From assembly GCA_021413865.1 (NCBI GenBank), contig JAIOPN010000004.1, positions 1 to 64,000 on the forward strand: a DNA stretch of 64,000 nt, read 5' to 3'. Shown in pieces: positions 1 to 64,000 of the stretch (position 1 is the first letter of the stretch; each line of letters begins with the position of its first letter). The notes beneath the pieces are model-generated. The model was given only the letters and a program-made list of their open reading frames with translations. It was not told where the DNA came from and did no database searches. The position numbers were made by a program, and so were the translations under genes. The stretch is from Planctomycetota bacterium. Its GTDB lineage: Bacteria; Planctomycetota; Phycisphaerae; Phycisphaerales; Phycisphaeraceae.

Positions 1-293
1 GTGCGGCGGATCTTCTTCTGCAGCAGAAGCAGGCCGTAGAGCAGCGCCTCCTGGCGGTCCACACCCAGGTCCAGGTGGAGGATCGTCATGGGCTGGGGGT
101 AGATGGCGTAGATCAGCAGGACCAGGGCCAGGCCCAGCGCATAGAAGCTCAGGCGCCGAAGCCAGCCCCGCCAGCCGCCGTGCCGCGCTTCATCGTCGTA
201 CTCCGCGACCCCGAACCGGTGGGCGTCGAAGCGCAGGAGCAGCAGCATCCCCACGAACGCGATGAACAGCCAGAACTCCAGCAGCTCCCGCAT
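1..293 (-). CDS. Membrane protein, N-terminal part (cut by window edge)
   Basis: The minus strand reads 97 codons from an ATG at 293 to the window edge without a stop. The product begins MRELLEFWLFIAF and has one hydrophobic helix at about residues 6-21, a charged loop (about 22-50) and a second helix at about 51-67, so it is an integral membrane protein whose C-terminal part is missing. The ATG lies 3 bases after the lepA stop codon, so the two genes are probably co-transcribed and translationally coupled. The family is not certain: the opening resembles the N-terminus of CPBP/CAAX-type membrane proteases of planctomycetes, but the catalytic part would lie outside the window. Confidence 0.6.
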   Translation of the reverse strand, partial: MRELLEFWLFIAFVGMLLLLRFDAHRFGVAEYDDEARHGGWRGWLRRLSFYALGLALVLLIYAIYPQPMTILHLDLGVDRQEALLYGLLLLQKKIRR

Positions 294-296
294 CCG

Positions 297-2108
297 TCAG
301 CTGCCGTCGCCCGAGCGGAGCACCGCCAGGAACGCCTCCTGCGGGATCTCCACGCTGCCCACGCGCTTCATGCGCTGCTTGCCCTCTTTCTGCTTCTCCA
401 GCAGCTTGCGCTTGCGGCTCACGTCGCCTCCGTAGCACTTGGCGGTCACGTTCTTGCCCACGCTCTTGATGGTCTCGCGTGCGATGATCTTGCCGCCGAT
501 CGCCGCCTGGAGCGGGATCTCGAAGAGGTGGCGGTCGATCTGCTCCTTGAGCCGCTTGAGCAGGTGCCGGCCGCGGAACTCGGCCTTGGTGCGGTGGACG
601 ATCACAGAGAGCGCCTCGACCACGTCGCCATTAACAAGGATGTCCATCTTGACCAGGTCGTCGTTGCGGAAGCCGGTCAGGTGGTAATCCATCGTGCCGT
701 AGCCGGACGTGATGGACTTCAGCTTGTCGAAGAAGTCGTAGATGATCTCGGCCAGGGGCAGCTCGTAGTCGAGGATCTGCCGGTCGTCGCCGAGCATGCG
801 CTGCGCCTTGTAGGTGCCGCGGCGCTGCTCACAGAGCTTCATGATGTCGCCGATGCAGCGCGTCGGGGTGATGATCTCGCACGCCACGATCGGCTCGCGG
901 ATCTCGCGCACCTTCGACGCGTCGGGCATCTCCGACGGGTTGGTGATCGTGGTCAGCACGTAGTCGCCGCCTTTGCCCAGCGCCTCGATCTCATAGGTCA
1001 CCGTCGGCGCGGTCTGCACGATGGTCACCCTGCCCTCGCGCTCAAGCCGCTCCTGGATGATGTCCATGTGGAGCAGGCCCAGGAACCCGCAGCGGAAACC
1101 CGAGCCCAACGCCTCGGAGGTCGTCGGCTCGTAAACGAACGACGCGTCATTCAGCCGCAGCTTGCCGATGGCCTCGCGCAGCTCGTCGAACTCCGTGTCG
1201 CCGGAGGGGTAAAAATCACAGAACACCATCGGCTGCGGCTCTTTGTAGCCCGACAGCGGGGCGGCGCAGGGGCGCAGCTCCTGCGTGATTGTGTCGCCGA
1301 TCTTCACGTCGCCCAGCGTCTTGATCGAGGCGACGAGGTAGCCCACGTCCCCCGCCTCGAGCGGGTCCTTGGTCGGCGTCATCTGCGGGCGGAACTTGCC
1401 GACCTCCGTGACGATGAAGTTCCGGCCCGAGCTCATCATCAGGATTTTGTCGCCGACCTGCAGCCGGCCGTTCATCACGCGGAAATAGACGATGACGCCG
1501 CGGTAGTCGTCGTACTTGGCGTCGAAGATCAACGCCTGCGTCGCGGCCCCGGTGTCGCCCTTGGGGTCGGGGAATCGCTCACAGATGGCGTCGAGCAGCT
1601 CGAGCACGCCCTGACCGGTCTTGGCGCTGGTGAAGATGCAGTCGTTCGCGTTGAGACCCAGCACGTGCTCGACCTGCAGCGCGATCTCTTCCGGGCGGGC
1701 CGAGGGCAGGTCGATCTTGTTGATGACGGGGATGATGACGAGATCGGCGTCCACGGCCTTGTACAGGTTGGCGACCGTCTGCGCCTCGACGCCCTGCGTG
1801 GCGTCCACGACGAGCACGGCCCCGTCGCACGCCGCCAGCGCGCGGCTGACCTCGTAGTGGAAGTCCACGTGCCCGGGCGTGTCGATGAAGTTGATCTCGA
1901 AGGTCTCGCCCTTGTAGGTGTGCTCGACGGAGACGGCCGAGGCCTTGATGGTGATGCCGCGCTCGCGCTCCAGGTCCATGGTGTCGAGCGACTGCTCCTG
2001 CATGTTGCGGGAGTTCATGGCGCCGGTGCGCATAAGGAGCCGGTCGGCGAGGGTGGACTTGCCGTGGTCGATGTGGGCGATAATGCAGAAGTTGCGGATT
2101 TTTGGCAT
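297..2108 (-). CDS. lepA: Elongation factor 4 (LepA), back-translocating GTPase
   Basis: LepA is a ribosome-associated translational GTPase. The N-terminus MPKIRNFCIIAHIDHGKST carries the P-loop (AHIDHGKST), followed by the G3 DTPGH and G4 NKID motifs, then the EF-G-like domains and the LepA-specific C-terminal domain ending in a Lys/Arg-rich segment (RKRKLLEKQKEGK). With this start the protein is 603 residues, the usual family size. The frame is open a further 12 codons to 2144, but the family begins at MPKIRN-type sequence, so the start at 2108 is preferred. A membrane-protein gene follows 3 bases downstream. Confidence 0.97.
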   Translation of the reverse strand: MPKIRNFCIIAHIDHGKSTLADRLLMRTGAMNSRNMQEQSLDTMDLERERGITIKASAVSVEHTYKGETFEINFIDTPGHVDFHYEVSRALAACDGAVLVVDATQGVEAQTVANLYKAVDADLVIIPVINKIDLPSARPEEIALQVEHVLGLNANDCIFTSAKTGQGVLELLDAICERFPDPKGDTGAATQALIFDAKYDDYRGVIVYFRVMNGRLQVGDKILMMSSGRNFIVTEVGKFRPQMTPTKDPLEAGDVGYLVASIKTLGDVKIGDTITQELRPCAAPLSGYKEPQPMVFCDFYPSGDTEFDELREAIGKLRLNDASFVYEPTTSEALGSGFRCGFLGLLHMDIIQERLEREGRVTIVQTAPTVTYEIEALGKGGDYVLTTITNPSEMPDASKVREIREPIVACEIITPTRCIGDIMKLCEQRRGTYKAQRMLGDDRQILDYELPLAEIIYDFFDKLKSITSGYGTMDYHLTGFRNDDLVKMDILVNGDVVEALSVIVHRTKAEFRGRHLLKRLKEQIDRHLFEIPLQAAIGGKIIARETIKSVGKNVTAKCYGGDVSRKRKLLEKQKEGKQRMKRVGSVEIPQEAFLAVLRSGDGS

Positions 2109-2145
2109 GGGGTTCCGTGCAGCGCGGGCGGGATTGCCGAGCAAA

Positions 2146-2868
2146 TCATTTTAGCACGATTCGGCCGATCACGCGGGCCAGGGCCTTGGGATCGCCCAAA
2201 TCGGGGCAGGCACGGGTCAGGGCGGTGAGGAATCGCAACCGCTCGGCGCGGCCGACCCAGGCCGGTTTCAGCGCAGCGGCAAGGTCGGCAAGCATGCGCC
2301 ATCGGGCTTCGGGGGATCGCGAGGAGCGAACCGCGCCGACGTCGATCAGGTACGCACGGTCGTCCGGCGTGACCATGACATTGCTCGATTTGAGGTCGCG
2401 GTGGATCAGGCCGGCGTTGAGCAGCGCGGCGACGGCGGAGGCGACGGCATGGGTCACGCGCGACCGGCGCGCATAACCGTCGATCCGCCCCTCCCGCACG
2501 CCCCACATCAGCGATTCACCGAGGAAGGGATACGCCAGCCACGCACGCCCCCCCCCGCGACACCGCTCAACGCCCCATGCCGCGACCGGCACCACCGGCA
2601 CGCCCGCACGGACCAACCGGCTGTTCCAACGCCGCTCACGCTGCGCCGGATGCACCCTCAGCACCATCGCCACCCGCTGCCGCAACGGTGAGTGCTCGAA
2701 ACGCTTGATGACCAGCGGGCCCCATGGCGAACCGGCCTTCCACACGCGGCTGCGCGGGTCCGACTTGAAGACGTGGATCGGCTCCGCGCCGAGGACCGCC
2801 GTGGGCAATGTCGCCCCGGGGATCACCAGACCAATCGGCGAGGCGTCGGTAAAACGGGGCGGGGGCAT
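2146..2868 (-). CDS. WaaP/KdkA-like lipopolysaccharide core kinase
   Basis: This is a small protein-kinase-fold protein of about 240 residues, probably phosphorylating sugars of the LPS core on the cytoplasmic side of the inner membrane. Visible features are the catalytic loop HRDLKSSNVMV and the metal-binding segment LIDVGAVR, where the usual DFG reads DVG but the Asp is kept. An ATP-anchoring lysine (VIKRFE) sits upstream. The ORF is open to an ATG at 2904; the start at 2868 (MPPPRF) is chosen because the extra 12 residues are Arg-rich and unlike the family. It ends just upstream of lepA and is divergent from a glycan-related methyltransferase, which fits an envelope role. Confidence 0.75.
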   Translation of the reverse strand: MPPPRFTDASPIGLVIPGATLPTAVLGAEPIHVFKSDPRSRVWKAGSPWGPLVIKRFEHSPLRQRVAMVLRVHPAQRERRWNSRLVRAGVPVVPVAAWGVERCRGGGRAWLAYPFLGESLMWGVREGRIDGYARRSRVTHAVASAVAALLNAGLIHRDLKSSNVMVTPDDRAYLIDVGAVRSSRSPEARWRMLADLAAALKPAWVGRAERLRFLTALTRACPDLGDPKALARVIGRIVLK

Positions 2869-2981
2869 CGCCGTGCAGTATCGCCGACGCAAGAGGGACC
2901 GCAAGCATCGCGGTCGGCACGCTCATTGACGCGGCTACGCACCCGTGCCATGATCCGGTCACGCCCCTGGACGAAGCGCCG

Positions 2982-3656
2982 ATGAGCCGTGTGTTGCGGA
3001 ATATCCTGCGGTTTCCGGCCCGGACGATCCAGAGCCTCCGCCTGCGCGCCACACCGGGCTACGACGTGCTGCGGCAGGCGAAAAAACACACAAGCAAGGA
3101 ACTCCCGGCCGACCTGACCGCCAGGCTCTGCGCCGTGCCGGGGAACACATCTGAATGGCAGTGCCGGCTGCTCTACTACCTAGCCGCAACGACCAAAGCG
3201 GAGGGTTGCCTGTTCGAGATCGGGGCGTTCAAGGGAAAATCGACCGCGTGGTTGAGCGAGGCGGCGCGGCGGACGGGGCGCAGGCTCGTGAGCATCGACC
3301 CGCACCTCTGCGGCTCGCTCGATGAGTTCACCGCCACGGTGAAGAAGTTCGATATCGCCTCGGTGGCGACGATCCACCAGACGCTGTCGCACGACGTGGG
3401 CAAGACCTGGAGCGGGCCGATCGCGATGCTCTGGATCGACGGCGGGCACGACTACGCCATCGTGCGGCAGGACATCGACGACTTCGCCAAACACGTCGCC
3501 CCGGGCGGGTACATCGTTCTGGATGACGTGAACCCGGTGCATTTCCCGGGCGTGGTGCGGGCGATCTCCGAGACGCTGGAACGCGATCCTTGCTTTGAGC
3601 ATTTGGGCACGATCAAAACCCTCGGCCTGTTCAGGCGGAAACACGCGGGGGCCTAA
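2982..3656 (+). CDS. Class I SAM-dependent methyltransferase (Methyltransf_24 type)
   Basis: A 224-residue protein with a Rossmann-type methyltransferase core. The SAM-binding motif I is LFEIGAFKGKST (about residues 76-87), the acidic motif II is LVSIDPH, and IAMLWIDGGHDY followed by GGYIVLDDV marks the later strands typical of the Methyltransf_24 group. These enzymes often methylate sugars in glycan clusters. The gene is followed 5 bases later by the pyruvyltransferase-like gene on the same strand, so they form an operon. The substrate cannot be read from the sequence. Confidence 0.8.
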   Translation: MSRVLRNILRFPARTIQSLRLRATPGYDVLRQAKKHTSKELPADLTARLCAVPGNTSEWQCRLLYYLAATTKAEGCLFEIGAFKGKSTAWLSEAARRTGRRLVSIDPHLCGSLDEFTATVKKFDIASVATIHQTLSHDVGKTWSGPIAMLWIDGGHDYAIVRQDIDDFAKHVAPGGYIVLDDVNPVHFPGVVRAISETLERDPCFEHLGTIKTLGLFRRKHAGA

Positions 3657-3661
3657 GCCCG

Positions 3662-5506
3662 ATGCCTCGCCCAAGGGTCATCCTCCTCAACCGCACCGAT
3701 CCGACCCACCCGGGGTGCTCACTCACGGTGGAATGCCTCACGGCCCTCATCCGCAAATACGGGACCCTCGTCGAGAGCGTCCCCACCCCCCGCGCCGGCC
3801 CGGAAAACCGGCAGGAGGTCGACTTCACACGCGCCGAGGTGGTCGTCATCAACGGCGAGGGGACGATGCACCACCACTCGGCCGCTAAACCACGCCACGC
3901 GGCGGCCGAATTACAGCGACAGGCGGAACTGGCAAAGAAGGCGGGGCTGCGCGTCGCGCTGGTGAACACGGTGATCCAGGAGTTCGATGCCGACCTCTCG
4001 TGTTACGACTACATCTCGACGCGCGAGAGCCTCAGCTTCGCGGAGGCCTCCGCACGCCACCCGCGTGTCGAGCTGGTGCCCGATGCCTGTTTTCTGCACC
4101 TGCCGCGGGGGTTCAAGCCATCGAGCCGCAACGTCATCGTCACGGACTCGGTGTACGACAACGTCTCGCGGGAATTGCAGGCGCTGGCGGCGAAAAGGGG
4201 GTGGAAGTTCCTGCCCTTCAAACGGCTGGGCAGCCTCCAGGCGCTGACGAGGTTTCAGTCGGCAAAGCTGGTGATCACGGGGCGGTATCACGGCGTGGTC
4301 TTCGCCCTGATGACGCACACACCCGTGCTCTGCGTGGAGAGCAACACCCACAAAATCCATGGCCTCCTGCACGACTTCGGCATCGGCGACGCGCTGGCGA
4401 GCGACACCGCCCACCTCCCGGAGCACGGGCTTGTGAGCACGCGCGACCTCCCGCCGATCCAGGATCAGATCGAGGCGAGCGTCCGGCGTGCAATCCTGGG
4501 GGACGCGTGGGATGCGCTGCGCGACAACGAGAGGAACGCCCCGCCTCCCAACCTCTGGGGTCCCCGCCTCTGGCGCAAGGTCCGGCGCCTCGTTACACCG
4601 ATGAACCGCCGGCACACGCTCGACCTGCCGCCGAAGTTCATCAGACCGATCGCATTGCACCCGGGCTACCGCGAGGTCCGATGGCCGGGCGAGGAACCTG
4701 TTGGACGGCTGCGGCCGCTGCGCTCCCTGCACGACTCGGACAAACGTGACGCCTTCGTCGTCGCCACCGGTCCGTCACTGGAAACACTGGACCTCACGCC
4801 GCTGCGCGGCCGGGCCTGTTTCGCGGTCAACGGCTCGATCGTCAAGTTCCGCGAGCTGGGCTTCGCACCGGATTATTTCGTCGTCACGGACAAGGGCTTC
4901 GTCGATTCACGCTTCGATCTCGTCAAACAAGGGCTCGCGTCGGGTGCGAAATGTTTTTTCCCGTCGCGGGTGCTGAGCCACATCTGCGAACGCGACCCGC
5001 GCGTATTGGGCGGGGCCGAGTTGTACCTAATGGACCCGATCAACAGCCGGTACGACGCGCCGAGCCTGAGCAACGATGAACTCCGCCGCACGCTGGCGCG
5101 GGACCGCGATATCCTCCTCCACCCCACCGCAACGCACGACACCGAGTTCATCGGTTTTTCAAAAGACCTCGAGAAAGGCTCGTTCCATTCCAAAACCGTC
5201 GTCCACGCGGCGTTGCAGGTCGCGTGGTACGTCGGCGTCCGGCGGGTGATGATCCTCGGCATGGACATGGGCGCGCCGGCCGGCGGGCCCATGCGCTTTT
5301 ACGAAAAGTCGGCCGACAACCCGGCGAGTTTCCTGGGGGATTTCCTCCAGAGCCACATCGTGCCGTCGCTGGAGATCGTCCGCGACATGCGGAAAGGCAA
5401 TGGCTTCGAGGTGTACAACGCCTGCCCCACGAGCAGGCTCCCCGCCGAGGTGTTGCCGAAGATCACGATGGAGGAAGCGGTTCAGCTCCTCGCCCGCCCG
5501 CGCTGA
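3662..5506 (+). CDS. Polysaccharide pyruvyltransferase fused to a DUF115-like domain
   Basis: A 614-residue two-domain protein. Residues 1 to about 290 look like the polysaccharide pyruvyl transferase (CsaB/WcaK) family: an early INGEGTMHHH motif, STRES, then VITGRYHGVVFALMTHTPV and a following SNTHKI segment. Residues about 350-600 look like the DUF115/MptE-like domain found in LPS and flagellin-glycan loci: VATGPSLETLD, FAVNGSI, DYFVVTDKGF and MILGMDMGAP. The protein probably modifies or assembles cell-surface sugars. It forms an operon with the upstream methyltransferase, and its 3' end overlaps the convergent GT4 gene by 25 bases. The fusion could couple two steps of one pathway; the exact reaction is unknown. 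Confidence 0.75.
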   Translation: MPRPRVILLNRTDPTHPGCSLTVECLTALIRKYGTLVESVPTPRAGPENRQEVDFTRAEVVVINGEGTMHHHSAAKPRHAAAELQRQAELAKKAGLRVALVNTVIQEFDADLSCYDYISTRESLSFAEASARHPRVELVPDACFLHLPRGFKPSSRNVIVTDSVYDNVSRELQALAAKRGWKFLPFKRLGSLQALTRFQSAKLVITGRYHGVVFALMTHTPVLCVESNTHKIHGLLHDFGIGDALASDTAHLPEHGLVSTRDLPPIQDQIEASVRRAILGDAWDALRDNERNAPPPNLWGPRLWRKVRRLVTPMNRRHTLDLPPKFIRPIALHPGYREVRWPGEEPVGRLRPLRSLHDSDKRDAFVVATGPSLETLDLTPLRGRACFAVNGSIVKFRELGFAPDYFVVTDKGFVDSRFDLVKQGLASGAKCFFPSRVLSHICERDPRVLGGAELYLMDPINSRYDAPSLSNDELRRTLARDRDILLHPTATHDTEFIGFSKDLEKGSFHSKTVVHAALQVAWYVGVRRVMILGMDMGAPAGGPMRFYEKSADNPASFLGDFLQSHIVPSLEIVRDMRKGNGFEVYNACPTSRLPAEVLPKITMEEAVQLLARPR

Positions 5507-6606
5507 TGTGTGGAAACGACCCGTTCCAGAAAACCCAAATACCGCCTGGAGATGCTCGACCAGTCGTAATCGCCCTCGCGACCGCGGCTCGCATTCGCCA
5601 TCGCGCCCAGATCGCTCCCCGCCATCTTCATCATCGCTTGTGCGAGCAGGTCTGGCTGCTGCGCCGGCACGCGCAAGGCGTTAACGCCCTCTTCGTACAT
5701 CCCGTCAAACGCGGCGTTGGTGGAGCAGATCACGGGTTTGCCCGAGGCGAGGAGTTCCAGGCCGACGATCGGGTGGCCCTCCTCGATCGAAGGCATCAAC
5801 CCATAGAGGCAGTTCTGGAGGAACCAGCGCTTGTCGCCCCCGGTGCGCCGGCCCATGAAGAGCACGTCTGTTTCCAGGCCGAGGCCCCGTACCTGGGCGC
5901 GCAGTATATCTTCAAGTGGGCCGTTGCCGACGATAACCAACGCCATGTCTCTCAATCGGCCTCGCGTCTGGGCGTAGGCGGCGATCGCGTCGGCGAAGCC
6001 CTTCATCGGCCCGAGGTTGCCCAGGCAGAGCGCGAAGGGCCGGGTATCGGTGAAATCGGCGGGACGCTCGGCGGGTTTGGCGTATTCCGCAAGGTCGATG
6101 CCGTTGGGGATGCGCTCCATGTGGCGCGGGTTCGGGTTGACTTCGCGGATGAGGTCTTCGATGTAGGGGCTGATGGCGATCAATCCCTGCGCGTGGTTGT
6201 AGGCGTAGAGGGTGCGCTTCCAGAGGTGCGGACGCTGCCGATCCCTGCTCGATCGATATAGATCGCCCCCGTGGGAGACGATGACGGTCGGCACGCCCGT
6301 CCGCTCGGTCAACCGCACAGCCGCGTAGCCCGTGGGGTGGGCGTAATTGCAGCAGAAGACGTCGAAGTGCTCCCGTTCGTGGAGCTTTTTGAGGTGCGTC
6401 CCGGCGCGCTCGGGGAACAGGCGGGGGAACAGAGGACGCGGAGCCCACTCGACCGGGTAAGGAAGATCGAGCGGCACGGGGTCGCCGACGGCGAGCACGA
6501 CGACGTGCTGCCCCATGGCGTGGAACTGCCGCGCCAGCGCGTCGGTGACGTACTCCGTGCCGCCGACCCCCGGCAAAAAGTTGGGCGTGAAGAGGCAGAT
6601 CCGCAT
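5482..6606 (-). CDS. Glycosyltransferase family 4
   Basis: A 374-residue GT-B glycosyltransferase that transfers a sugar from a nucleotide donor during surface-glycan synthesis. The N-terminal domain begins with the GT4 signature MRICLFTPNFLPGVGGTEY, and VSHGGDLYRSSRD and RIPNGIDL appear mid-protein. The C-terminal donor domain has the family pattern ALCLGNLGPMKG, LVIVGNGPLED and SIEEGHPIVGLELLASGKPVI, containing the E-x7-E motif. The gene converges on the pyruvyltransferase-DUF115 gene, overlapping it by 25 bases, and ends the glycan cluster. Its start is 41 bases from the left island repeat, so the island boundary lies just upstream. Confidence 0.88.
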   Translation of the reverse strand: MRICLFTPNFLPGVGGTEYVTDALARQFHAMGQHVVVLAVGDPVPLDLPYPVEWAPRPLFPRLFPERAGTHLKKLHEREHFDVFCCNYAHPTGYAAVRLTERTGVPTVIVSHGGDLYRSSRDRQRPHLWKRTLYAYNHAQGLIAISPYIEDLIREVNPNPRHMERIPNGIDLAEYAKPAERPADFTDTRPFALCLGNLGPMKGFADAIAAYAQTRGRLRDMALVIVGNGPLEDILRAQVRGLGLETDVLFMGRRTGGDKRWFLQNCLYGLMPSIEEGHPIVGLELLASGKPVICSTNAAFDGMYEEGVNALRVPAQQPDLLAQAMMKMAGSDLGAMANASRGREGDYDWSSISRRYLGFLERVVSTHQRGRARS

Positions 6607-6647
6607 CGCAGTGGATTAACCCATCCATCCGGTGAACGCAAACGAAT

Positions 6648-6666
6648 ATGGGAGCACCAGGATTCG
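6648..6666 (+). repeat. Left island attachment repeat (tRNA 3'-end like)
   Basis: The 19-base sequence ATGGGAGCACCAGGATTCG is repeated exactly and in the same orientation at 20261-20279. Its complement is a typical tRNA 3' end (T-loop half CGAAT, stem CCTGG, acceptor strand TGCTCCCA). The right copy lies inside the 3' end of an integrase gene, as in many tRNA-targeting elements. The pair therefore marks the ends of an island of about 13.6 kb. No complete tRNA is recognisable at either copy. Confidence 0.75.
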
Positions 6667-6690
6667 CACACCCCTCAGATTCTGCGGATA

Positions 6691-6893
6691 AGAGGGTCGA
6701 TGCGACTACGCCAACGCAGAATACGACGCAGTTGGCGGCAAACCCATCAAATCTCGAGCTCCGCCGGAAAGTCGAGGGTGCCAAGGCGAAGCCCGTCGAC
6801 CCCGAGTTGGCGGCGATCATCCTAGCGTGGCCCGCTCTGCCGCCGGCGATCCGCATCGGCATCTTGGCGATGATCAAGGCCGCCGCACAATAG
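6691..6893 (+). pseudogene. Tyrosine integrase, C-terminal remnant
   Basis: An open frame running in from the attachment repeat encodes TPTQNTTQL near its start, closely matching PTQNTTEQ in the tail of the intact integrase at 19013-20287. It goes on to DPELAAIILAWPALPPAIRIGILAMIKAA, a pattern I associate with the C-terminal tails of planctomycete element integrases (established from family knowledge, not checked here). No catalytic residues are present. It is best read as the 3' stump of an earlier or partner integrase left next to the left attachment repeat. Its stop codon TAG forms part of the AGGAG ribosome site of the next gene. Confidence 0.6.
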
Positions 6894-6905
6894 GAGACGT
6901 TCCAA

Positions 6906-8039
6906 ATGAAAACCCAATGCCCCGGCACCGTCTCGATTCGCGTGCAGGAGCGGAACCGCCAGAACGCCCAACTGAGTACCGGGCCCAGCACGTCCGTGGG
7001 AAAGACGATCTCCCGTACCAATAGCCTCCGCCACGGCTTCTGCGCCAACCCCGCCGCCGGGGTGGTCGAGGACGCACATGCTTTCGATGACCTCCACGCC
7101 GACCTTGTCAAAGAATTGGTGCCACGCAACTCCGTCGAAGCCCGCCTGGTCCACCGGATCGCCGTGTGCCTCTGGCGGCTCCAGCGGACGGCCATGGTGG
7201 ACGCGGCGATTAGTTCGCTTGCGGTGACGGCGACCGTCCCCATGCGCGATCGCGTGCAGAAGTGGGTCAGCCTGATCAACTCCATGTTCATGCCCGCCTA
7301 CGAGGAGGTAACAGACCCCGCCAAGCGGCCGCGCTGGTTCGACAAAGACATGCTATTCCGCAAGTACACGCGACCCTACCTGGCCCGGCTGGACTCCTGG
7401 CGTGACGACCCTGACGGCCAGATCCGCAAGGATGGCGCCGCAATCGAGGCGATGGCGGTCATGCTCAAGTCTCTGGCACGCCAACTGGCCGGAGTTTCAG
7501 CCTACTCTTTGAACGCACTCGATGCGCAGACCATGGCGTGGCTGCTGGGGGAGAGCGCCGGTCGCTATGAGTTGGCCGAAGTGCCGCCCGAAGAGGAGCA
7601 GTCCCGGGACACCCGGTTCGTCTTTCCCGATGAGCAGCCCTGGCGACAGGAGACGGACATCTTGATCGGCCAAGCACGCAAGAGGCAGCAGGACATCAAA
7701 TACGCTCTGCCCCCGGAACTGGCCGCGGCCATTGAGGGTCGTCTGGCCACATTCCGCATCTGGAACGACGCTTGTGACGATCCTGCCACTAAGGAACAGG
7801 CCGAGTTGCACCGCACGGCGGCACTTCTTCCTGATGCCCCCACAATGGACCGGCTGATCCGCTACGAAACCCATGCCGACAAGAGCTTGCACCGGGCGCT
7901 GGAGACGCTGGCCAAACTGCGGGGGGCTACGGTTGAGACGATCAAGGCCCGGGTCACCGGCCGGGCGGAGGATGGCACGCGGGTTGAGTTGCAGGGCCAA
8001 CGGACCCGCTGGAGCGGCGAGCCGGCGGCTCAGGCATGA
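6906..8039 (+). CDS. Conserved hypothetical protein, 'N-A-x-x-STGP' family of mobile islands
   Basis: A 377-residue protein with an N-terminal segment RNRQNAQLSTGPSTSVGKTISRTNSLRHGF. This matches the widespread NRxNAxxSTGPxTxxGKxxSxxNALRHG opening of uncharacterised proteins common in planctomycete, acidobacterial and related genomes, often near mobile DNA. The C-terminal segment RYETHADKSLHRALETLAKLRG is also typical of that family. A good ribosome site (AGGAG, 6892-6896) precedes the ATG by about 9 bases. It is the first cargo gene after the left island end. No catalytic motif is visible and the function is unknown. Confidence 0.75.
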   Translation: MKTQCPGTVSIRVQERNRQNAQLSTGPSTSVGKTISRTNSLRHGFCANPAAGVVEDAHAFDDLHADLVKELVPRNSVEARLVHRIAVCLWRLQRTAMVDAAISSLAVTATVPMRDRVQKWVSLINSMFMPAYEEVTDPAKRPRWFDKDMLFRKYTRPYLARLDSWRDDPDGQIRKDGAAIEAMAVMLKSLARQLAGVSAYSLNALDAQTMAWLLGESAGRYELAEVPPEEEQSRDTRFVFPDEQPWRQETDILIGQARKRQQDIKYALPPELAAAIEGRLATFRIWNDACDDPATKEQAELHRTAALLPDAPTMDRLIRYETHADKSLHRALETLAKLRGATVETIKARVTGRAEDGTRVELQGQRTRWSGEPAAQA

Positions 8040-8447
8040 AACTGCGAAACGAACCCAAGGCGCGGGCGCTTGCGCGAGTGACTGGCGCCTGTTATTAAAC
8101 ATCTATTGAATCCGCCCGGTTGCCCACCGGATTACGGGCGTCGACAGGCCAAGCCGAAAGAGGGTACCGTGCGAGCCCGTTTTCACCAAGCCTAATCAGT
8201 CTCACGCGCAGGCAATCTACCCGCGGTGAACGTGCGCATTTGAGGGCTTGGATAATCTGGATACGTTTCACGTCACGGTCGTCGCGCCAGCGTCATCCAA
8301 ATCCCGATACGCCGGTAGGTGCCTGCGCCGCCCGCGCCGTCGGAAATCCTCAAGACGGGCCGGCCCGGGCGGCGGCGTGGGATTGCGCACATCACCTCCC
8401 GAGCCGATTTAAGCCGGGAGCTACCCGGCCGTCCCGATCCAAGGATT
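8040..8447. other. Island spacer without a convincing gene
   Basis: About 400 bases between the 377-residue hypothetical gene and the minus-strand fragment at 8448-8762. Open frames here are short, lack family features and have no ribosome sites that I can support. The stretch contains a GC-rich inverted segment around 8390-8440 but no U-run typical of a terminator. It is probably scrambled remnant DNA. Confidence 0.4.
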
Positions 8448-8762
8448 TTATTGGGGGCTGGAGGCCTCGATGAGTTTGGATTGCGGGGCGAAGATGAGGG
8501 TTTCTTCGTCGCTGATGACGACGCCAATACGGACACCCGGCTGGGTGCCGACCAGCGAGCCCACGTCACGCGCGGCGGCGTTGAGGTAGGCCATGGATTC
8601 AAAGTCCCCCAAGCCGAGCCGGAACACCTCGGCGTCCATGTCGAGGACAACGGTCACGGCGTCGGCGCCCATCTCGCGCCAGCGATTGGACAGCACGATG
8701 GCGACCGGTGTGCTCAGCGCCGGCGCCAATACCACGAGGCGACGCAGCGCCGAGCAGATCAT
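8448..8762 (-). pseudogene. Conserved hypothetical protein fragment
   Basis: The minus strand encodes about 105 residues with natural protein composition: IEMICSALRRLVVLA, then VAIVLSNRWREMGADAVTVVLD and PGVRIGVVISDEETLIFAP, ending in a TAA. In-frame sequence continues upstream of the ATG (PRPTIANGKATLIE) for about 27 codons to two stop codons, without a usual start codon. The real N-terminus is therefore lost or the gene starts unusually. The text resembles N-terminal parts of island-borne planctomycete proteins of unknown function, but I cannot name the family. The forward frame over the same bases is biased filler. Confidence 0.4.
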
Positions 8763-8822
8763 CTCGATGAGGGTGGCTTTGCCATTGGCGATGGTGGGTC
8801 GGGGCAGGTTATTCTGATTGCC

Positions 8823-9527
8823 GTGGCTACCGACCCGGTTGAATCATCACATCGGCAAGCGGCGGAGCGTTGGCCGCGCATCGCGTGGGCGCTCGATGCA
8901 TACGCCCGGCACGCCGAACGGGCGGGCGACGACTGCCGGTACCCGCTCGATCTCTACCTGGGCGGCGCGGCGGGGCACTGCATTGAAGCGGCGTGGGGCG
9001 TCATCGACAGCGAGCTGGGCCCCCCGACAAGGGCCGTGCTGCAGCGTCAGCCGACGGCCGACTACACCATCGACGACCTGTGGGCCGACGCGATTGCCAA
9101 GCGCGCCGCCGAGTTGGACGCCTACCGCCTTCTGCTGGAGCGGATCTACGGGCTGGAGATTTCGGCCGACACCAGCGTCCGCGACTTCGTGACCGAGAGC
9201 GACCGCATCCGCACGGCGACCGAAGGTCAGCTCAAGGGCGTCCGCACCATGGCCGTCCGTTACACCGAGGACGGCACCGTCGAAGTGGATATGCAGGTCA
9301 CCCTTGAGCAGGTTATCACCGTCGTCAAGAAGGCCTACGACGAGGCATACGACGGGACCAAGTGGACGAAGAGCCAATTCGACGACATCAGCAAACGCAC
9401 CCAGCGGAAGGTGATCGGCGTCACCGGCACCGGCGCCCTGGACACGGCCGGCGCCGCGGGGCACTCCGGCGGGTCGAGCGGCTCGGAGACGACCACCGTG
9501 GAAGAAGAAGGCGTCGTTGTCGAGTAA
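8823..9527 (+). CDS. LPP20-like domain protein with an atypical N-terminus
   Basis: From a GTG at 8823 this reads 234 residues. Residues about 95-205 (AELDAYRLLLERIYGLEISADTSVRDFV, VRYTEDGTVEVDMQVTLEQVITVVKK, then RKVIGVTGTGAL) match the LPP20 lipoprotein-family pattern. These proteins are normally secreted with a signal peptide and lipobox, but here the first 90 residues (RWPRIAWALDAYARHAERAG and DLYLGGAAGHCIEAAW) contain neither. The protein may be a chimera formed by recombination, or the start may be wrong. The tail is Gly/Ser-rich and acidic. A small lipoprotein and two caspase-like genes follow on the same strand. Confidence 0.6.
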   Translation: MATDPVESSHRQAAERWPRIAWALDAYARHAERAGDDCRYPLDLYLGGAAGHCIEAAWGVIDSELGPPTRAVLQRQPTADYTIDDLWADAIAKRAAELDAYRLLLERIYGLEISADTSVRDFVTESDRIRTATEGQLKGVRTMAVRYTEDGTVEVDMQVTLEQVITVVKKAYDEAYDGTKWTKSQFDDISKRTQRKVIGVTGTGALDTAGAAGHSGGSSGSETTTVEEEGVVVE

Positions 9528-9587
9528 TCCCCCAAGCCAAGCACTGTTTTCAAAACGGCCATCTGACCCATATAAAGGAAACCAACC

Positions 9588-9785
9588 ATGAAATGCCTTC
9601 TCTCCCTGACACTCCTGACCGCCCTGGCACTGACGAGCATCGCCTGCGAGACCACCACGGTCGAACGCCACTACCGCGAGGACACCACCACGACCAGCGA
9701 TCCCAAGCCGGTGGATGGCCAACCCAAGGCCCACCACACGGAGACCGAGACCACCACCTCCGAACCCAAGATCATCGTGGAGTAA
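9588..9785 (+). CDS. Small secreted lipoprotein
   Basis: A 65-residue protein with an N-terminal signal peptide ending in the lipobox LTSIAC (Cys20), which predicts lipid attachment in the envelope. The mature part is short, hydrophilic and rich in Thr, Glu and His, with a near-repeat TTTSDPKPVDG / TTTSEPKIIVE. An AAGGA ribosome site lies about 8 bases before the ATG. It sits between the LPP20-like gene and the caspase-SUMF1 gene in the same direction, so the three may be one unit. No function is recognisable. Confidence 0.65.
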   Translation: MKCLLSLTLLTALALTSIACETTTVERHYREDTTTTSDPKPVDGQPKAHHTETETTTSEPKIIVE

Positions 9786-9869
9786 CCGTGCCCGACCTTC
9801 CGCCGGCCGCATCGGAAACGATCCGGCCGGCATTGCCCCTGCTTCAACACTTTTAATGGATGACTCCCC

Positions 9870-11939
9870 ATGCAAAAGATCATGCTCGCCCTGAGCTTGC
9901 TCCTGGCGTGCGTCCTACCGCTCCATGCCGAGCCTCCCGCCAAGGCGATCGGGTTGTCTGAGGCATTGTCCGCCGTGCCCGCGAACCTGAGGACGCCTAA
10001 TCGTTGGGCGCTGGTGATTGGGGCCAGTGCGTACCAGGACAAGCGGATCCCTCAGCTGCCGGCGTGCGCGAACGATGCCAAAGCCCTTGCCGCGGTGCTG
10101 AGCGATCCGGGGATCGGGATGTTCCCGCCCGACCACGTCACGCTACTGGTGAACGACCAGGTGACGCGGGACAAGGTGGTGGCGGCATTGGACGACCTGG
10201 GCCGGCACGCCGGGAAGGATGATCTGGTCCTGGTGTTCTTCTCGGGTCACGGCGCCACGGACGAGAAGGGCCGTGCCTACTGGGTGATGGGGAACACCCA
10301 GGTGGACCAGTTGCGTGCCACGGCCGTGCTTGAAGCGGACGTCACGGAACTCCTGAGCGAAATCAAGACGACACGCCTGGTGACGCTGATCGACGCCTGC
10401 TACTCGAGGGCGACGGCCAACCTGGGTCAGTCCAAGAGCCTGCTGGACCTCTCGAAGATCTACCCTGAGTTCAAGGGCGACGGCCGCATCGCGATGACGG
10501 CGAGCAAGGGGGATCAACTGAGCGTGGTGATCAGAGATGCCAAGAGCCCCGGGCTGGGTTATAGCGCGTTCGCCTGGCACGCGATCCAGGGGATCAAGGG
10601 CGAAGCGGACGGAGACGGTGACGGGGTGATCACGGTCGATGAGTTGTGGGGGTATGTGAAGGACCGGACGGAGGAGACGGCGAGGAGAGAGGGCGGCAAC
10701 CAGGAGCCGCAGCTCAAGGGGCAGTTCGGCAGCAAGTTCCTGCTGGCGGTCAACGCCGAGCACCTTCGTCGCAGTATGGCGGAGACGGCCACGGCGCGTG
10801 AGCTGCGGGAGAAGCGGCTGGCGTCGCTGAAGCAACTGGCGTTAAACCACAAGATCACGGTGGACCAGTTCGGTCTTGGCGAACGGCTCATCACGACCCT
10901 CGAATCCGACATGGACGAGTTCGACCGCCGGCGTCTGGTTGAATTCGCGGCGTTGCTGGACAACCGTCTGGCGCCCGAGAAGCTCCAGATAGCCCTGGAC
11001 CTGATCGAGACGCCCACCCAGCGTGAGGCACGGCTGGCGCGTGAGGCGGCCGAACTTGCCGCGCGCCAGAAACAATCGCGGATCGCCCAACTGCTGGCGA
11101 CGGCCAAAACCAACGACAACAAGGAACACGGCCAGGCCGCGTTAGCGGCGTTGGACGAGCTGCTCACCCTCGCCCCCGGGCACGCTGAAGCCGGGGCGCT
11201 GCGTGAGAAGATCGGGGCGTACTACGGCCCGCGGACGCTCACGAACTCGATCGGAGCGAAATTAGTCGAGATCAGGGCGGGTGAGTTCCTGATGGGGAGC
11301 CCGGCCGGCGAGGAGGGACATACCTCAGGCGAAACGCAGCACAAGGTGCAGATCGCCCGTCCGTTCATGATGGGTGTGACGGAAGTGACGCAGGCACAGT
11401 GGCGAGCGGTGATGGGGAATAACCCCAGTCGTTTCAAGGGTGACGACCTACCGGTTGAGCAGGTGTCGTGGGAGGACGCGCAGGAGTTCTGCCGGAAGTT
11501 GAGTGAGAAGGAGGGGAAGAAATATCGTCTGCCGACGGAGGCGGAGTGGGAGTACGCGTGCCGAGCGGGGACGGGCGAGGCGTTCGGGGGCACGGGGAAT
11601 CTGGACGATATGGGTTGGTCTGGCGACAATTCGGGTCGTTCGCGTCTGGACTCGCAGCGGCTGTGCGATACAGTCTCAGGCAACTATATCTCAAGGCTGG
11701 AAGGCAACGGGAACCAGACGCATCCGGTGGGTCAGAAACGGGCCAACGCCTGGGGTTTGTACGACATGCACGGGAACGTGTGGGAGTGGTGCGAGGACAA
11801 GTATGACGCCACGTCCCGTGTGATGCGGGGCGGCTCGTGGTGCATCTTTCCCCGCGACTGCCGGTCTGCGTACCGCAACTGGGGCGCGCCCGGCACCCGG
11901 AGCTGCAGCATCGGGTTCCGGCTCGTGCTGGACTTCTGA
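9870..11939 (+). CDS. Secreted caspase-like protease with C-terminal SUMF1/FGE domain (DGR variable protein)
   Basis: A 689-residue protein with a signal peptide (residues 1-20, ending LPLHA) followed by a caspase/C14 domain (about 40-300). The catalytic dyad is visible as His127 in FFSGHGA and Cys177 in LIDACYS. An EF-hand-like loop DGDGDGVITVDE (247-258) follows. A helical linker (about 310-450) leads to a SUMF1/formylglycine-generating-enzyme-type domain (about 465-689: IRAGEFLMGSP, VTEVTQAQWRAVMG, RLPTEAEWEYACRAG, DMHGNVWEWCED). The last 41 residues are the variable repeat of a DGR, so the C-type-lectin-like surface is the diversified ligand-binding face. The sensor-plus-protease architecture suggests a conflict or recognition function, which is inference. 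Confidence 0.85.
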   Translation: MQKIMLALSLLLACVLPLHAEPPAKAIGLSEALSAVPANLRTPNRWALVIGASAYQDKRIPQLPACANDAKALAAVLSDPGIGMFPPDHVTLLVNDQVTRDKVVAALDDLGRHAGKDDLVLVFFSGHGATDEKGRAYWVMGNTQVDQLRATAVLEADVTELLSEIKTTRLVTLIDACYSRATANLGQSKSLLDLSKIYPEFKGDGRIAMTASKGDQLSVVIRDAKSPGLGYSAFAWHAIQGIKGEADGDGDGVITVDELWGYVKDRTEETARREGGNQEPQLKGQFGSKFLLAVNAEHLRRSMAETATARELREKRLASLKQLALNHKITVDQFGLGERLITTLESDMDEFDRRRLVEFAALLDNRLAPEKLQIALDLIETPTQREARLAREAAELAARQKQSRIAQLLATAKTNDNKEHGQAALAALDELLTLAPGHAEAGALREKIGAYYGPRTLTNSIGAKLVEIRAGEFLMGSPAGEEGHTSGETQHKVQIARPFMMGVTEVTQAQWRAVMGNNPSRFKGDDLPVEQVSWEDAQEFCRKLSEKEGKKYRLPTEAEWEYACRAGTGEAFGGTGNLDDMGWSGDNSGRSRLDSQRLCDTVSGNYISRLEGNGNQTHPVGQKRANAWGLYDMHGNVWEWCEDKYDATSRVMRGGSWCIFPRDCRSAYRNWGAPGTRSCSIGFRLVLDF
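11814..11939 (+). repeat. DGR variable repeat 1 (VR1)
   Basis: These 42 codons align without gaps to 16689-16814. They differ at 22 bases in 16 codons; 21 differences fall in codon positions 1 or 2, and the only third-position change is CCC/CCT. Variable codons such as TGC/GAC, ATC/GAC, TTT/GAT, TAC/CGC, AAC/GCC, TGG/GGG and TGC/ATC are what mutated AAC, AAT and AGG template codons give. The last 9 codons including the stop are identical and GC-rich, like an initiation-of-mutagenic-homing (IMH) site. Confidence 0.85.
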
Positions 11940-12008
11940 ATAGCCCTTTGCCCTTTGCTCTTGGGTTTTTCTGATCTTGCCCACCGAGCGGAGCGAGGTC
12001 TTCGGAAA
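11940..12008 (+). repeat. Sequence shared downstream of both variable repeats
   Basis: About 65 bases after the VR1 stop codon reappear after VR2 (16815-16895). They comprise a CCCTTTGC-type run followed by a segment around CCGAGCGGAGCGAGG that ends TCTTCGGAAAA. Flanking TTTTCTGA and TCGGAAAA can pair as an 8-bp stem with one G-U pair. Conservation of a structured element just 3' of VR fits a DGR retrohoming accessory structure. In VR2 the 14-base TTTGCCCTTTGCTC unit is present twice. Confidence 0.55.
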
Positions 12009-12122
12009 AAAATCAGGCTGGTGTATTTCGGTCTGCGTAGGGGCTTTCTTGCGGCGACGTGTGGCCATCCCTGTCCGTTCGGCGTGGTAGCGTGCCGCGG
12101 GGTCATTTCAGGAGTCTGGGTG

Positions 12123-13466
12123 ATGCGAATTGGATTCCTCCGTGTCCTCCTGCTGATTGCTTTGCTGACGCCGGCGGCCCAGGCCGGCGACGGTGTGGCA
12201 GCCCCCGCCCCACGGGCTGAACCCTCCAAAGCGATCGGGCTGTCGGAGGCGTTGTCCGCGTTACCTCCGGGGGTGCAGACACCTAATCGCTGGGCCTTGG
12301 TGATCGGCGCCAGTGCGTACCAGGACAAGCGGATCCCGCAGCTTCCGGCCTGCGCCAATGACGCCCGGGCTCTGGCCGGGGTCTTGGTGGATTCCAGCGT
12401 GGGCATGTTCCCCGTGGACCATGTGACGGTGTTGGTGGACGGCGACGTGACGGCCGTGAAGGTCAAGGATGCGCTGGATGAGCTGAGCCGCCACGCGGGC
12501 CCCAGCGACCTGGTGGTGGTGTTTTTCAGCGGCCACGGGGCGACAGACGACAAGGGCCGGGCGTTCTGGGTGATGACCGACACGCAGATTGACAAGCTGC
12601 GTGCCACAGCGCTGCCCGAGACGGACGTGAGTGAGCTGCTGGGCGAGGTCAAGACAACACGCCTGGTGACGCTCATCGACGCCTGCTACTCGGCGTCGAC
12701 TGCGAACCTGGGGCAGAGCAAGAGCCTGCTCGATCTGAAGGCGATCTTCCCGCAGTTCCAGGGGGATGGCCGTGTTGCGCTGACGGCGAGCAAGGGAGAC
12801 CAGTTGAGTGTGGTGATCCACGAGAAGAACGAGGCGGGCTATGGCTACTCGGCGTTCGCCTGGCACGTGATCGAAGGTCTCAAGGGTGGGGCGGACGGCG
12901 ATGCCGACGGCGTGGTGACGGTGGATGAACTGTGGAACCATGTGAAGGACCGGACGGAGGAGACGGCGCGCCGGCAGGGAGGCAACCAGCAGCCGCAGTT
13001 GAAGGGCCAATTCGGCAGTAAGTTCCTGCTGGCGGTCAACGCGAAGAAGCTGATGGAGAAGGCTAAAACAGTGGAGGCGGGTAAGGCGCAGACGGTGAAG
13101 CGTGTCGGGACGCTCAAGCAGTTGTTCGCCGACGACAAGATCGCGGCCGAGCAGCTCAGGGAAGGCCGGCGTGTGCTGGAGACCCCCGAGGATCAGCTAG
13201 ACGAGCAGGACGTGCAGCGGAAGCAGATATACGCGGACTTGGCCGACGGCGGGCTCAAGCCCAGTTACCTCCAAGGCGCGTTGGACAAGGTCGAGACGCC
13301 CGAGCAGCGCACAGCACGCTTGGCGCGTGAGGCGGCGCAGCGTGCGGAAGCCGAGCGTCAGGCGAAAGAGGCGGTGGAGCGGGCGCGTCAGGCTGAACTA
13401 GATCGCCAGAGGCAAGTGCGGGTCACTACGGTTCAGCACGCGAAAGACTCACCGATTCTCTCATAG
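12123..13466 (+). CDS. Secreted caspase-like protein (paralogue 2, C-terminus disrupted)
   Basis: A 447-residue protein from an ATG at 12123; the frame is open upstream, but this start gives a proper signal peptide (MRIGFLRVLLLIALLTPAAQA). The caspase domain closely matches the upstream gene: shared IGLSEALSA and NRWALVIGASAYQDKRIPQ, His138 in FFSGHGA, Cys188 in LIDACYS and a calcium-loop DGDADGVVTVDE. A linker TLKQLFADDKIAAEQL and an Ala/Glu/Arg-rich coiled coil follow. It then ends abruptly; just past the stop another frame reads EPGTK, a tail motif seen in the related fragment and in the Sel1 protein. The original tail was therefore lost to a frameshift and the adjoining IS5 fragment. Confidence 0.8.
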   Translation: MRIGFLRVLLLIALLTPAAQAGDGVAAPAPRAEPSKAIGLSEALSALPPGVQTPNRWALVIGASAYQDKRIPQLPACANDARALAGVLVDSSVGMFPVDHVTVLVDGDVTAVKVKDALDELSRHAGPSDLVVVFFSGHGATDDKGRAFWVMTDTQIDKLRATALPETDVSELLGEVKTTRLVTLIDACYSASTANLGQSKSLLDLKAIFPQFQGDGRVALTASKGDQLSVVIHEKNEAGYGYSAFAWHVIEGLKGGADGDADGVVTVDELWNHVKDRTEETARRQGGNQQPQLKGQFGSKFLLAVNAKKLMEKAKTVEAGKAQTVKRVGTLKQLFADDKIAAEQLREGRRVLETPEDQLDEQDVQRKQIYADLADGGLKPSYLQGALDKVETPEQRTARLAREAAQRAEAERQAKEAVERARQAELDRQRQVRVTTVQHAKDSPILS

Positions 13467-13562
13467 AACCTGGTACTAAGATCGGGAAGGGGTCACCGGG
13501 ATCTCTGAATAACCCGTACTAACTCCTCTCCGCCCCGCGCTGAAGTGGCAAAGGAGCCTGCG

Positions 13563-14009
13563 ATGGAACGCAAGAGCCAAGCCCCGACGCTGATCGACGC
13601 GGTGATTCACGACATCGGCGACCCCAATATGACGGCCAGGCTGGATCAACTCGACCGGGCGGTGCCCTGGGCCAAGCTGGCGGCGCCGATCCAGGCGACC
13701 TACGGCAACGCCACCAACGTCGGCGGCCGTCCCAACGTGCCGGTGGAGATGATGTTCAAGGTCATGATGCTGCAGAAGTGGTTCAACCTCGGCGACGCCA
13801 TGGCCGAGGGCATGCTCCGCGACCGCATCAGCTTCCGCAGGTTCCTGGGCATGGGCCTGAGCGACGACGTGATCGACGAGATCTCGCTGGTGCGTTTCCG
13901 CGCCCGGCTGCGCGGGCACGGGCTGACGGCGGGTCTGTTCGACGCGGTGGCCACGCACCTGAGGGAGGCGGGCCTGATCGTCAACGAGGGCACGCTGGTG
14001 CCCATCGGT
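13563..14009 (+). pseudogene. IS5-family transposase, N-terminal fragment
   Basis: About 149 residues match the N-terminal (DUF772-type) part of IS5-group transposases: LDRAVPWAKLAAPIQATYG, RPNVPVEMMFKVMMLQKWFNL, DAMAEGMLRDRISFRRFLG, DEISLVRFRARLRGHGL and LREAGLIVNEGTLV. At about 14009 the transposase sequence ends and the frame runs on into the antisense of a caspase-like tail, so the catalytic DDE part is missing. The insertion lies just after the broken end of caspase paralogue 2 and abuts an inverted caspase fragment. This suggests IS-linked rearrangement. Confidence 0.7.
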
Positions 14010-14747
14010 CTCAACATCCCCACCAAACCTTCTTGCTACGTCACGTGGCGTGGATGCAACGTTCCCGGGATCAGACGCGGCGACATTAGCATCCACCTTC
14101 GTCCCCGGTTCGCTTGGTTTGGTCGCCGAACTGCCGGTTTCATCCGGATGTCCACCCAGCATTCTAGCAACGTCATGGGGGGTAGTATGGCTCCCTCCGC
14201 CCATTGGGTCACCATCCCAGACGGGGTCTGGCACGGAGATCCGTGTTTGCTTCTGTTGATCCAGCTCCGCCTGACGGGATCGCTCCGCCGCCTCTCGCGC
14301 CTGACGCTCCGCTTCTGCACGCTGGGTGGCCTCACGCGCCAGGCGGGTGTCACGCTGCTCCAGCGTTTCCACCTTGTCCAGCGCGGCCTGGAGGTAGTTG
14401 GGGGCTAGGCGGGCGTCGGCCAGGTCGGCGTAGATCTGCTTCCGCTGCACGTCCTGCGCGTCGAGCTGGTCCTCGGGCGTCTCCAGCACACGCCGGCCTT
14501 CCCTCAGCTGTTCGGCCGCGATCTTGTCGTCGGCGAACAACTGCTTGAGCGCTGTCACTCGCTTCACCGTCTGCGCCTTATTAGCCTCCGCCGTTTTCGC
14601 CTTCTCCATCAGCTTCTGCGCGTTGACCGCCAGCAGGAACTTGCTCCCGAACTGGCCCTTGAGCTGCGGCTGCTGGTTGCCGCCCTGGCGGCGCGCCGTC
14701 TGCTCTGTCCGGTCCTTCACGTGGTTCCACAGCTCGTCCACCGTCAC
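14010..14747 (-). pseudogene. Inverted caspase-like paralogue 3, C-terminal fragment
   Basis: The minus strand encodes the region after the caspase core: VTVDELWNHVKDRTEQTARRQGGNQQPQLKG, FGSKFLLAVNAQKLMEKAK, LKQLFADDKIAAEQLREGRRVLETPEDQLD. It is nearly identical to paralogue 2 (12123-13466). It starts inside the EF-hand-like loop, so the protease domain is gone. Unlike paralogue 2 it keeps a tail with two TP[HR]DVAR[MR][LF]GG repeats and SEPGTKVDANVAASDPG. It ends by running into antisense IS5 sequence. The orientation is opposite to its paralogues. The fragment is not expected to be functional. Confidence 0.75.
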
Positions 14748-15056
14748 CTCGCCAACCCGACCACTGCGTGGGTCATCATGTCGGCCCGAGCGACGAAAAC
14801 CTCTCGACGGACCCGGCTCGCGGCGTTACGCTATGCAAAATGGTCGGCGACGTTCGCTGGCCAAGCGCCAACTGGGAAATCTGTGTTGAGCGGACAAAGC
14901 CATCACTCCCGCAACCGCCAGATGCGGCTGCGTGCCGTCGTGCACAATATCATGGTTGTGCTATTCCAACGGAGGTTTGCGACAGAGCACTCCTGACCCC
15001 TTTTATTCGCCGTCCGGAATCAAATTTCCTATCAGACAAACCCAGTTCGGAGAACC
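14748..15056. other. Spacer upstream of the Sel1 gene, no gene seen
   Basis: About 309 bases between the broken caspase fragment and the Sel1-repeat gene. No frame has both a plausible start and a natural protein composition. The last 60 bases are AT-richer than the neighbourhood and should hold the promoter of the Sel1 gene, but I see no clear -35/-10 pair. Confidence 0.4.
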
Positions 15057-16325
15057 ATGATGAAGCTTCAGCGACCGTTGGCCGTATCTGCGTTGATGAT
15101 CGCTGTCTGCCTTGCCATATCCGGTATAGCGCATGCAGAGGGCCCTGCCAGCAAACCCGCCAACAAGGCACGGCTGCAGGCACTGGCCGGGAAGATCGAT
15201 GACGAGTCTGGCTTCACGGCTGGAGTATTTGGCGAACTGAGTGCATATCTAGCGAAGGTGGACGCAAACGACGCACGGACCAAAGAAGTGGTGGAAGCGT
15301 GTGATGCATTTATCGCAGGTGATTTGAAACCGAAGTACTTCTTGCTGGTGATCAGGCCGGTAATCAGTGAACCGGGGTCAAAGGTGGATAGTAAGGTCGT
15401 CGCGACTGATCCCGACAAACGGAATGGTGACACAAATGCCGGAGGAACTACCCCCAATGACAATTTAACTTCGATATTGGCGGAACTTGCCCCGCAGGCT
15501 GATTCCGAAGTAAGAGAGAGTGGACTGCGGCCTGTATCTTCTGATCCTGCCGACGCGAAGACGGCTCCAACGGGCGATGCCCATCCGATAACACATCCCG
15601 CGGTCCAGGGCACCATGAACGACCTCCGTCAAACCGTCCTTGAGGACATACGCGCGGCGAGTTCCAATCCCGGCGAGACCCGCACGAAGCACGAGAAAGC
15701 TGCTGAGAAGGGAGACTCCGAAGCGCAGTACCAGATGGGCTTGAGTTATGTCAAGGAAGAGGATGGTGTACCGCAAATCGATGCAGAGGGCCTCGAATGG
15801 CTTCAACGGGCGGCGAAGAAAGGTGGCGCGAAGGTGCATTTTGCATTAGCGTCCCTGCTCCTTATCGACGGAATGAAAAACGCTGCCTACGGGGATGAAT
15901 CCAAGTCGAGGGAATTGCTTCTTCAGGCCGCCGAGAGTTTCGCACGGACCGGTGAGGAGCAATCGGCCGTTATGGCGTCGGGTTTTTTTTCGAATAAAGA
16001 TTTATGCAACGATGGCGCAAAAGCGGTCGAAGTGATCCGCCCTTTCGCGGAAAAAGGCGGTAAGCTGGCCATGACAGAGTTGGGCCGGCTCTACACCATT
16101 CCCCAGTGGCAAAAATCCCAACCTGACTACGCGGTGGCGGCTCGCTGGTTCCGGAAGAGTGCCGACGCGGACGATAGAACGGCCATGTATTTCCTTGGCC
16201 GGATGTACGAACTGGGCTTGGGCGTGGAGAAGAGCAATACAATCGCCCGCGAGTTGATGGATCGAGCCGCTAAAGAGCCTCATGGCCTTGCCGAGGCCAA
16301 AATGTGGATTCTAGCCCATGACTAA
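15057..16325 (+). CDS. Secreted Sel1-repeat protein sharing modules with the caspase-like proteins
   Basis: A 422-residue protein with a signal peptide (about residues 1-27, ending IAHA). Residues about 38-100 (ARLQALAGKIDDESGFTAG through DLKPKYFLLVI) resemble the linker after the caspase domains of the two upstream paralogues. Residues about 107-121 (SEPGSKVDSKVVATDP) match SEPGTKVDANVAASDP in the inverted caspase fragment. The C-terminal half has Sel1/TPR-like repeats (EKGDSEAQYQMGLSYVKEEDG, LEWLQRAAKKGGAKVHFAL, WFRKSADADDRTAMYFLGRMYELGLG), which usually mediate protein contacts. Its base composition is less GC-rich than its neighbours. It may be a partner of the caspase-like proteins; that is inference. 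Confidence 0.75.
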   Translation: MMKLQRPLAVSALMIAVCLAISGIAHAEGPASKPANKARLQALAGKIDDESGFTAGVFGELSAYLAKVDANDARTKEVVEACDAFIAGDLKPKYFLLVIRPVISEPGSKVDSKVVATDPDKRNGDTNAGGTTPNDNLTSILAELAPQADSEVRESGLRPVSSDPADAKTAPTGDAHPITHPAVQGTMNDLRQTVLEDIRAASSNPGETRTKHEKAAEKGDSEAQYQMGLSYVKEEDGVPQIDAEGLEWLQRAAKKGGAKVHFALASLLLIDGMKNAAYGDESKSRELLLQAAESFARTGEEQSAVMASGFFSNKDLCNDGAKAVEVIRPFAEKGGKLAMTELGRLYTIPQWQKSQPDYAVAARWFRKSADADDRTAMYFLGRMYELGLGVEKSNTIARELMDRAAKEPHGLAEAKMWILAHD

Positions 16326-16436
16326 TAGTCCCACATTTCCCATATGACTTTCCGAGTTTGATAGAACCGATGAGCGTTTGAGGCCGTAATTCATGGTGTT
16401 CTGCGCATCTCCGCACCACCATGGAAGGCCCACCCA

Positions 16437-16814
16437 ATGGGTGAAGCACGCAAGGAAGCGTTGAAGCTCGGTTTTGACGGCTCAGTCCGGCTGGAGTTTT
16501 GCGGTGCGACGGTCAGCAGCGACGGCGGGCTTCTGCCGTACCGCGATCTGGACGATGCCCTGGGATTGACCGCGCCGGCCGGTGCGGCGCTGACCGATGG
16601 GCGTACCGGGACCAACATCCGCCACTCGCTGTACGACATGCACGGCAACGTGTACGAGTGGTGCGAGGACATGTACTCCGACGGAGCGTCCCGTGTGTTG
16701 CGGGGCGGCTCGTGGGACGACGATCCTCGCGGCTGCCGGTCTGCGCGCCGCGCCGGGGACGCGCCCGTCAACCGGGGCATCGGCTTCGGGTTCCGGCTCG
16801 TGCTGGACTTCTGA
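16437..16814 (+). pseudogene. Chimera of IS1380-type transposase start and DGR-variable SUMF1 end
   Basis: This 125-residue open frame joins two unrelated pieces. Residues 1 to about 62 are the start of an IS1380-family transposase (LEFCGATVSSDGGLLPYRDLDDALGLT, then LTDGRTGTNIRH). From about residue 63 it is the end of a SUMF1/FGE domain (LYDMHGNVYEWCEDMY, SRVLRGGSW, IGFGFRLVLDF) that parallels the end of the caspase-SUMF1 protein. The original variable protein has therefore lost its N-terminal part to the IS-linked junction at about 16620. Its last 42 codons are VR2. The avd and reverse-transcriptase genes follow directly, so this was probably the DGR's resident target. Confidence 0.75.
16689..16814 (+). 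repeat. DGR variable repeat 2 (VR2)
   Basis: This repeat is colinear with VR1 at 11814-11939 (126 bases each). Substitutions cluster in codons 4, 10-13, 15, 20, 22-24, 27, 28 and 30-33, and codons 34-42 are identical. VR2 has acidic or small residues (Asp, Asp, Asp, Gly, Arg, Ala, Gly, Asp) where VR1 has Cys, Ile, Phe, Asp, Tyr, Asn, Trp, Gly. That is a real change of the predicted binding surface with no change in frame or length. Confidence 0.85.
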
Positions 16815-16897
16815 ATAGCCCTTTGCCCTTTGCTCTTTTGCCCTTTGCTCTTGGTTTTTCTGATCTTTCCCACCGAGCGGAGCGAGGTCTTCGGAAA
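16815..16897 (+). repeat. Second copy of the VR-downstream element
   Basis: This copy corresponds to 11940-12008. It has an additional copy of the short CCCTTTGCTCTT unit and then the same CCGAGCGGAGCGAGG core with flanking TTTTCTGA and TCGGAAAA arms. It lies between VR2 and the avd reading frame, the usual place of the retrohoming structure. Confidence 0.5.
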
Positions 16898-16927
16898 ATT
16901 TTTGGCCGCGGAGTTTTCCACGACGCC

Positions 16928-17274
16928 ATGCAGCCCGAACTCAAAGTCATCTCGGACTTCTACGACTTCATGCTGTACCTCATCCAGCGGATCGAGAAGT
17001 TCCCGCGGCACCACCGCTACTCCCTGGGGATCGCGATGGAGAACCGGCTGCAGACCATCCTGGGCCTGCTGATCCGCGCCCGCTACAGCTCCGACAAGCA
17101 GGCATGGCTTGACGACGCGAACATCGAGCTGGATATCCTGCGCTTCCAGGTGCGGCTGGCGACGGACCTCAAGGCCATGGCGGTCAACAGCCAGGGCCAC
17201 GCCGTGAAGCTGATGCAGGGCGTCGGCGCGCAGATCGGGGGCTGGTCAAGTCGCTCAAGGGGGCGCAGGCGTGA
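16928..17274 (+). pseudogene. avd: DGR accessory protein Avd, frameshifted
   Basis: From the ATG at 16928 the frame encodes a helical protein like the Avd/four-helix-bundle accessory protein of DGRs, which binds the reverse transcriptase and template RNA: VISDFYDFMLYLIQRIEKFPRHHRYSLGIAMENRLQTILGLL, then LDILRFQVRLATDLKAM and GVGAQIGGW. After that Trp (about 17244) the frame departs from the family. Restoring four bases (a second CTGG) would give LVKSLKGAQA and a stop at 17272-17274, for 116 residues, the expected size. A slipped CTGG CTGG repeat is the simplest explanation. The restored stop would overlap the GTG of the reverse-transcriptase frame. Confidence 0.75.
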
Positions 17275-17676
17275 AGCGGTACGGCCAACTCTGGGACAAG
17301 CTCATCGCCTGGGACAACTTGACCCTGGCGGCCGGGAAGGCGCAGCGCGGCAAGCGCGGGCGGCCGGCGGTGCTGGCCTTCAACTTCGCCCGGGAGTTCG
17401 AGCTGATGCGGCTGGAGGCCGAGTTGCATAAGGGCACGTATATTCCGGGGGCGTTCCGCTCGCACTGGATCGCCCGCCCCAAGCCGAGGATGATCTCGGC
17501 GGCGCCCTACCGCGACCGGGTCGTCCACCACGCGCTCATGAACGTCTTTGAGCCGATCCTGGAGCTCCATTTCCACCCCCACAGCTACGCCTGCCGCCGC
17601 GGCAGGGGCACGCACGCGGCGGCGGACCGGCTGCAACACCTGATGCGCGGTCACGCCTACGCCCTGCAGTGCGACA
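17271..17676 (+). pseudogene. DGR-type reverse transcriptase, truncated
   Basis: About 135 residues from a GTG at 17271 match the start of DGR/group II-like reverse transcriptases: KRYGQLWDKLIAWDNL, AQRGKRGRPAVLAFNF, ELHKGTYIPGAFRSHWI, KPRMISAAPYRDRVVHHALMNVFEPI, the SYACRRGRGTHAAADRL segment and YALQCD. At that point, just before the first catalytic Asp region, the sequence switches to a DnaB-like helicase in another frame. The fingers and the YxDD palm motif are absent, so no polymerase activity is possible. The template repeat, often found beside the RT gene, was not seen and may have been deleted with the RT 3' end. Confidence 0.8.
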
Positions 17677-17680
17677 CCCG

Positions 17681-18514
17681 ATGGTCGACCGGCTCGAAGC
17701 GGGCGAACCGGCGGCCGTCGGCCTCGACACGGGAATCCCGAGCCTCGACGCCATCACGGGCGGACTCAAGCCCGGCAACCTTATTGTCATCGGTGCACCG
17801 CCGAGCGCCGGCAAGACGGCGCTGGCGACGGGGATCGCGCAGCACGCCGCCGTCAGCCGCCAGCGTGGTGTGCATTTCCTGACCCTCGAAATGACCACCG
17901 CCGAGATGCAGCGTCGCGCGCTGTCGCGGCTGTCGGGTGTGTCGATGCACCGGATGGACCGGCCCGACGGCCTCAGCGTCGCCGCGATACAGAACCTGCG
18001 CGCCGCCGCCGACGCGCTCCAGGACGCGCCGTTGTACCTGGATGAGTGCGCCGGATTGACCGTCGGATCGTTGCGGTCACGGGTTCGACGCGAGGCGGCA
18101 CGACACGATATCGGCCTCGTGGTCGTCGATTACCTGCAACTCATCGCCGGCTCGGGTTCGGGGCGGGAGAATAGAAATAACGAGGTCGCGGAAATCTCCC
18201 GTGCCGTCAAGGTGCTGGCGTCGAAACTGGAAGTCCCGGTCCTGTTGCTCTCACAATTGAACCGCGTGTCGCGCGGAGAAGCCCGGCGTCCGCAACTGCA
18301 TGACCTGCGCGACTCGGGCGCTATCGAACAGGACGCCGACATCGTGATCCTGTTGCACAGCGAGGACTACGCCCATCGTGGCGATCCCGGCCACACGTTC
18401 ACCGGGGATACCGACCTGATCGTCGCCAAAAACCGCAACGGACCTACCGGGGTAGCGCGCGTGGCGTTCGATCCGGAGCGGGCGAGCTTTACTGACATGG
18501 AGGTCGCACATTGA
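17681..18514 (+). CDS. DnaB-like replicative helicase, C-terminal RecA-type domain
   Basis: A 277-residue ATPase domain of the DnaB family: LDTGIPSLDAITGGL, Walker A GAPPSAGKTAL, FLTLEMTTAEMQRRAL, Walker B LVVVDYLQLI, SQLNRVSRGE and the DLRDSGAIEQDADIVILLHS motif. The DnaB N-terminal (primase-interacting) domain is missing because the gene begins at the junction with the truncated reverse transcriptase. A GTG at 17669 in frame is an alternative start. The gene overlaps the next by 4 bases and belongs to the helicase-small protein-XRE-integrase module of the element. It could act in element replication or be a dead remnant. Confidence 0.7.
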   Translation: MVDRLEAGEPAAVGLDTGIPSLDAITGGLKPGNLIVIGAPPSAGKTALATGIAQHAAVSRQRGVHFLTLEMTTAEMQRRALSRLSGVSMHRMDRPDGLSVAAIQNLRAAADALQDAPLYLDECAGLTVGSLRSRVRREAARHDIGLVVVDYLQLIAGSGSGRENRNNEVAEISRAVKVLASKLEVPVLLLSQLNRVSRGEARRPQLHDLRDSGAIEQDADIVILLHSEDYAHRGDPGHTFTGDTDLIVAKNRNGPTGVARVAFDPERASFTDMEVAH

Positions 18515-18798
18515 GCCGCCGCACCGCCAACCCCGAGCTGATCGAACCCGTCGCCCGTCGCATCCTCGAGCGCGCCAGGCCGACCACCACGCCGTCGGAC
18601 CGCCCCGTGTACGTCGTGAGGCTCGGGCCCGCGCCCGGCGTCGATCCCGTGCTCAGCCTCCGCCATGCCCTGAAATACGCCGACCGCACCTGCGGCCTGC
18701 GGGCGATCGCCGAACGGGATATCCCGCTGAGGGCGACCGAGGGCAAGGAAAGTGTTGCTATGCGGAAACTACATCGGTACAATGGCTCGCATGAGTGA
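18511..18798 (+). CDS. Small conserved element protein
   Basis: A 95-residue product starting at TTG overlapping the helicase stop (TTGA). The central part VYVVRLGPAPGVDPVLSLRHALKYADRTCGLRAI resembles a small protein repeatedly found in planctomycete integrative elements, with a VRLxPxPG....LRxxLKxxxRxxGLR pattern. I recall the family but know no function for it. The 4-base overlap with the helicase gene argues for translational coupling. The 3' end overlaps the promoter of the XRE gene. Confidence 0.55.
   Translation: MSRRTANPELIEPVARRILERARPTTTPSDRPVYVVRLGPAPGVDPVLSLRHALKYADRTCGLRAIAERDIPLRATEGKESVAMRKLHRYNGSHE
18755..18783 (+). promoter_or_regulatory. Promoter of the first XRE gene (leaderless arrangement)
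   Basis: TTGCTA (18755-18760) and TACAAT (18778-18783) are spaced by 17 bases, close to the sigma-70 consensus. The XRE start codon at 18791 lies 7 bases after the -10 box, where transcription would begin. The mRNA would therefore be leaderless or nearly so. Confidence 0.6.
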
Positions 18799-19009
18799 AA
18801 TACTCGACACCCTGCGGCGGATGATCCGTGAGAGCGGGCGGACCATCAGCGACATCGCTGACGCCGCCGACGTGAACAAGTCCATGTTGTCCAAGCTGAT
18901 GAATCACAAGGTTGGGCTGAACGTGGAGAGCGTGGAGCGTGTGGTCAAGGCGCTGGGCGGCAGGATCAAGATCAAAACCGTCACCGAACCGGGCAAACGG
19001 AGCAAGTGA
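18791..19009 (+). CDS. XRE-family HTH regulator of the element
   Basis: A 72-residue DNA-binding protein: MSEILDTLRRMIRESGRTISDIADAADVNKSMLSKLMNHKVGLNVESVERVVKALG is a complete Xre/Cro helix-turn-helix, followed by a basic tail. Upstream in-frame ATGs at 18752 and 18782 lie in or beside the -10 promoter region, so the start at 18791 is chosen. It precedes the integrase by 3 bases on the same strand, so it probably represses its own promoter and hence integrase expression. The same XRE-then-integrase order occurs in the second element at 60558-60767. Confidence 0.8.
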   Translation: MSEILDTLRRMIRESGRTISDIADAADVNKSMLSKLMNHKVGLNVESVERVVKALGGRIKIKTVTEPGKRSK

Positions 19010-19012
19010 AAC

Positions 19013-20287
19013 ATGGCCAGCATCAGCACAAGCAAAAGCGGAGCGCGCCGAATCATGTTCTTCGACGCCGGCGGCAAGCGCCGGACGCTCTACCTGGGCA
19101 ATGTGAGCAAGGCCGACGCCCAGGGCGTGCGCGTCAAGGTCGAGGCACTGGCCGATGCGCAGTTGCTCCATCAGGCCCCGTTGCGTGAGGTAACGCTGTG
19201 GCTCAAGGGGCTGGACAGCGTGTTCTATGACAGGCTGGCCGCCGTGGGGCTGGCCGAGCCGCGCCACTGTGCGTTGCTCGGGCCGTTCATCGACGAATAC
19301 ATCGCCGGCCGCACCGACCTAAAGCCGGGCACGCTGGCTGTGATGAAGCAAGGGCGCGACGGCCTGGTGGATCACTTCGGCGCTCAACGCCGCATGGACA
19401 GCATCACTCCCGGCGAGGCGGACGGCTGGCGGTTGAAGATGCTGGCGGAAAAGTATTCCGAGGCGACGGTTCGGAAGCGCACACAGGTTGCCAAGCAGGT
19501 CTATCGTGCCGCGATCCGTAGTCGGCTGGTGGAGTCCGACCCCTTTGCCGACCTGCCCAGCGGGAGCCGCGAGAACCGGGAGCGGCTGCGGTTCATCGAC
19601 ACCGCGACGATCGGCAAGGTGTTGGACGCCTGCCCCGATGACCAGTGGCGATTGATCGTGCTGCTGTGCCGTTACGGGGGCGTCCGTTGCCCCAGCGAGG
19701 TCATGCCGCTGACATGGGCGGACATCGACTTCCACACCCGCACCATCCGCATTACGTCGCCCAAGACGGCGCACCACGAGGGAAAGGGCGAACGGACCAT
19801 CCCGCTGTTCGCCGAGCTTGCAAAGCCTCTACAGGCCGCCTTCGACGCCGCGCCCGAGGGGAGCGAGCACGTCGTCACCAAGTACCGCCACGGCAACGCG
19901 AACCTGAGGTCACAATTTGAGCGGATCATCGCGCGGGCCGGCGTGACGGTGTGGCCCAAGCCGTTCCACAACCTGCGGGCGTCGCGGGAGACGGAACTAT
20001 GCGCCACGTTCCCGTTGCACGTCGTCGTCGGCTGGATCGGCAACACCGCCAAGATCGCCGCCAAGCACTACCTCACCACGACCCCGGCGGACATGACGGC
20101 GGGGGCGGACTTCGGCGCGACGCAGAATCCGACGCAGAACACGACGGAACAGGTAGGAACAGGCGGGAGCACAGAAAACGCGCCCGTGAGCGTATCCGCT
20201 ACAAATACCGGGGAAAGCCTGGAAATCACGGTCGGCGCGGAGACGTGCGAAACTGCGGGAATGGGAGCACCAGGATTCGAACCTTGA
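19013..20287 (+). CDS. Tyrosine recombinase/integrase of island 1
   Basis: A 424-residue integrase. An N-terminal arm and SAM-like core-binding domain occupy about residues 80-185. The catalytic domain shows Arg in YGGVRCPSEV, Lys in SPKTAHHEGKGERTIPL, His-x-x-Arg in FHNLRASRE, a Trp (VVGWIGN) at the position often occupied by the second His, and the nucleophile Tyr in AAKHYLTT. The C-terminal tail (TQNPTQNTTEQ) is low-complexity and ends in GMGAPGFEP, encoded by the attachment repeat itself. Integration thus happens at the 3' end of the gene. It is co-transcribed with the XRE gene. Confidence 0.92.
   Translation: MASISTSKSGARRIMFFDAGGKRRTLYLGNVSKADAQGVRVKVEALADAQLLHQAPLREVTLWLKGLDSVFYDRLAAVGLAEPRHCALLGPFIDEYIAGRTDLKPGTLAVMKQGRDGLVDHFGAQRRMDSITPGEADGWRLKMLAEKYSEATVRKRTQVAKQVYRAAIRSRLVESDPFADLPSGSRENRERLRFIDTATIGKVLDACPDDQWRLIVLLCRYGGVRCPSEVMPLTWADIDFHTRTIRITSPKTAHHEGKGERTIPLFAELAKPLQAAFDAAPEGSEHVVTKYRHGNANLRSQFERIIARAGVTVWPKPFHNLRASRETELCATFPLHVVVGWIGNTAKIAAKHYLTTTPADMTAGADFGATQNPTQNTTEQVGTGGSTENAPVSVSATNTGESLEITVGAETCETAGMGAPGFEP
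20261..20279 (+). repeat. Right island attachment repeat
   Basis: This is an exact 19-base copy of 6648-6666 within the last codons of the integrase gene. Read on the minus strand with its neighbours it gives GGTTCGAATCC and the acceptor end TGCTCCCA of a tRNA, but no cloverleaf can be completed from the adjoining bases. It marks the right end of the island; ordinary chromosomal genes begin 80 bases later. Confidence 0.75.
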
Positions 20288-20356
20288 CCGCGACCGCCCC
20301 GTACTTACACTGGCATACCCGCCCGTGATTCTTCCTCACCCGCTTGTGTCCCCGCC

Positions 20357-21310
20357 ATGATTGAAGTGCAGAACCTGGTCAAGTGGTACGGGCCGACGCT
20401 AGCCGTGGACGATATCTCCTTCTCGATCCCCAAGGGGCAGATCGTGGGGTTCCTCGGCCCCAACGGCGCGGGCAAGACCACCACGCTGCGGATGCTCACC
20501 GGTTTCCTGCCGCCGACCTCGGGGACGGCGCGGATCGACGGGAGCGACGTGCTGACCCAGGCCGACGCCGCGCGGGGAAAGATCGGTTACCTGCCCGAGA
20601 GCACGCCGCTCTACCTGGAGATGCGCGTCGAGGAGTTCCTGCACTACCGCGGCAAGCTCCAGCACATGACCCGCCAGGAGCGGCGGGCGCGGATCGACAT
20701 CGTCTGCGAGCGGTGCGGGCTCTCGCACATCCGACGCCGGCTGATCGGGCAGCTCTCCAAGGGCAACCGTCAACGCGTCGGCCTGGCGCAGGCGCTGCTG
20801 CACGACCCGCCCGTGCTCATCCTCGACGAGCCCACCGCCGGGCTCGACCCCAACCAGATCGGCGAGGTGCGCAAACTCATCAGCGAGCTGCGCGGCAAGC
20901 ACACCGTGCTGCTCTCGACGCACATCCTGCCCGAGGTGGAGAAGACGGCCGACAGCGTGGTCATCATCGCCGGCGGCCGCATCGTCGCCCGGGGCACGCC
21001 CGACGAACTGAGGCGGAAGGTGTCGAGCGGGTCGCGCGTGCTGGTCGAGCTGCAAGCCGAGCCGGCGGCGGTGTCGGCGGCGTTCGGCGCGGTTCCGGGC
21101 GTGACGCTGGTGGACGCGGTGACGCACGAGGGCTGGTGCCGCGCGACGGTGACGCCCGCACAGGGGCTGGACGTGCGCGAGGCGCTGGGCCGCGCGGCCC
21201 TGCAAAATAGCTGGCCGGTACGCGAGATGCGGCACGAGATCGCCACGCTCGAACAATACTTCATCCAGATCACCGCCCAGCAGAGCCAGGGAGCGGAAGA
21301 CGCGGCGTGA
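20357..21310 (+). CDS. ABC transporter ATP-binding protein, GldA-like
   Basis: A 317-residue ABC ATPase: Walker A GPNGAGKTTT, Q-loop region YLPESTPLYLEM, an ABC signature written QLSKGNRQRVGLAQAL, Walker B VLILDEP and H-loop LLSTHIL. About 90 residues follow the ATPase core, as in ABC-2 drug/gliding-type exporters. The next three genes (permease, GldG-like and DUF4340 proteins) complete a four-gene operon of the arrangement found in many bacteria as a Gld-like ABC system of unknown substrate. Confidence 0.9.
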   Translation: MIEVQNLVKWYGPTLAVDDISFSIPKGQIVGFLGPNGAGKTTTLRMLTGFLPPTSGTARIDGSDVLTQADAARGKIGYLPESTPLYLEMRVEEFLHYRGKLQHMTRQERRARIDIVCERCGLSHIRRRLIGQLSKGNRQRVGLAQALLHDPPVLILDEPTAGLDPNQIGEVRKLISELRGKHTVLLSTHILPEVEKTADSVVIIAGGRIVARGTPDELRRKVSSGSRVLVELQAEPAAVSAAFGAVPGVTLVDAVTHEGWCRATVTPAQGLDVREALGRAALQNSWPVREMRHEIATLEQYFIQITAQQSQGAEDAA

Positions 21311-21357
21311 AGCCGGCCGGGGCTGCACCCCGACGGCACGCATCGGACCGGATCGCC

Positions 21358-22077
21358 ATGACACAGATCATCGCCATCGCCAAACGCGAGCTCATGGCCC
21401 TGTACTACTCGCCGATCGCCTACGTGGTGCTGGCGCTCTTCGCGCTGGGCACGACGATGTTCTTCTTCCTCAATTTCGAGACCGGCGCGGCGGCGACGAT
21501 GCGCAACGTCTTTGAGGGCGTGGTGTGGCTGATGGTCTTCCTCGTCCCGGCGATCAGCATGCGGATGCTCTCCGACGAGTTCCGCGCCGGCACGATCGAG
21601 ATGCTCATGACCTCGCCGATCTCCGACACCGACGTCGTGATCGGCAAGTGGCTGGGCGCGATGGGGTTCTTTGTCACGCTGCTGAGCCCGCTGGTGCTGC
21701 TCACGGCGGTGCTGGAGATTTTTTCCAGCCCGGACTACGGCCCGATCTTCACGGGGTTCCTAGGCCTGGTGCTCGTCGGGGGGCTCTATCTGGCGATCGG
21801 TGCCTTCGCCTCGGCGACGACGCAGAATCAGATCATCGCCTTCCTCATCTCGCTCTTCATCATCTGCTTCCTCACCATCATCATGTACTACCTGCCGCAG
21901 GCCTCCTTCGTCGGCGGCGGGCTCCGCACGGCGATGTTCTACGCCAACGTGAACCACCAGTTTGAGGATTTCAACAAGGGCCTGATCGATATCCGCAACC
22001 TCGTTTACTTTTTCTCCGGCATCGCGCTGTTCCTGTTCCTGGCCATCAAGCTGGTCGAGAGCAAGCGCTGGCGATGA
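21358..22077 (+). CDS. ABC-2 type permease, GldF-like
   Basis: A 239-residue inner-membrane protein with about six hydrophobic segments (LYYSPIAYVVLALFALGTTMFFF, VVWLMVFLVPAISM, a GFFVTLLSPLVLLTAVLEIF segment, a GLYLAIGAFASAT segment, IIAFLISLFIICFLTIIMYY and the C-terminal YFFSGIALFLFLAIKL). The frame is open from 21307, but MTQIIAIAKRELMALYYSP at 21358 is the normal GldF-like start. It is the membrane partner of the ATPase encoded just upstream; the cluster order is ATPase, permease, GldG-like, DUF4340. Confidence 0.88.
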   Translation: MTQIIAIAKRELMALYYSPIAYVVLALFALGTTMFFFLNFETGAAATMRNVFEGVVWLMVFLVPAISMRMLSDEFRAGTIEMLMTSPISDTDVVIGKWLGAMGFFVTLLSPLVLLTAVLEIFSSPDYGPIFTGFLGLVLVGGLYLAIGAFASATTQNQIIAFLISLFIICFLTIIMYYLPQASFVGGGLRTAMFYANVNHQFEDFNKGLIDIRNLVYFFSGIALFLFLAIKLVESKRWR

Positions 22078-22104
22078 TCCGACGCACTGCGGGAGCCTTG
22101 CGGC

Positions 22105-24252
22105 ATGACCGAGCCGAACGAAGAAAAACCCACCGGCACACCCGGCCCCACACAGGGTCAGCGGAGGCTTCGGTACGGCCTGAACGTCACCGTCGCGATC
22201 ATCGCCGCGCTGGCGCTGACCGTGCTCTTCAACTGGCTTATCGACCGCCAGATCGAGCAGATGCCCCCCACCTGGCGCGGCTGGGTCCGCTACGACCTGA
22301 CCAGCACGCGGCAACACAGCCTCTCCGAGCAGACCATCGGCGTGCTCAAGGGGCTGGACAAGGATTACCTGATCGTCACCCTCCTCCAGCCCCGCCAGCG
22401 GGACGACGTCTCCGCGTTCGACCAGGCGAGCGACCTGGTGGACGAGTACGCCCGCCGCTCGCCGCGCGTCGGCGTCGACCACATCAACCCCGCGCTGGAC
22501 GTCGGCCGGCTCGACGCGTTTTACGGCCGGCTTCGTGAGCGTTACGCCAAGCAGTTGGAGCCGCTCAAGGGGGCAGTCGAGCATGCCCGCGGCGCCGTCG
22601 AAGAGATCAAGAAACAGGCCTCCGCCCAGGTCGCGCCGCTGCGGCGCATCGCCGAGGACCCGACGCTGGACGACGATGATCTCAGGCAGTTCGTCATGCT
22701 GGTGGCCCAGCGTTTCTCGCGCCTGAGCGCGGACACCGACCTGCTCTTGGAAAGCATCGACGGCGACATCGCCCGGGGCCCCCTGCCGATGTACTCACAG
22801 GCTCGCGGCACCTACAAACAGTTCTTCGTCGAGATGGACCGCAAGCTCTACGGCGCCGCCCTCGACAAGATGGAGCGCACCGTCAAGACGGCCTCCACCC
22901 CGCCGTCGGTCAAGGATGGCCTGCTCGGCGTGATCGAGGGCCTCAAGGCCACCCGAAAACTGATCGCCGACACGCTGGCCGCGGTCGAGAGCCCGAGGCC
23001 CATCGAGGGCTACGACAAACTCGGCTTGCAGCTCGCGTCCCACGATAACCTCGTCGTGATCCTCGACCCCAGCAACGTACGCGTCATCTCGCTGAGCGAG
23101 ATGTTCCGGCCCCTGCCCTCACGTGGCGGGGAGAACGATGGCACGCCCGAGCGTGCGTTCCTTGGCGAAGAAAAAATCACCGGCGCGCTGATCGCCATGG
23201 GGCTTGAGCACCTGCCCATGGTGGTGTTCGTGCACAACACCAACCGCTCACCCATCGTGCAGGGCGGCGGGTTTTCCGAGGTTGCCAAGCGGCTGGCGAA
23301 CCTGGATTTCCGCGTCGAGGAATGGAGCCCGATGGGGCGGACAGGCCCGATGGGCCAGCCCATGCCGCCGGGCCCTCCGCCCGAGCCCAGGCCCGGCCAG
23401 AAGGTTGTCTGGGTCGTCCTGCCCCTTGACCCGCCCAGCCCACAGAACCCCATGTCGCGCTCGGCGGACCAGGCGCTCAAGGTCGTCGCCGAACGCACCG
23501 CCAAGGGTGACTCGGCGCTGGTTTTCGTTGGCATTTCTCCCGCCTCGCGCTTCGGGCCCGCCGACCCCATCCTGCAATTCCTTGATCCCTGGTGCCTCAA
23601 GCCCTCACTCGATCGGCTGGTCCTCCGCCTGGTGCAGGTCGAGACCAAGCAGACCCTGGCCAACAACCTGATCCGCATCGAGCAGTGGCCCGAGCAGTTG
23701 CCCGTCAGCAAGGCGGAGCAGGGGATGGCCGGTGCGGTCGTCTCGGGCTCGCCGCTCGAACTGCTGCCGACCGAAGGCAAGGGTGTCACGACATACCCCC
23801 TCATCGAGGCGACCGCCCCGGAGATGTGGGCCGAGAAGAATCTCTCGAACTTCCCCAATATCAAATACGACCCGGCGACCGCGTCGGACAAGTTCGTGCT
23901 CGGGGCGGCGGTGCAGGCCAAGGACAACCGTCTGGTCGTGATCAGCGACCCGAGCTGGGCGACGGACGCGGTAACGACCAACGCGGACCCCTCGCTGCGC
24001 CAGGGCGAAGGCATGGCGGAGATTTATGGCACCGCGTACCCCGCCAACGCCGAGCTTTTCATCAACAGCGTCTATTGGCTCTCGGGGCTCGACCGCCTGA
24101 TCGCCGCCGGCGCGCGGTCGCAGGACGTCCGCCGCGTCGGCGCGATCTCCAGGGGCGGCCGCAATTCGCTGGTCTTCACCCTGGCGTGCGGAATGCCCGC
24201 GTTGATCACGGTTACGGGCGTCGGCGTGTGGATGATCCGCCGCCGGTCCTGA
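22105..24252 (+). CDS. GldG-family ABC system auxiliary protein
   Basis: A 715-residue protein with an N-terminal membrane helix (about residues 27-46, VTVAIIAALALTVLFNWLI) and a C-terminal helix (LVFTLACGMPALITVTGVGVWMI) followed by basic residues, so the large middle part should be periplasmic. It has the GldG pattern: RYDLTSTRQHSLSEQTIGVLKGLDKDYLIVTL near the start and a late VVISDPSWATD plus AELFINSVYWLSG segment, typical of the uncharacterised-transport domain. A helical insertion (about 150-310) may form a coiled coil. The function is probably structural or regulatory for the ABC permease. Confidence 0.85.
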   Translation: MTEPNEEKPTGTPGPTQGQRRLRYGLNVTVAIIAALALTVLFNWLIDRQIEQMPPTWRGWVRYDLTSTRQHSLSEQTIGVLKGLDKDYLIVTLLQPRQRDDVSAFDQASDLVDEYARRSPRVGVDHINPALDVGRLDAFYGRLRERYAKQLEPLKGAVEHARGAVEEIKKQASAQVAPLRRIAEDPTLDDDDLRQFVMLVAQRFSRLSADTDLLLESIDGDIARGPLPMYSQARGTYKQFFVEMDRKLYGAALDKMERTVKTASTPPSVKDGLLGVIEGLKATRKLIADTLAAVESPRPIEGYDKLGLQLASHDNLVVILDPSNVRVISLSEMFRPLPSRGGENDGTPERAFLGEEKITGALIAMGLEHLPMVVFVHNTNRSPIVQGGGFSEVAKRLANLDFRVEEWSPMGRTGPMGQPMPPGPPPEPRPGQKVVWVVLPLDPPSPQNPMSRSADQALKVVAERTAKGDSALVFVGISPASRFGPADPILQFLDPWCLKPSLDRLVLRLVQVETKQTLANNLIRIEQWPEQLPVSKAEQGMAGAVVSGSPLELLPTEGKGVTTYPLIEATAPEMWAEKNLSNFPNIKYDPATASDKFVLGAAVQAKDNRLVVISDPSWATDAVTTNADPSLRQGEGMAEIYGTAYPANAELFINSVYWLSGLDRLIAAGARSQDVRRVGAISRGGRNSLVFTLACGMPALITVTGVGVWMIRRRS

Positions 24253-24304
24253 CGCGGCCCGGCGACGCCAGCCCCATCCCCGTGACCCGCGCACGAGGTT
24301 CGAC

Positions 24305-26671
24305 ATGAACTACAAAACCACGCTATGGCTCCTGGCCCTCGTCCTCCTCGCCGGCGCCGCCGTCTGGATCAGCGGCAATCACGCCCCGCCAGCCGATCCC
24401 ACGCCCGCCGGCCGCGCCGCCGACGTGGAGGAGGGCAAGAGCGTTTTCTCCGCCAATGACTTGCCCACCTCCGACGTGGACTCGGTCGCCCTCACGTCGA
24501 ACGGCCGGAATGTTGTTTTCACCCGCGCGGGGTCCGACTGGTACCAGACCCAGCCGATCCGTTTCCCGATGAACACCTGGGCGATTCAGAAGATCGTCGA
24601 TGACGCGGCGCGGCTGCGGTACACGGATAAGTTCACGCCGGGCCGGGGCGGCGGGCCGACGCTCGCGCAGGCGGAGCTCGAGAAGCCCGGGACCGTGCTG
24701 ACCTTCCACCTCGGGGGCGACAAGCCGGCCACACGCGTGGTGAAGCTCGGCCGGCGCACCGTGACGGGACGCGGGTTCGCCATGATCGACAACGACCCGG
24801 CGATCTATCTCGTTGACGACACGCTCCACCACACCATGCAGGACCAGAAAGTCGAGTCGTGGCGGAAGCGGACGTTCGACAGCCCCACGGAGGGCACGGC
24901 CCGCCGCATCACGCTCACGCAGGGCGAGACGACCGTGGACATGGTCAAGAACGACGGGCGGTGGTCCCTCTCGGGCGGCAACACCGGCCGGGTCAACGTG
25001 CAATCCGTCACGTCGCTGCTCGACAAAGTCACCAGTCTGTACGCCGCGGACTTTGTCGCCGAGACACCGTACAAGGCGGCGGACTACGGCCTGGACAAGC
25101 CGAGCCTGGTCATCACGATCACCGGCGGTATCGAGGCCCCGCCCCCTCCGCCGTTCGGGTCCGCCAAGGCCCCGCCGCCGAGCACCCAGCCCGCGCCGGT
25201 GCGGACGACGATCATCCGGGTCGGCGGGCCGGTCGATTTTGAGAAGTCGGCGTACTTCGCCACCTGGGCCGACGACAAGACACAACCGGGCGAGGGCGCC
25301 ACGGTGTTCACCCTCGCCAGCAGCTCGGTTGACCATTACCGCCGGACCGCCAACGAGGTGCGCGACCCGCACCTCGTGGTCACCGGCGAACCGAACGTGC
25401 GTGAACTGACGGTCGCGGCGCGCAACCGCCCGGTGCTCAGGCTGACACGCCAGCCCGAGGGCTGGGCGTTCGGCGACCCCAAGCCACCCTTCGAGGCAGA
25501 CGGCGGCGACGTGTCGAAGCTCGTCACGCTGATCACCGAGACCTCCGCGGAGAGCTTCCTTACCGGCGCGGCGCTGGACAAGGCACTGGCATCGGCGGGC
25601 GAGCCGCTGCTCACCCTCTCCGTCGCGGCCGTCGGGCAGAGCACCCCCGAGGTGGTCCGTTTCTACAACATCCCCTCCCCCCAGGGCGGCGAGGAGCGGC
25701 TGGCGATCCGCAATGATGAGAAAGTGGGCCACGTGCTCTCCGTGCAGACGGCCGAGCCGATGTTCGTCACCGCGGACATGCTCCGTGACCGCACGCTCCT
25801 GCACACCCGGTTGCGCGACATCCTGCGCCTCACGGTCGTCCAGAGCGACGGCGTGACACTCTCGTTCGAGCAGGCCCAGGCGGCCGCGACCGCGCCCAGC
25901 ACCCCAGGCGGCGCCGCGAAGCCCGATGAGGACGCCGAGCTTGTGAAGCCATGGAAGTTCGTCGGCAAGGACGGCGTCGAGACCAAATCGCTGGCGGTGC
26001 TGCTGCGCCTGCTCGCCCCGCTGCGCGTCGATGCGTGGCTGCCCGAGGACTCGCCGCGCCCGACGACCAACATCACGGTCACGATCGAGACATTCAGCGG
26101 CCAGAGGCACATCCTGCGGCTCGACACCGCAACGGGACAGGGCCTGATGGAGGGCTCGAAGACGCCCTTCAGGGTGCCGCAGCAGTTGGCGCTGCTGCTA
26201 AACTCGGAGCTGCGCAACCGCGCGATGTTGTCGCTCAACGCGCAGGACATCCAGGCGCTCGAGATCGGCGAGCCGGTCGCCGGCTCCGCCGACCTCCACT
26301 GGCTGCGCCTCGAACGCGGTCCCTCCGGACAGTTCGTCCCTATGGCCAAGGTCTCCCTCAACCTCGCCACTGTGAGCAAAATGGTGGACAGCCTCGCGGG
26401 CCTGCGCACGCTGCGGTGGCTGGCCTCAGCCCCGCCGACGCCGCCCGCCCGTGTCATCAAGGTCTTCCTCGACGACGAGCGCACCTTCGAGATTGTCCTG
26501 ACCAGCGCGACGGGCGGGCTCCCCGCGGCCGTTGTAAACCCCGGCGGCCGCGCCGGCATGATCCCCAAGGAGCGCTTCGACAGGCTCAAGGCGGATGTGC
26601 TGGCGATGCCAACGCACAGCGGCGACGAGCCCCCGCAGGCGCCGGAAATGCCGCTCACCCCCGAGAGGTGA
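24305..26671 (+). CDS. DUF4340 domain protein of the Gld-like ABC operon
   Basis: A 788-residue protein with a single N-terminal membrane anchor (residues about 5-24, TLWLLALVLLAGAAVWI) and an extracytoplasmic body. The region about 50-230 matches DUF4340 (DVDSVALTSNGRNVVFTRAGSDWYQTQPI, ending DYGLDKPSLVI), and similar strands recur later (about 370-480 and 640-760). Two Pro/Ala-rich low-complexity linkers are present (PPPPFGSAKAPPPSTQ). It closes the four-gene ABC operon. The role is unknown, though genes of this type regularly travel with GldA/F/G-like transporters. Confidence 0.8.
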   Translation: MNYKTTLWLLALVLLAGAAVWISGNHAPPADPTPAGRAADVEEGKSVFSANDLPTSDVDSVALTSNGRNVVFTRAGSDWYQTQPIRFPMNTWAIQKIVDDAARLRYTDKFTPGRGGGPTLAQAELEKPGTVLTFHLGGDKPATRVVKLGRRTVTGRGFAMIDNDPAIYLVDDTLHHTMQDQKVESWRKRTFDSPTEGTARRITLTQGETTVDMVKNDGRWSLSGGNTGRVNVQSVTSLLDKVTSLYAADFVAETPYKAADYGLDKPSLVITITGGIEAPPPPPFGSAKAPPPSTQPAPVRTTIIRVGGPVDFEKSAYFATWADDKTQPGEGATVFTLASSSVDHYRRTANEVRDPHLVVTGEPNVRELTVAARNRPVLRLTRQPEGWAFGDPKPPFEADGGDVSKLVTLITETSAESFLTGAALDKALASAGEPLLTLSVAAVGQSTPEVVRFYNIPSPQGGEERLAIRNDEKVGHVLSVQTAEPMFVTADMLRDRTLLHTRLRDILRLTVVQSDGVTLSFEQAQAAATAPSTPGGAAKPDEDAELVKPWKFVGKDGVETKSLAVLLRLLAPLRVDAWLPEDSPRPTTNITVTIETFSGQRHILRLDTATGQGLMEGSKTPFRVPQQLALLLNSELRNRAMLSLNAQDIQALEIGEPVAGSADLHWLRLERGPSGQFVPMAKVSLNLATVSKMVDSLAGLRTLRWLASAPPTPPARVIKVFLDDERTFEIVLTSATGGLPAAVVNPGGRAGMIPKERFDRLKADVLAMPTHSGDEPPQAPEMPLTPER

Positions 26672-26704
26672 AATATCCAGGAAAGCCGCACACGGGCGGC
26701 CGGC

Positions 26705-28117
26705 TCAGGTGAACATCTTGAGCTGATTGCGCTCGAGGTCGAGCTTGCTGACGGGCTTGTCCACGCTCAGGCGGTAACGGCCGCTGAAGCAGGCGGTGCA
26801 GTAGTGGTCCGCCGGGCGCGAGACGCTGCCGAGCATGCCCTCGATGCTGAGAAAATGCAGGCTATCCACGCCGAGGTACTCCGCGATCTGCTGCACGGAC
26901 CGGCCGTTGGCGATGAGCTGGGACTGATCGGGGAAGTCGATGCCGAAGTAGCACGCGTGGCGGATGGGCGGGCAACTGATGCGGAGGTGGATCTCCTTCG
27001 CGCCGGCGCGGCGGAGCTGCGCCATCTTGCCGCGCGTCGTCGTGCCGCGCACCACCGAGTCGTCCACGACGATCAGCCGCTTGTCGCGCACCACGTCGGC
27101 GACGACGTTGAGCTTGAGCTGCACGGCATTGTCGCGCTGCGCCTGCGTGGGCTGGATGAAGGTGCGGCCGACGTAACGGTTGGGCACGATGCCCTCGCGG
27201 AACGGGATGCCGCTGGCGCGGGCGTACCCCAGTGCGGCGGACCGGCCCGAGTCGGGCATGGGGACGACGTAGTCGGCCTCGACCGGGGACTCGATGGCGA
27301 GCTTTTCACCCAATCGCTCGCGGACGATCTGCACCGTGTCTCCGAAGACGTTCGAGCTGGGGTTGGCGAAATAGACGTGCTCGAAAACACAGTGCGCGGG
27401 CTGCTCGGCGTTGGCGAAGCGACGCGAGGAGGTGCCGCTGTCCGACAGCGTCACGATCTCACCGGGCTCCACCTCGCGGATGAACCTCGCCCCGATCGCG
27501 TCCAGCGCGACCGTCTCGCTGGCGACGCAATCAAAACCATCGATCGTCTTGCCCAGCACCAGCGGCCGCCAGCCCCACGGGTCGCGCACCGCCTCGATCC
27601 GGTCGGCGAAGAGGAACACCAGCGAGTATGCCCCCTGGAGGTGCTCCAGCGAGGCGATGAGCGGGTCTTCCTTGGAGAGGTGGTGGGAAGCGAGCAGGTG
27701 GAGGATGACCTCGGTGTCGGTGGAGGTCGTGAACATGTGGCCGCGCCGCTCGTACTCGTGGCGGAGCAGGTCGGCGTTGATGAGGTTGCCGTTGTGCGCC
27801 AGGGCGACCTGGCCGCCGATGTAGTCCTTGAGGATCGGCTGGGCGTTGCAGGCGCGGCTGGAGCCGGTGGTGGAGTAGCGGTTGTGGCCGATACCGCCCT
27901 TGCCCTTGAGGGAGGCGACGATCTGCGGCGTGAAGACCTCGGAGACCAGGCCCATGCCGACGTGTGCGGTGATGGCGCGGCCGTCGGTGACGGCGATGCC
28001 TGCCGATTCCTGGCCGCGGTGCTGTTGTGCGTAGAGACCGATGTAATTCAGGTGCGCGACGTCCGGGGCGCCCCAGACCCCGAACACACCGCACTTATGC
28101 TTGGCATCATCGATCAT
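26705..28117 (-). CDS. purF: Amidophosphoribosyltransferase (PurF), first step of purine synthesis
   Basis: A 470-residue enzyme that makes phosphoribosylamine from PRPP and glutamine. The start MIDDAKHKCGVFGVWG places the catalytic Cys after a short propeptide that would be cleaved to expose it. The Ntn-glutaminase domain (YAQQHRGQESAGI, GIGHNRYSTTG) is followed by the phosphoribosyltransferase domain with the PRPP loop LIVVDDSVVRGTTTR. Cysteines in AHCVFEHVYF, HACYFGID and CTACFSG fit the 4Fe-4S-binding, Bacillus-type PurF. The frame is open to 28162, but the added 15 residues do not fit the family. Confidence 0.96.
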   Translation of the reverse strand: MIDDAKHKCGVFGVWGAPDVAHLNYIGLYAQQHRGQESAGIAVTDGRAITAHVGMGLVSEVFTPQIVASLKGKGGIGHNRYSTTGSSRACNAQPILKDYIGGQVALAHNGNLINADLLRHEYERRGHMFTTSTDTEVILHLLASHHLSKEDPLIASLEHLQGAYSLVFLFADRIEAVRDPWGWRPLVLGKTIDGFDCVASETVALDAIGARFIREVEPGEIVTLSDSGTSSRRFANAEQPAHCVFEHVYFANPSSNVFGDTVQIVRERLGEKLAIESPVEADYVVPMPDSGRSAALGYARASGIPFREGIVPNRYVGRTFIQPTQAQRDNAVQLKLNVVADVVRDKRLIVVDDSVVRGTTTRGKMAQLRRAGAKEIHLRISCPPIRHACYFGIDFPDQSQLIANGRSVQQIAEYLGVDSLHFLSIEGMLGSVSRPADHYCTACFSGRYRLSVDKPVSKLDLERNQLKMFT

Positions 28118-28203
28118 GCAGCCGCCGTTCGCGTGGGAGGACAGGTGAAACGGTAGCGGCACGGCGGGTTGCGATCAAGCGGGGTCGCCGCGGGAAATGC
28201 GTT

Positions 28204-28569
28204 TCACATCCGGCGATCGGCGTCGGCGTAGTGGATCTCGAGGTAGCGGGCGACGTAATCGATGATCGACATCGCCTCGGGGATGTCCGGGTTGGACGTG
28301 TGGCCCATGGGCTCGAAGCGCATGCCCTTGAAGCGGGCGACGGCCTCGGTGAGCGGCAGGCCGTATTGCAGCGCGAGGCTGAACGCGCGGCAGAAGCCCT
28401 GCACGAGGCCGCTGAGCGTGGAGCCTTCCTTGGCCATCTTGATGAAGATCTCGCCGGGCCGGCCGTTGTCGAACAGGCCGATGGTGAGATACCCCTCGTG
28501 GCCCATGATCTGGAACTTGTGGGTGACGGACTGACGCGTGACCGGCAGGCTCTGGCGTTGGGCAACCAT
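28204..28569 (-). CDS. Stand-alone TSCPD domain protein (NrdJ C-terminal-like)
   Basis: This small protein matches the part near the C-terminus of B12-dependent ribonucleotide reductase: HKFQIMGHEGYLTIGLFDNGRPGEIFIKMAKEGSTLSGL, AFSLALQYGLPL, MRFEPMGHTSNPDIPEAMSIIDYVARYLE. Here it is an independent gene of about 121 residues, so either the reductase is split in this organism or the domain acts alone. In-frame ATGs exist at 28569, 28623 and 28635; 28569 is chosen because the upstream part is Pro-rich filler. It lies upstream of purF on the same strand, a nucleotide-metabolism pairing. Confidence 0.8.
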   Translation of the reverse strand: MVAQRQSLPVTRQSVTHKFQIMGHEGYLTIGLFDNGRPGEIFIKMAKEGSTLSGLVQGFCRAFSLALQYGLPLTEAVARFKGMRFEPMGHTSNPDIPEAMSIIDYVARYLEIHYADADRRM

Positions 28570-28761
28570 ATCGGGTGGTGGTCCTTCCGGAACCGGCTCG
28601 GTTGGGTCGGGTGGCGGGCACATGCAACCACCCATCCTACCCGCTGGGGTCGCTTTTTTTTACGCGACCGACCGTGGCTCCACGGATGTATCGTCGCGGA
28701 GGTGGCCGGGTCTTAAAAATGGTGCGTGGTGCGGAGTGCGTGGGACATGCTCTAATCGGGG

Positions 28762-29847
28762 ATGGCTCGGGAAGGGATTCAAGTCAAACCCGCGAGACGT
28801 GCGGCACTGAGGCGGGCGCTGCTGGCATGGTACCGCGTCCACCACCGCAAGCTGCCGTGGCGTTCGGCCCGGCCCGACGCGTACCACGTGCTGGTCAGCG
28901 AGGCGATGCTGCAGCAGACACAGGTGGCCACGGTGATCGCCTATTACGAGCGGTTCATCACGGCCTTCCCAACGGTGCACGACCTGGCGGCGGCGGACGA
29001 GCAGGACGTGCTGCGGCTCTGGCAGGGTCTGGGCTACTACCGCAGGGCGCGCCACCTGCACACGGCCGCGCGGGCGATCGTCGGGCAACACGGGGGCACG
29101 GTTCCGGACGACGTGGAATCGCTCTTGTCCCTGCCGGGGATCGGGCGTTACACGGCCGGGGCGGTCGCCTCGATCGCATTCGGCCGGCGGGCGCCGATCC
29201 TCGACGGGAATGTGGCACGGGTGCTGTCGCGCTGGTTCGCCATCGAGGGGGTGATCGACGACCCGGCGGTGCGCGACGAGTTGTGGCGGTTGGCGGAGGA
29301 ACTGGTGCCGGAGGAATCGCCCGGTGATTTCAACCAGGCGATGATGGAACTGGGGGCGACGGTCTGCACGCCGCGTTCGCCGCTCTGCCTGACGTGCCCG
29401 GTGGCGTCGATGTGCAGGGCCAACGAACTGGGCATCGTGGACCGGTTGCCGACCAAGCGCGTAAAGCGTAAACCGACGCGGGTGGAGTACCACGCGGTGG
29501 CCGTGGAGCGAGGCGGGAAGTTTCTTTTCGTGCAGCGGCCGGCGAAGGGGCTGTGGGCGGGGATGTGGCAGTTCCCGATGGCCGAGTCACTACCACCCAC
29601 GGGCGCGGTGACGGGGAAGGTGTTGCAGACATGGCTGAAAGAGACGCACGGGATCACCTGCGCGTCGCCGCGACGTGTGGATGAATTGGAGCATCAGACG
29701 ACGCACCGCACGGTCGGTGTGACGCTGTGGCGGGCGAGTGGGAAAAACACGGCGAAGGGCGGCGTGTGGCAGTCGATTGACGGGGCGGGGGAGTTGCCGG
29801 TGTCGCGGCTGCAGCGGAGGTGCGCGGAGTTGGTCCGCGGGCAGTGA
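28762..29847 (+). CDS. mutY: A/G-specific adenine DNA glycosylase (MutY)
   Basis: A 361-residue base-excision enzyme that removes adenine paired with 8-oxoguanine. The catalytic Glu is in VSEAMLQQTQV, the helix-hairpin-helix is LPGIGRYTAGAVAS and the catalytic Asp is in ILDGNVARVLSR. The 4Fe-4S ligands follow as C-x6-C-x2-C-x5-C in VCTPRSPLCLTCPVASMC. The C-terminal NUDIX-like domain (FLFVQRPAKGLWAGMWQFPM) recognises 8-oxoG. Its 3' end faces the CBS-protein gene. Confidence 0.95.
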   Translation: MAREGIQVKPARRAALRRALLAWYRVHHRKLPWRSARPDAYHVLVSEAMLQQTQVATVIAYYERFITAFPTVHDLAAADEQDVLRLWQGLGYYRRARHLHTAARAIVGQHGGTVPDDVESLLSLPGIGRYTAGAVASIAFGRRAPILDGNVARVLSRWFAIEGVIDDPAVRDELWRLAEELVPEESPGDFNQAMMELGATVCTPRSPLCLTCPVASMCRANELGIVDRLPTKRVKRKPTRVEYHAVAVERGGKFLFVQRPAKGLWAGMWQFPMAESLPPTGAVTGKVLQTWLKETHGITCASPRRVDELEHQTTHRTVGVTLWRASGKNTAKGGVWQSIDGAGELPVSRLQRRCAELVRGQ

Positions 29848-29865
29848 GTGGGCGTGGAGGAAACG

Positions 29866-30360
29866 TCAATCTTCGAGGAATCGCTGGAGGTAGCGCACCA
29901 CGCGGATGGGGCCCAGGATGCCGACGATGCGGTCATCCACGTCGAGGATGGGGATGTGGCGGAAGCCACCGACGGCCATGAGGTTCAGCGCCACGGCGGG
30001 CGAGTCGGTGTCGTGGATGTAAACCGGGTCGCGCGTCATGACGACGCGGATCGGCCCGTGCTTGATCGCCTCGAAATCCTCGGCGATGCGGTTGAGCACG
30101 TCGCGCTCGGAGAAGATGCCGACCAGCCGGCCCCTGTCCTCGACCATCAGGCAGGCCAGGTCGTCCTCCACCATCATCCGCATCGCCTTCTCGATCTTCG
30201 TGTCCGGTGTGATGGTGCGGAAAGGCGTGGTCTCCATCACCGTGACCGGGTCCTCGCTCAGCGAGCGTTCGAGGGCGTCGGCGTAGCTGGGCTTCTCGTA
30301 GTTCTTCAGCGGGTCCTCGAAATCGGAGAGGTCGCTGGCGCTTCGCTTGGGTCTTGCCAT
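29866..30360 (-). CDS. CBS-pair protein
   Basis: A 164-residue protein almost wholly made of two CBS motifs (about residues 40-100, TPDTKIEKAMRMMVEDDLACLMVEDRGRLVGIFSERDVL, and about 105-160, VYIHDTDSPAVALNLMAVGGFRHIPILDVDDRIVGILG). CBS pairs bind adenine nucleotides and act as energy sensors. It starts 1 base after the stop of a second CBS gene, so the two are coupled and may form one sensing complex. The effector domain is not in this gene. Confidence 0.85.
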   Translation of the reverse strand: MARPKRSASDLSDFEDPLKNYEKPSYADALERSLSEDPVTVMETTPFRTITPDTKIEKAMRMMVEDDLACLMVEDRGRLVGIFSERDVLNRIAEDFEAIKHGPIRVVMTRDPVYIHDTDSPAVALNLMAVGGFRHIPILDVDDRIVGILGPIRVVRYLQRFLED

Positions 30361-30361
30361 G

Positions 30362-30832
30362 TCAGGCGCCCTCCCGTTTTTCCATGTAAACCTTGGAGTC
30401 CATCTTCTGGACCTTCACCTGGCGGGGGAAGTGGTCGGCGACGTATTCCATCAGGCCGCGCGGCCCCGTCAGGGCGGCGGCTTTACCCCCCCCATCGGTG
30501 ACGCAGAGGAACCGCAGCTCGCGGTCCTTGAGCATGCGGATCATGTCGGCGATCGGCGCATCTTGCCGGATCGGGTTGGCGTCGGCGTACATGAACTTCT
30601 CGACGGGCTTGTCGAGGCAGGCCGGGTCTTTGAGCAGGCCGCTCATGAGCAGCCGCTCGGTGAACTTGCCCACGGGCTTGCCCGCGGCGTCCACGATGAC
30701 GACGCAGCCCAGACGGTGGTCCCGCATCAGCGCCGCGGCCTCGCGCACGGTGGCCTTGCGGTCAACCGGGACAAGGTCGCGCAGCTCCAATTCAGAAACC
30801 GGGTCGGTCAGGATGTTTTCTCTCAGCCCCAT
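30362..30832 (-). CDS. CBS-pair protein
   Basis: A 156-residue protein with two CBS motifs (VDRKATVREAAALMRDHRLGCVVIVDAAGKPVGKFTERLLM and NPIRQDAPIADMIRMLKDRELRFLCVTDGGGKAAALTGPRGLMEYV). The start MGLRENILTDPVSELELRD at 30832 is preferred to the longer frame from 30952, which adds a non-conserved stretch. It is paired with the downstream CBS gene and lies just below mcsB on the same strand. The ligand is unknown. Confidence 0.8.
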   Translation of the reverse strand: MGLRENILTDPVSELELRDLVPVDRKATVREAAALMRDHRLGCVVIVDAAGKPVGKFTERLLMSGLLKDPACLDKPVEKFMYADANPIRQDAPIADMIRMLKDRELRFLCVTDGGGKAAALTGPRGLMEYVADHFPRQVKVQKMDSKVYMEKREGA

Positions 30833-30941
30833 GCGGCGGTTCCCGAGGTGTTGTGTCGCGTTGATTGTATGCCATGCGGCGGCGGGATATTCAAGCCAGA
30901 AATGCGAGAAAAAGTACAAAAAATCGGCCGTTATCGGCCCG

Positions 30942-32006
30942 TCATCGCGCACCCAGGCGCTGGCGGATGAGCTGGGCGCGGACCTCGCGGCGCGTCGCGG
31001 AGTCCATCTCCCGGCCGGTGATTTTCTGGAGGTGGGCCGGCTGGGTGAGCAGGAAGAGCTCGTTGATGCGGCGGATATCGACGGTGTCGATGCGGCCCAG
31101 GTTCACGCCCAGGCGCAGGTGGCTGAGCATGCTGAGCACCTCGTCGGTGCCGATCGACCGGGCGTGGGTGAGGATCGCCCAGGCGCGCCACACTTTGTCG
31201 TCGAGCTGCGAGAGCTTCTGCCGCAGGAGCGCCTGCCGCGCCTGCTGCTCGTAGGCGATGATCTGCGGGACGACGGTGGTCTGGAAGTCGGCCAGGACCT
31301 CGTTCTCGCTCCGGCCCAGCGTGGTCTGGTTGGAGACCTGGTAGAAATCGCCCAGCGCCTCGGAGCCCTCGCCGAACATGCCGCGGACGGCCAGGTGCAT
31401 GTCGCGCGCGGCGCGACGGACCTTTTCGATCTCACCCGTGAGGGTGAGGGCGGGCAGGTGGAGCATGACGCTGACGCGGATGCCGGTGCCGACGTTGGTC
31501 GGGCAGGCGGTCAGGTAGCCGAACCGGCGGGAGTAGGCGAACTCGAGGTTGTCTTCGAGCACGTCGTCGATGCGGTTAATCTGCTCAAACGCCTCGACGA
31601 GCTGGAAGCCGCTGCGGAGAACCTGCATGCGCAGGTGGTCCTCCTCGTTGACCATGATGGCGAAGGTCTCGTCGGTGCCGATGGCGACGGCGCGGGGCAG
31701 GTCCTCGCCGGCTTGGGCGTGCTGGCGGCTGACCAGGTGCCGCTCGACCAGGAGCTGGCGGTCCAGTTCGGTGCTCTCCTGCAGGCTGACCCAGAGCACG
31801 CCGCCGGCAAGCCGACCGTTGGTCAATTCGGTACGACAACGCTCGACGATCTCGAAGCGCTGCCGGCGATTGGCGCGGTTGACGAAGGGGTACCCCGCCA
31901 GGTTCCGCGCCAGGCGGATGCGGGCGGAGATCACGATCTCGCTGTGCGGCCCGGCGCCGCGGAGCCATTCCCCCGCCTGATCGGTCATCTGTCGCAGATT
32001 GCTCAT
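30942..32006 (-). CDS. mcsB: Protein-arginine kinase McsB
   Basis: A 354-residue ATP:guanido phosphotransferase-fold enzyme. The arginine/creatine-kinase signature is YLTACPTNVGTGIRVS, nucleotide-binding arginines occur in VISARIRLARN, and the substrate-loop segment NEEDHLRMQ is present. In Firmicutes McsB phosphorylates arginines to mark proteins for ClpCP. Its start overlaps the mcsA stop by 4 bases (ATGA), so the two are made together. No ClpC gene is in the window. The protein is slightly shorter than B. subtilis McsB but keeps the catalytic parts. Confidence 0.92.
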   Translation of the reverse strand: MSNLRQMTDQAGEWLRGAGPHSEIVISARIRLARNLAGYPFVNRANRRQRFEIVERCRTELTNGRLAGGVLWVSLQESTELDRQLLVERHLVSRQHAQAGEDLPRAVAIGTDETFAIMVNEEDHLRMQVLRSGFQLVEAFEQINRIDDVLEDNLEFAYSRRFGYLTACPTNVGTGIRVSVMLHLPALTLTGEIEKVRRAARDMHLAVRGMFGEGSEALGDFYQVSNQTTLGRSENEVLADFQTTVVPQIIAYEQQARQALLRQKLSQLDDKVWRAWAILTHARSIGTDEVLSMLSHLRLGVNLGRIDTVDIRRINELFLLTQPAHLQKITGREMDSATRREVRAQLIRQRLGAR

Positions 32007-32500
32007 CCACCCTTCTCCTCGAGCGACCGCAGCTCATCCCGCAGGGTAGCGGCACGCTCGTAATCCTCGGACGCCACGGCGTCGGCGAGGTTCTTGCGCA
32101 TCCTCAGCAGCGCCGCCTGCCGCTGCTCCCCCTGGCCGGCGCGGCTGGGCACCTTGCCGATGTGGTGCGTCGCCCCCTCGTGCGCCCGCTCCAGGAGCGG
32201 GCCGAGTTGCGCCTCGAATGCCGTGTAGCAGTCCGGGCAGCCCAGGAGGCTGTGCTCGCGGAACTGGCCGAAGGTCTGCCCACAGGTCTTGCAGGCCTGT
32301 TCCTGGGTCGTGGGCGCGCCGCTGTGGATCTTGACGAAGTTCGAGAGCAGTTCCTGCACCGGGACGTGGGGGTCCTTGACCATGATGCCCGCCTCCGCGG
32401 CGTGCTCGTCGCAGAGATAGGTCACGACCTTCTGGCCCTTCTGTATCTCAACCGAATGGTTGGTCGCAGGCTTATCGCATTTGTCGCATTTGCGCTTCAC
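32003..32500 (-). CDS. mcsA: McsA-like zinc-finger activator of McsB
   Basis: A 165-residue protein with CxxC knuckles (KCDKCDKPA, CKTCGQTFGQF, GCPDCYTAF) and a C-terminal UvrB/UvrC-type helix (MRKNLADAVASEDYERAATLRDELRSLEEK), the McsA layout. The GTG at 32500 is chosen because AAGGTGA lies 5-11 bases upstream; the longer frame to 32545 lacks this. It overlaps mcsB by 4 bases. By analogy it binds zinc and activates the arginine kinase. Confidence 0.85.
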   Translation of the reverse strand: MKRKCDKCDKPATNHSVEIQKGQKVVTYLCDEHAAEAGIMVKDPHVPVQELLSNFVKIHSGAPTTQEQACKTCGQTFGQFREHSLLGCPDCYTAFEAQLGPLLERAHEGATHHIGKVPSRAGQGEQRQAALLRMRKNLADAVASEDYERAATLRDELRSLEEKGG

Positions 32501-32653
32501 GCCGTCACCTTGAATTGGTCTGAACCGGTGTCCTCGGGGACACACACTGCCGATGTGCCCTTGGGATTGTATCTACCCCTCCCCCTCCGGAACAAGACCT
32601 TTATCGGCCCGCCACCCCTTGCCGCCTGAGTCGATTGGGCCAACAATGCACCG

Positions 32654-33670
32654 ATGCCCATGATCGCCGCGCGTGACCTGGCCAAGTCCTACCGCACGGC
32701 CGCCAAAGAGCCCGGGTTTTACGGCACCCTGCGCCACTTCTTCCACAGACGATACCGCTCGATCGACGCTGTCAAGGGTATCTCCTTCTCAATCGAACCG
32801 GGTGAGATCGTAGGCTTCCTCGGGCCGAATGGCGCGGGAAAAACCACCGCCCTCAAAATGCTCACCGGCCTGATCCACCCCACCGCCGGCTCCGTCCAGG
32901 TCGCCGGCCACACCCCCTTCAGCCGTGAACACGCCTTCCTCCGCCGCATCACCCTGGTCATGGGGCAGAAGCAGCAGCTCATCTGGGACCTGCCCGTGCT
33001 CGATTCCCTGCGGATCAACGCGGCCGTCTATGACATCGAACCGGCGGAAGCGAAAAACCGCGTCGAGGAGCTCTCCCGGATGCTGGGGCTCAAGGAGCAG
33101 CTCACCCAGCCGGTACGGAAGCTCTCGCTCGGCGAGCGGATGAAGGCGGAACTCATGGCCTCGCTCCTGCACAGGCCCGAGGTGCTCTTCCTCGACGAGC
33201 CGACGCTCGGGCTGGACGTCAACGCGCAGGCGGCGGTGCGGAAATTTCTGCTCGAATACAACGCGCTGTACGGCGCGACCATTTTGCTGACGAGCCACTA
33301 CATGGCGGACATCGTCGCGCTGTGCAAGCGCGTGATGATGATCCACGAGGGCAGGCTCATCTACGACGGCAGCCTCGACGCCGTGCTCGAGCGCTTCGCC
33401 CCCTACCGCGAGGTGAAGCTCGAGCTGAAACAGGAGGCCCGCGCGGAAGACCTCCGCTCGTTCGGCGAGGTCGAGTCCGTGGATGGCCGCGAGGCCCGGC
33501 TCATCGTCCGCCGTGACGACCTGACGCAGACCCTCGAACGGCTGCTCGGCACGCTGGAGATCGTGGACCTGACCGTCAGCGATCCTCCCATCGAACGCGT
33601 GATCGGCAAGATCTTTCACGACGGCGCGAGCGCGGTGCCCAAAACCGAACTCGCGGCAACCCCCACCTGA
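32654..33670 (+). CDS. ABC-2 exporter ATP-binding protein
   Basis: A 338-residue ABC ATPase: Walker A GPNGAGKTTA, signature KLSLGERMKAELM, Walker B VLFLDEP and H-loop LLTSHYM. The N-terminal extension (YRTAAKEPGFYGTLRHFFHRRYRSIDAVKGISFSI) is typical of ATPases paired with ABC-2 family DUF990-type permeases. About 85 residues follow the core. Two such permeases are encoded immediately downstream in one operon. The exported substrate is unknown. Confidence 0.9.
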   Translation: MPMIAARDLAKSYRTAAKEPGFYGTLRHFFHRRYRSIDAVKGISFSIEPGEIVGFLGPNGAGKTTALKMLTGLIHPTAGSVQVAGHTPFSREHAFLRRITLVMGQKQQLIWDLPVLDSLRINAAVYDIEPAEAKNRVEELSRMLGLKEQLTQPVRKLSLGERMKAELMASLLHRPEVLFLDEPTLGLDVNAQAAVRKFLLEYNALYGATILLTSHYMADIVALCKRVMMIHEGRLIYDGSLDAVLERFAPYREVKLELKQEARAEDLRSFGEVESVDGREARLIVRRDDLTQTLERLLGTLEIVDLTVSDPPIERVIGKIFHDGASAVPKTELAATPT

Positions 33671-33679
33671 CCCACCCCC

Positions 33680-34471
33680 ATGCTGCGACGATTCTGGAGA
33701 AAAGCCTGGGCGATCGTGAGCGTCAACCACGCGCTCATGAACGAGTACCGCGCCGAGATCGTGCTCTGGGCGCTCTCCGGGTTGCTGCCGCTGGTCCTGA
33801 TGGGCGTCTGGATGAACGTAAGCCGCGGCGGGCAGTTCGGGATGCAGCCGGTGGATTTCGCGCGGTATTTCTTCGCCGTGTTCGTGATCGGGCAGTTCAC
33901 GACCGTCTGGGTGGTATGGGAGTTCGAGGGGGATGTCGTGGAGGGCCGGCTGTCGCCGCTGCTGCTCCAGCCGATCGACCCGGTGGTGCGTTACCTGGGC
34001 ATGCACGTGGGGGAACGGATCACGCGGGTGGTGTTCATCGTGCTGTTCTGCGCGGTCTTTTTCGGGCTCTACCCGGGGGCGGTCTGGTGGCCGGGCTGGG
34101 CGAATCTGGGCACGGCGATGATCGTGGTGGCGCTGGCGTTCGCGATGCGGTTCGCCATGCAGTACACCGTGGCGCTCGTAGGGTTCTGGACCGAGCGGGC
34201 CAGCGCGATCGAGAGCCTGACGTTCCTCTGCTTCATGTTCCTGGCGGGCCGGATCGCGCCGCTGGCGGTCTATCCCGAGGGGCTGCGGCGGGTGCTCTGG
34301 TGGACGCCCTTTCCCTACATCGTGGATTTCCCGGTCACGATCCTGCTGGGGCACGAGGCCGACCCCTGGCCGAAGGCCGCGGTGATGCTCGGCTGGCTGG
34401 CGTTCTTCATCCTGCTCAACCGCATCACGTGGCGGCGGGGCCTGCGGCACTACTCGGCGATGGGGGCCTGA
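33680..34471 (+). CDS. ABC-2 family permease (first of two)
   Basis: A 263-residue membrane protein starting 9 bases after the ATPase gene. It has about six hydrophobic spans, beginning with LMNEYRAEIVLWALSGLLPLVLMGVW and including VVFIVLFCAVFFGLYPGAVW and MLGWLAFFILLNRITW. The segment FWTERASAIESLTFLCFMFLAGRIAPL is characteristic of DUF990-type ABC-2 permeases. It probably forms a heterodimeric channel with the next gene product. Confidence 0.85.
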   Translation: MLRRFWRKAWAIVSVNHALMNEYRAEIVLWALSGLLPLVLMGVWMNVSRGGQFGMQPVDFARYFFAVFVIGQFTTVWVVWEFEGDVVEGRLSPLLLQPIDPVVRYLGMHVGERITRVVFIVLFCAVFFGLYPGAVWWPGWANLGTAMIVVALAFAMRFAMQYTVALVGFWTERASAIESLTFLCFMFLAGRIAPLAVYPEGLRRVLWWTPFPYIVDFPVTILLGHEADPWPKAAVMLGWLAFFILLNRITWRRGLRHYSAMGA

Positions 34472-34476
34472 GCGCG

Positions 34477-35259
34477 ATGCGGCGATACCTCAACATGCTC
34501 CGCCACTTTTGGGCCACCTCGCTGGCGGCCGAGATGGAGTACCGCCTCAACTTCGCCGTCGCCGCGGCCACCGCCACGCTGGGGCTGATCGGGAGCCTGT
34601 TCGGCCTGTGGCTCTTCTTCAGCAGGGGCGGCACGCTCGGCGGCTGGACGTGGGACCAGTCGCTCGTCGTGATGGGCATCTTCACGGTGCTCGAGGGCGT
34701 GAGCGCGACGCTGCTCACCCCGAACCTCGGCCGGCTCGTCAGCCACGTGCGCACCGGCACGCTCGACTTCGTGCTGCTCAAGCCGATCGACTCGCAGTTC
34801 TGGCTCTCGACGCGTTACTTCTCGCCCGGCGGGCTGCCCGACGTGGCGTTCGGCGTGATCGTGACCGGCGTCGCGGCGTGGCGGCTGGGCCTGGAGCCGG
34901 TGAACATGCTGCTAAGCCTCGCGCCGCTGGCCACCGCGTGCGTCGTGCTCTACAGCCTCTGGTTTCTGCTCGCCACGACCGGCATCTGGTTCGTGAAGAT
35001 CTACAACGCCACCGAGGTGCTCCGCTCGCTGCTCGAATCGGGCCGGTTCCCCTCCTCCGCTTACCCGGCGGCGTGGCGCTTCGCCTTCACGTTCATCCTC
35101 CCGGTGGCGTTCATGACGACGGTGCCGGCACGGGTGATGCTCGGCCGGGGCGGCGCCGCGTGGCCGATCGCGAGCCTCGGCGTGGCTGTGGTGCTGTTCG
35201 CCTGCTCACGGCTCTTCTGGCGTTTCGCCCTGCGGTATTACACCAGTGCGTCGAGTTGA
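34477..35259 (+). CDS. ABC-2 family permease (second of two)
   Basis: A 260-residue membrane protein starting 5 bases after the previous stop. FWATSLAAEMEYRLNFAVAAATATLGLIGSLFGLWLFF, RTGTLDFVLLKPIDSQFWLSTRY and YNATEVLRSLLESGRFP are the usual motifs of the partner permease in DUF990-type ABC-2 systems. It contains about six transmembrane spans. The ATPase-permease-permease order suggests a complete exporter. Confidence 0.87.
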   Translation: MRRYLNMLRHFWATSLAAEMEYRLNFAVAAATATLGLIGSLFGLWLFFSRGGTLGGWTWDQSLVVMGIFTVLEGVSATLLTPNLGRLVSHVRTGTLDFVLLKPIDSQFWLSTRYFSPGGLPDVAFGVIVTGVAAWRLGLEPVNMLLSLAPLATACVVLYSLWFLLATTGIWFVKIYNATEVLRSLLESGRFPSSAYPAAWRFAFTFILPVAFMTTVPARVMLGRGGAAWPIASLGVAVVLFACSRLFWRFALRYYTSASS

Positions 35260-35307
35260 GGCGCCGAACAAAGTAGAATCCACCAACCGCCCCTCCCCGA
35301 GGTCCCC

Positions 35308-36141
35308 ATGCCCGGACGACTCACACCCCAGCAGGTCGCGTTCTTCAAGGCCGAGGGCTACACGCTCTTCAACCAGCCCGTTTTCCCTGCCGCGAAGTTC
35401 GACGACCTCCGGCAGCACTTCGAGCAGATGCTCGCCGTCTGGCCCAGGCGATCCGGGGGGCTGTCGCCCGAGGCGATGGACGTCCCCCACTTCACCGACC
35501 CCACGCTCTTCAAGTGGCTGCTCGCCGACGAGGTGCTCGACGTGGTCGAATCCGTGATCGGGCCGGACATCGCCCTCTGGTCGAGCCATTTCATCTGCAA
35601 ACCACCGGGCGTCGGCAAGCGCGTCCCCTGGCACGAGGACTCCTTCTACTGGGGCAAGGTGCTCGACCCCATGGAGGTCGTCACCGTCTGGCTGGCCATC
35701 GACTACTCCGGCCCAGAGAACGGCTGCATGCGCGTCATCCCCCGCACGCACAACAACGGCTATTCGCAATACGACCCCGTCAAAGACCCCACGAAAGAGG
35801 TCTTCGGCATCGAGATCAAGCAGGAACTCATCGACGAAACCAAGGCGGTGGACTTCAAGCTGCAGCCCAACGAGGCGTCGCTCCACCACGCCAAGCTGAT
35901 CCACGGCTCGAACCCCAACACCAGCGCCGTGCGCCGCTGTGGCTACACCATGCGGTACATCCCTACCACCACGCGCTTCCAGCCCGAGTTCCGCAAGAGC
36001 ATCCCGGGGTTTCAGATTTATCTCGCGCGCGGTAAGGACCGTGCCGGCAACGCCTATGGCGATCCGACGAAGGTGAACGAGGCGTGGCTGAACGCACGGC
36101 CGGACGAGCAGGCGAGGATCAAGGCGCTGGTGAGCGGGTGA
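35308..36141 (+). CDS. Phytanoyl-CoA dioxygenase (PhyH) family protein
   Basis: A 277-residue Fe(II)/2-oxoglutarate-dependent oxygenase. The iron ligands are visible as HxD in VPWHEDSFYW and a distal His in KLIHGSNPN; an Arg following in YTMRYIPTT would bind 2-oxoglutarate. The usual ENGCMRVIPRTH segment is present. Planctomycetes encode many PhyH paralogues whose substrates are unknown. It converges on lpxA with 6 bases between the stops. Confidence 0.9.
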   Translation: MPGRLTPQQVAFFKAEGYTLFNQPVFPAAKFDDLRQHFEQMLAVWPRRSGGLSPEAMDVPHFTDPTLFKWLLADEVLDVVESVIGPDIALWSSHFICKPPGVGKRVPWHEDSFYWGKVLDPMEVVTVWLAIDYSGPENGCMRVIPRTHNNGYSQYDPVKDPTKEVFGIEIKQELIDETKAVDFKLQPNEASLHHAKLIHGSNPNTSAVRRCGYTMRYIPTTTRFQPEFRKSIPGFQIYLARGKDRAGNAYGDPTKVNEAWLNARPDEQARIKALVSG

Positions 36142-36147
36142 GGCGCC

Positions 36148-36960
36148 TTATTCGTCCGAATCCTCGACCTGCTCCGACCCGCCGTACGCGGTGATGCCGC
36201 GCTTGGTGGATCGGATGAAGTCGATGAACTCCTGGCAGAGCGGGTCGGCGCCGACGCGGCGTTCGATGGTTTCGACCGCCGTGTCATTGGCCAGGCCGCG
36301 GCGGAAGAAGATGTCGAACGCCTCCTGCAGGTTCTCGATGCGCTCGCGATAGCCCGCGCGGCGGAGACCGACGAGGTTCAGCGAGCTGATGCGGCGCGGG
36401 TTGTAAACCGTGCAGAACGGCGGCACATCCTGCGTCACCCCGCGGGTGCCGGCGAGCATGGACATCCGCCCCATGCGGCAGAACTGGTGCACGCAGGCGT
36501 TCCCGCCCAGGGTGACCGAGTCGCCGACGCGGGCGTGGCCACCGACCAGCGAGCCGTTGACGAAGGTGCATGTGTTGCCGATGACCACGTCGTGGCCGAC
36601 GTGGCTGTTGACCATGAGGTAGTTGCGGTCGCCCAGCGTGGTGGCGTGCGCCCCCGTGGCGCGGTGGATGGTGACGCCCTCGCGGACGATGTTCTCATCA
36701 CCCATGACGACGCCGGCGCCCTCGGTGGCGGGGGCGAACTTGCGGTCCTGCGGCTCGAGGCCGATCACGGACTGAGGATAGAAGACGTTGCCGCGCCCGA
36801 TGACCAACGGCCCATTGAGCGTGACCCGCTCGTGGAGCATCGTCCCCTCGCCGATCACGACGCGGCCGGTGATGCTGCACCACGGGCCGACCTTCACCCC
36901 CGCCGCCAGCTCGGCGCGTGGGTCGATGATCGCGGTGGGATGGATGTCTGAGCCGGGCAT
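36148..36960 (-). CDS. lpxA: UDP-N-acetylglucosamine acyltransferase (LpxA), lipid A synthesis
   Basis: A 270-residue left-handed beta-helix acyltransferase for the first step of lipid A. The N-terminus DIHPTAIIDPRAELAAGVKVGPWCSI and the successive hexapeptides (VVIGEGTMLHERVTLNG, NSHVGHDVVIGNTCTFVNG) are typical, the last containing the catalytic His region. The C-terminal helical domain begins LNLVGLRRAGY. The start at 36960 is chosen over 37107, which adds a long unrelated stretch. It indicates an LPS-bearing outer membrane. The tail is acidic. Confidence 0.93.
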   Translation of the reverse strand: MPGSDIHPTAIIDPRAELAAGVKVGPWCSITGRVVIGEGTMLHERVTLNGPLVIGRGNVFYPQSVIGLEPQDRKFAPATEGAGVVMGDENIVREGVTIHRATGAHATTLGDRNYLMVNSHVGHDVVIGNTCTFVNGSLVGGHARVGDSVTLGGNACVHQFCRMGRMSMLAGTRGVTQDVPPFCTVYNPRRISSLNLVGLRRAGYRERIENLQEAFDIFFRRGLANDTAVETIERRVGADPLCQEFIDFIRSTKRGITAYGGSEQVEDSDE

Positions 36961-37148
36961 AAGCCCGACAGCGTAGCAGAGAGGGCGGAGAGAGAGAAAA
37001 CCCCCGGCGCGCGGGTCCTGAAAAAATGGTCTCCGTCGCGGCGGCGGGCGTACCTTGTCCTTGTCAGTGCGTATAATCCCCGCGTCGTCGTTCAGCCGCA
37101 CCGGCATCTTGCCGATGCGCCCACGGGGAACACGACAGGGACCGAACC

Positions 37149-37556
37149 ATGCCCACCACCGCCCTGACGTCCGACACCATCACCCAAGGCATCCGCGTGG
37201 ACGCCCACGCCTTTTACCTCCCCGACGAGTCCGACCCGACCATCGGCAAATACCTCTTCGGCTACCGCATCAGCATCACCAACGAGGGCGACGCCCCGGC
37301 GCAGCTCGTCTCCCGCCACTGGCTGATCATCGACGCGGACGGCCACCGCGAGGAAGTGAACGGCCCGGGCGTCGTCGGCAAGACGCCCCGCCTCGAGCCC
37401 GGCGAATCCTTCGAGTACACCAGCCACTGCCCCTTGGGCACCGAGTGGGGCACCATGCAGGGCGAGTACCAGATGAAACGCGACGACGGCACCCCCTTCG
37501 AGGCCAGGATCGGCCGCTTCTTCCTCACGCGCCAGCACGAGGCGAAAACGGCATAA
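37149..37556 (+). CDS. apaG: ApaG (DUF525) protein
   Basis: A 135-residue fibronectin-III-like beta-sandwich protein: YRISITNEGDAPAQLVSRHWLIIDADGHREEVNGPGVVGKTPRLEPGESFEYTSHCPLGTEWGTMQGEYQM is the full ApaG pattern with the GxGVxGxxP turn. ApaG is a small cytosolic protein of uncertain role linked to divalent cations and ApaH in enterobacteria. It is a lone gene here, divergent from lpxA. Confidence 0.93.
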   Translation: MPTTALTSDTITQGIRVDAHAFYLPDESDPTIGKYLFGYRISITNEGDAPAQLVSRHWLIIDADGHREEVNGPGVVGKTPRLEPGESFEYTSHCPLGTEWGTMQGEYQMKRDDGTPFEARIGRFFLTRQHEAKTA

Positions 37557-37591
37557 GTTTCAGTCTGATGAGACAGGCGCCCGGCCGCCGA

Positions 37592-38122
37592 TCAGACGAT
37601 CAGCCACGCGACAAAAACAATCTCCACCGCCAGAACCGCGGCGACCATGATCGCCGTGCGGAGCGCTTTGCCGCGCCGCGCCGCCTCGTCGTGGGCACGC
37701 CGTGGCACCATGCGGAGCTGCGGCTCGCCGGCGGTCGGGCAGTATTCGGGCGAATAGCCCCGCCGCGCCTGGTCCTGGATGATCGCGATGATCAGGTTGG
37801 CGTCGAACGACGAGAGGCCCAAGCGCTTCCCGAGCTTGAGAAGTTCATCGCGTGACTCGGGGCGGAGGAGCGTCCCCTCCATCTCGGCGGCGGTGCGCAC
37901 GGCCATGACCCAGCGCGGGTCCGCGGGGTCCTTGATCGGGGCGCCGAAGGAATCATTTGTAAGCGACGAGTGGGGATCGGCCGGCTTCACCGCCACGCGG
38001 ACAGGCCCGTTCGGGAGCACCCCCCGCAGGGGCGACTCGTCCTCCGAGCGCACCAGGCGCAGCCGCGTCTGCTCCAGCGCGTGCAGCGCCCGGCCCACCC
38101 GCGCGGGCTCCGCGCCGCTCAC
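37592..38122 (-). CDS. Hypothetical protein with C-terminal membrane anchor
   Basis: About 176 residues from a GTG at 38122. The C-terminal helix (TAIMVAAVLAVEIVFVAWLIV) predicts a tail-anchored protein. A conserved-looking core precedes it: ESRDELLKLGKRLGLSSFDANLIIAIIQDQARRGYSPE, which resembles a helical domain I associate with planctomycete proteins of unknown function. The frame is open to 38389, but the distal part has the biased composition of non-coding high-GC DNA. A TTG near 38149 is another possible start. No function is proposed. Confidence 0.5.
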   Translation of the reverse strand: MSGAEPARVGRALHALEQTRLRLVRSEDESPLRGVLPNGPVRVAVKPADPHSSLTNDSFGAPIKDPADPRWVMAVRTAAEMEGTLLRPESRDELLKLGKRLGLSSFDANLIIAIIQDQARRGYSPEYCPTAGEPQLRMVPRRAHDEAARRGKALRTAIMVAAVLAVEIVFVAWLIV

Positions 38123-38433
38123 GGGTGATACACCCGCGTGCGCCGTCAATCGGGGTTGAGATAAGCGATCGCCCACCGGACGATCGTGCTGACCCTTCAC
38201 GGCTGACCCTCTTTTCGCGTCTTCCCGCCGGCGCAACGGCCGGCGAACTCCGAAGCCAAACCTACCACCGAAACCGCGACATGGAAGCCTTTTTCGCCAC
38301 GAATCAGGGCGATATCTCCCCAATCCACGCGAGGGTCCGCATAACTGGGTTGTCTTGTTCGATTGGCGAATCTGGGCGACCACCGCCAAGCCCGATGACG
38401 TGTCCGCGACTCGTCGGGGTCCGCCGCCCCGCC
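38123..38433. other. Intergenic stretch, nothing clear
   Basis: About 310 bases between the rimO stop and the anchored hypothetical protein. The middle part (38280-38360) is less GC-rich than the surroundings and may hold the promoter of the hypothetical gene, but no convincing -35/-10 pair or hairpin terminator was found. Confidence 0.4.
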
Positions 38434-40026
38434 CTACCGGATGACCGGCAGCGACAGCCCCGAGGTCAAATCCTCGATCGGCTTGGCGATCAGGTCGTAC
38501 CCGTCAGCATCAACGATCTTGCAACGCACGATCTCGCCGGGCGAGAGGGCTTGGCGTGACTGCACGAACGTGACGCCGTCGATCTGCGGGGCCTGGTTGG
38601 GCCCCCGGCCAGCGAAGAGTTGACCGCCCTTGCCCACGCCCGTGGTCGCCTTCCCCGCCGAACGCGTCGCGCCGTCGATCAGAACCTCCACCGCGTCTCC
38701 ACGCTCGGCGGCGGCGCGGTTGCGGGCGAACGCCACCTCCTGCTGGACGGTCATCAGTTCGTCCACGCGGCGCTTCACGACCTCGGCCGGCACCGCCCCG
38801 CCCCTGTCGCACATCGTCCCCGCCGGCGTGCCGGGCTCGGGGGAATACGGGAAGACACCCATCGCGTCGAACCCGAAGTCGCGCACGAAGCGGACCAGTT
38901 CCCTGTGCTGCTCCTCCGTCTCGCCGGGGAAGCCGGAGATGAAGGTCGTGCGGATCGACATGCCCGGCAGCTTGCGGAGCTTGGCCAGGAGCGTCTCGAT
39001 CAGCTTCCGGCTCGTCTTACGGCGCATCCCGTCCAGCACGTCGTCGTTGATGTGCTGCAGCGGCATGTCGATGTATTTCACCACCGTCGAGAGCGAGGCG
39101 ATCGACTCGATCATCCCGTCGGTGAAACAGGAGGGGTAGGCGTACATCAGCCTCACCCAGCCGGTGCCCGCGTTCTCACGCACGCAGCTGTCGAGCTCGC
39201 GCAGCATGCCGGACAGGCCCTCGGCATAACCAATATCGGTGCCGTAGCTCGTCGTGTCCTGGCCGATGAGGTTCAGCTCCACCGCGCCGTCGGCGATCAG
39301 TTCCCGCGCCTCGCCCAGGATGCGGTCGACCGGCTTGGACCGCATCTTGCCGCGGATCGAGGGGATGGTGCAGAAGGCGCAGTTCTGGTTGCACCCCTCG
39401 GAGACGCGCAAGTAGGCGTAGTGGCGCGGCGTGAGCCGCAGCCGGGCCGCGTCGGACTCGAAATAACCCTGGCCCTCAACGCTCTTCTCGGTGAGCCCGC
39501 GGTCCTTGCGGGCGGCGGTCGCGTTGGCGGCGATGCTGGAATAGACCGGAAGCTCGACGTGCAAGTCGTTGCGCTGCTCCCGCCCGCCCGAGCCGCGCAC
39601 CGCATCGACGATGCGGTCGCGGTCGAACACGCCCACCATCGCGTCGATGTCCGGGCACCAGTCGAGCATCTTGGCCCGGTGCCGCTGCACCAGGCACCCG
39701 GCCACGATCAGCCGCTTGATCTGCCCCTTCTTCTTGAGCTTCGCCGCGGCGCGGATCTCGGCGACCGACTCGTCCTTCGACGCCTCGAGGAACCCGCAGG
39801 TGTTCACCACGACGGCGTCGGCCGCTTCACCGTGCGACACGGGGACAAGCCCGTCCTCGGCCAGCAAACCGAGCATCTTTTCGCTGTCCACCAGGTTCTT
39901 CGGGCACCCCAGACTGACGAACGAGACGGTCCGCACCGCCGCTGTTTTAGCGCGCGACGCAGACGGCTTGCCACGCGGCTTAGGCGCACGGCCGCGTGAT
40001 TTGGATTGGCTTGAGGTCTTGCCCAT
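38434..40026 (-). CDS. rimO: Ribosomal protein S12 methylthiotransferase (RimO)
   Basis: A 530-residue radical-SAM enzyme that methylthiolates the conserved Asp of ribosomal protein S12. The N-terminal MTTase domain has its three cluster Cys in SLGCPKN, VNTCGF and VAGCLVQ. The radical SAM triad is C-x3-C-x2-C in EGCNQNCAFCTIP. MPLQHINDDVLDGMRR and TTFISGFPGETEEQH are family segments, and the C-terminal TRAM domain follows. A basic N-terminal extension of about 30 residues (KSRGRAPKPRGKPSASRAK) precedes the domain. The start at 40026 is chosen over 40062. Confidence 0.93.
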   Translation of the reverse strand: MGKTSSQSKSRGRAPKPRGKPSASRAKTAAVRTVSFVSLGCPKNLVDSEKMLGLLAEDGLVPVSHGEAADAVVVNTCGFLEASKDESVAEIRAAAKLKKKGQIKRLIVAGCLVQRHRAKMLDWCPDIDAMVGVFDRDRIVDAVRGSGGREQRNDLHVELPVYSSIAANATAARKDRGLTEKSVEGQGYFESDAARLRLTPRHYAYLRVSEGCNQNCAFCTIPSIRGKMRSKPVDRILGEARELIADGAVELNLIGQDTTSYGTDIGYAEGLSGMLRELDSCVRENAGTGWVRLMYAYPSCFTDGMIESIASLSTVVKYIDMPLQHINDDVLDGMRRKTSRKLIETLLAKLRKLPGMSIRTTFISGFPGETEEQHRELVRFVRDFGFDAMGVFPYSPEPGTPAGTMCDRGGAVPAEVVKRRVDELMTVQQEVAFARNRAAAERGDAVEVLIDGATRSAGKATTGVGKGGQLFAGRGPNQAPQIDGVTFVQSRQALSPGEIVRCKIVDADGYDLIAKPIEDLTSGLSLPVIR

Positions 40027-40069
40027 GGAGGCCCAGTTGAAAGACCGGGCATTGTACCCCAAAACCGCC

Positions 40070-41434
40070 TCAGAATCCCTTCCCGATCAACGGCGTGCAG
40101 TTGTTGGGCACCCGGTTGAACTGCACGACCTTCTTGCCGAACTTGCCCAGGGTGTTCTCGATGACGACGAAGTCGATCGGGAGGATCTTGGCGTTCCAGT
40201 GGTCGCCGATGCCGCGGATGGCGACGTCGAGCATGGTGACCACCTGCTGGGCGAGGGGCTCCTCGGAATCGAGCGTGATCGCGCCGTAGAACTCCTGGCA
40301 CTCGGTGTAGCCGGAGTTGTGCGTGCCGGTGTAGGGCTTGAGGCGGGAGAGGTCGTCGAGCTTGACGCCGAACTTCTCGTTGACCACGGCGGTGCGGGCG
40401 CGGAAGTAATCGACCAGCGCCTGCTCCTGGTGCTTGGCGGGCTTGTTGTTCTTCACGATGTCGACGTAGGCGTTGAAGCCGGTCTTGTAGGCACCATCGA
40501 CGAAGTCGAACCACCACTGCTGGTCCTTCGTGGGCTTGCCCATGACAATGGAGCGGCGGATGCAGGAGGTGAGGCCGTCGCGCTTGGGGGCGACGCCCAG
40601 GTGGACCCAGTCGCCCTTGTTGATGCGGCGGTTCAGGGCCTTGCCGATGAGGGTGCGGTTGGCCTCGTTGGCGCCGACCATGACGTCAAAGCCGTTCTCC
40701 TCGCCGCCCAGTTCCATGCCGACTAGGTACGCCCAGCCGGCGACCTGCGTCTCGAGCATGCCGGGCTTGATGACGGCAACCATGGCCCGCATCATCGCGT
40801 CGGCGATGACGTTGGCGTCGCGGATCAGCTCCATTTCACGGTCGGACTTGAGGTTCTTGATCTTCTGGTAGAGGAGCTGGGCATCGACGACGTTCTCGCT
40901 GCCGAAGAGGCCGTTGAGGTAGTCGATGACGCCGGCGGGCACGACCTGCCGCGGCGTGAGCAGCGCGACCTTGCGGACGTCGCCCATTTTCTTGCCGGTG
41001 GCGGCCTCGAAGACTTCCTCCAGGCGCACGGCGCGGATCGGGTATTTCTCGTCGGCGAGCTGGAGCAGCTCCACCTTGTGCACCTTGGCGTTGGCGCGGA
41101 AGGCGAGTTGCTCGGCGATGTAGCCGCCCTCGAGCCCGGCCGTGATGTGGAAGCCGGTCGGCCCGATGATGCCGGCGATCTGCTCGATGGAGATGTTGGT
41201 GTTGCCGCCCAGGTAGGGCACGTCGCCGTTGTAGTGCTCGTCGCTGAAGGCGAAGCCGGCGTCGAAGCCCGCCTCCTTGAGCGCCTTGGCGACGCGCTTC
41301 TGCCGGGCCACGAACTCGGCGGTGGGCACGGCCAGGTCCTTCTTCACCGTGGGGCAGAAGGCGAGGATTTTCTCGACCGCCTTGTACTCGGCGCGGAACT
41401 TGGGGAGACGCTTGGCACCGATTCCCTTGGGCAT
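40070..41434 (-). CDS. M24 (creatinase/aminopeptidase P-like) family protein, metal ligands unclear
   Basis: A 454-residue protein with a creatinase-like N-terminal domain (AEFVARQKRVAKALKEAGFDAGFAF) and a pita-bread C-terminal domain (IRDANVIADAMMRAMVAVIKPGMLETQVAG). The metal-binding signature of aminopeptidase P is altered: where the family has an Asp in 'DAG' and another 11 residues later in 'DxTR', this protein reads VHLGVAPKRDGLTSCIRRS, and the late Glu positions are not obvious. It may not be an active dinuclear metallopeptidase. The start at 41434 is supported by an AAAGGTGA ribosome site; the frame is open to 41515. Confidence 0.7.
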   Translation of the reverse strand: MPKGIGAKRLPKFRAEYKAVEKILAFCPTVKKDLAVPTAEFVARQKRVAKALKEAGFDAGFAFSDEHYNGDVPYLGGNTNISIEQIAGIIGPTGFHITAGLEGGYIAEQLAFRANAKVHKVELLQLADEKYPIRAVRLEEVFEAATGKKMGDVRKVALLTPRQVVPAGVIDYLNGLFGSENVVDAQLLYQKIKNLKSDREMELIRDANVIADAMMRAMVAVIKPGMLETQVAGWAYLVGMELGGEENGFDVMVGANEANRTLIGKALNRRINKGDWVHLGVAPKRDGLTSCIRRSIVMGKPTKDQQWWFDFVDGAYKTGFNAYVDIVKNNKPAKHQEQALVDYFRARTAVVNEKFGVKLDDLSRLKPYTGTHNSGYTECQEFYGAITLDSEEPLAQQVVTMLDVAIRGIGDHWNAKILPIDFVVIENTLGKFGKKVVQFNRVPNNCTPLIGKGF

Positions 41435-41534
41435 TGGATTCACCTTTGAAGAGTGCGGATTTACCGTTGAACGGGGCCAATAAACTAACGGAATGAGCGG
41501 GCGTCGGCCAATCACGGGGTCCGCCGAACGGCAC

Positions 41535-41622
41535 GTTAGCCGCCGGGTTCACCCGGCGCTCTCTTGAACAACGAAATCGCCCCGCCGCCGGCGGCGATCG
41601 TCGGGCGAGCCCGACGGCTAAC
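41535..41622. repeat. REPIN-like palindromic intergenic element
   Basis: GTTAGCC (41535-41541) and GGCTAAC (41616-41622) are inverted ends. Just inside each is a hairpin: CGCCGGGT-tc-ACCCGGCG (41541-41558) and CGTCGGGC-ga-GCCCGACG (41599-41616). A short conserved head followed by a hairpin, twice in opposite orientation, is the layout of paired REP elements. It directly abuts the stop codon of the oligogalacturonate-lyase-like gene and may also act as its terminator. Confidence 0.65.
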
Positions 41623-42915
41623 TCACACCCCGCGGATCATGTAGGCCTGCATGATGCCCGACTCGTCGGAGTTGAAGAAGGCGGTCTTGCCGTCGGGTGA
41701 GAGAAACGGATGCGGGTGGGCGGACTTGTAGAACGCCGTGCGCGTGTCGAGCAGGTAGGTCCACCTGGCCGGGGCGTCGCTGAGCGGCTTGCCCAGTTCC
41801 GCCATCCAGAGCTGGCAGCCGCGCGGCTGGAGCGGGTTGTAGTCCACGATAAACCGCTCACCGGCGATGTCGGTGGCGAAGTGGAAGAACCGCGACGGCC
41901 CGCCCGGGAAGTTGCGGCTGACCTCGTGCCGCTGAGCCCCGGGGCTGGCGACGCCGACGTGCCCGGCGTACGGCACCACGTTGCCCTCGACGATCTGCTC
42001 CTCGTGCGCGGCCCACTTGTCGCCGCTGGGATGGGTCACCTCGACGGGTTTGTCGGCGCGGCCGACGGTGGAGATCGCCACGTCGCTCCGGCCGCGCCAG
42101 CACTGGTGGCCCTGGCAGGCCTCCTTCATGTTCCGGCCCCATGGGAGGTTCCGGAAGTCCGTACCGTCGTCGCGGATGACGTGGATGTCCGCCCCGGGCG
42201 AGCCATCGCCCCAGCTGCCACAGCCCTTGGTGATCGTGCCGTCGGGGGCGGTGACGTTGTCGTGGTTGTCCTGGATCAAGAGGTCGTGCGACCGCTCGGG
42301 GTCAAGCGAGCGCGAGTATTGCGGGTGCAGGTTGCAGAACGACTGGCCCTCGAGGATGACCTCGGCGGTGGCGCGCTCGATGTCGAACTTGAGCAGGCCC
42401 CACGGGGCGTAGTTCCGCCGGCCGTCGCCGAAGTAGCAGGCGGTGACGAACCGCTTGCCGTCGGAGGAGATGGTCGAGAGCGGGTAAACGTGCGACGGCC
42501 GGCAGAGCGTGCCGGTGGGCGGCTTATCCACGACGACGATGGTCTCGGCGGGCCCGCCCATAAACGGCCGGCGGCGCAGCGTGAGTTTCCCCGCGTTCAC
42601 TTCCGTCTGGTTGACCAGGTAATAAAACCACTTGCCATCGGGCGAGACGGAGGGCGTGGTGGGGCCGACCTCATCGGTGAGCGGCGTGATTTTGCCCGTG
42701 GCGACCTCGCAGAGCATGTAGCGGTGCTCGGGGTCGCTCTTCTCGCTGCCGTGCGCGTGGCTGGAGCGGTGCAGGATGAAGTGCTTCGAGTCGGGTGAGA
42801 ATATCTGCGCCTCCATATAGACGTGCGTGGAGGGGACGGTTTTTTCGTTGGTGAGCTGGAAGACCTCGACGCCTTTGGGAGAGCGGGCGTCGAGCAGGTC
42901 GGGGCGGGGGATCAT
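41623..42915 (-). CDS. Oligogalacturonate lyase-like beta-propeller protein
   Basis: A 430-residue protein with repeated propeller blades (FSPDSKHFILHRSS, SVSPDGKWFYYLVNQ, ISSDGKRFVTACYF, FLSPDGKTAFFNSDESG) and the Ogl-type segments NLHPQYSRSLD and HCH-like region EACQGHQCWRG. Oligogalacturonate lyases cleave pectin-derived oligosaccharides in the cytoplasm; no signal peptide is visible here. The neighbouring heparinase-family lipoprotein and epimerase genes on the same strand suggest a uronic-acid polysaccharide degradation cluster. The exact substrate is not certain. Confidence 0.75.
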   Translation of the reverse strand: MIPRPDLLDARSPKGVEVFQLTNEKTVPSTHVYMEAQIFSPDSKHFILHRSSHAHGSEKSDPEHRYMLCEVATGKITPLTDEVGPTTPSVSPDGKWFYYLVNQTEVNAGKLTLRRRPFMGGPAETIVVVDKPPTGTLCRPSHVYPLSTISSDGKRFVTACYFGDGRRNYAPWGLLKFDIERATAEVILEGQSFCNLHPQYSRSLDPERSHDLLIQDNHDNVTAPDGTITKGCGSWGDGSPGADIHVIRDDGTDFRNLPWGRNMKEACQGHQCWRGRSDVAISTVGRADKPVEVTHPSGDKWAAHEEQIVEGNVVPYAGHVGVASPGAQRHEVSRNFPGGPSRFFHFATDIAGERFIVDYNPLQPRGCQLWMAELGKPLSDAPARWTYLLDTRTAFYKSAHPHPFLSPDGKTAFFNSDESGIMQAYMIRGV

Positions 42916-42945
42916 GGTGGTTTCCTGGAAAGCGGGTCGAACAGA

Positions 42946-45045
42946 TTACTGTGCCACAAGCCCCTCGGGGCCGAAGGTGACGATGCGGAGACCCTTCGGG
43001 ATCGCGACCTCGACACGGATGTTGCCGTTGACCTCGCGGGCCTTGACGCCGCGGACGACCGAGCCGTCGCCGGAGAGGTCGTACACGCAGACGAAGCGGG
43101 TCTCCTTGGCGTTGCGTCGGCGGATAAGCGTGGGCGTCTTCTGGCTGGTGTTGTAACCGATGCCCATGCAGTTGATGAGCTGTTCACCGGGTTCATACAA
43201 CAGCCACGTGACGAGTCGGCGCTGGCCGGCGACGAACTCCCACGTCGAGTTGCGGGTGAACGTGCGGGCCGACGCCTCGGTGAGGTGCTGGTAGCCGTCG
43301 TGGTCGCCGGGCGTGATCGGCTTGGCGACGGGGGCGGGCCCCGCACCGACGGGCTCCACGCGGTCGGCGACGGCGTGGGCGAGCAGGTCGATCTGCGTCT
43401 TGTCGCCCGCCTTCACGTCGAACACGTCAACGAGAATCCCGTCGCCCAGGGCCAGGTAACGCGTCAGCGTCGCCCCCGGGTAGGCCCCGGTGCTCCGCGT
43501 GGCGCAGGCGGACCACTGCTTGTTCTCCGTCATCCAGAGGAGCTTGCCGGCGTCCTCCTTCTGCGTTTCGCCACCGAGGGTGACGGTGTTGTGCGCGGCG
43601 GTCTGCTTGACCCATGACTTGTATTCCTTGTGCGAATAGGTGAGCCGGCCGGGGTCGAGCAGCCACTCGCGGCCATCGGCGTAGAGCATGAGGTTGAGCT
43701 TGTCGTAGTGGCCGTGCCCGCCGCCGTGCGGGCCGTAGTCGAGGAAGGTGCACGCCGCGCCGGCCCCGCTGCCGCGCCGGAGGATCGCCAGGCCCACGCC
43801 CGTGAGCGCCTCGCTCTTGAGCGCGGGGGGCCACTCCACCTTCGCGTCCATGCCGAGCATGGCGTGCAACCGGTCGGCGTTCCCGCGCGCCACGGCCTGC
43901 GCGAGCACTGGGTCGTGGTACGTCTTCCAGCCCCACTCGAACGCCCAGGCGAATACGCCCGTGTCCGCCGGGTCGGAGTCGTTGATCGCCGGGTACTGGC
44001 CGTTGGGGTAGGCCGCGCTGAGCGGGCCGGTGATCGTCCTCTTGACCGTCGGGTGGTCCTGGAGGTGCATGCCCAGGTTGCGGGTGATATCGACGGTGGC
44101 GAGCAGCGCCTGCAAGGCGTAGTTGTGGTACGCGACGGTGCCCTCGTTCCACAGGCCGTCGGGGCCGACGTTGGTGGCGATTTGATCGAGCACGCCGTCG
44201 TGCATCGTCATCACGCGGTCGATCAACTTGGCATCGCCGAGCGTGGCACCGACGGCGATCATGCCCCCGTTGAACCACGTCTGGTGATTGCTCGTTTGTG
44301 TGAACCGCGTGAGTGAATCAGCGGTGGCGCGGAAGAAATCCTGTTCGACGTGTTTGCGGTCCGCGTCCGACCAGACCTTCGACCCGCGCGTCAGGTCGTA
44401 ACCCCGGGCCAGGCGGATCACCCCCACCGCCTCGTCCAGGCTCTGCACGTAACGCCTCCCGCCCAGCGGCGCGAACATCCCCGTGTGGCCCCAGCGGTCC
44501 AGCCGAGCGGGGTAGGTGTGGTAATCGTCGGCGAGTTTAATGAGGATGCGGCGCACGCCGGCGGCATAACGCTCATCGCCCGTCCACGCGTAGGCCCAGC
44601 CCAGCGTGACCGAGGCGTTCTCGATGTCGGCGTGCATCAAACAGCGGTACGCCGCGTTGGTACGGTCGTCGGTATAGACCTTCCCGCAGGTCGGGCACTT
44701 GTGCTCGGTAAGCGTGATCTTCTGGAGCGTCGAGCCGTCGTCGGGGCAGGCGTAATAGAAGACCCACGACCCGTACCCCTCGGGCAGCGGCGGCGGGTTA
44801 TCGACCAGGATGTCCCCCGCGCGGACGGCGGCGTCCCGCCTCGCCTGGGCGTCGGGCGCGGCCTTCATCGCCGCGAGTTCCTGCGCCGTCGTCGCGACGC
44901 GCGGCGGGTCGGGGAACGTCGGTTGGCCGGGGTCGAACGCCGCCGGCTTTGCCGCCGCATCGCCCTTCGCCTCCTCGGCCGCGCTCACCCGGGCGCACCC
45001 CGCCGCCACGACCATCATCAACATCACCGGCCATTGAATACGCAT
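42946..45045 (-). CDS. Heparinase II/III-family polysaccharide lyase, lipoprotein
   Basis: A 699-residue protein. The signal peptide ends in the lipobox VAAGC (Cys17), so it should be membrane-anchored outside the cytoplasm. An alpha-toroid domain (about 110-420, with CTC-like KCPTCGKVY and QTSNHQTWFNGGMIAVG) is followed by the heparinase II/III C-terminal domain with GPHGGGHGHYDKLNLMLYADGREWLLDPG and KQTAAHNTVTLGG. These His-rich segments are the catalytic area of alginate/heparin lyases. It is encoded between the epimerase and the Ogl-like gene and likely starts breakdown of an acidic polysaccharide. Confidence 0.85.
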   Translation of the reverse strand: MRIQWPVMLMMVVAAGCARVSAAEEAKGDAAAKPAAFDPGQPTFPDPPRVATTAQELAAMKAAPDAQARRDAAVRAGDILVDNPPPLPEGYGSWVFYYACPDDGSTLQKITLTEHKCPTCGKVYTDDRTNAAYRCLMHADIENASVTLGWAYAWTGDERYAAGVRRILIKLADDYHTYPARLDRWGHTGMFAPLGGRRYVQSLDEAVGVIRLARGYDLTRGSKVWSDADRKHVEQDFFRATADSLTRFTQTSNHQTWFNGGMIAVGATLGDAKLIDRVMTMHDGVLDQIATNVGPDGLWNEGTVAYHNYALQALLATVDITRNLGMHLQDHPTVKRTITGPLSAAYPNGQYPAINDSDPADTGVFAWAFEWGWKTYHDPVLAQAVARGNADRLHAMLGMDAKVEWPPALKSEALTGVGLAILRRGSGAGAACTFLDYGPHGGGHGHYDKLNLMLYADGREWLLDPGRLTYSHKEYKSWVKQTAAHNTVTLGGETQKEDAGKLLWMTENKQWSACATRSTGAYPGATLTRYLALGDGILVDVFDVKAGDKTQIDLLAHAVADRVEPVGAGPAPVAKPITPGDHDGYQHLTEASARTFTRNSTWEFVAGQRRLVTWLLYEPGEQLINCMGIGYNTSQKTPTLIRRRNAKETRFVCVYDLSGDGSVVRGVKAREVNGNIRVEVAIPKGLRIVTFGPEGLVAQ

Positions 45046-45057
45046 GTTTCACTCCGT

Positions 45058-45918
45058 TCAGGAAACGATCTGGTTGTCGCGCGGCGTCCAGCCCGTCTCC
45101 GCCGTGATCCGCGAGATATCCACGACGCTCGTGATCTGATCGATCGGCCTCCTGAGTGGTACGCCCGCCATGAACCGGTGGATCAGCTCGCCGGCGGGCA
45201 TGTTCAGGAAATTCCCCGTCGAGGCGGGCAGGTAAATCCTCGCCCCCGACCCGGCGCCGAGTTTCTCCGCGTTCAGGATCGCCGCGACCAGCCTCGCCCC
45301 GTCGAGGTAGCTCATGAAGGAGAACGCCAGGCGGCGCGCCCAGCGCAGGTCGCCCGCGAGCTTGGCGGGCACCTCGCGGAAGCGCTCCATCGGCGCCATC
45401 CACGGGAAGCGCACCGAGACGCAGCCCACGCCGTAGAGCTTCGAGAAGTATTCCAGCATGACCTCGGCGAGCTGCTTGCTCAGCGCGTAGGGGTTTGTGG
45501 GTTTGGCGGGCGTGTCGCCATCCATCGGCAGCGGCGGCGGTGGAGCGTCAGGGTCGTCGCCCGGCAGACGCGGCACGCTGGCCACGACCTGGATCGAGCT
45601 GGCGAAGACGATCCGCTTGGCGCCCGCGTTGATCGCCGCCTGGAACACGTTCATGTTCATGGCCGTGTTCTCGCCCAGGATCATCTGCGGATCGGGCGGG
45701 ATGAAGTCGGTGTGGTTGCCCAGGTGCGCCACCGCGTCGATGCCGACAATCACCCGGTCCACCGCGGGCCGGTCGAGCAGGTTCATCACGTGGACCTTCA
45801 CGGGCAAGTCGCCGCGATCGACCAGGTCGATGGCGATCACCTCGTGCCCCTGCTCGGTGAGCAGGCGGCAGACACCGGACCCCAACCCGCCGGACGCACC
45901 CGTGACCACGATCTTCAT
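45058..45918 (-). CDS. NAD-dependent epimerase/dehydratase (extended SDR)
   Basis: A 286-residue extended short-chain dehydrogenase. The start MKIVVTGASGGLGSGVCRLL carries the nucleotide-binding GxxGxxG pattern. VAHLGNHTDF, VFASSIQVV (catalytic Ser) and the YxxxK motif in NPYALSKQLAEVML complete the site. The start at 45918 fits the family better than 45987. It lies 12 bases after the heparinase start on the same strand, so the three genes form an operon. A sugar-acid or uronate dehydrogenase role is plausible. Confidence 0.85.
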   Translation of the reverse strand: MKIVVTGASGGLGSGVCRLLTEQGHEVIAIDLVDRGDLPVKVHVMNLLDRPAVDRVIVGIDAVAHLGNHTDFIPPDPQMILGENTAMNMNVFQAAINAGAKRIVFASSIQVVASVPRLPGDDPDAPPPPLPMDGDTPAKPTNPYALSKQLAEVMLEYFSKLYGVGCVSVRFPWMAPMERFREVPAKLAGDLRWARRLAFSFMSYLDGARLVAAILNAEKLGAGSGARIYLPASTGNFLNMPAGELIHRFMAGVPLRRPIDQITSVVDISRITAETGWTPRDNQIVS

Positions 45919-46023
45919 GGAGTTGCCTCGTATTCGGATGGCGATCCGAAGGAAGAGAATCGTAAGGCCGGGGCGATGACCGTACAATCGTGCACGAAGT
46001 AAAGATCAAAGGCATACGCGGAC

Positions 46024-46755
46024 ATGATCGAACTGGGCGTCAATATCGACCACGTGGCGACGATCCGCCAGGCGCGCAAGACCTACGAGCCCGACCCCGT
46101 CTGGGCCGCCGCCGAGGCGGAGCTGGGCGGCGCGGACGGCATCACTATCCATCTCCGCGAGGACCGGCGGCACATCCAGGACCGGGACGTCCGCCTCCTG
46201 CGCGAGACGGTGGCCCGCAAGCTGAACCTCGAGCTGAGCCTGGCGGATTCGATCGTCGCCATCGCCTGCGGGGTGAAGCCCGACCAAGCGACGCTGGTGC
46301 CCGAGAAGCGTGAGGAAGTGACCACCGAGGGCGGGTTGGATATCGTCGCCCAGGCGGCGCGGACGCGCGAGGCGCTCCGACGGCTGCACGACGCGGGCAT
46401 CGTGAGCAGCGCCTTCATCGAGCCGGACACGAAGCAGATCGAGCAGGCGCGCACGCTGGGTTTCGCGGCGGTGGAGCTGCACACGGGCACCTACGCCAAC
46501 GCCAAAGACGAGTCCGCCGTGGCCCGTGAGTTGCAGCGGCTGACCGAGGCCGGGGAACTGGTTCGGAAACTGGGGATGAAACTCCACGCCGGGCACGGGC
46601 TGAACTACCACAACACCGTGGCGGTGGCGAAGATCGCGGGCATGGCGGAGCTGAACATCGGCCATTCCATCGTGAGCCGGGCGGTGTTCGTGGGCCTGCG
46701 CCAGGCCGTCGCCGAGATGAAGCGGCTCATGGTCGACGCGGTGGGTTCCCGATAA
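46024..46755 (+). CDS. pdxJ: Pyridoxine 5'-phosphate synthase (PdxJ)
   Basis: A 243-residue TIM-barrel enzyme that condenses 1-deoxyxylulose 5-phosphate with aminoacetone phosphate to give pyridoxine 5'-phosphate. The family start [56 protein letters not shown] and [16 protein letters not shown] are all present, including the catalytic His and Glu segments. It is divergent from the epimerase operon, with about 105 bases between. Confidence 0.97.
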
Positions 46756-46788
46756 ATCTGGAGCCATCCGCAAACAGAGAGGCCGCCC

Positions 46789-47814
46789 GTGAAACAGACA
46801 CACACCACACGATCGCTCTTCGTCGCCGCCCTTCTCGCCGCGGCCGCCCTCGCCACCCCGCTCCGAGCCGAGCCTCCGGCCACCCAGCCCGCCGGCGAAC
46901 CCAAGCTCGTTGCCATGAAGTTCGACCGCGTGATCCAGAAGGGGGACCACGTCCTCTTTGTCGGCGACGAGGTCACCCAGCAGATGTACTACACCCGCGC
47001 CGTCGCCGCGGCGATCATCTCCATGCGGCCCGACGACAACCTCCGCTTCTACAACGGCGGCTACGACGGCGCGACCGCCGAGTCGGCGATCAAGTGGATC
47101 GACGACCTGATGGGCCTGGCGAAACCGACCGTCGTGTTCATCTCATTCGGCCTCAACGAGCTGGGCACGCCCGGCACCGACGAGGACCGCGCCGTACGAT
47201 ACGAGAAGTCGCTCGCATCGCTGGTCGAACGCATCCAGAAGTTCCCCACCGTCAAGCGGGTCATCGTGATGAGCCCGGCCCCGGTGCTCCGCCCCGACGA
47301 CACGGAGAAGAACCTGAGCCCGGAGAACACCACGCTGCTCGCCCTGTCGCACGCCGCCGGGCGCGTCGCCGTGGCGCGGGGCGCGGCGTACATCGACCTG
47401 GTCGAGTTCCCCCGCGAGGTCTTCGTGAAGTCCACCATGAGCCCGGGCCCGCCGCTGGCGATCAACAACCGCCTGCCCTCTGAGATCGGTCACATCGTGA
47501 TCGCCAGCGTGATCCTGCACGGCATCGGCGTGACGCCCGAGATGCTCGACCCCAAAGGCTGGGCGCCCCTCGCGCCGCGGCAGATGCACCGCATCCGCCA
47601 GGCGCTGGCGCTCAACTTCAAGCCGACCTCGCTCGGGGCCAACGACGTCAGCCGAGACCTCTACGGCAGCTTCCGCGTGTTTGACGAACGATTCTTCAAG
47701 CTCTGGCGCCTGTCGGGCCGGAACCCCGCGGTGCCCCCGCGCGACGCGCTGCTACCGCAGGTCGAAGAGGCGTGGGCGGATGTCCGCGCCGCGACGCTGA
47801 ATTACAAGGATTAG
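46789..47814 (+). CDS. Secreted SGNH/GDSL-like hydrolase with altered catalytic blocks
   Basis: A 341-residue exported protein from a GTG start, with a signal peptide (about residues 1-28, ending PLRA) and then a Pro/Ala/Thr-Gln linker (PPATQPAGEP). The SGNH fold is visible: block I reads FVGDEVTQQMYYTR, so Glu replaces the Ser of GDS; block II is YNGGYDGAT; block III is GLNELG in place of GxND; block V is SEIGHIVIA. Lack of the Ser nucleophile suggests it is not a standard esterase. I recall GDE/GDD variants as common in planctomycetes, so this is likely a family trait. Confidence 0.7.
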   Translation: MKQTHTTRSLFVAALLAAAALATPLRAEPPATQPAGEPKLVAMKFDRVIQKGDHVLFVGDEVTQQMYYTRAVAAAIISMRPDDNLRFYNGGYDGATAESAIKWIDDLMGLAKPTVVFISFGLNELGTPGTDEDRAVRYEKSLASLVERIQKFPTVKRVIVMSPAPVLRPDDTEKNLSPENTTLLALSHAAGRVAVARGAAYIDLVEFPREVFVKSTMSPGPPLAINNRLPSEIGHIVIASVILHGIGVTPEMLDPKGWAPLAPRQMHRIRQALALNFKPTSLGANDVSRDLYGSFRVFDERFFKLWRLSGRNPAVPPRDALLPQVEEAWADVRAATLNYKD

Positions 47815-47826
47815 CCGCGGGGAGCG

Positions 47827-48306
47827 TCAAACCTTCTTCTTATGCGTCGGCCGGCGCGGAGTCTTTTTCTTCGCGTCCTTATTCGCCTGGCCGCGCACCA
47901 GCAGCACGGGGATGCCGGTGCGGTGGCGGACCTCCGATGCGACGCTGCCCAGGAGCAGGTCGCTGAGCAGGCGGTGGCCGTGAGTGGACATGGCGATCAG
48001 GTCGCAACCCCTCTCCTCGGCGGCCTCAAGGATCTTGTCCGTCGGGTCCCCCATCGCCAGCACCGCTTCCACCTCGAAACCATCCGACGCCAGGTCGCGT
48101 CGGCACTTCTCCAGGTATTTACGGTCGTCGGTGATCTCGGGTGAGTCCCCGAGATTGAGGCTTTTCTGGTTGCGCGCGACAAACCCGTCGGCGACGTGGA
48201 TGAGCGTGAGCTTCGCCCCCGTGAGCCTGGCTAGCCTGCGGATGTGCGCCAGGATCGCCGCGTCGGCGGCCGAGTTGTCCAGCGGCATGAGGATGTGCTT
48301 GTACAT
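47827..48306 (-). CDS. Universal stress protein (UspA family)
   Basis: A 159-residue UspA protein: MYKHILMPLDNSAADAAI, LIHVADGF, then DLIAMSTHGHRLLSDLLLGSVASEV with the ATP-binding GxxG-9x-GS loop in which the first Gly is Ser. The C-terminal tail is strongly basic (KDAKKKTPRRPTHKKKV), which could bind nucleic acid. It starts 17 bases after the mntH stop on the same strand, so it is co-expressed with the metal transporter. Confidence 0.88.
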   Translation of the reverse strand: MYKHILMPLDNSAADAAILAHIRRLARLTGAKLTLIHVADGFVARNQKSLNLGDSPEITDDRKYLEKCRRDLASDGFEVEAVLAMGDPTDKILEAAEERGCDLIAMSTHGHRLLSDLLLGSVASEVRHRTGIPVLLVRGQANKDAKKKTPRRPTHKKKV

Positions 48307-48323
48307 GGTCGCTCCCGGTCGGC

Positions 48324-49733
48324 TCACTTGCCGCTGGTCCACTCGCGGAATGTCTGCCAGAGCAGGTACACATTGGGGACGATGATCATCAGCGTGACGA
48401 TCCACGCCACGGTCTGGAGCCATGGCTTATTCACGAAACGCCCCATCTTGGCCTTCTCACTGGTGAACATTACCAGCGGGACGACGGCGAAGCTCAGTTG
48501 CAGGGAGAGGATCACCTGGCTGAGGACCAGCAGCTTGCCGACGCCGGTCTCGCCGTACATCGCCGCGACGACGACCGCCGGGCCGATGGCGATGACGCGC
48601 GTGAGCAGGCGGCGCATCCACGGCCGCAAGCGGATGTTGAGGAACCCCTCCATGACGATCTGGCCCGCCATGGTGCCGGTGAGGGTCGAGTTCTGACCGG
48701 AGGCGAGCAGCGCGATGGCGAAGAAGAAGCTCGCCAGCGGCACGCCGAGCGTCGGGCTCAGGAGGTGGTAGGCGTCGGCGATGTCGGCGACGCCCTCGTG
48801 CTCCGTGCCGTGGAACGTCGCGGCGCTGACGACGAGGATGGCGGCGTTGATAAAGAAGGCCAGGAATAGCGCGACGGTCGAGTCGATGGTGGCGAACTTG
48901 ATCGCCATCGCCTTGCCCTGGTCGGTGCGGGGGTAGGCGCGGGTCTGCACGATGCTCGAGTGCAGGTAAAGATTGTGCGGCATGACGGTCGCGCCCAGGA
49001 TGCCGATGGCGATGTAGAGCATGTCGGGGTTGTAGATGATCTGTGCCCGGGGGATCAGGCCGACCAGCATCGGGAATACCGCGGGATGCGAGACGATGAT
49101 CTCGTAAAGGAAACACCCGCTGATCGCCGCGATCAGGGCGCCGACGAGGCACTCGATGTAGCGGAAGCCCTTGTGCTGGAGGAAGAGGACGACGAGCACG
49201 TCCAGCGCCGTGATGACGACGCCGACGACCAGCGGGATGCCCATGAGCAGGTTGAGCGCGATCGCCGAGCCGATGACCTCGGCCAAATCACAGGCGGCGA
49301 TGGCGATCTCGCAGAGCACCCAGAGGAAGAGGGTGACGGGCCTGGAGTAGTGGTCACGGCAGGCCTGCGCCAGGTCGCGGCCCGAGACGATGCCCAGCTT
49401 GAGCGCCAGGTGCTGGAGCAGGATCGCCATGAGGTTGGAGATCAGGATGACCGACAGGAGCGTGTAGCCGAAGCGCGCCCCGCCGGCCAGGTCGGTCGCC
49501 CAGTTGCCCGGGTCCATGTACCCGACGGCGACCATGAGGCCCGGCCCGGAGAAGGCCAGCAGGGTGCGCCAGAAGCCCATGTTCATACCGACGGGCACCG
49601 AGGAGTGCACCTCGGCGAGCGAGGGCTGACCGACGGCGGTGTGCCAGCCGTCGTCGGGCGGAACGGGTTCGGTCGGTGCGGGGATGCCGCGTGGGCCGTC
49701 CGGTGCTGCGTGAGGCGGGATCGGATCACTCAT
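48324..49733 (-). CDS. mntH: Nramp-family Mn2+/Fe2+ transporter (MntH)
   Basis: A 469-residue inner-membrane proton-coupled metal importer with about 11 spans. The TM1 metal-site motif is [11 protein letters not shown] and the TM6 motif is [14 protein letters not shown]. An N-terminal hydrophilic stretch of about 50 residues precedes TM1. It is divergent from a DtxR/MntR-type regulator gene, the classical arrangement for manganese control, and is followed by a UspA gene. Confidence 0.93.
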
Positions 49734-49809
49734 GGTTCGCGGACTCCATTCCTCCGGGGTCGCAGCGTCTCCCCCGTCGCCACCGGCCCGTCACATGAAA
49801 ACCGTGGCT

Positions 49810-49854
49810 TTTTGGACGCCCAAAATGATACCTTTGATCAATCGCCCAGACCAA
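49810..49854 (-). promoter_or_regulatory. Candidate mntH promoter with overlapping palindrome
   Basis: On the minus strand TTGGTC (49854-49849) and TATCAT (49830-49825) are spaced by 18 bases. The imperfect palindrome TTTTGG-acgc-CCAAAA (49810-49825) begins at the -10 box and covers the likely transcription start. A DtxR/MntR-type repressor bound there would block mntH. It lies between the divergent mntH and mntR-like genes. Confidence 0.4.
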
Positions 49855-49912
49855 ATCCGCTATCATCCCTTTACCGCATCCGACCACCATCACGCACGGC
49901 AATGCCAGACCC

Positions 49913-50590
49913 ATGCCAAGCACAACCGTTGAGAACTACGTCAAACGGATCTACCTGGAATCTCAGCACGGGGCGGGGAAATCCGGTCTCGTGCCCATGG
50001 GCCGGCTCGCCTCGGCGGTCGGGGTCGCCCCGGGCACCGCCACGGCCATGATCAAGACCCTGGCGGAGATCGGCATTGTCACTTACGAGCCGCGCGGCGG
50101 CGTGAGGCTCTCCCGCAAGGGCGAGAAGCTCGCGCTCCACGTCCTCCGCCGCCACCGCCTCATCGAATTATTCCTTGTCCGCGTCCTGGGCTTCGACTGG
50201 GCCGACGTCCACAAGGAGGCCGAGGAGCTCGAACACTCCATCTCCGACGTGCTGCTGGACCGCATCGACGCCTACCTCGACCGACCCGCCTTCGACCCGC
50301 ACGGCGACCCCATCCCCACCGCCCGGGGCACCGTGGACAAACGCAGGCTCACCCCCCTTTCCGACACCGCCCCGGGCAGGCGCGTCCACATCGCACGCGT
50401 CATCGACCAGGACGCACGCTTTCTGGGCTTTCTCCAGGAGTCCGGCCTCAAGCCCGGTAGGCACGTCACCGTTGAGTCCCGCGACGACGCCGCCGACGCC
50501 ATCACCCTGCGCACCGCCGACGATCAGACCGTGACCCTCGGCCGCGCCGCCGCCGCCAAACTCCTCGTCGCCGCCGCCGGCAAAGAATGA
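49913..50590 (+). CDS. DtxR/MntR-family metal-dependent repressor
   Basis: A 225-residue regulator. The winged helix (NYVKRIYLESQHG, GRLASAVGVAPGTATAMIKTLAEIGIVTYEPRGGVRLSRKGE) is followed by the metal-binding dimerisation domain (RRHRLIELFLVRVLGFDWADVHKEAEELEHSIS, with HxxE- and E-x-x-E-H-type ligands). A C-terminal FeoA/SH3-like domain (TAPGRRVHIARVI) completes the long DtxR form. Its position next to mntH suggests manganese-dependent repression of the transporter. Its stop overlaps a possible upstream start of the dehydrogenase gene. Confidence 0.9.
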   Translation: MPSTTVENYVKRIYLESQHGAGKSGLVPMGRLASAVGVAPGTATAMIKTLAEIGIVTYEPRGGVRLSRKGEKLALHVLRRHRLIELFLVRVLGFDWADVHKEAEELEHSISDVLLDRIDAYLDRPAFDPHGDPIPTARGTVDKRRLTPLSDTAPGRRVHIARVIDQDARFLGFLQESGLKPGRHVTVESRDDAADAITLRTADDQTVTLGRAAAAKLLVAAAGKE

Positions 50591-50601
50591 AAGGCCCCGC
50601 C

Positions 50602-51615
50602 ATGGAAACCGTCGCCGTCGCGTTCACGGGTAAGGAGCAACTCGAACTCCGGCGTGTGCAGGTCCCCGAGCCCGCCGCGGGCCAGGTGCTGGTTGAAAAT
50701 CAGAAGACGCTCATCAGCACCGGCACCGAGTGCATCTGCTACCAGCGTAAGTTCGCCCCCGGGTCGCACTACGACAACTGGGTGAAGTACCCATTTTTCT
50801 CCGGCTACTCCGCCGCCGGCCGCGTCCTCAAGGTCGGCGAAGGCGTCACGCAGTTCAGGCCCGGCGACCGCGTCGCCAGTGGTTCGGGCCATCAGCGCCT
50901 TACCGTGCAGCCTGCGTCGGGGGTGGTCCCGATCCCCGATGGCGTGAGCGACGAGGACGCCACGTGGGCGACACTGAGCTTCATCACGCAGCACGGTTTC
51001 CGCAAGCCGCAGCTCGTGCTGGGCGAATCGGTGGTCGTCGTCGGCGCGGGGTTGCTGGGCCAACTGATCACGCAGTACGCCCGGCTGTCGGGCGCGGGCG
51101 AGGTCATCGTCATCGACCCGGCGGTCAAGCGGCTCGAAATGGCCAAGGCGCACGGGGCGACGCACGCACTGGGCGTCGGGATCGAGAAGGCGTACGACGC
51201 CGTGATCGCCATCACCGGCCCGCGCCGCGCCCAGGTGCTCTACGAAATGACAGGCCACCCCGCGGTCTTCGCCCACGCACTCGCGCTGCTCGGGAAGCAC
51301 GGCCGGCTCGCCCTCATCGGCGACACCGGAACCCCCGCCGAGCAGCATCTCACCTTCGACATCATCGGCCGCGACCTGCGCATCTTCGGCGCCCACGCCA
51401 CCAACCCACCCCCCGAGGCCACCGACGACACGCCCTGGTCGAGGCGTGCGATGATCCAGGCCTTCTTCAAGTTCCTGACGCGCGGCCAGATGAAGGTGAG
51501 CGACCTGGTCACGCACCGCTTCGACTACAGCAAGGCCGCCGACGCTTTTGCCCTGCTCTCTCACCGCCGCGACGAGGCGATGGGCGTCATCCTTGATTTC
51601 ACGACGGCGGGTTGA
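50602..51615 (+). CDS. Zinc-type medium-chain dehydrogenase/reductase
   Basis: A 337-residue MDR-family oxidoreductase. The GroES-like domain (TLISTGTECICYQRKF, YPFFSGYSAAGRVLKVGEGVTQFRPGDRV) is followed by a Rossmann domain with VVVVGAGLLGQLITQYARLSGAGEVIVID. The classical catalytic Zn ligand set is not evident, as in the bi-domain inositol/sugar dehydrogenase-like subgroup. An in-frame ATG at 50587 overlaps the regulator's stop codon and is an alternative start giving coupling. The substrate is unknown. Confidence 0.8.
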   Translation: METVAVAFTGKEQLELRRVQVPEPAAGQVLVENQKTLISTGTECICYQRKFAPGSHYDNWVKYPFFSGYSAAGRVLKVGEGVTQFRPGDRVASGSGHQRLTVQPASGVVPIPDGVSDEDATWATLSFITQHGFRKPQLVLGESVVVVGAGLLGQLITQYARLSGAGEVIVIDPAVKRLEMAKAHGATHALGVGIEKAYDAVIAITGPRRAQVLYEMTGHPAVFAHALALLGKHGRLALIGDTGTPAEQHLTFDIIGRDLRIFGAHATNPPPEATDDTPWSRRAMIQAFFKFLTRGQMKVSDLVTHRFDYSKAADAFALLSHRRDEAMGVILDFTTAG

Positions 51616-51645
51616 GCTATTGCAGCGGGGCGCTGCACCACCGTT

Positions 51646-52140
51646 TTATATCCGCGGCGCGCCCGGGACCGGGATAAGCAGCACGGGGCAGGGAGAGTTT
51701 TCGGTCACACGCTTGGTGACCGAGCCAAAAACGATGCGGCGCAAAAGGCCGTCGCCGTGCGTGCCCATGATGATGAGGTTGATCTCGTTCTCACGGGCGT
51801 ATTTCACGATCTCGACCGCGGGGTCTCCCTGAAGGGCGACGCCTTTGACCCGGTCCCCCAACTCACCGAAGAGTTCGTGGGCAAAATCCCGGACACGGGA
51901 GTGTGCTTCCTTGACGACAGCCTCGGGCGCGCGTCTCGTCTGGGCGGAGACGGCGGGCAACGTAGGCGTAGCGAGCACGGGAGTGGCGACCACCTGGACA
52001 TCATCGGCCACATGGAGCACGTGGAGCTCGGCGTCGTGCATGCGGGCCAGCATGAGCGCGTACGGCGCCGCCTGGTGCGACAGCTCCCGAAAAGCCGTCG
52101 TGGTCAGGATTTTGGAGATACGGGGTTCCATCACTTTCAT
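51646..52140 (-). CDS. Universal stress protein (UspA family)
   Basis: A 164-residue UspA protein: KILTTTAFRELSHQAAPYALMLARMHDAELHVLHVADD, and the intact nucleotide loop GTHGDGLLRRIVFGSVT (GxxG-9x-GS) followed by ENSPCPVLLIPVPG. It converges on the dehydrogenase gene and lies just downstream of the RND transporter gene on the same strand. It is the second UspA in the window and differs clearly from the one beside mntH, so it is not a recent duplicate. Confidence 0.9.
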   Translation of the reverse strand: MKVMEPRISKILTTTAFRELSHQAAPYALMLARMHDAELHVLHVADDVQVVATPVLATPTLPAVSAQTRRAPEAVVKEAHSRVRDFAHELFGELGDRVKGVALQGDPAVEIVKYARENEINLIIMGTHGDGLLRRIVFGSVTKRVTENSPCPVLLIPVPGAPRI

Positions 52141-52188
52141 CCAGAATTATAGCGGAAGCCGCGTGGCCGCCAACGATGATCCGCCAAA

Positions 52189-55100
52189 TTATGTACGGCC
52201 GCCGTTGGATTCCGACCGGGTCGCGGCCGCCAGTGGCTCGGAAACCGCGGCCTCTTTCCCGAAACGCCTGCGGAACCGGATCGCCAGATCGTCAAAGAGT
52301 GAATAAGCCACCGGCGTGACCAGCAGGGAGAGCAGCAGGCTCAGCGCCTGGCCGCCGACGATGACCTGCGCCATCGAGGCGCGCGAGCCCGAGCCGGGGC
52401 CACGCCCCAGGGCGATGGGCACCATACCCGCGATAAGCATGAGCGTCGTCATCAAGATGGGGCGCAGCCGCGTGCGGTTGGCCTCCATGATCGCCCAGAG
52501 CCGGACGCGCTCCTCCCGCGGTTGCCGCTTGATCCACCGCGTCCAGCCGGTCGCTTTCTCGGAAGGCGAGAATTCGTCGCCGCGATAGAGCTCGGGCACT
52601 TCGTTGGCATTTTCCTTGGCGCGGTCACGCAGGACGTTTGTGTAGTCCACCTGCAGGATGCCGTTCTTCTTGACGATACCGAAGAGCAGGAAGACGCCCA
52701 GAATCGAGTAGAGCGTCAGCGGGCTGCGCAGCAGGATGAGCGAGATCAGCGCGAAGGGGATCGTCAGCGGGACGGCCAGCAGGATGGTGATCGGGTGAAC
52801 GAAGCTCTCGAACTGCGCGGCGAGGATCATGTACATGAAGACCAGCGAGAGGACCAGGGCGACCACGAACGCCGCGTTGGACTCCGCCTGGGTCTTGGCG
52901 CGGCCGGTGGCGATGAGCTGGTAATCCGGCGGCGCGTGCAGGTCGGCGAACGCCTTGTTGAAAGCCTCGACGGCGACGTTGGTCGTGGCGCCGGCGAGGT
53001 TGCCGATCAGACCGATCTTGCGTTGGCGGGCGTAGCGGTCGATCTGGGCCGGGCCGCGATCCTCCACCAGCGCCGCGACGTTGCCTAGCTCCGTGAGGCC
53101 GGACTTGCTCGGCACCTTCAGCCGCTCGACGGAAACCCTGTCCTCACGGTTAGCTCCCTCGGCGCGGAGCCAGACGTCGTAGAGCTCGCCGATCTGGTTG
53201 TCCTTGAAGTCGGAGACGATCTCGCCGCCGACGAGGGTGCGCAGGGTCGAGGCGATGGTCTGTATGGAGACCTGCTGATCCATCGCGCGTTCACGATCCA
53301 CCGCGACGCGCAGCTCGGGCTTGCGGAAGGCGGTGGTGGTATCAATGTCGGCCAGGCCCGGCACGCGGCGGAGGTTCTGGATCATCGTATCGGAGTATTC
53401 CGAAAGCTTGCGCAGGTCGGGACCGACGAGGTTGAACTCGACGTCGGCGTTGGCGGAGCCGCTGGAGATGGCCGCCGGCAACTGGACGCTCGTGCGCAGC
53501 TCCGCCATCTCCGGGTCCCGCGCGATCATCCGACGCGCCCGATCCATGATGTCGAACTGATCGAACATCCCCGTGCGCGCCCCGGTGCGTTCCTCAAGCT
53601 CGATCAAACGGACGTAGATGCCGCCGGAGGTCACGTCGCCCTGCCCCTTGGTGACCTTGCCGGTGGTGTCGCCGATGGTGGTCATCACGTGCACGACCTC
53701 GGGCCAGGACCGCACCTCCTTCTCCATTTTCTCGAACACGTCCGAGGTGTGCTGGAGGGACCAGCCCGGGGGTGTGGTGATGGCGATCTCGAACTCGCTC
53801 TGGTCGTCCTTGGGGATGAAGTTCAGGCCGATCATGCCCGCCAGCCCCGGGTAGCGGATCACGGGGACGGGGAAAACGCTGGCCACGACCAGCACCGTCG
53901 CCAGCACGACCGCCCAGCGGTGCCGCATGGACCAGCCGAGCAGCCAGAGGTAGGGCTTCTCGGCGATGTAGCCATACGCCCCGCCGCTGTGGTGGCTCTT
54001 GCCCTGCTTGAGCTCCTCGAGCGCCTTCTTGGAGAGCTTCAGAAACCGCGAGCAGAGCATCGGCGTCAGCGTGAAGCTGACCAGCATCGACATCATGATG
54101 GCAACCGCCGTGGTCACGCCGAACGAGAAGAAGAACCGCCCCACCCGCCCGCTCATGAACGCGATGGGCAGGAAGATCACGACCAGCGAGAGCGTGGTCG
54201 CCACGACCGCCAGCGCGATCTCCTTGGTCGCGCCCAGCGAGGCATCCCAGGCGCTCTTACCCTTCTCCTCCATCCACCGGAAAATGTTCTCGTGCACCAC
54301 CACCGCGTCGTCGATCACGATGCCCACCGATAGCACCAGCGAGAGCATCGTGATGTTGTTGAGCGTGAAGCCCAGCCAGTTCATCACCATGAACGTGGCG
54401 ATGAGCGAGGTCGGGATCGACAGCGACGCGATGATCATCGTCCGCCAGTCGCGCAGGAAAAGCAGGATCGTCAGCGACACGAGCATGGCGCCCAGCAGCA
54501 GGTGCTTCTTGACCTCGTGGAGCGATCCGTTGATGAAGATGGACTGGTCGCGGATGATCTCCATCTTCAGATCGGTCTTGCCCCCAACCCTAAAGGCCGC
54601 GTCGAGCGTCGCGAGCCTGGCCTTGACGGTGTCGATGACCTTGACCGTATTGGTGCCGCTCTGCTTCTGGACGACCAGCAGCACCGCGTTCTCGCCGTCG
54701 AGCCTGCCCAGGCCGCGCGGCTCCTCGTTCGAGTCTTCCGCCCTGCCCACGTCCTTGATGCGGATCGGCTGGCCGTTCACGTTGGCGATGATGATGTTCT
54801 TGAACTGCGCCGGGTCCTCGATCCGCCCCATCGTGCGCAGCACCAGCTCGCGTGAGCTCTGATCGACGCGCCCGCCGGGCAGCTCCAGGTTCTGGCTCTC
54901 GAGCGCCTGCCGCACCTGCGCGATCGAGAGCCTGTACGCCTCGAGTTTGTCGGTATCGACCGTGATGTTGATCGCGCGCTTGCGCCCGCCCACCAGGCTC
55001 ACCGAGCCGACGCCCGACAGGCTGCTCAACTGGTCCTTGATCTGCTTGTCGGCGATCTCCGTCACCTCGCGCAGCGACCGCTTGCCCGAAACAGCGATCG

Positions 55101-55518
55101 TCACCACCGGTGAGGCGTCCACGTCGAACTTGTCCACGATCGGCGCGTCCGTCCCCGTGGGGAGCTGCGTCAGGATCGTGTTGATCTTGCCCTGCACCTC
55201 CTGCTGCGCCACGTCGCGGTTCTTCTCCAGCAGGAACGTGATGTTGACGACCGAGAGGCCCTCCTTGGTCGTGCTGCGAAGCTCGTCGATGCCGGAGATC
55301 GTGTTGACGACCTCCTCGATCGGCTTGGTGACGCCGGTCTCCATCTCCTCGACCGATGCGCCGGGGCGCGTGGTCGTGATGATCACGATGGGCAGATCGA
55401 CGTTCGGGAAAAGATCGACGCCCATCCTGAAGTAGGCCAGGATGCCCACCACCACGGGGAGGGCGATGAGCATCGTCGTGAACACGGGCCTGCGGATGCA
55501 GAGTTCTTGCAGGGTCAC
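52189..55518 (-). CDS. RND efflux pump inner-membrane subunit (AcrB/HAE1 type)
   Basis: A 1109-residue proton-driven multidrug exporter. The start is LCIRRPVFTTMLIALPVVVGILAYFRMGVDLFP. The paired proton-relay Asp residues occur in VGIVIDDAVVVHENIF (TM4), with the TM10 Lys in GIVKKNGILQVDYTN. Large periplasmic loops follow TM1 and TM7, and the LPTGTDAPIV and GRAKTQAES-type porter segments are visible. The gene overlaps the adaptor gene upstream by 4 bases, forming an operon read away from tetR. With the adaptor and TolC it makes a tripartite pump. Confidence 0.95.
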   Translation of the reverse strand: MTLQELCIRRPVFTTMLIALPVVVGILAYFRMGVDLFPNVDLPIVIITTTRPGASVEEMETGVTKPIEEVVNTISGIDELRSTTKEGLSVVNITFLLEKNRDVAQQEVQGKINTILTQLPTGTDAPIVDKFDVDASPVVTIAVSGKRSLREVTEIADKQIKDQLSSLSGVGSVSLVGGRKRAINITVDTDKLEAYRLSIAQVRQALESQNLELPGGRVDQSSRELVLRTMGRIEDPAQFKNIIIANVNGQPIRIKDVGRAEDSNEEPRGLGRLDGENAVLLVVQKQSGTNTVKVIDTVKARLATLDAAFRVGGKTDLKMEIIRDQSIFINGSLHEVKKHLLLGAMLVSLTILLFLRDWRTMIIASLSIPTSLIATFMVMNWLGFTLNNITMLSLVLSVGIVIDDAVVVHENIFRWMEEKGKSAWDASLGATKEIALAVVATTLSLVVIFLPIAFMSGRVGRFFFSFGVTTAVAIMMSMLVSFTLTPMLCSRFLKLSKKALEELKQGKSHHSGGAYGYIAEKPYLWLLGWSMRHRWAVVLATVLVVASVFPVPVIRYPGLAGMIGLNFIPKDDQSEFEIAITTPPGWSLQHTSDVFEKMEKEVRSWPEVVHVMTTIGDTTGKVTKGQGDVTSGGIYVRLIELEERTGARTGMFDQFDIMDRARRMIARDPEMAELRTSVQLPAAISSGSANADVEFNLVGPDLRKLSEYSDTMIQNLRRVPGLADIDTTTAFRKPELRVAVDRERAMDQQVSIQTIASTLRTLVGGEIVSDFKDNQIGELYDVWLRAEGANREDRVSVERLKVPSKSGLTELGNVAALVEDRGPAQIDRYARQRKIGLIGNLAGATTNVAVEAFNKAFADLHAPPDYQLIATGRAKTQAESNAAFVVALVLSLVFMYMILAAQFESFVHPITILLAVPLTIPFALISLILLRSPLTLYSILGVFLLFGIVKKNGILQVDYTNVLRDRAKENANEVPELYRGDEFSPSEKATGWTRWIKRQPREERVRLWAIMEANRTRLRPILMTTLMLIAGMVPIALGRGPGSGSRASMAQVIVGGQALSLLLSLLVTPVAYSLFDDLAIRFRRRFGKEAAVSEPLAAATRSESNGGRT

Positions 55519-56825
55519 GGGCGGCCCCCCGTGTTTTCGTCGGGGCGTGTCGCGTCGCTCTCGACCGCGCCCGCCGGCCTGACCTCAACCGCCACGCCCG
55601 TCGCCAGCTTGCTCGTGCCGGCGACCACGACCTGTTCGGCGCCGCTCAACCCGCGCGTCACCTCGACCGAATCGCCCGAGTGTTCCCCGAGATCAATGCG
55701 GACCTCCTGCGCCTTGCCGTCCTTGATGACGAACACCTTGTTCACGCCCGCGAATGTGGTCACCGCCTCCTGCGGCACGAAGACCACGCCCGTGTCGTTC
55801 TTCGTCTGCACCCGCGCGTGGGCGAAGGCGCCGGGCTTGAGCGCACGGTCGGGATTGGGCACCGCGAACTCGACCTGGAACGTGCGGTTATCGGGGTCGA
55901 TCTGCGGATTGATCCTCGATACCGTGCCCCAGAACTCCTTCGCGGATGACTCGACATTCAGCCGGACCTTCTGGCCGACCGCCACCTGGTTGGCATATCG
56001 CTCGGGCACGGGGGCGCGAAGCTTCACCAGGTCGTCGTCCACCAGGCGGAACAACGGCACGCCCTCTTTGATGTACTCGCCGACGGAGACCATCCGGCCC
56101 GCGACGCCGTACGTCCGCGGCGTGCCGTCGGGGTGTTTGTCGTCGGGCGCCAGGATGGTGGTGTCGCGCAGGTGCTGGGCCGCGATGTCCAGGTCGCCCT
56201 GCCGGGAACGCGCCTCCTCGACCACGGCCCGCGCGGTCAGCGCCGCCACGGCATAGTCGCGCTCCGCCACGTCCACGGCCGTCCGCAGGTCGTCGAACTC
56301 CTGCTCGCTGATGCGAGGCATCTGCTGATCGAAGAGCATCTTCCCGCGGTTGAACTTGGCGCGGGCGTTCTGTGCCTGGAACTTGGCCCGCTGCACGGTC
56401 GGCACGGTCTCGGGGTCGAAGTCCGCCTTGGGCAACTCACTCAAACCGATCTGCGCCAGGGCCTCCCTGACCGCCAGTTGCTTCTGATTGACCGCCAGCG
56501 CGTAGTCCGTTTTCTCGATCTGCACCAGCGGCGCGTTGGCAACCACCGTGTCGCCGATGTCCTTGTGGAGCGCCACGATCTTGCCGGCGACCTTGGCCGC
56601 GATCTGCGTGTCCTCGTCGCCCCACAGCGTGCCGACGACCTCGATCTCGCGCAGCACGGTCCGCGTGGAGGCGGCGCCGAGGACCACGGGCACCGACGGG
56701 GGCGGCGCGGCGGCCTTGTTCGATTCGGTCTTCGAGCACCCCGTCACTAGGAACGAGACCACGGCGGCGAGGGCGAGGCGCCCGGCCAGCCCCGCCGGCG
56801 TGCTCTGGTGTTTGCTGGGTCGCAT
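55515..56825 (-). CDS. RND efflux periplasmic adaptor (membrane fusion protein)
   Basis: A 436-residue adaptor. The N-terminal export signal has a lipobox-like VTGC (about residue 30, SFLVTGCSKTESN), suggesting a lipoprotein. The barrel-sandwich hybrid shows VVGTLWGDEDTQIAAKVAGKIVALHKDIGDTV. A long alpha-hairpin (about 130-240) and the beta-barrel end GAFAHARVQTKNDTGVVFVPQEAV follow. It overlaps the pump gene by 4 bases. Its promoter faces the tetR promoter. Confidence 0.92.
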   Translation of the reverse strand: MRPSKHQSTPAGLAGRLALAAVVSFLVTGCSKTESNKAAAPPPSVPVVLGAASTRTVLREIEVVGTLWGDEDTQIAAKVAGKIVALHKDIGDTVVANAPLVQIEKTDYALAVNQKQLAVREALAQIGLSELPKADFDPETVPTVQRAKFQAQNARAKFNRGKMLFDQQMPRISEQEFDDLRTAVDVAERDYAVAALTARAVVEEARSRQGDLDIAAQHLRDTTILAPDDKHPDGTPRTYGVAGRMVSVGEYIKEGVPLFRLVDDDLVKLRAPVPERYANQVAVGQKVRLNVESSAKEFWGTVSRINPQIDPDNRTFQVEFAVPNPDRALKPGAFAHARVQTKNDTGVVFVPQEAVTTFAGVNKVFVIKDGKAQEVRIDLGEHSGDSVEVTRGLSGAEQVVVAGTSKLATGVAVEVRPAGAVESDATRPDENTGGRP

Positions 56826-56855
56826 GGTCGTGTCCGCTCTGTTCGGCGTGTGGGT

Positions 56856-56883
56856 TTGACTGCCCGCCCCGGGTCTTTACAAT
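56856..56883 (+). promoter_or_regulatory. tetR promoter
   Basis: TTGACT (56856-56861) and TACAAT (56878-56883) are separated by 16 bases on the plus strand, about 78 bases before the tetR start. It faces the RND promoter at 56910-56938; the 26 bases between the two -10 boxes contain inverted ATACT/AGTAT ends and are the natural place for a TetR operator controlling both. Confidence 0.5.
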
Positions 56884-56909
56884 ACTGACGGGTCGGTTTT
56901 CATAACGGG

Positions 56910-56938
56910 AGTATATGACCCCTCCCGCCCGCGTGCAA
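56910..56938 (-). promoter_or_regulatory. RND operon promoter
   Basis: On the minus strand TTGCAC (56938-56933) and TATACT (56915-56910) are spaced by exactly 17 bases, close to the sigma-70 consensus. Transcription would start near 56903, about 78 bases before the adaptor gene. Confidence 0.55.
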
Positions 56939-56960
56939 GCGGCCACCGGACGACGCGACG

Positions 56961-57545
56961 ATGCAACGACTCAAGGACGAAAAACGCCTGGCCATCTCCC
57001 GCGCGGCCGTCAGGCTCTTCGCCAACCGGCCGTTCCACGAGGTCCTCCTCGACGACGTCGCCGCCGCCGCGGGCGTCGGCAAGGGCACCCTGTACGTCTA
57101 TTTCAAGAACAAGGAAGACCTCTACTTCTCCCTCATCCACGACGGGTTCTCCGCCGTCGTGGACCGCCTCAAAAACGAGCTCGACGCCGAGGGCCTCCCC
57201 GCCATCGACGCCCTGCGCGTCGTCATCACCGAGCTGGTCGCGTTCTCCGAGCAGCACCCAGCCCTCTTCGAGCTTATGCGCTCCTTCGGCAAGGCCAAGT
57301 GCAGCCCCGCCATGGACGCCAAGCGCTCCGAGCTTTCCACGATCATCGAACAAATCATCCGACGCGGCATCCGGCGCGGCGAGCTGCGCGACCCGCACCC
57401 CGAACTCACCGCGCAGTGCGTCCCCGGCCTGGTCCGCTCCGTCTTCCTCTTCGGGCCCAAAGGGCTGGAGCCCCGCGTCATCGTCAACCAACTCGTGGGC
57501 CTGCTCGGGCACGGCCTGCGGAAAAACAAGAAGACCAAGCCATGA
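56961..57545 (+). CDS. TetR-family repressor of the RND pump
   Basis: A 194-residue TetR regulator. The HTH domain is RLAISRAAVRLFANRPFHEVLLDDVAAAAGVGKGTLYVYFKNKEDLYFSLI, followed by a helical ligand-binding domain. It is divergent from the adaptor-pump genes and overlaps tolC by 4 bases (ATGA). It therefore probably controls both the divergent operon and its own operon with tolC. The inducer is unknown. Confidence 0.93.
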   Translation: MQRLKDEKRLAISRAAVRLFANRPFHEVLLDDVAAAAGVGKGTLYVYFKNKEDLYFSLIHDGFSAVVDRLKNELDAEGLPAIDALRVVITELVAFSEQHPALFELMRSFGKAKCSPAMDAKRSELSTIIEQIIRRGIRRGELRDPHPELTAQCVPGLVRSVFLFGPKGLEPRVIVNQLVGLLGHGLRKNKKTKP

Positions 57546-58984
57546 GACCCCCGCTCCACCCCCGGCGCACCGCCTCACGGCTCTGCACGCTCGCGCTGGC
57601 GCTCATCCCCCTTGCCGGCTGCGAGATCGACCAGAAGCAGGAGGTCGCCACCTACCGCAAGATCGTTGACACCGACGCCCCCGCGCAACTGAACCGCCTC
57701 GCGCCCGGCGAGCCGCTCACCCTCGAGCACGCCCTGGCGCTGGCCAACCGTGACAACGAGCGTGTCGATATCGAGGGCGAGAACTACCTCCAGGCCATCA
57801 TCGCCAAGAAGCGCGTCGTCGCCGAGTTCCTCCCGACCATCAGCGTCGCCCCGACGTTCATCGCCAACCACCGCATCAGCGGCCCCCCCGCCCGACACCA
57901 CAGCCTCGACGTCCCCATCGAGGGGGGCTACGGCGATTTCAACACCATCCGCAGCGTCGAAGACTATCGCCGCGCCGCGGCCACCATCGACCAGCGGCTG
58001 GCGCTCCTGCTCGACCTCAAGGCCACGGTCCTGCTGGGCGTCGTGCAGTCCTATTACCAGGTGCTGCGCACAGAGCAGCAGGTCGTGGTGCTGCGGAACT
58101 CCCTGGCGGTGCAGGAGGAGCGCGTCCACGACGTGGAGGCGCAGATCGAGGCGGGCACGGGCCGGCCGCTCGATTTAGCGCAGGCGCGCGCCCAGGCGGC
58201 CTCCACGCGCGTGCTCGTCGTGCAGGCCGTCGGCGACACGAAGATCGCCCGCGATGTCCTGGCGTTCCTCATCGGGGCGCCGACCGTGGATGGCCCGCTG
58301 GACGACCGTTTCGTCGTACCCGAACAGATCGCCCCGCAGGAATCGTACGAGCTACGCGCGCTCGAACACCGGCAGGACCTGATCGCCGCGCAGCAGGCCG
58401 TGCTCGCCGCGCGGCACGGCGTGGACTCCGCCTTCGCGCAGTACTACCCCAGCGTGTCGATCAATCTCGACTACTTCATGTACCGAGAGACGGTGCCCAC
58501 CGCGAGCCTCTACACCGCCCTGCTCCAGGCCAACATCCCGATCTTCACCAGCGGCCGCATCCACGAGGATGTCCGCGCCGCCTGGTCGGTTTTCCGTCAG
58601 GCCAAGCTCACCGAATCGCTGACGCGCCGCCGCGTGCTCCAGGAGGTGAAGGCCGCGCACCAGGACCTGTTCACGAGCATTGATCGACTCCGCGAGTTGG
58701 CCGTGCAGGTCAAGGCCGCGCAGGACGCGTTCGAGCAGTCCGTGGACCTGGTGAAGTTCGGCCGTGCCACCAACCTCGAACGCCTCGTCGCCCAGGACCA
58801 GCTCCTGACCGCACAACTCCAGTTCACAAGCGAGACGTTCAACAACAAATCGGCGTACCTGAACCTGCAACGCGTCGCGGGCCTGCTGGGCATCAAGGTC
58901 GAGTCGGCCGCAACCCAACCGGCGACACAACCGACCACGCAGCCGATGACCCAGCCGACGACGACGACGGCGATCACGCCCTGA
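57542..58984 (+). CDS. TolC-family outer-membrane efflux lipoprotein
   Basis: A 480-residue outer-membrane factor. The signal peptide ends in the lipobox LAGC (residues 23-26). Two OEP repeats follow (about 55-260 and 270-450; EHALALANRDNERVDIEGENYL, LLLDLKATVLLGVVQSYYQVLRTEQQVV, GRPLDLAQARAQAAS, then SVSINLDYFMYRE and KLTESLTRRRVLQEVKAAHQDLF). The C-terminal tail is a TQPxTQPx low-complexity run. It is translationally coupled to tetR and completes the tripartite pump. An integrase frame on the other strand runs antisense across its 3' third. Confidence 0.92.
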   Translation: MRPPLHPRRTASRLCTLALALIPLAGCEIDQKQEVATYRKIVDTDAPAQLNRLAPGEPLTLEHALALANRDNERVDIEGENYLQAIIAKKRVVAEFLPTISVAPTFIANHRISGPPARHHSLDVPIEGGYGDFNTIRSVEDYRRAAATIDQRLALLLDLKATVLLGVVQSYYQVLRTEQQVVVLRNSLAVQEERVHDVEAQIEAGTGRPLDLAQARAQAASTRVLVVQAVGDTKIARDVLAFLIGAPTVDGPLDDRFVVPEQIAPQESYELRALEHRQDLIAAQQAVLAARHGVDSAFAQYYPSVSINLDYFMYRETVPTASLYTALLQANIPIFTSGRIHEDVRAAWSVFRQAKLTESLTRRRVLQEVKAAHQDLFTSIDRLRELAVQVKAAQDAFEQSVDLVKFGRATNLERLVAQDQLLTAQLQFTSETFNNKSAYLNLQRVAGLLGIKVESAATQPATQPTTQPMTQPTTTTAITP

Positions 58985-60561
58985 AGCGGTGCGGCACGCC
59001 AAAATCCGTTCACCGCATCCAAGCTACAATGTCGCGCGCCGCACCCGGTGGGGTGGCTGAGCGGTTTAAGGCACCGGTCTTGAAAACCGGCGTAGGCCTC
59101 GTGCTTACCGTGAGTTCGAATCTCACCCCCACCGTTGTCTGCATCCGAATGCCCCCGCACACGTTCGCATTTCTCCGCAATTTTCAAGCGGTTTTGGCTA
59201 TCTTCTGAATCGTCTCCGGGCCGCGATACGGACGCTGTCCCTTCGCAACGCTTCGCACTCAAAACCAACCCGTTCGCGTGGCTACTGCTGTTGCTACTGC
59301 TGGGCCCGTTGTTGGCGGCTCCAAACGCTCCAGCGCCGGCCGTCGCATGGTCCGTACCGGTTGCCCGCACCGTGTGCGCCGTGGGAGCATCCAAATCAGG
59401 CAACACACTAAGCGCCGCCCGTTCGTCACCAGCGAGTTGATGCGTGTAGCGGTCCATCGTCAGGGTGATGGTCGAGTGCCGGGCCAAGGATTGTGCGACC
59501 TTGGGGTGAACCCCGCCATTGGCCAGATTGCTGATGAACGTATGCCGCAGGGCGTGGAAGTCGGCTACACGCTCCGAAGCATCGCGGACGGCAATATCGG
59601 CGGCTGCCATGTCGAGGCGAATCATGCGCGCCGTGTGCGTGCGGTCGGGCATGTGGAACGCCGGTGTTGCCGGGGTCATGTTCGTCAGGAACGCCCGCAA
59701 CAGTTCCGCCGTCGCCGGCAGCATCGGTAGCTTGTCGGTACGCCTCCGTTTGCTATAGGCCGCCGCAACCGTCACCGTCTGCGGGTTGCTGTCTAATTCG
59801 AAGCTGGCCCGTGTCAGGCTGCGCAATTCGTTTGCCCGCAGGCCGGTTTCGACGGCAAGCCGATAGAGCATCGCCCTCTCCAGGCCTGTCATGCCGTGGT
59901 GTTCGGAGCCTTCCTTCGCCGCTGCGAGTAGGCGACGAAGCTCGTCGGCGGTCAGCGCCCGGCGGTCGCGGCGACGATCGGTTCTCACGTTCAGACCTTC
60001 CAGGTGGGCCAACGGACTGTCGATTGTCCGGCGGTCTTTGACCATCCATCGTCCGAATTGCTTGACCGCTTGGAGGTAGAAATTGAAAGTCTGCGCGCTG
60101 ATCCCGCGCTTGTCACTCAAATCGTTTCCCGCTTCATCTTTGGTTTTCTTGTCGGCTCGCAAATCGCTCAGAAACACCATCACGCGGCTTGCCGACACGT
60201 CCGCCCAAGTCTGAAATCCACAGCCCTCGACCGTGCGACGTACCCGCAACGTCACTAGATCGACGTGCCGAGCCGATGCGCCCTTTGCCAAGAGCGCCGC
60301 CTTGAAGTCGTCCAGGTGTTCACCGATCGGCCGGCGTGCGTGGCCAGCCAAGACCTCGGCCTTTGTGTCGAGCAACCCGTGCCGGCGCTGGGCTTTCAGG
60401 TCAACCTCTTTCGCCAGCATCCGCGACGCTGTGCCCTTGTCGGTCGTCCCGCTGGAAATCTCGCGGCGTTTACCGTCATGAGTCCACCACGACATGATCC
60501 ACGGGCCGCCAGTCACCCGCTGATACATCGTGCCTTGCCCATTGCCACGCTTACGCTTCAT
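58597..60561 (-). CDS. Tyrosine integrase of island 2, reading through tRNA-Ser
   Basis: Residues about 1-400 are a phage-type integrase: core-binding domain (KAALLAKGASARHVDLVTLRVRRTV) and catalytic domain with Arg in VETGLRANELRSL, Lys in YSKRRRTDKLPM, His-x-x-Arg in FHALRHTFISNL, His in LARHSTITL and Tyr in MDRYTHQLAG. After a Ser/Ala-rich linker the frame enters the complement of tRNA-Ser (GGEIRTHG and LKPLSHPTG) and has no stop until 58597, antisense to tolC. The last 150 or so codons are therefore chromosomal read-through; about 500 residues are element-coded. The start overlaps the XRE stop by 4 bases. Confidence 0.85.
   Translation of the reverse strand: MKRKRGNGQGTMYQRVTGGPWIMSWWTHDGKRREISSGTTDKGTASRMLAKEVDLKAQRRHGLLDTKAEVLAGHARRPIGEHLDDFKAALLAKGASARHVDLVTLRVRRTVEGCGFQTWADVSASRVMVFLSDLRADKKTKDEAGNDLSDKRGISAQTFNFYLQAVKQFGRWMVKDRRTIDSPLAHLEGLNVRTDRRRDRRALTADELRRLLAAAKEGSEHHGMTGLERAMLYRLAVETGLRANELRSLTRASFELDSNPQTVTVAAAYSKRRRTDKLPMLPATAELLRAFLTNMTPATPAFHMPDRTHTARMIRLDMAAADIAVRDASERVADFHALRHTFISNLANGGVHPKVAQSLARHSTITLTMDRYTHQLAGDERAALSVLPDLDAPTAHTVRATGTDHATAGAGAFGAANNGPSSSNSSSHANGLVLSAKRCEGTASVSRPGDDSEDSQNRLKIAEKCERVRGHSDADNGGGEIRTHGKHEAYAGFQDRCLKPLSHPTGCGARHCSLDAVNGFWRAAPLQGVIAVVVVGWVIGCVVGCVAGWVAADSTLMPSRPATRCRFRYADLLLNVSLVNWSCAVRSWSWATRRSRLVARPNFTRSTDCSNASCAALTCTANSRSRSMLVNRSWCAAFTSWSTRRRVSDSVSLA
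59047..59134 (+). tRNA. tRNA-Ser (UGA)
   Basis: An 88-base cloverleaf: acceptor GGTGGGG pairs with CCCCACC followed by discriminator G. The anticodon stem CCGGT/ACCGG encloses loop CTTGAAA with anticodon TGA (59081-59083), and there is a long serine-type variable arm. The T-arm is GTGAG-TTCGAAT-CTCAC. Its 3' end is the integration site of the second element: the minus-strand integrase frame begins inside the element and runs through the complement of this tRNA. Confidence 0.95.
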
Positions 60562-60767
60562 CGTTCGTCCTTTCGCTTTGAGATCAGCGTGATTTTGAGG
60601 TCCAGCACGTCAGCAAGACGCTCGGCGCTCTCCACGCTCAAGCCCCGCTCACCGCTGACCAATCGGGACAGTGCTGCTTCGGTCAGGCCAGAATCCTTCG
60701 CTATTCGATACCGGCTCCGGCCATCCGCTTCCATTGCTCGTTTGAGTTCGTCTAACAATTTTGACAT
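60558..60767 (-). CDS. XRE-family HTH regulator of island 2
   Basis: A 69-residue DNA-binding protein: MSKLLDELKRAMEADGRSRYRIAKDSGLTEAALSRLVSGERGLSVESAERLADVLDLKITL is an Xre/Cro domain with a basic tail. Its stop overlaps the integrase start (ATGA), so the integrase is translationally coupled to it. It has a strong promoter with the ATG 7 bases from the -10 box. Autoregulation of the XRE-integrase operon is likely. The order matches the regulator-integrase pair of island 1. Confidence 0.85.
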   Translation of the reverse strand: MSKLLDELKRAMEADGRSRYRIAKDSGLTEAALSRLVSGERGLSVESAERLADVLDLKITLISKRKDER

Positions 60768-60773
60768 CCCATG

Positions 60774-60801
60774 ATTCTAGTTATTACTTGTCTTATGTCA
60801 A
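60774..60801 (-). promoter_or_regulatory. Promoter of the second XRE gene (leaderless arrangement)
   Basis: On the minus strand a perfect TTGACA (60801-60796) and TAGAAT (60779-60774) are spaced by 16 bases. Only 6 bases separate the -10 box from the ATG at 60767, so transcription would begin at the start codon. AT content is higher here than in the surroundings. Confidence 0.65.
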
Positions 60802-60960
60802 GCTTTTGCTTGGGCCCGTTGTGTCATCTAGCCCAACACTACCGGGCGCGGACGCAGGTCTCATATATGCGCCCATGGACCTGCACGAACCTCATCCTTC
60901 TACTCGCAAATCCACGACGCCCGCGAACGACCCTGCGACGTAAACCGGGGGGCCATCCCT

Positions 60961-63456
60961 TTACCCCTCCGGCCGGTCCGAACACCCCGCGCCCAAATCT
61001 TCGTTGGAGTCTGTGCTTTTAGGATTGGCGTCACTGACGTTACCGGCACTGACAGAACCTCCTAAAACCCCTGAAACTATGGCAGTTGTGTCAGTGTCAG
61101 CTCCGTCGGTCAGCCGGAACCGTTGAATCGGGCGTCCACCCTTCCGGCCTGGCGCCTGGGCTTCCCAGCGTCCCCGACCAGCCTTCACCAGCTCATCCAG
61201 CGCCGCTTCCGCATCGTCGGCGGTCTTGAGACAAGGTCCACCACGCATCAGATCGCGGACCGTTGCGGTGCCGCCCTTGCGTTCGATCCATGCCACCAGT
61301 TGCCGCGCCACTTTGTCGTCGTCACTCTCCTCGAAGATCGCATACACGCGCCGGGCCTCACCCTTAAACCACTGGGCTAGGATGATTGCCGACTGCACAG
61401 AGTCAAAGTCGATGCGGGCAGCGTCGGCCAGGGTTTCGTCCTCACCACCTACACGGCAACAGTGGATCACCAGCGCCAACCTAGCGCACGCGCCTTTGAT
61501 TTTCGAGAACGCGGCGGCCAAGTCGCCAGTCAGTTCCGCCATCTCTCGGGCATGCCGGTTGTGCCAGTCGATGAATAACGCCTTGGCCGCGTCGGTCATT
61601 CCGATCAGCCGGGGGCGCGGCTGCCCCTCTTCATCCACACCGGGAACCAGCGCCAACAGGTTGTCGATCATCTGCGTGAATCGGGCTTCAGCCTCCGTGC
61701 TTATGTCCGCGTCGTTCCAAAGAGCCGGCTTGCTCGGCGGCATGGCCAACAGGAAACGGGCCAATAGTCCAGACTCCCGATGTTCGGTGGAAAACAGGCG
61801 GGCGAGCGTGCCGGGTTGGGTCGTGCCGATGACCGAGGCGCTGGCGCTGGGGACGTAGATCGTTTGCGAGGTGCCACTCTTGCGGTCCACGCAGAGCGCT
61901 TCGCCGTCGTAGATCGACAGCCAGTTAGCCGCATCCGATCCCCGCCCACCGGCGGCATATCGGTCGAACCCGCCGATCATCGCGGCCAGTTCGTCGCGGG
62001 CCAGCAATACACCTCGCGGATTCGCCGCAAGAATCACGGCCAGTGCCTCGATGGTCACGTCGCTGACGATCAGCCGACGCAAAGTGGGAGGTTCGGGTGC
62101 GACGGGTGCATCCCCGACACACCCTTGATCCTTCCATCGGGCCTTGTCCCGTTCGTGGCGTAGCTTCTCATTTTCATAGTCCTTCATTGCCGCACCGTGT
62201 TCCTCGATTGCCCGTTGCTGGGCCTTGCGAGTACAACGCACAACGATCTTGAAGGCGGGGCTTTTCAGCGTGCCCGACTCACCCACCGGACACAGCCACA
62301 GGTTTGATGGTTCGGTCCAGCCGCTCTTGACGATGATGCGGCAGGTGTTGCCGATCGCGCCAGCCGCCACCCCCAGCGCAGGCAAGGCAACGAAGGAAGC
62401 ATCGCAACCGAAAGCCTTGGCCACTTCACGCACGAATCGCCGCAATGGCTCAGGCAGAGCATCCACGGTAAACGGACGCCACCCCAAAGGCGCATCGATC
62501 GCATCCTGTTTCACCGGCTCCGCAGCATCCGCTAGCCCTTCGACTTCCGCGCGGAGCGCCTCGGCATCACCGCCGCGATGCTGCAACAGGTCCACGAAAT
62601 CACCGCCTTCGGGCAGGTCCGGCCACAGGTCTACCAGCCGCGCGATCCGCACCGATCGTGCGCCTGCCTTTGTCGCCAACCGAGCAACATCGGCGGCGTA
62701 ATACTCGCCCGCGTCGTCGTGGTCGGGAAGGATCACCACGTCATACCCCGCAATCGGCGACCAGTCCGCCTTTGTTGCCGACTTGGAACCATGCGGGCTT
62801 GTCGTCGCATTCAATCCACACGCTCGGGCCGCGTCCACTGTTTTCTCCCCCTCACCGACGTACACCCGCGATCCCGCCGGTGCCGCCAACACGCCCGGCA
62901 ACGCGTAAATTGGTCGCGGTTCGGCCATCCCGCCGATGCGCCACCCGGTGCAGTTTTTCGACACGGGACGGATGAGTTTCCCTGTGGGGGTGTCCCATCG
63001 GAGCACCTGCCCAATTTGAACGCCCTCGGCGTCGGTATAGGTCCACATCGCCGAATATGGGCCATATTGGCGCTCCAGGGCAGACACGGCGTCGCGGGCC
63101 GTGGGGTATGTGGGAGATTCACCGACGTTACCGACACTGACAGAACCCGCATCGTATGCTGGGTTTCGTGGGGTTATGTCAGTGTCGGTGCGTCGCCGAG
63201 GGATCGCACACGTGTGCCCGTCCGCCCGGCGAGGGAACAGGTCCGCTTTCTTGATCCCCAGTTCATCGCACACCGCATCGAGCGTGCAGCCGGCGTGGCA
63301 ATTCAACAGCACACGCCCATCATCGCCCATGTGGATGCTCAGGCTCGGGTTACGATCATCATGCGCGGGGCACCGGCAGGCCCAGCCCTCGCCGGCCTTC
63401 TTGGGTTCGAGGCCGTGGTCACGCAGGGCAACCAGGATTCGTTCGGTCGGTGTCAT
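60961..63456 (-). CDS. DUF3987 primase-helicase-like replication protein
   Basis: An 831-residue element replication protein. The N-terminal zinc-finger-like part has the Cys/His pattern CRCPAHDD ... NCHAGC (about residues 25-60). A toprim-type domain follows (VYVGEGEKTVDAARACGLNATTSPHG, then VILPDHDDAGEYYA). The C-terminal two thirds match DUF3987 (FVALPALGVAAGAIGNTCRI, WLCPVGESGTLKSPAF, LARDELAAMIGGFDRY, SIYDGEALCVDRKSGT, FLLAMPP). The Walker A-like loop reads GESGTLKS. The start at 63456 overlaps the stop of the Xis-like gene (ATGA). Two in-frame palindromic repeats encode similar peptides near residue 100 and near the C-terminus. Confidence 0.8.
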   Translation of the reverse strand: MTPTERILVALRDHGLEPKKAGEGWACRCPAHDDRNPSLSIHMGDDGRVLLNCHAGCTLDAVCDELGIKKADLFPRRADGHTCAIPRRRTDTDITPRNPAYDAGSVSVGNVGESPTYPTARDAVSALERQYGPYSAMWTYTDAEGVQIGQVLRWDTPTGKLIRPVSKNCTGWRIGGMAEPRPIYALPGVLAAPAGSRVYVGEGEKTVDAARACGLNATTSPHGSKSATKADWSPIAGYDVVILPDHDDAGEYYAADVARLATKAGARSVRIARLVDLWPDLPEGGDFVDLLQHRGGDAEALRAEVEGLADAAEPVKQDAIDAPLGWRPFTVDALPEPLRRFVREVAKAFGCDASFVALPALGVAAGAIGNTCRIIVKSGWTEPSNLWLCPVGESGTLKSPAFKIVVRCTRKAQQRAIEEHGAAMKDYENEKLRHERDKARWKDQGCVGDAPVAPEPPTLRRLIVSDVTIEALAVILAANPRGVLLARDELAAMIGGFDRYAAGGRGSDAANWLSIYDGEALCVDRKSGTSQTIYVPSASASVIGTTQPGTLARLFSTEHRESGLLARFLLAMPPSKPALWNDADISTEAEARFTQMIDNLLALVPGVDEEGQPRPRLIGMTDAAKALFIDWHNRHAREMAELTGDLAAAFSKIKGACARLALVIHCCRVGGEDETLADAARIDFDSVQSAIILAQWFKGEARRVYAIFEESDDDKVARQLVAWIERKGGTATVRDLMRGGPCLKTADDAEAALDELVKAGRGRWEAQAPGRKGGRPIQRFRLTDGADTDTTAIVSGVLGGSVSAGNVSDANPKSTDSNEDLGAGCSDRPEG
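61042..61101. repeat. In-gene palindromic repeat, copy 1
   Basis: ACCGGCACTGACA (61042-61054) and TGTCAGTGTCAGC (61089-61101) are inverted arms, 8 bp perfect at the centre, around a 34-base loop, inside the 3' end of the DUF3987 gene. Copy 2 at 63130-63189 has the same arm and loop lengths. Confidence 0.6.
63130..63189. repeat. In-gene palindromic repeat, copy 2
   Basis: ACCGACACTGACA (63130-63142) and TGTCAGTGTCGGT (63177-63189) form a perfect 13-bp inverted repeat around 34 bases. The left flank and arm (CACCGACGTTACCGACACTG and onward through AGAACC) are nearly the same as at copy 1. Both copies are read in the same frame and encode a DTD...GSVSxGNV-type peptide. Confidence 0.65.
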
Positions 63457-63665
63457 CACCGTGCCCCCTGCTCGTGCGCCGCGATCCAAGTCCGCAACGC
63501 CTCGATGCTGTAGCGTTTGGCCGTACCAATCTTGACGTAGGGCACTTCTCCGCCGGCGGCCATCGACCACAACTTGCGGGCGGAAATGCCGAGCAGCCGT
63601 GCAGCCTCGCGCTCACCGACCAACAGCGGCGCAACGGTGGGTGTGGGAGTGGTGGGATCAGGCAC
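63456..63665 (-). CDS. Excisionase-like HTH protein
   Basis: A 69-residue protein from a GTG at 63665: LLVGEREAARLLGISARKLWSMAAGGEVPYVKIGTAKRYSIEALRTWIAAHEQG is a MerR-like winged helix of the excisionase/HTH_17 type. It overlaps the upstream Xis-like gene by 8 bases and the primase start by 1 base, so the three are coupled. The longer frame to 63833 is antisense-like filler. It may direct excision or regulate the replication gene. Confidence 0.8.
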   Translation of the reverse strand: MPDPTTPTPTVAPLLVGEREAARLLGISARKLWSMAAGGEVPYVKIGTAKRYSIEALRTWIAAHEQGAR

Positions 63666-63858
63666 GCTCCACCCCCTTGCCCGTGCCGGCCTTGGCGCGA
63701 TCATCCAGCACACGAGCGACCACATCGGGATCAAACAGCCACCGTCGGCCGGCACGCAGGTGCGGTACACGGCCGGCTTGGGCTTCAGAGCGGAGCCATG
63801 CGACGGGCACGCCAAGCCGACGTGCCGCATCAACGATCGAGGTGAATTGCTTTTGCAT
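63658..63858 (-). CDS. Excisionase-like HTH protein
   Basis: A 66-residue protein: MQKQFTSIVDAARRLGVPVAWLRSEAQAGRVPHLRAGRRWLFDPDVVARVLDDRAK is an HTH_17-type domain with the recognition-wing pattern PHLRAGRRWLFD. An ATG one codon upstream (63861) is an alternative start. It is the first gene of a run of tightly overlapping genes that includes the second Xis-like gene and the primase. Confidence 0.75.
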   Translation of the reverse strand: MQKQFTSIVDAARRLGVPVAWLRSEAQAGRVPHLRAGRRWLFDPDVVARVLDDRAKAGTGKGVERA

Positions 63859-63910
63859 CATGCCCCGACAATAAGCCGAGACCGATGCAGTGGAAGGGGC
63901 TATGGCTTCG

Positions 63911-63950
63911 TTTTCACGGTTGGTAGCGGTTTGTCACGGTTGGTTGCGGT
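63911..63950. repeat. Two tandem 20-bp repeats upstream of the Xis-like genes
   Basis: 63911-63930 and 63931-63950 are adjacent direct repeats identical at 18 of 20 positions, each containing TCACGGTTGGT followed by GCGGT. They lie 50 to 90 bases upstream of the first Xis-like gene. They could be regulator- or excisionase-binding sites, or iterons of the element's replication origin. Confidence 0.5.
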
Positions 63951-64000
63951 GTCTGTTGCGCTAGTCGCCACGTCTGTGGGCCAGAGCCTGTGGGCATCCG

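Follow-up and report, generated by a model that had tools for sequence, protein, structure and literature searches.

Remnant of a diversity-generating retroelement with a probable caspase-SUMF1 target in a Phycisphaeraceae genome

The region described here, part of a 64,000-nucleotide stretch of a Phycisphaeraceae genome assembly (hereafter the window), is very probably what remains of a diversity-generating retroelement (DGR) that had a caspase-SUMF1 gene among its adenine-mutagenised targets; VR1, the repeat that ends this gene, would now be frozen, and in the live system the SUMF1 tip would have acted as a ligand sensor and the caspase as the effector. The copy in the window retains Avd and an adenine-restricted VR at the end of a lectin-fold gene, a complete RT and a template repeat (TR) not being found in the assembly; as it has no complete RT, we class it as a DGR remnant and not as a DGR. 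The features of the locus are as follows.

9870-11939, + strand: target gene 1, encoding a Peptidase_C14 caspase, helical linker and SUMF1/FGE protein (Pfam).
11805-11939, + strand: VR1, which closes target gene 1 (11813-11930 can be aligned to the TR of the related genome G015).
11940-12009, + strand: tract rich in pyrimidines (C+T 0.78 over its best 40 nt) with a GGA-loop hairpin, following VR1; a candidate homing signal.
12123-13466, + strand: second caspase gene, with a signal-like N-terminus by eye (Pfam C14, 5e-18).
13545-14033, + strand: N-terminal part of a transposase (DUF772, Pfam 1e-18), which interrupts the array.
14238-14756, - strand: piece of a third caspase paralogue in inverted orientation (516-nt inverted repeat, 85%; protein match 14616-14756).
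16437-16629, + strand: start of a DDE transposase where the front of target gene 2 would be (DDE_Tnp_1_4, E=5.6e-8, just below the Pfam cut-off).
16630-16814, + strand: orphan SUMF1 C-terminus with VR2 (FGE profile positions 176-254).
16680-16814, + strand: VR2, the end of the orphan SUMF1 tail.
16815-16898, + strand: tract rich in pyrimidines (C+T 0.85 over its best 40 nt) with a GGA-loop hairpin, following VR2.
16928-17260, + strand: Avd-like gene with a frame change near its 3' end (PF22296, bAvd, E=8e-19 in 16910-17272).
17271-17681, + strand: first 137 residues of a DGR-type RT that lacks its catalytic part (66% identity to residues 1-137 of the G015 RT, P0001).
17682-18514, + strand: N-terminally truncated DnaB-like helicase (DnaB_C, 8e-77), at the expected place of the RT 3' half and, in cassettes of the G015 type, of the TR.

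A preliminary description of this DNA had proposed a search for a related genome with an intact RT and template repeat, and one was found in G015, a Phycisphaeraceae MAG (the same family as the window genome, G000), which holds an intact cassette in the order VR-Avd-RT-TR. Its TR and its four VRs differ at 64 of 116 adenine cells and at 3 of 343 others; two of these VRs end caspase-SUMF1 genes, and in all there are six C14 genes and four VRs across three contigs with one TR. One caspase-SUMF1 protein of G015 is encoded at L056:2770-4536. RT, Avd, TR and VRs with adenine-specific changes are all found in G015, the full set of DGR parts examined there. The closest solved relative of its RT is 8ub7, which we take to be the DGR RT of BPP-1. 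The idea that a caspase-SUMF1 fusion was a DGR target is thus supported both in the window and by relatives in which RT and TR are present.

In the protein encoded at 9870-11939, whose N-terminus is signal-like as judged by eye, Pfam recognises a C14 caspase (E=8e-16) and an FGE-sulfatase/SUMF1 domain (E=5e-46). Its closest solved sequence relative is variable protein 1 of Treponema denticola (2y3c, 3e-21), a chain of 294 residues; the stretch of the window protein that matches it best (487-547) lies in the SUMF1 part and not in the caspase. The predicted structure resembles those of a paracaspase and a metacaspase, the model (mean pLDDT 63.7) being reliable for the caspase part only; residues 565-681, which include most of VR1, have pLDDT below 50, thus the VR surface was not interpreted from the structure. 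Moreover, His127 and Cys177, which we take to be the caspase catalytic dyad, are invariant in 11 of 11 aligned caspase-SUMF1 proteins. By its predicted caspase fold and presumed His/Cys dyad the protein would belong to the C14 caspase-like peptidases.

The SUMF1 3' ends of two genes bear the pattern left by copying of a template with adenine mutagenesis. In the mechanism that we propose, the SUMF1 tip of the live system would have formed a fast-changing ligand-binding surface with the caspase domain as effector, and cleavage may have been switched on by a surface or invader ligand bound outside the cytoplasm, as the signal-like start suggests. What the surviving gene encodes would now be a protease of fixed specificity. 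The caspase targets of G015 and of cyanobacteria show no signal-like start by eye, so the exported-sensor reading does not extend to the whole family. Alternatively, the SUMF1 tip may direct the protease to changing substrates or surfaces with no triggering, diversification altering the proteins that are cut. For kinase variable proteins, section 7 of PMC7517822 offers the same pair of alternatives, and the long helical linker predicted here (model of low to moderate confidence) suits either reading; we consider targeting without triggering a plausible but unlikely account.

The Avd-like frame and the DGR-type RT frame after it, both named in the preliminary description, are borne out by the PF22296 match and by identity to the RTs of relatives. 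Avd is 64% identical to that of G015; its frame departs from the homologue's after GAQIGGW and overruns the homologue's end. The RVT_1 profile reaches only E=0.004 in the frame 17271-17879, short of the Pfam cut-off; the RT assignment is firm because of the identity to the RTs of G015 (66%) and of locus L060 (up to 72% over residues 1-137, the same length). This likeness ends at about 17681, the remainder of the frame being another gene, so that what is left is the first third of the matching RT, ending ahead of the catalytic motif. The adjoining DnaB has at least 80 additional upstream residues in 64 of 75 relatives measured. When the 67 contigs of G000 were searched with the G015 RT, only the truncated piece was recovered, with no RT 3' half elsewhere; an RT resuming elsewhere after an insertion was likewise not found in G000. 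No match to the G015 TR was obtained in these contigs, and a 271-nt VR1 query matched, besides its own site, VR2 and a 38-nt stretch of contig C6. The search for a second DGR RT in G000 returned a DRT8-like RT as the sole RVT_1 match.

The second target is damaged as well. Two SUMF1 frames ending in repeats had been described; the VR1 frame does hold a SUMF1 domain, whereas the frame 16437-16814 contains only the last ~61 SUMF1 residues behind the transposase start. Decay of the system, as had been suggested, is supported by the truncated RT, by the TR not found in G000 and by this broken target; as the RT of the present assembly lacks its catalytic part, no TR is found in it and the front of target gene 2 is lost to a transposase piece, VR1 should now be frozen. 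The loss of RT and TR was judged on an assembly that is 95% complete in 67 contigs, and the RT-DnaB junction may be an assembly join that left out an intact DGR of the organism: assemblies can break at VR repeats (contig C95 of G015 starts within a VR), and RT and DnaB are both cut at about the same point. However, the RT 3' half and TR are absent elsewhere among the contigs, and the damage to target gene 2 and to Avd lies away from the junction; we regard an assembly join as rather improbable. It is very improbable that a DGR at another site in the genome still diversifies the locus in trans: passages of PMC7517822 describe remote variable proteins for cyanobacterial DGRs, and the tract and hairpin are retained downstream of both VRs, but the only RVT_1 match in G000 is DRT8-like and the G015 queries gave the truncated RT piece and no TR.

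Under the preferred reading of a decayed DGR, the template probably followed the RT directly, the arrangement of G015, L060 and L062, since the 113 nt that separate VR2 from Avd would hardly accommodate one. Among the 68 filtered loci, 17 have the TR upstream of the RT, including L138 and L070, two close RT relatives, so the placement of the missing TR is uncertain.

The adenine pattern carries the argument for retroelement history. Of the 118 columns of VR1 and VR2 that align to the G015 TR, 22 differ between the two repeats, and 21 of these 22 are template adenine columns (21 of 29 adenine columns vs 1 of 89 others, P=9e-16); the comparison of both repeats with a recovered template that had been called for, made here with relatives' TRs, thus places the differences on adenines. 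With ten relatives' templates used in turn, all from other genera and none the window's own, the bias to adenine was seen in 10 of 10 (P from 4e-16 to 0.004), the weakest being L067 (P=0.004, alignment of only 51%). By codon position the differences number 12, 11 and 2 (23 of 25 at positions 1 and 2), while the neighbouring caspase paralogues at the same locus, taken as control, differ 57, 25 and 102 times. Differences on template adenines together with third-position-heavy paralogues indicate that adenine mutagenesis, not plain duplication, produced VR1 and VR2. The preliminary description would have read the similarity as duplication had homologues no template repeat and had the ends differed equally at all codon positions; a template repeat exists in a relative, and the differences are unequal. 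Other duplicated pieces in the locus (the caspase copies) and a likeness of VR1 and VR2 running beyond the stop codons (158 nt, 84% identical) might suggest that the two repeats arose by plain duplication of a gene end, without any retroelement; this can be dismissed, the bias appearing with every template tried and the paralogues behaving in the opposite way.

The SUMF1 domain is absent from two of the three caspase copies at the locus; the second caspase gene (12123-13466) gave no SUMF1/FGE match in Pfam. A linker domain common to the caspases and a Sel1 protein (15057-16325) gave no BLASTP match, and as a forced alignment is no evidence it is not claimed. None of the partner families MoxR, vWA, VMAP and STAND was found among the few selected neighbours scanned, and the integrative-island label rests only on a nearby tyrosine recombinase (PF00589).

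After both VRs of the window stands ACCGAGC(GGA)GCGAGGT, with 5 pairs plus two G-A, the survey limit being 6 pairs. Of the four VRs in G015, C1a lacks a hairpin of this kind, and that of C1b has only 5 pairs and lies far downstream. None of 60 distinct TR flanks lies above the pyrimidine threshold; pyrimidine and hairpin thresholds were set after the sequences had been inspected, and in the comparison with VRs one TR flank was counted once per VR. The BPP-1 DGR, in passages of PMC3240598, likewise has Avd and RT. A hairpin stands after its VR; there, BPP-1 and the compared phage DGRs have stems of 7-10 bp and 4-nt GRNA loops, whereas the hairpins of the window read as 3-nt GGA loops and 5 Watson-Crick pairs with two G-A.

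We surveyed related loci with a TR/VR finder, run on 89 of 115 loci (the best 80 of 112 genome loci, together with the first 9 of the 35 viral ones). Raw pairs, some of them weak, occurred in 70 of the 89, and 68 passed the filter; the pair of L071 was an obvious palindrome artefact. Among 91 target frames from 67 TR/VR loci, caspase-SUMF1 targets were present in 5 of the 67 loci, a rough count as some contig-end frames are probably not the true reading frame, and all eight proteins were confirmed by Pfam. A caspase target was not found within the locus in the other 62, so the RT clade is not tied to caspases. The caspase profile was built from seven proteins of the window and G015, and is circular for those; the matches used in the argument were checked by Pfam, except L081, L084 and a 391-residue frame of L070. 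The cyanobacterial loci L080, L108 and L120 of the RT set combine a caspase domain with a diversified lectin-fold target.

The locus in the window is a remnant of a known DGR kind in another lineage. Passages of PMC7517822 describe cyanobacterial DGRs whose variable proteins carry an orthocaspase-like peptidase at the N-terminus; like the window protein, these join a caspase-type domain to a diversified C-terminal lectin-fold domain, whereas the copy in the window belongs to Phycisphaeraceae, has a signal-like start and is decayed. For Thiohalocapsa and other multicellular bacteria, passages of PMC10907252 report DGR-diversified putative antigen sensors, and filamentous planctomycetes are among the hosts of related DGRs named there. 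In these sensors FGE/CLec is tied to a peptidase or other effectors, as in the window, and one target has a caspase-like CHAT domain; the loci centre on STAND or MoxR/vWA/VMAP parts, whereas the protease of the window sits in the same chain. Among the matches listed from the open-access literature, no title or abstract start gave the caspase-lectin DGR pairing in planctomycetes.

The finding places a hypervariable sensor and a death-type protease on one polypeptide outside cyanobacteria, where the pairing is published, and the copy in the window shows what a dead system of this type leaves. In G015, one template, several caspase targets and near-perfect adenine specificity mean that diversification could be measured directly from population reads. 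We tentatively suggest, as a possibility short of even odds, that Planctomycetota maintain caspase-type proteases as a repertoire driven by a DGR, in which one template may serve several caspase-SUMF1 tips per array (G015), the products being exported in some lineages (the window, Gemmataceae L070), with the window as a fossil; if true, this would be an anticipatory, antibody-like protease repertoire.

The preliminary description had seen at this locus two variable repeats ending SUMF1 domains, followed by an Avd-like accessory frame and a reverse transcriptase (RT) frame, and all of these parts were recovered:

9870-11939, gene whose product joins a caspase domain to a SUMF1/FGE domain through a linker (domain search); its last 135 nt are variable repeat VR1
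12123-13466, between the VR1 gene and VR2, second caspase gene, with no SUMF1 match in the domain search
13545-14033, transposase fragment
14238-14756 (-), between the VR1 gene and VR2, third caspase fragment, inverted
16437-16629, transposase fragment
16680-16814, VR2, a recurrence of VR1, preceded by a transposase start
3' of VR2, Avd-like gene, then the RT piece (residues 1-137 only)

The caspase-SUMF1 protein begins with a signal-like sequence, as judged by eye. Its caspase domain holds an EF-hand-like DGDGDGVITVDEL loop (10602-10649; Pfam EF-hand_5 E=0.034, under the cut-off), to which loops in the caspase proteins of L108 and L120, two loci from the survey of relatives, are similar by alignment; calcium control is possible. 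A 49-nt inverted repeat (84%; 14066-14114 and 15366-15414) connects the tail of the inverted caspase fragment with a signal-bearing Sel1-repeat gene (15057-16325).

The Avd family was matched by 21 of the 51 genomes searched from the same family (above Pfam's cut-off in 3), and the window RT piece by 8 of 61 genomes, all these counts including the window's own genome; a Phycisphaeraceae MAG, G015, was prominent in both searches. Its contig C95 (4823 bases) carries, in this order, a VR end, Avd, a full RT and the template repeat (TR). The RT, with matches at E 1e-30 or better in 26/397 genomes of the class, includes IGNLTSQ and YCDD stretches, which we take to denote a diversity-generating retroelement (DGR). 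The TR matches five G015 sites, namely itself and four VRs, one TR serving four VRs across contigs C95, C1 and C36 (loci L042, L056 and L057), and has zero matches in the window's genome. Two of the VR-bearing genes are complete, and both are caspase-SUMF1 fusions (L056:2770-4536 and L057:5268-7097), one with a GYF_2 insert and the other with a PEGA insert; the remaining two are broken off by contig ends, one of them with SUMF1. In total these contigs carry six genes with a C14 (caspase) domain, in several of which a GYF_2 or PEGA insert is present.

When the four G015 VRs were compared with their TR, 64/116 cells were changed at template adenines and 3/343 elsewhere. The window's own template is missing, and VR1 and VR2 were therefore compared through relatives' templates. 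With the G015 TR projected on the window they differ at 22/118 columns, 21 of the 29 adenine columns versus 1 of the 89 others (P=9e-16); three more differences lie directly upstream of the TR-aligned part, outside this test. The same bias was found with the templates of all ten loci used, P ranging from 4e-16 (G015) and 9e-15 (L138) up to 0.004 (L067, alignment only 51%).

Plain gene duplication, for which the preliminary description had expected homologues without a TR and differences spread equally over codon positions, is contradicted by a relative that has a TR, and by the 25 VR1/VR2 differences across the full 135 nt, which fall 12/11/2 at codon positions 1/2/3. By comparison, a gap-free alignment of the two neighbouring caspase copies (778 nt) gives 57/25/102, the pattern shown by paralogues that evolve under purifying selection. 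The non-adenine VR columns (1/89) differ less than the 46 nt upstream (4/46, P=0.046), a faint hint of the likeness expected under repeated template overwriting. Judged by sequence, the SUMF1 tip of the G015 caspase fusions is diversified in an adenine-directed manner and the window carries the same footprint; the footprint and the G015 targets uphold the proposed DGR with a caspase-SUMF1 target.

The suspected decay is supported as well. The window RT ends at residue 137, the catalytic motif being among the lost parts, and neither its 3' half nor a TR was found anywhere in the assembly by searches with the G015 RT and TR. The front of the second target is gone and the Avd frame shifts near its 3' end. 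Since a complete RT and TR are missing, we class this copy as a DGR remnant and not a DGR. Of the 68 filtered loci, 48 have the TR 3' of the RT and 17 have it 5' of the RT, with its place unclear in the other 3; because just 113 nt separate VR2 from Avd, the lost TR was likelier downstream. RT similarity stops at 17681, and a DnaB-like helicase that lacks its N-terminal part starts there. Because 64 of the 75 measured DnaB relatives (the best 80 of at least 597, leaving out 5 open-ended ones) extend at least 80 residues further upstream, the junction probably truncates both genes; deletion, recombination or an assembly join would fit it alike. The shortened DnaB gene is lined up with those of an HTH protein and a tyrosine recombinase at 17669-20287, adjoining the dead RT; the three are probably another mobile element. 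The sole RVT_1 match of this genome, C11:35713-36159 (L002), is a DRT8-like RT (PADLOC 4e-157), a candidate anti-phage RT.

In this RT clade a pyrimidine-rich tract of CTTTGC-like units, often with a hairpin after it, was seen 3' of VRs and not of TRs. A 40-nt stretch with 85% C+T occurs in 31/82 VR 3' flanks (loci L058-L137), versus 0/82 TR flanks (60 distinct) and 0.2% of random stretches; a GNA-loop hairpin of at least 6 pairs follows 25/82 VRs, versus 2/82 TR flanks (one TR counted twice) and 34/4100 random stretches. In the window, the tract is present after VR1 (11940-12009) and VR2 (16815-16898) together with a hairpin that is shorter, ACCGAGC(GGA)GCGAGGT, the VR2 flank alone reaching 85% C+T. 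The tract with its hairpin may be a mark distinguishing VR from TR. PMC3240598 reports that such a hairpin is required for efficient homing in BPP-1, whose loops have 4 nt (GRNA). Among the open-access matches listed, mostly off topic, no title concerned a pyrimidine-rich tract with DGRs.

Scanning genome contigs with the G015 RT confirmed 112 stretches, of which the best 80 were taken on; the TR/VR finder gave raw pairs in 62 of those retained and in 70/89 of all loci examined. Of the loci left by filtering, 67, G015 included with its caspase targets on other contigs, yielded 91 target frames, 8 of them, in 5 loci, with a caspase domain: Gemmataceae L070 (2), Synechococcales L080, Candidatus Venteria L101 (3), Nostoc L108 and Amazonocrinis L120. 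Pfam confirmed both caspase and SUMF1 domains in 8/8. The same fusion is present in L114 (Nostoc), where a TR was not detected, and a third time in L070, where a VR was not detected. His127 and Cys177 are found in 11/11 aligned caspase-SUMF1 proteins; by eye, L070 and L101 also have signal-like N-termini, and G015, L080, L108 and L120 have none. Caspase-SUMF1 targets thus recur, as a minority, in Planctomycetota, in Cyanobacteria and in Ca. Venteria, a gammaproteobacterium.

The SUMF1 tip could act as a sensor turning the protease on, or as an aiming device selecting its substrates. Passages of earlier papers argue that DGR targets are antigen sensors, placed in the cytoplasm or periplasm (PMC10907252), describe cyanobacterial variable proteins with orthocaspase-like domains (PMC7517822), link DGRs to NTP-dependent conflict systems (PMC7159879) and mention Planctomycetes twice in passing (PMC8144416). 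This kind of system is already known; the additions here are its lineage, a signal-like start and the multi-caspase array of G015.
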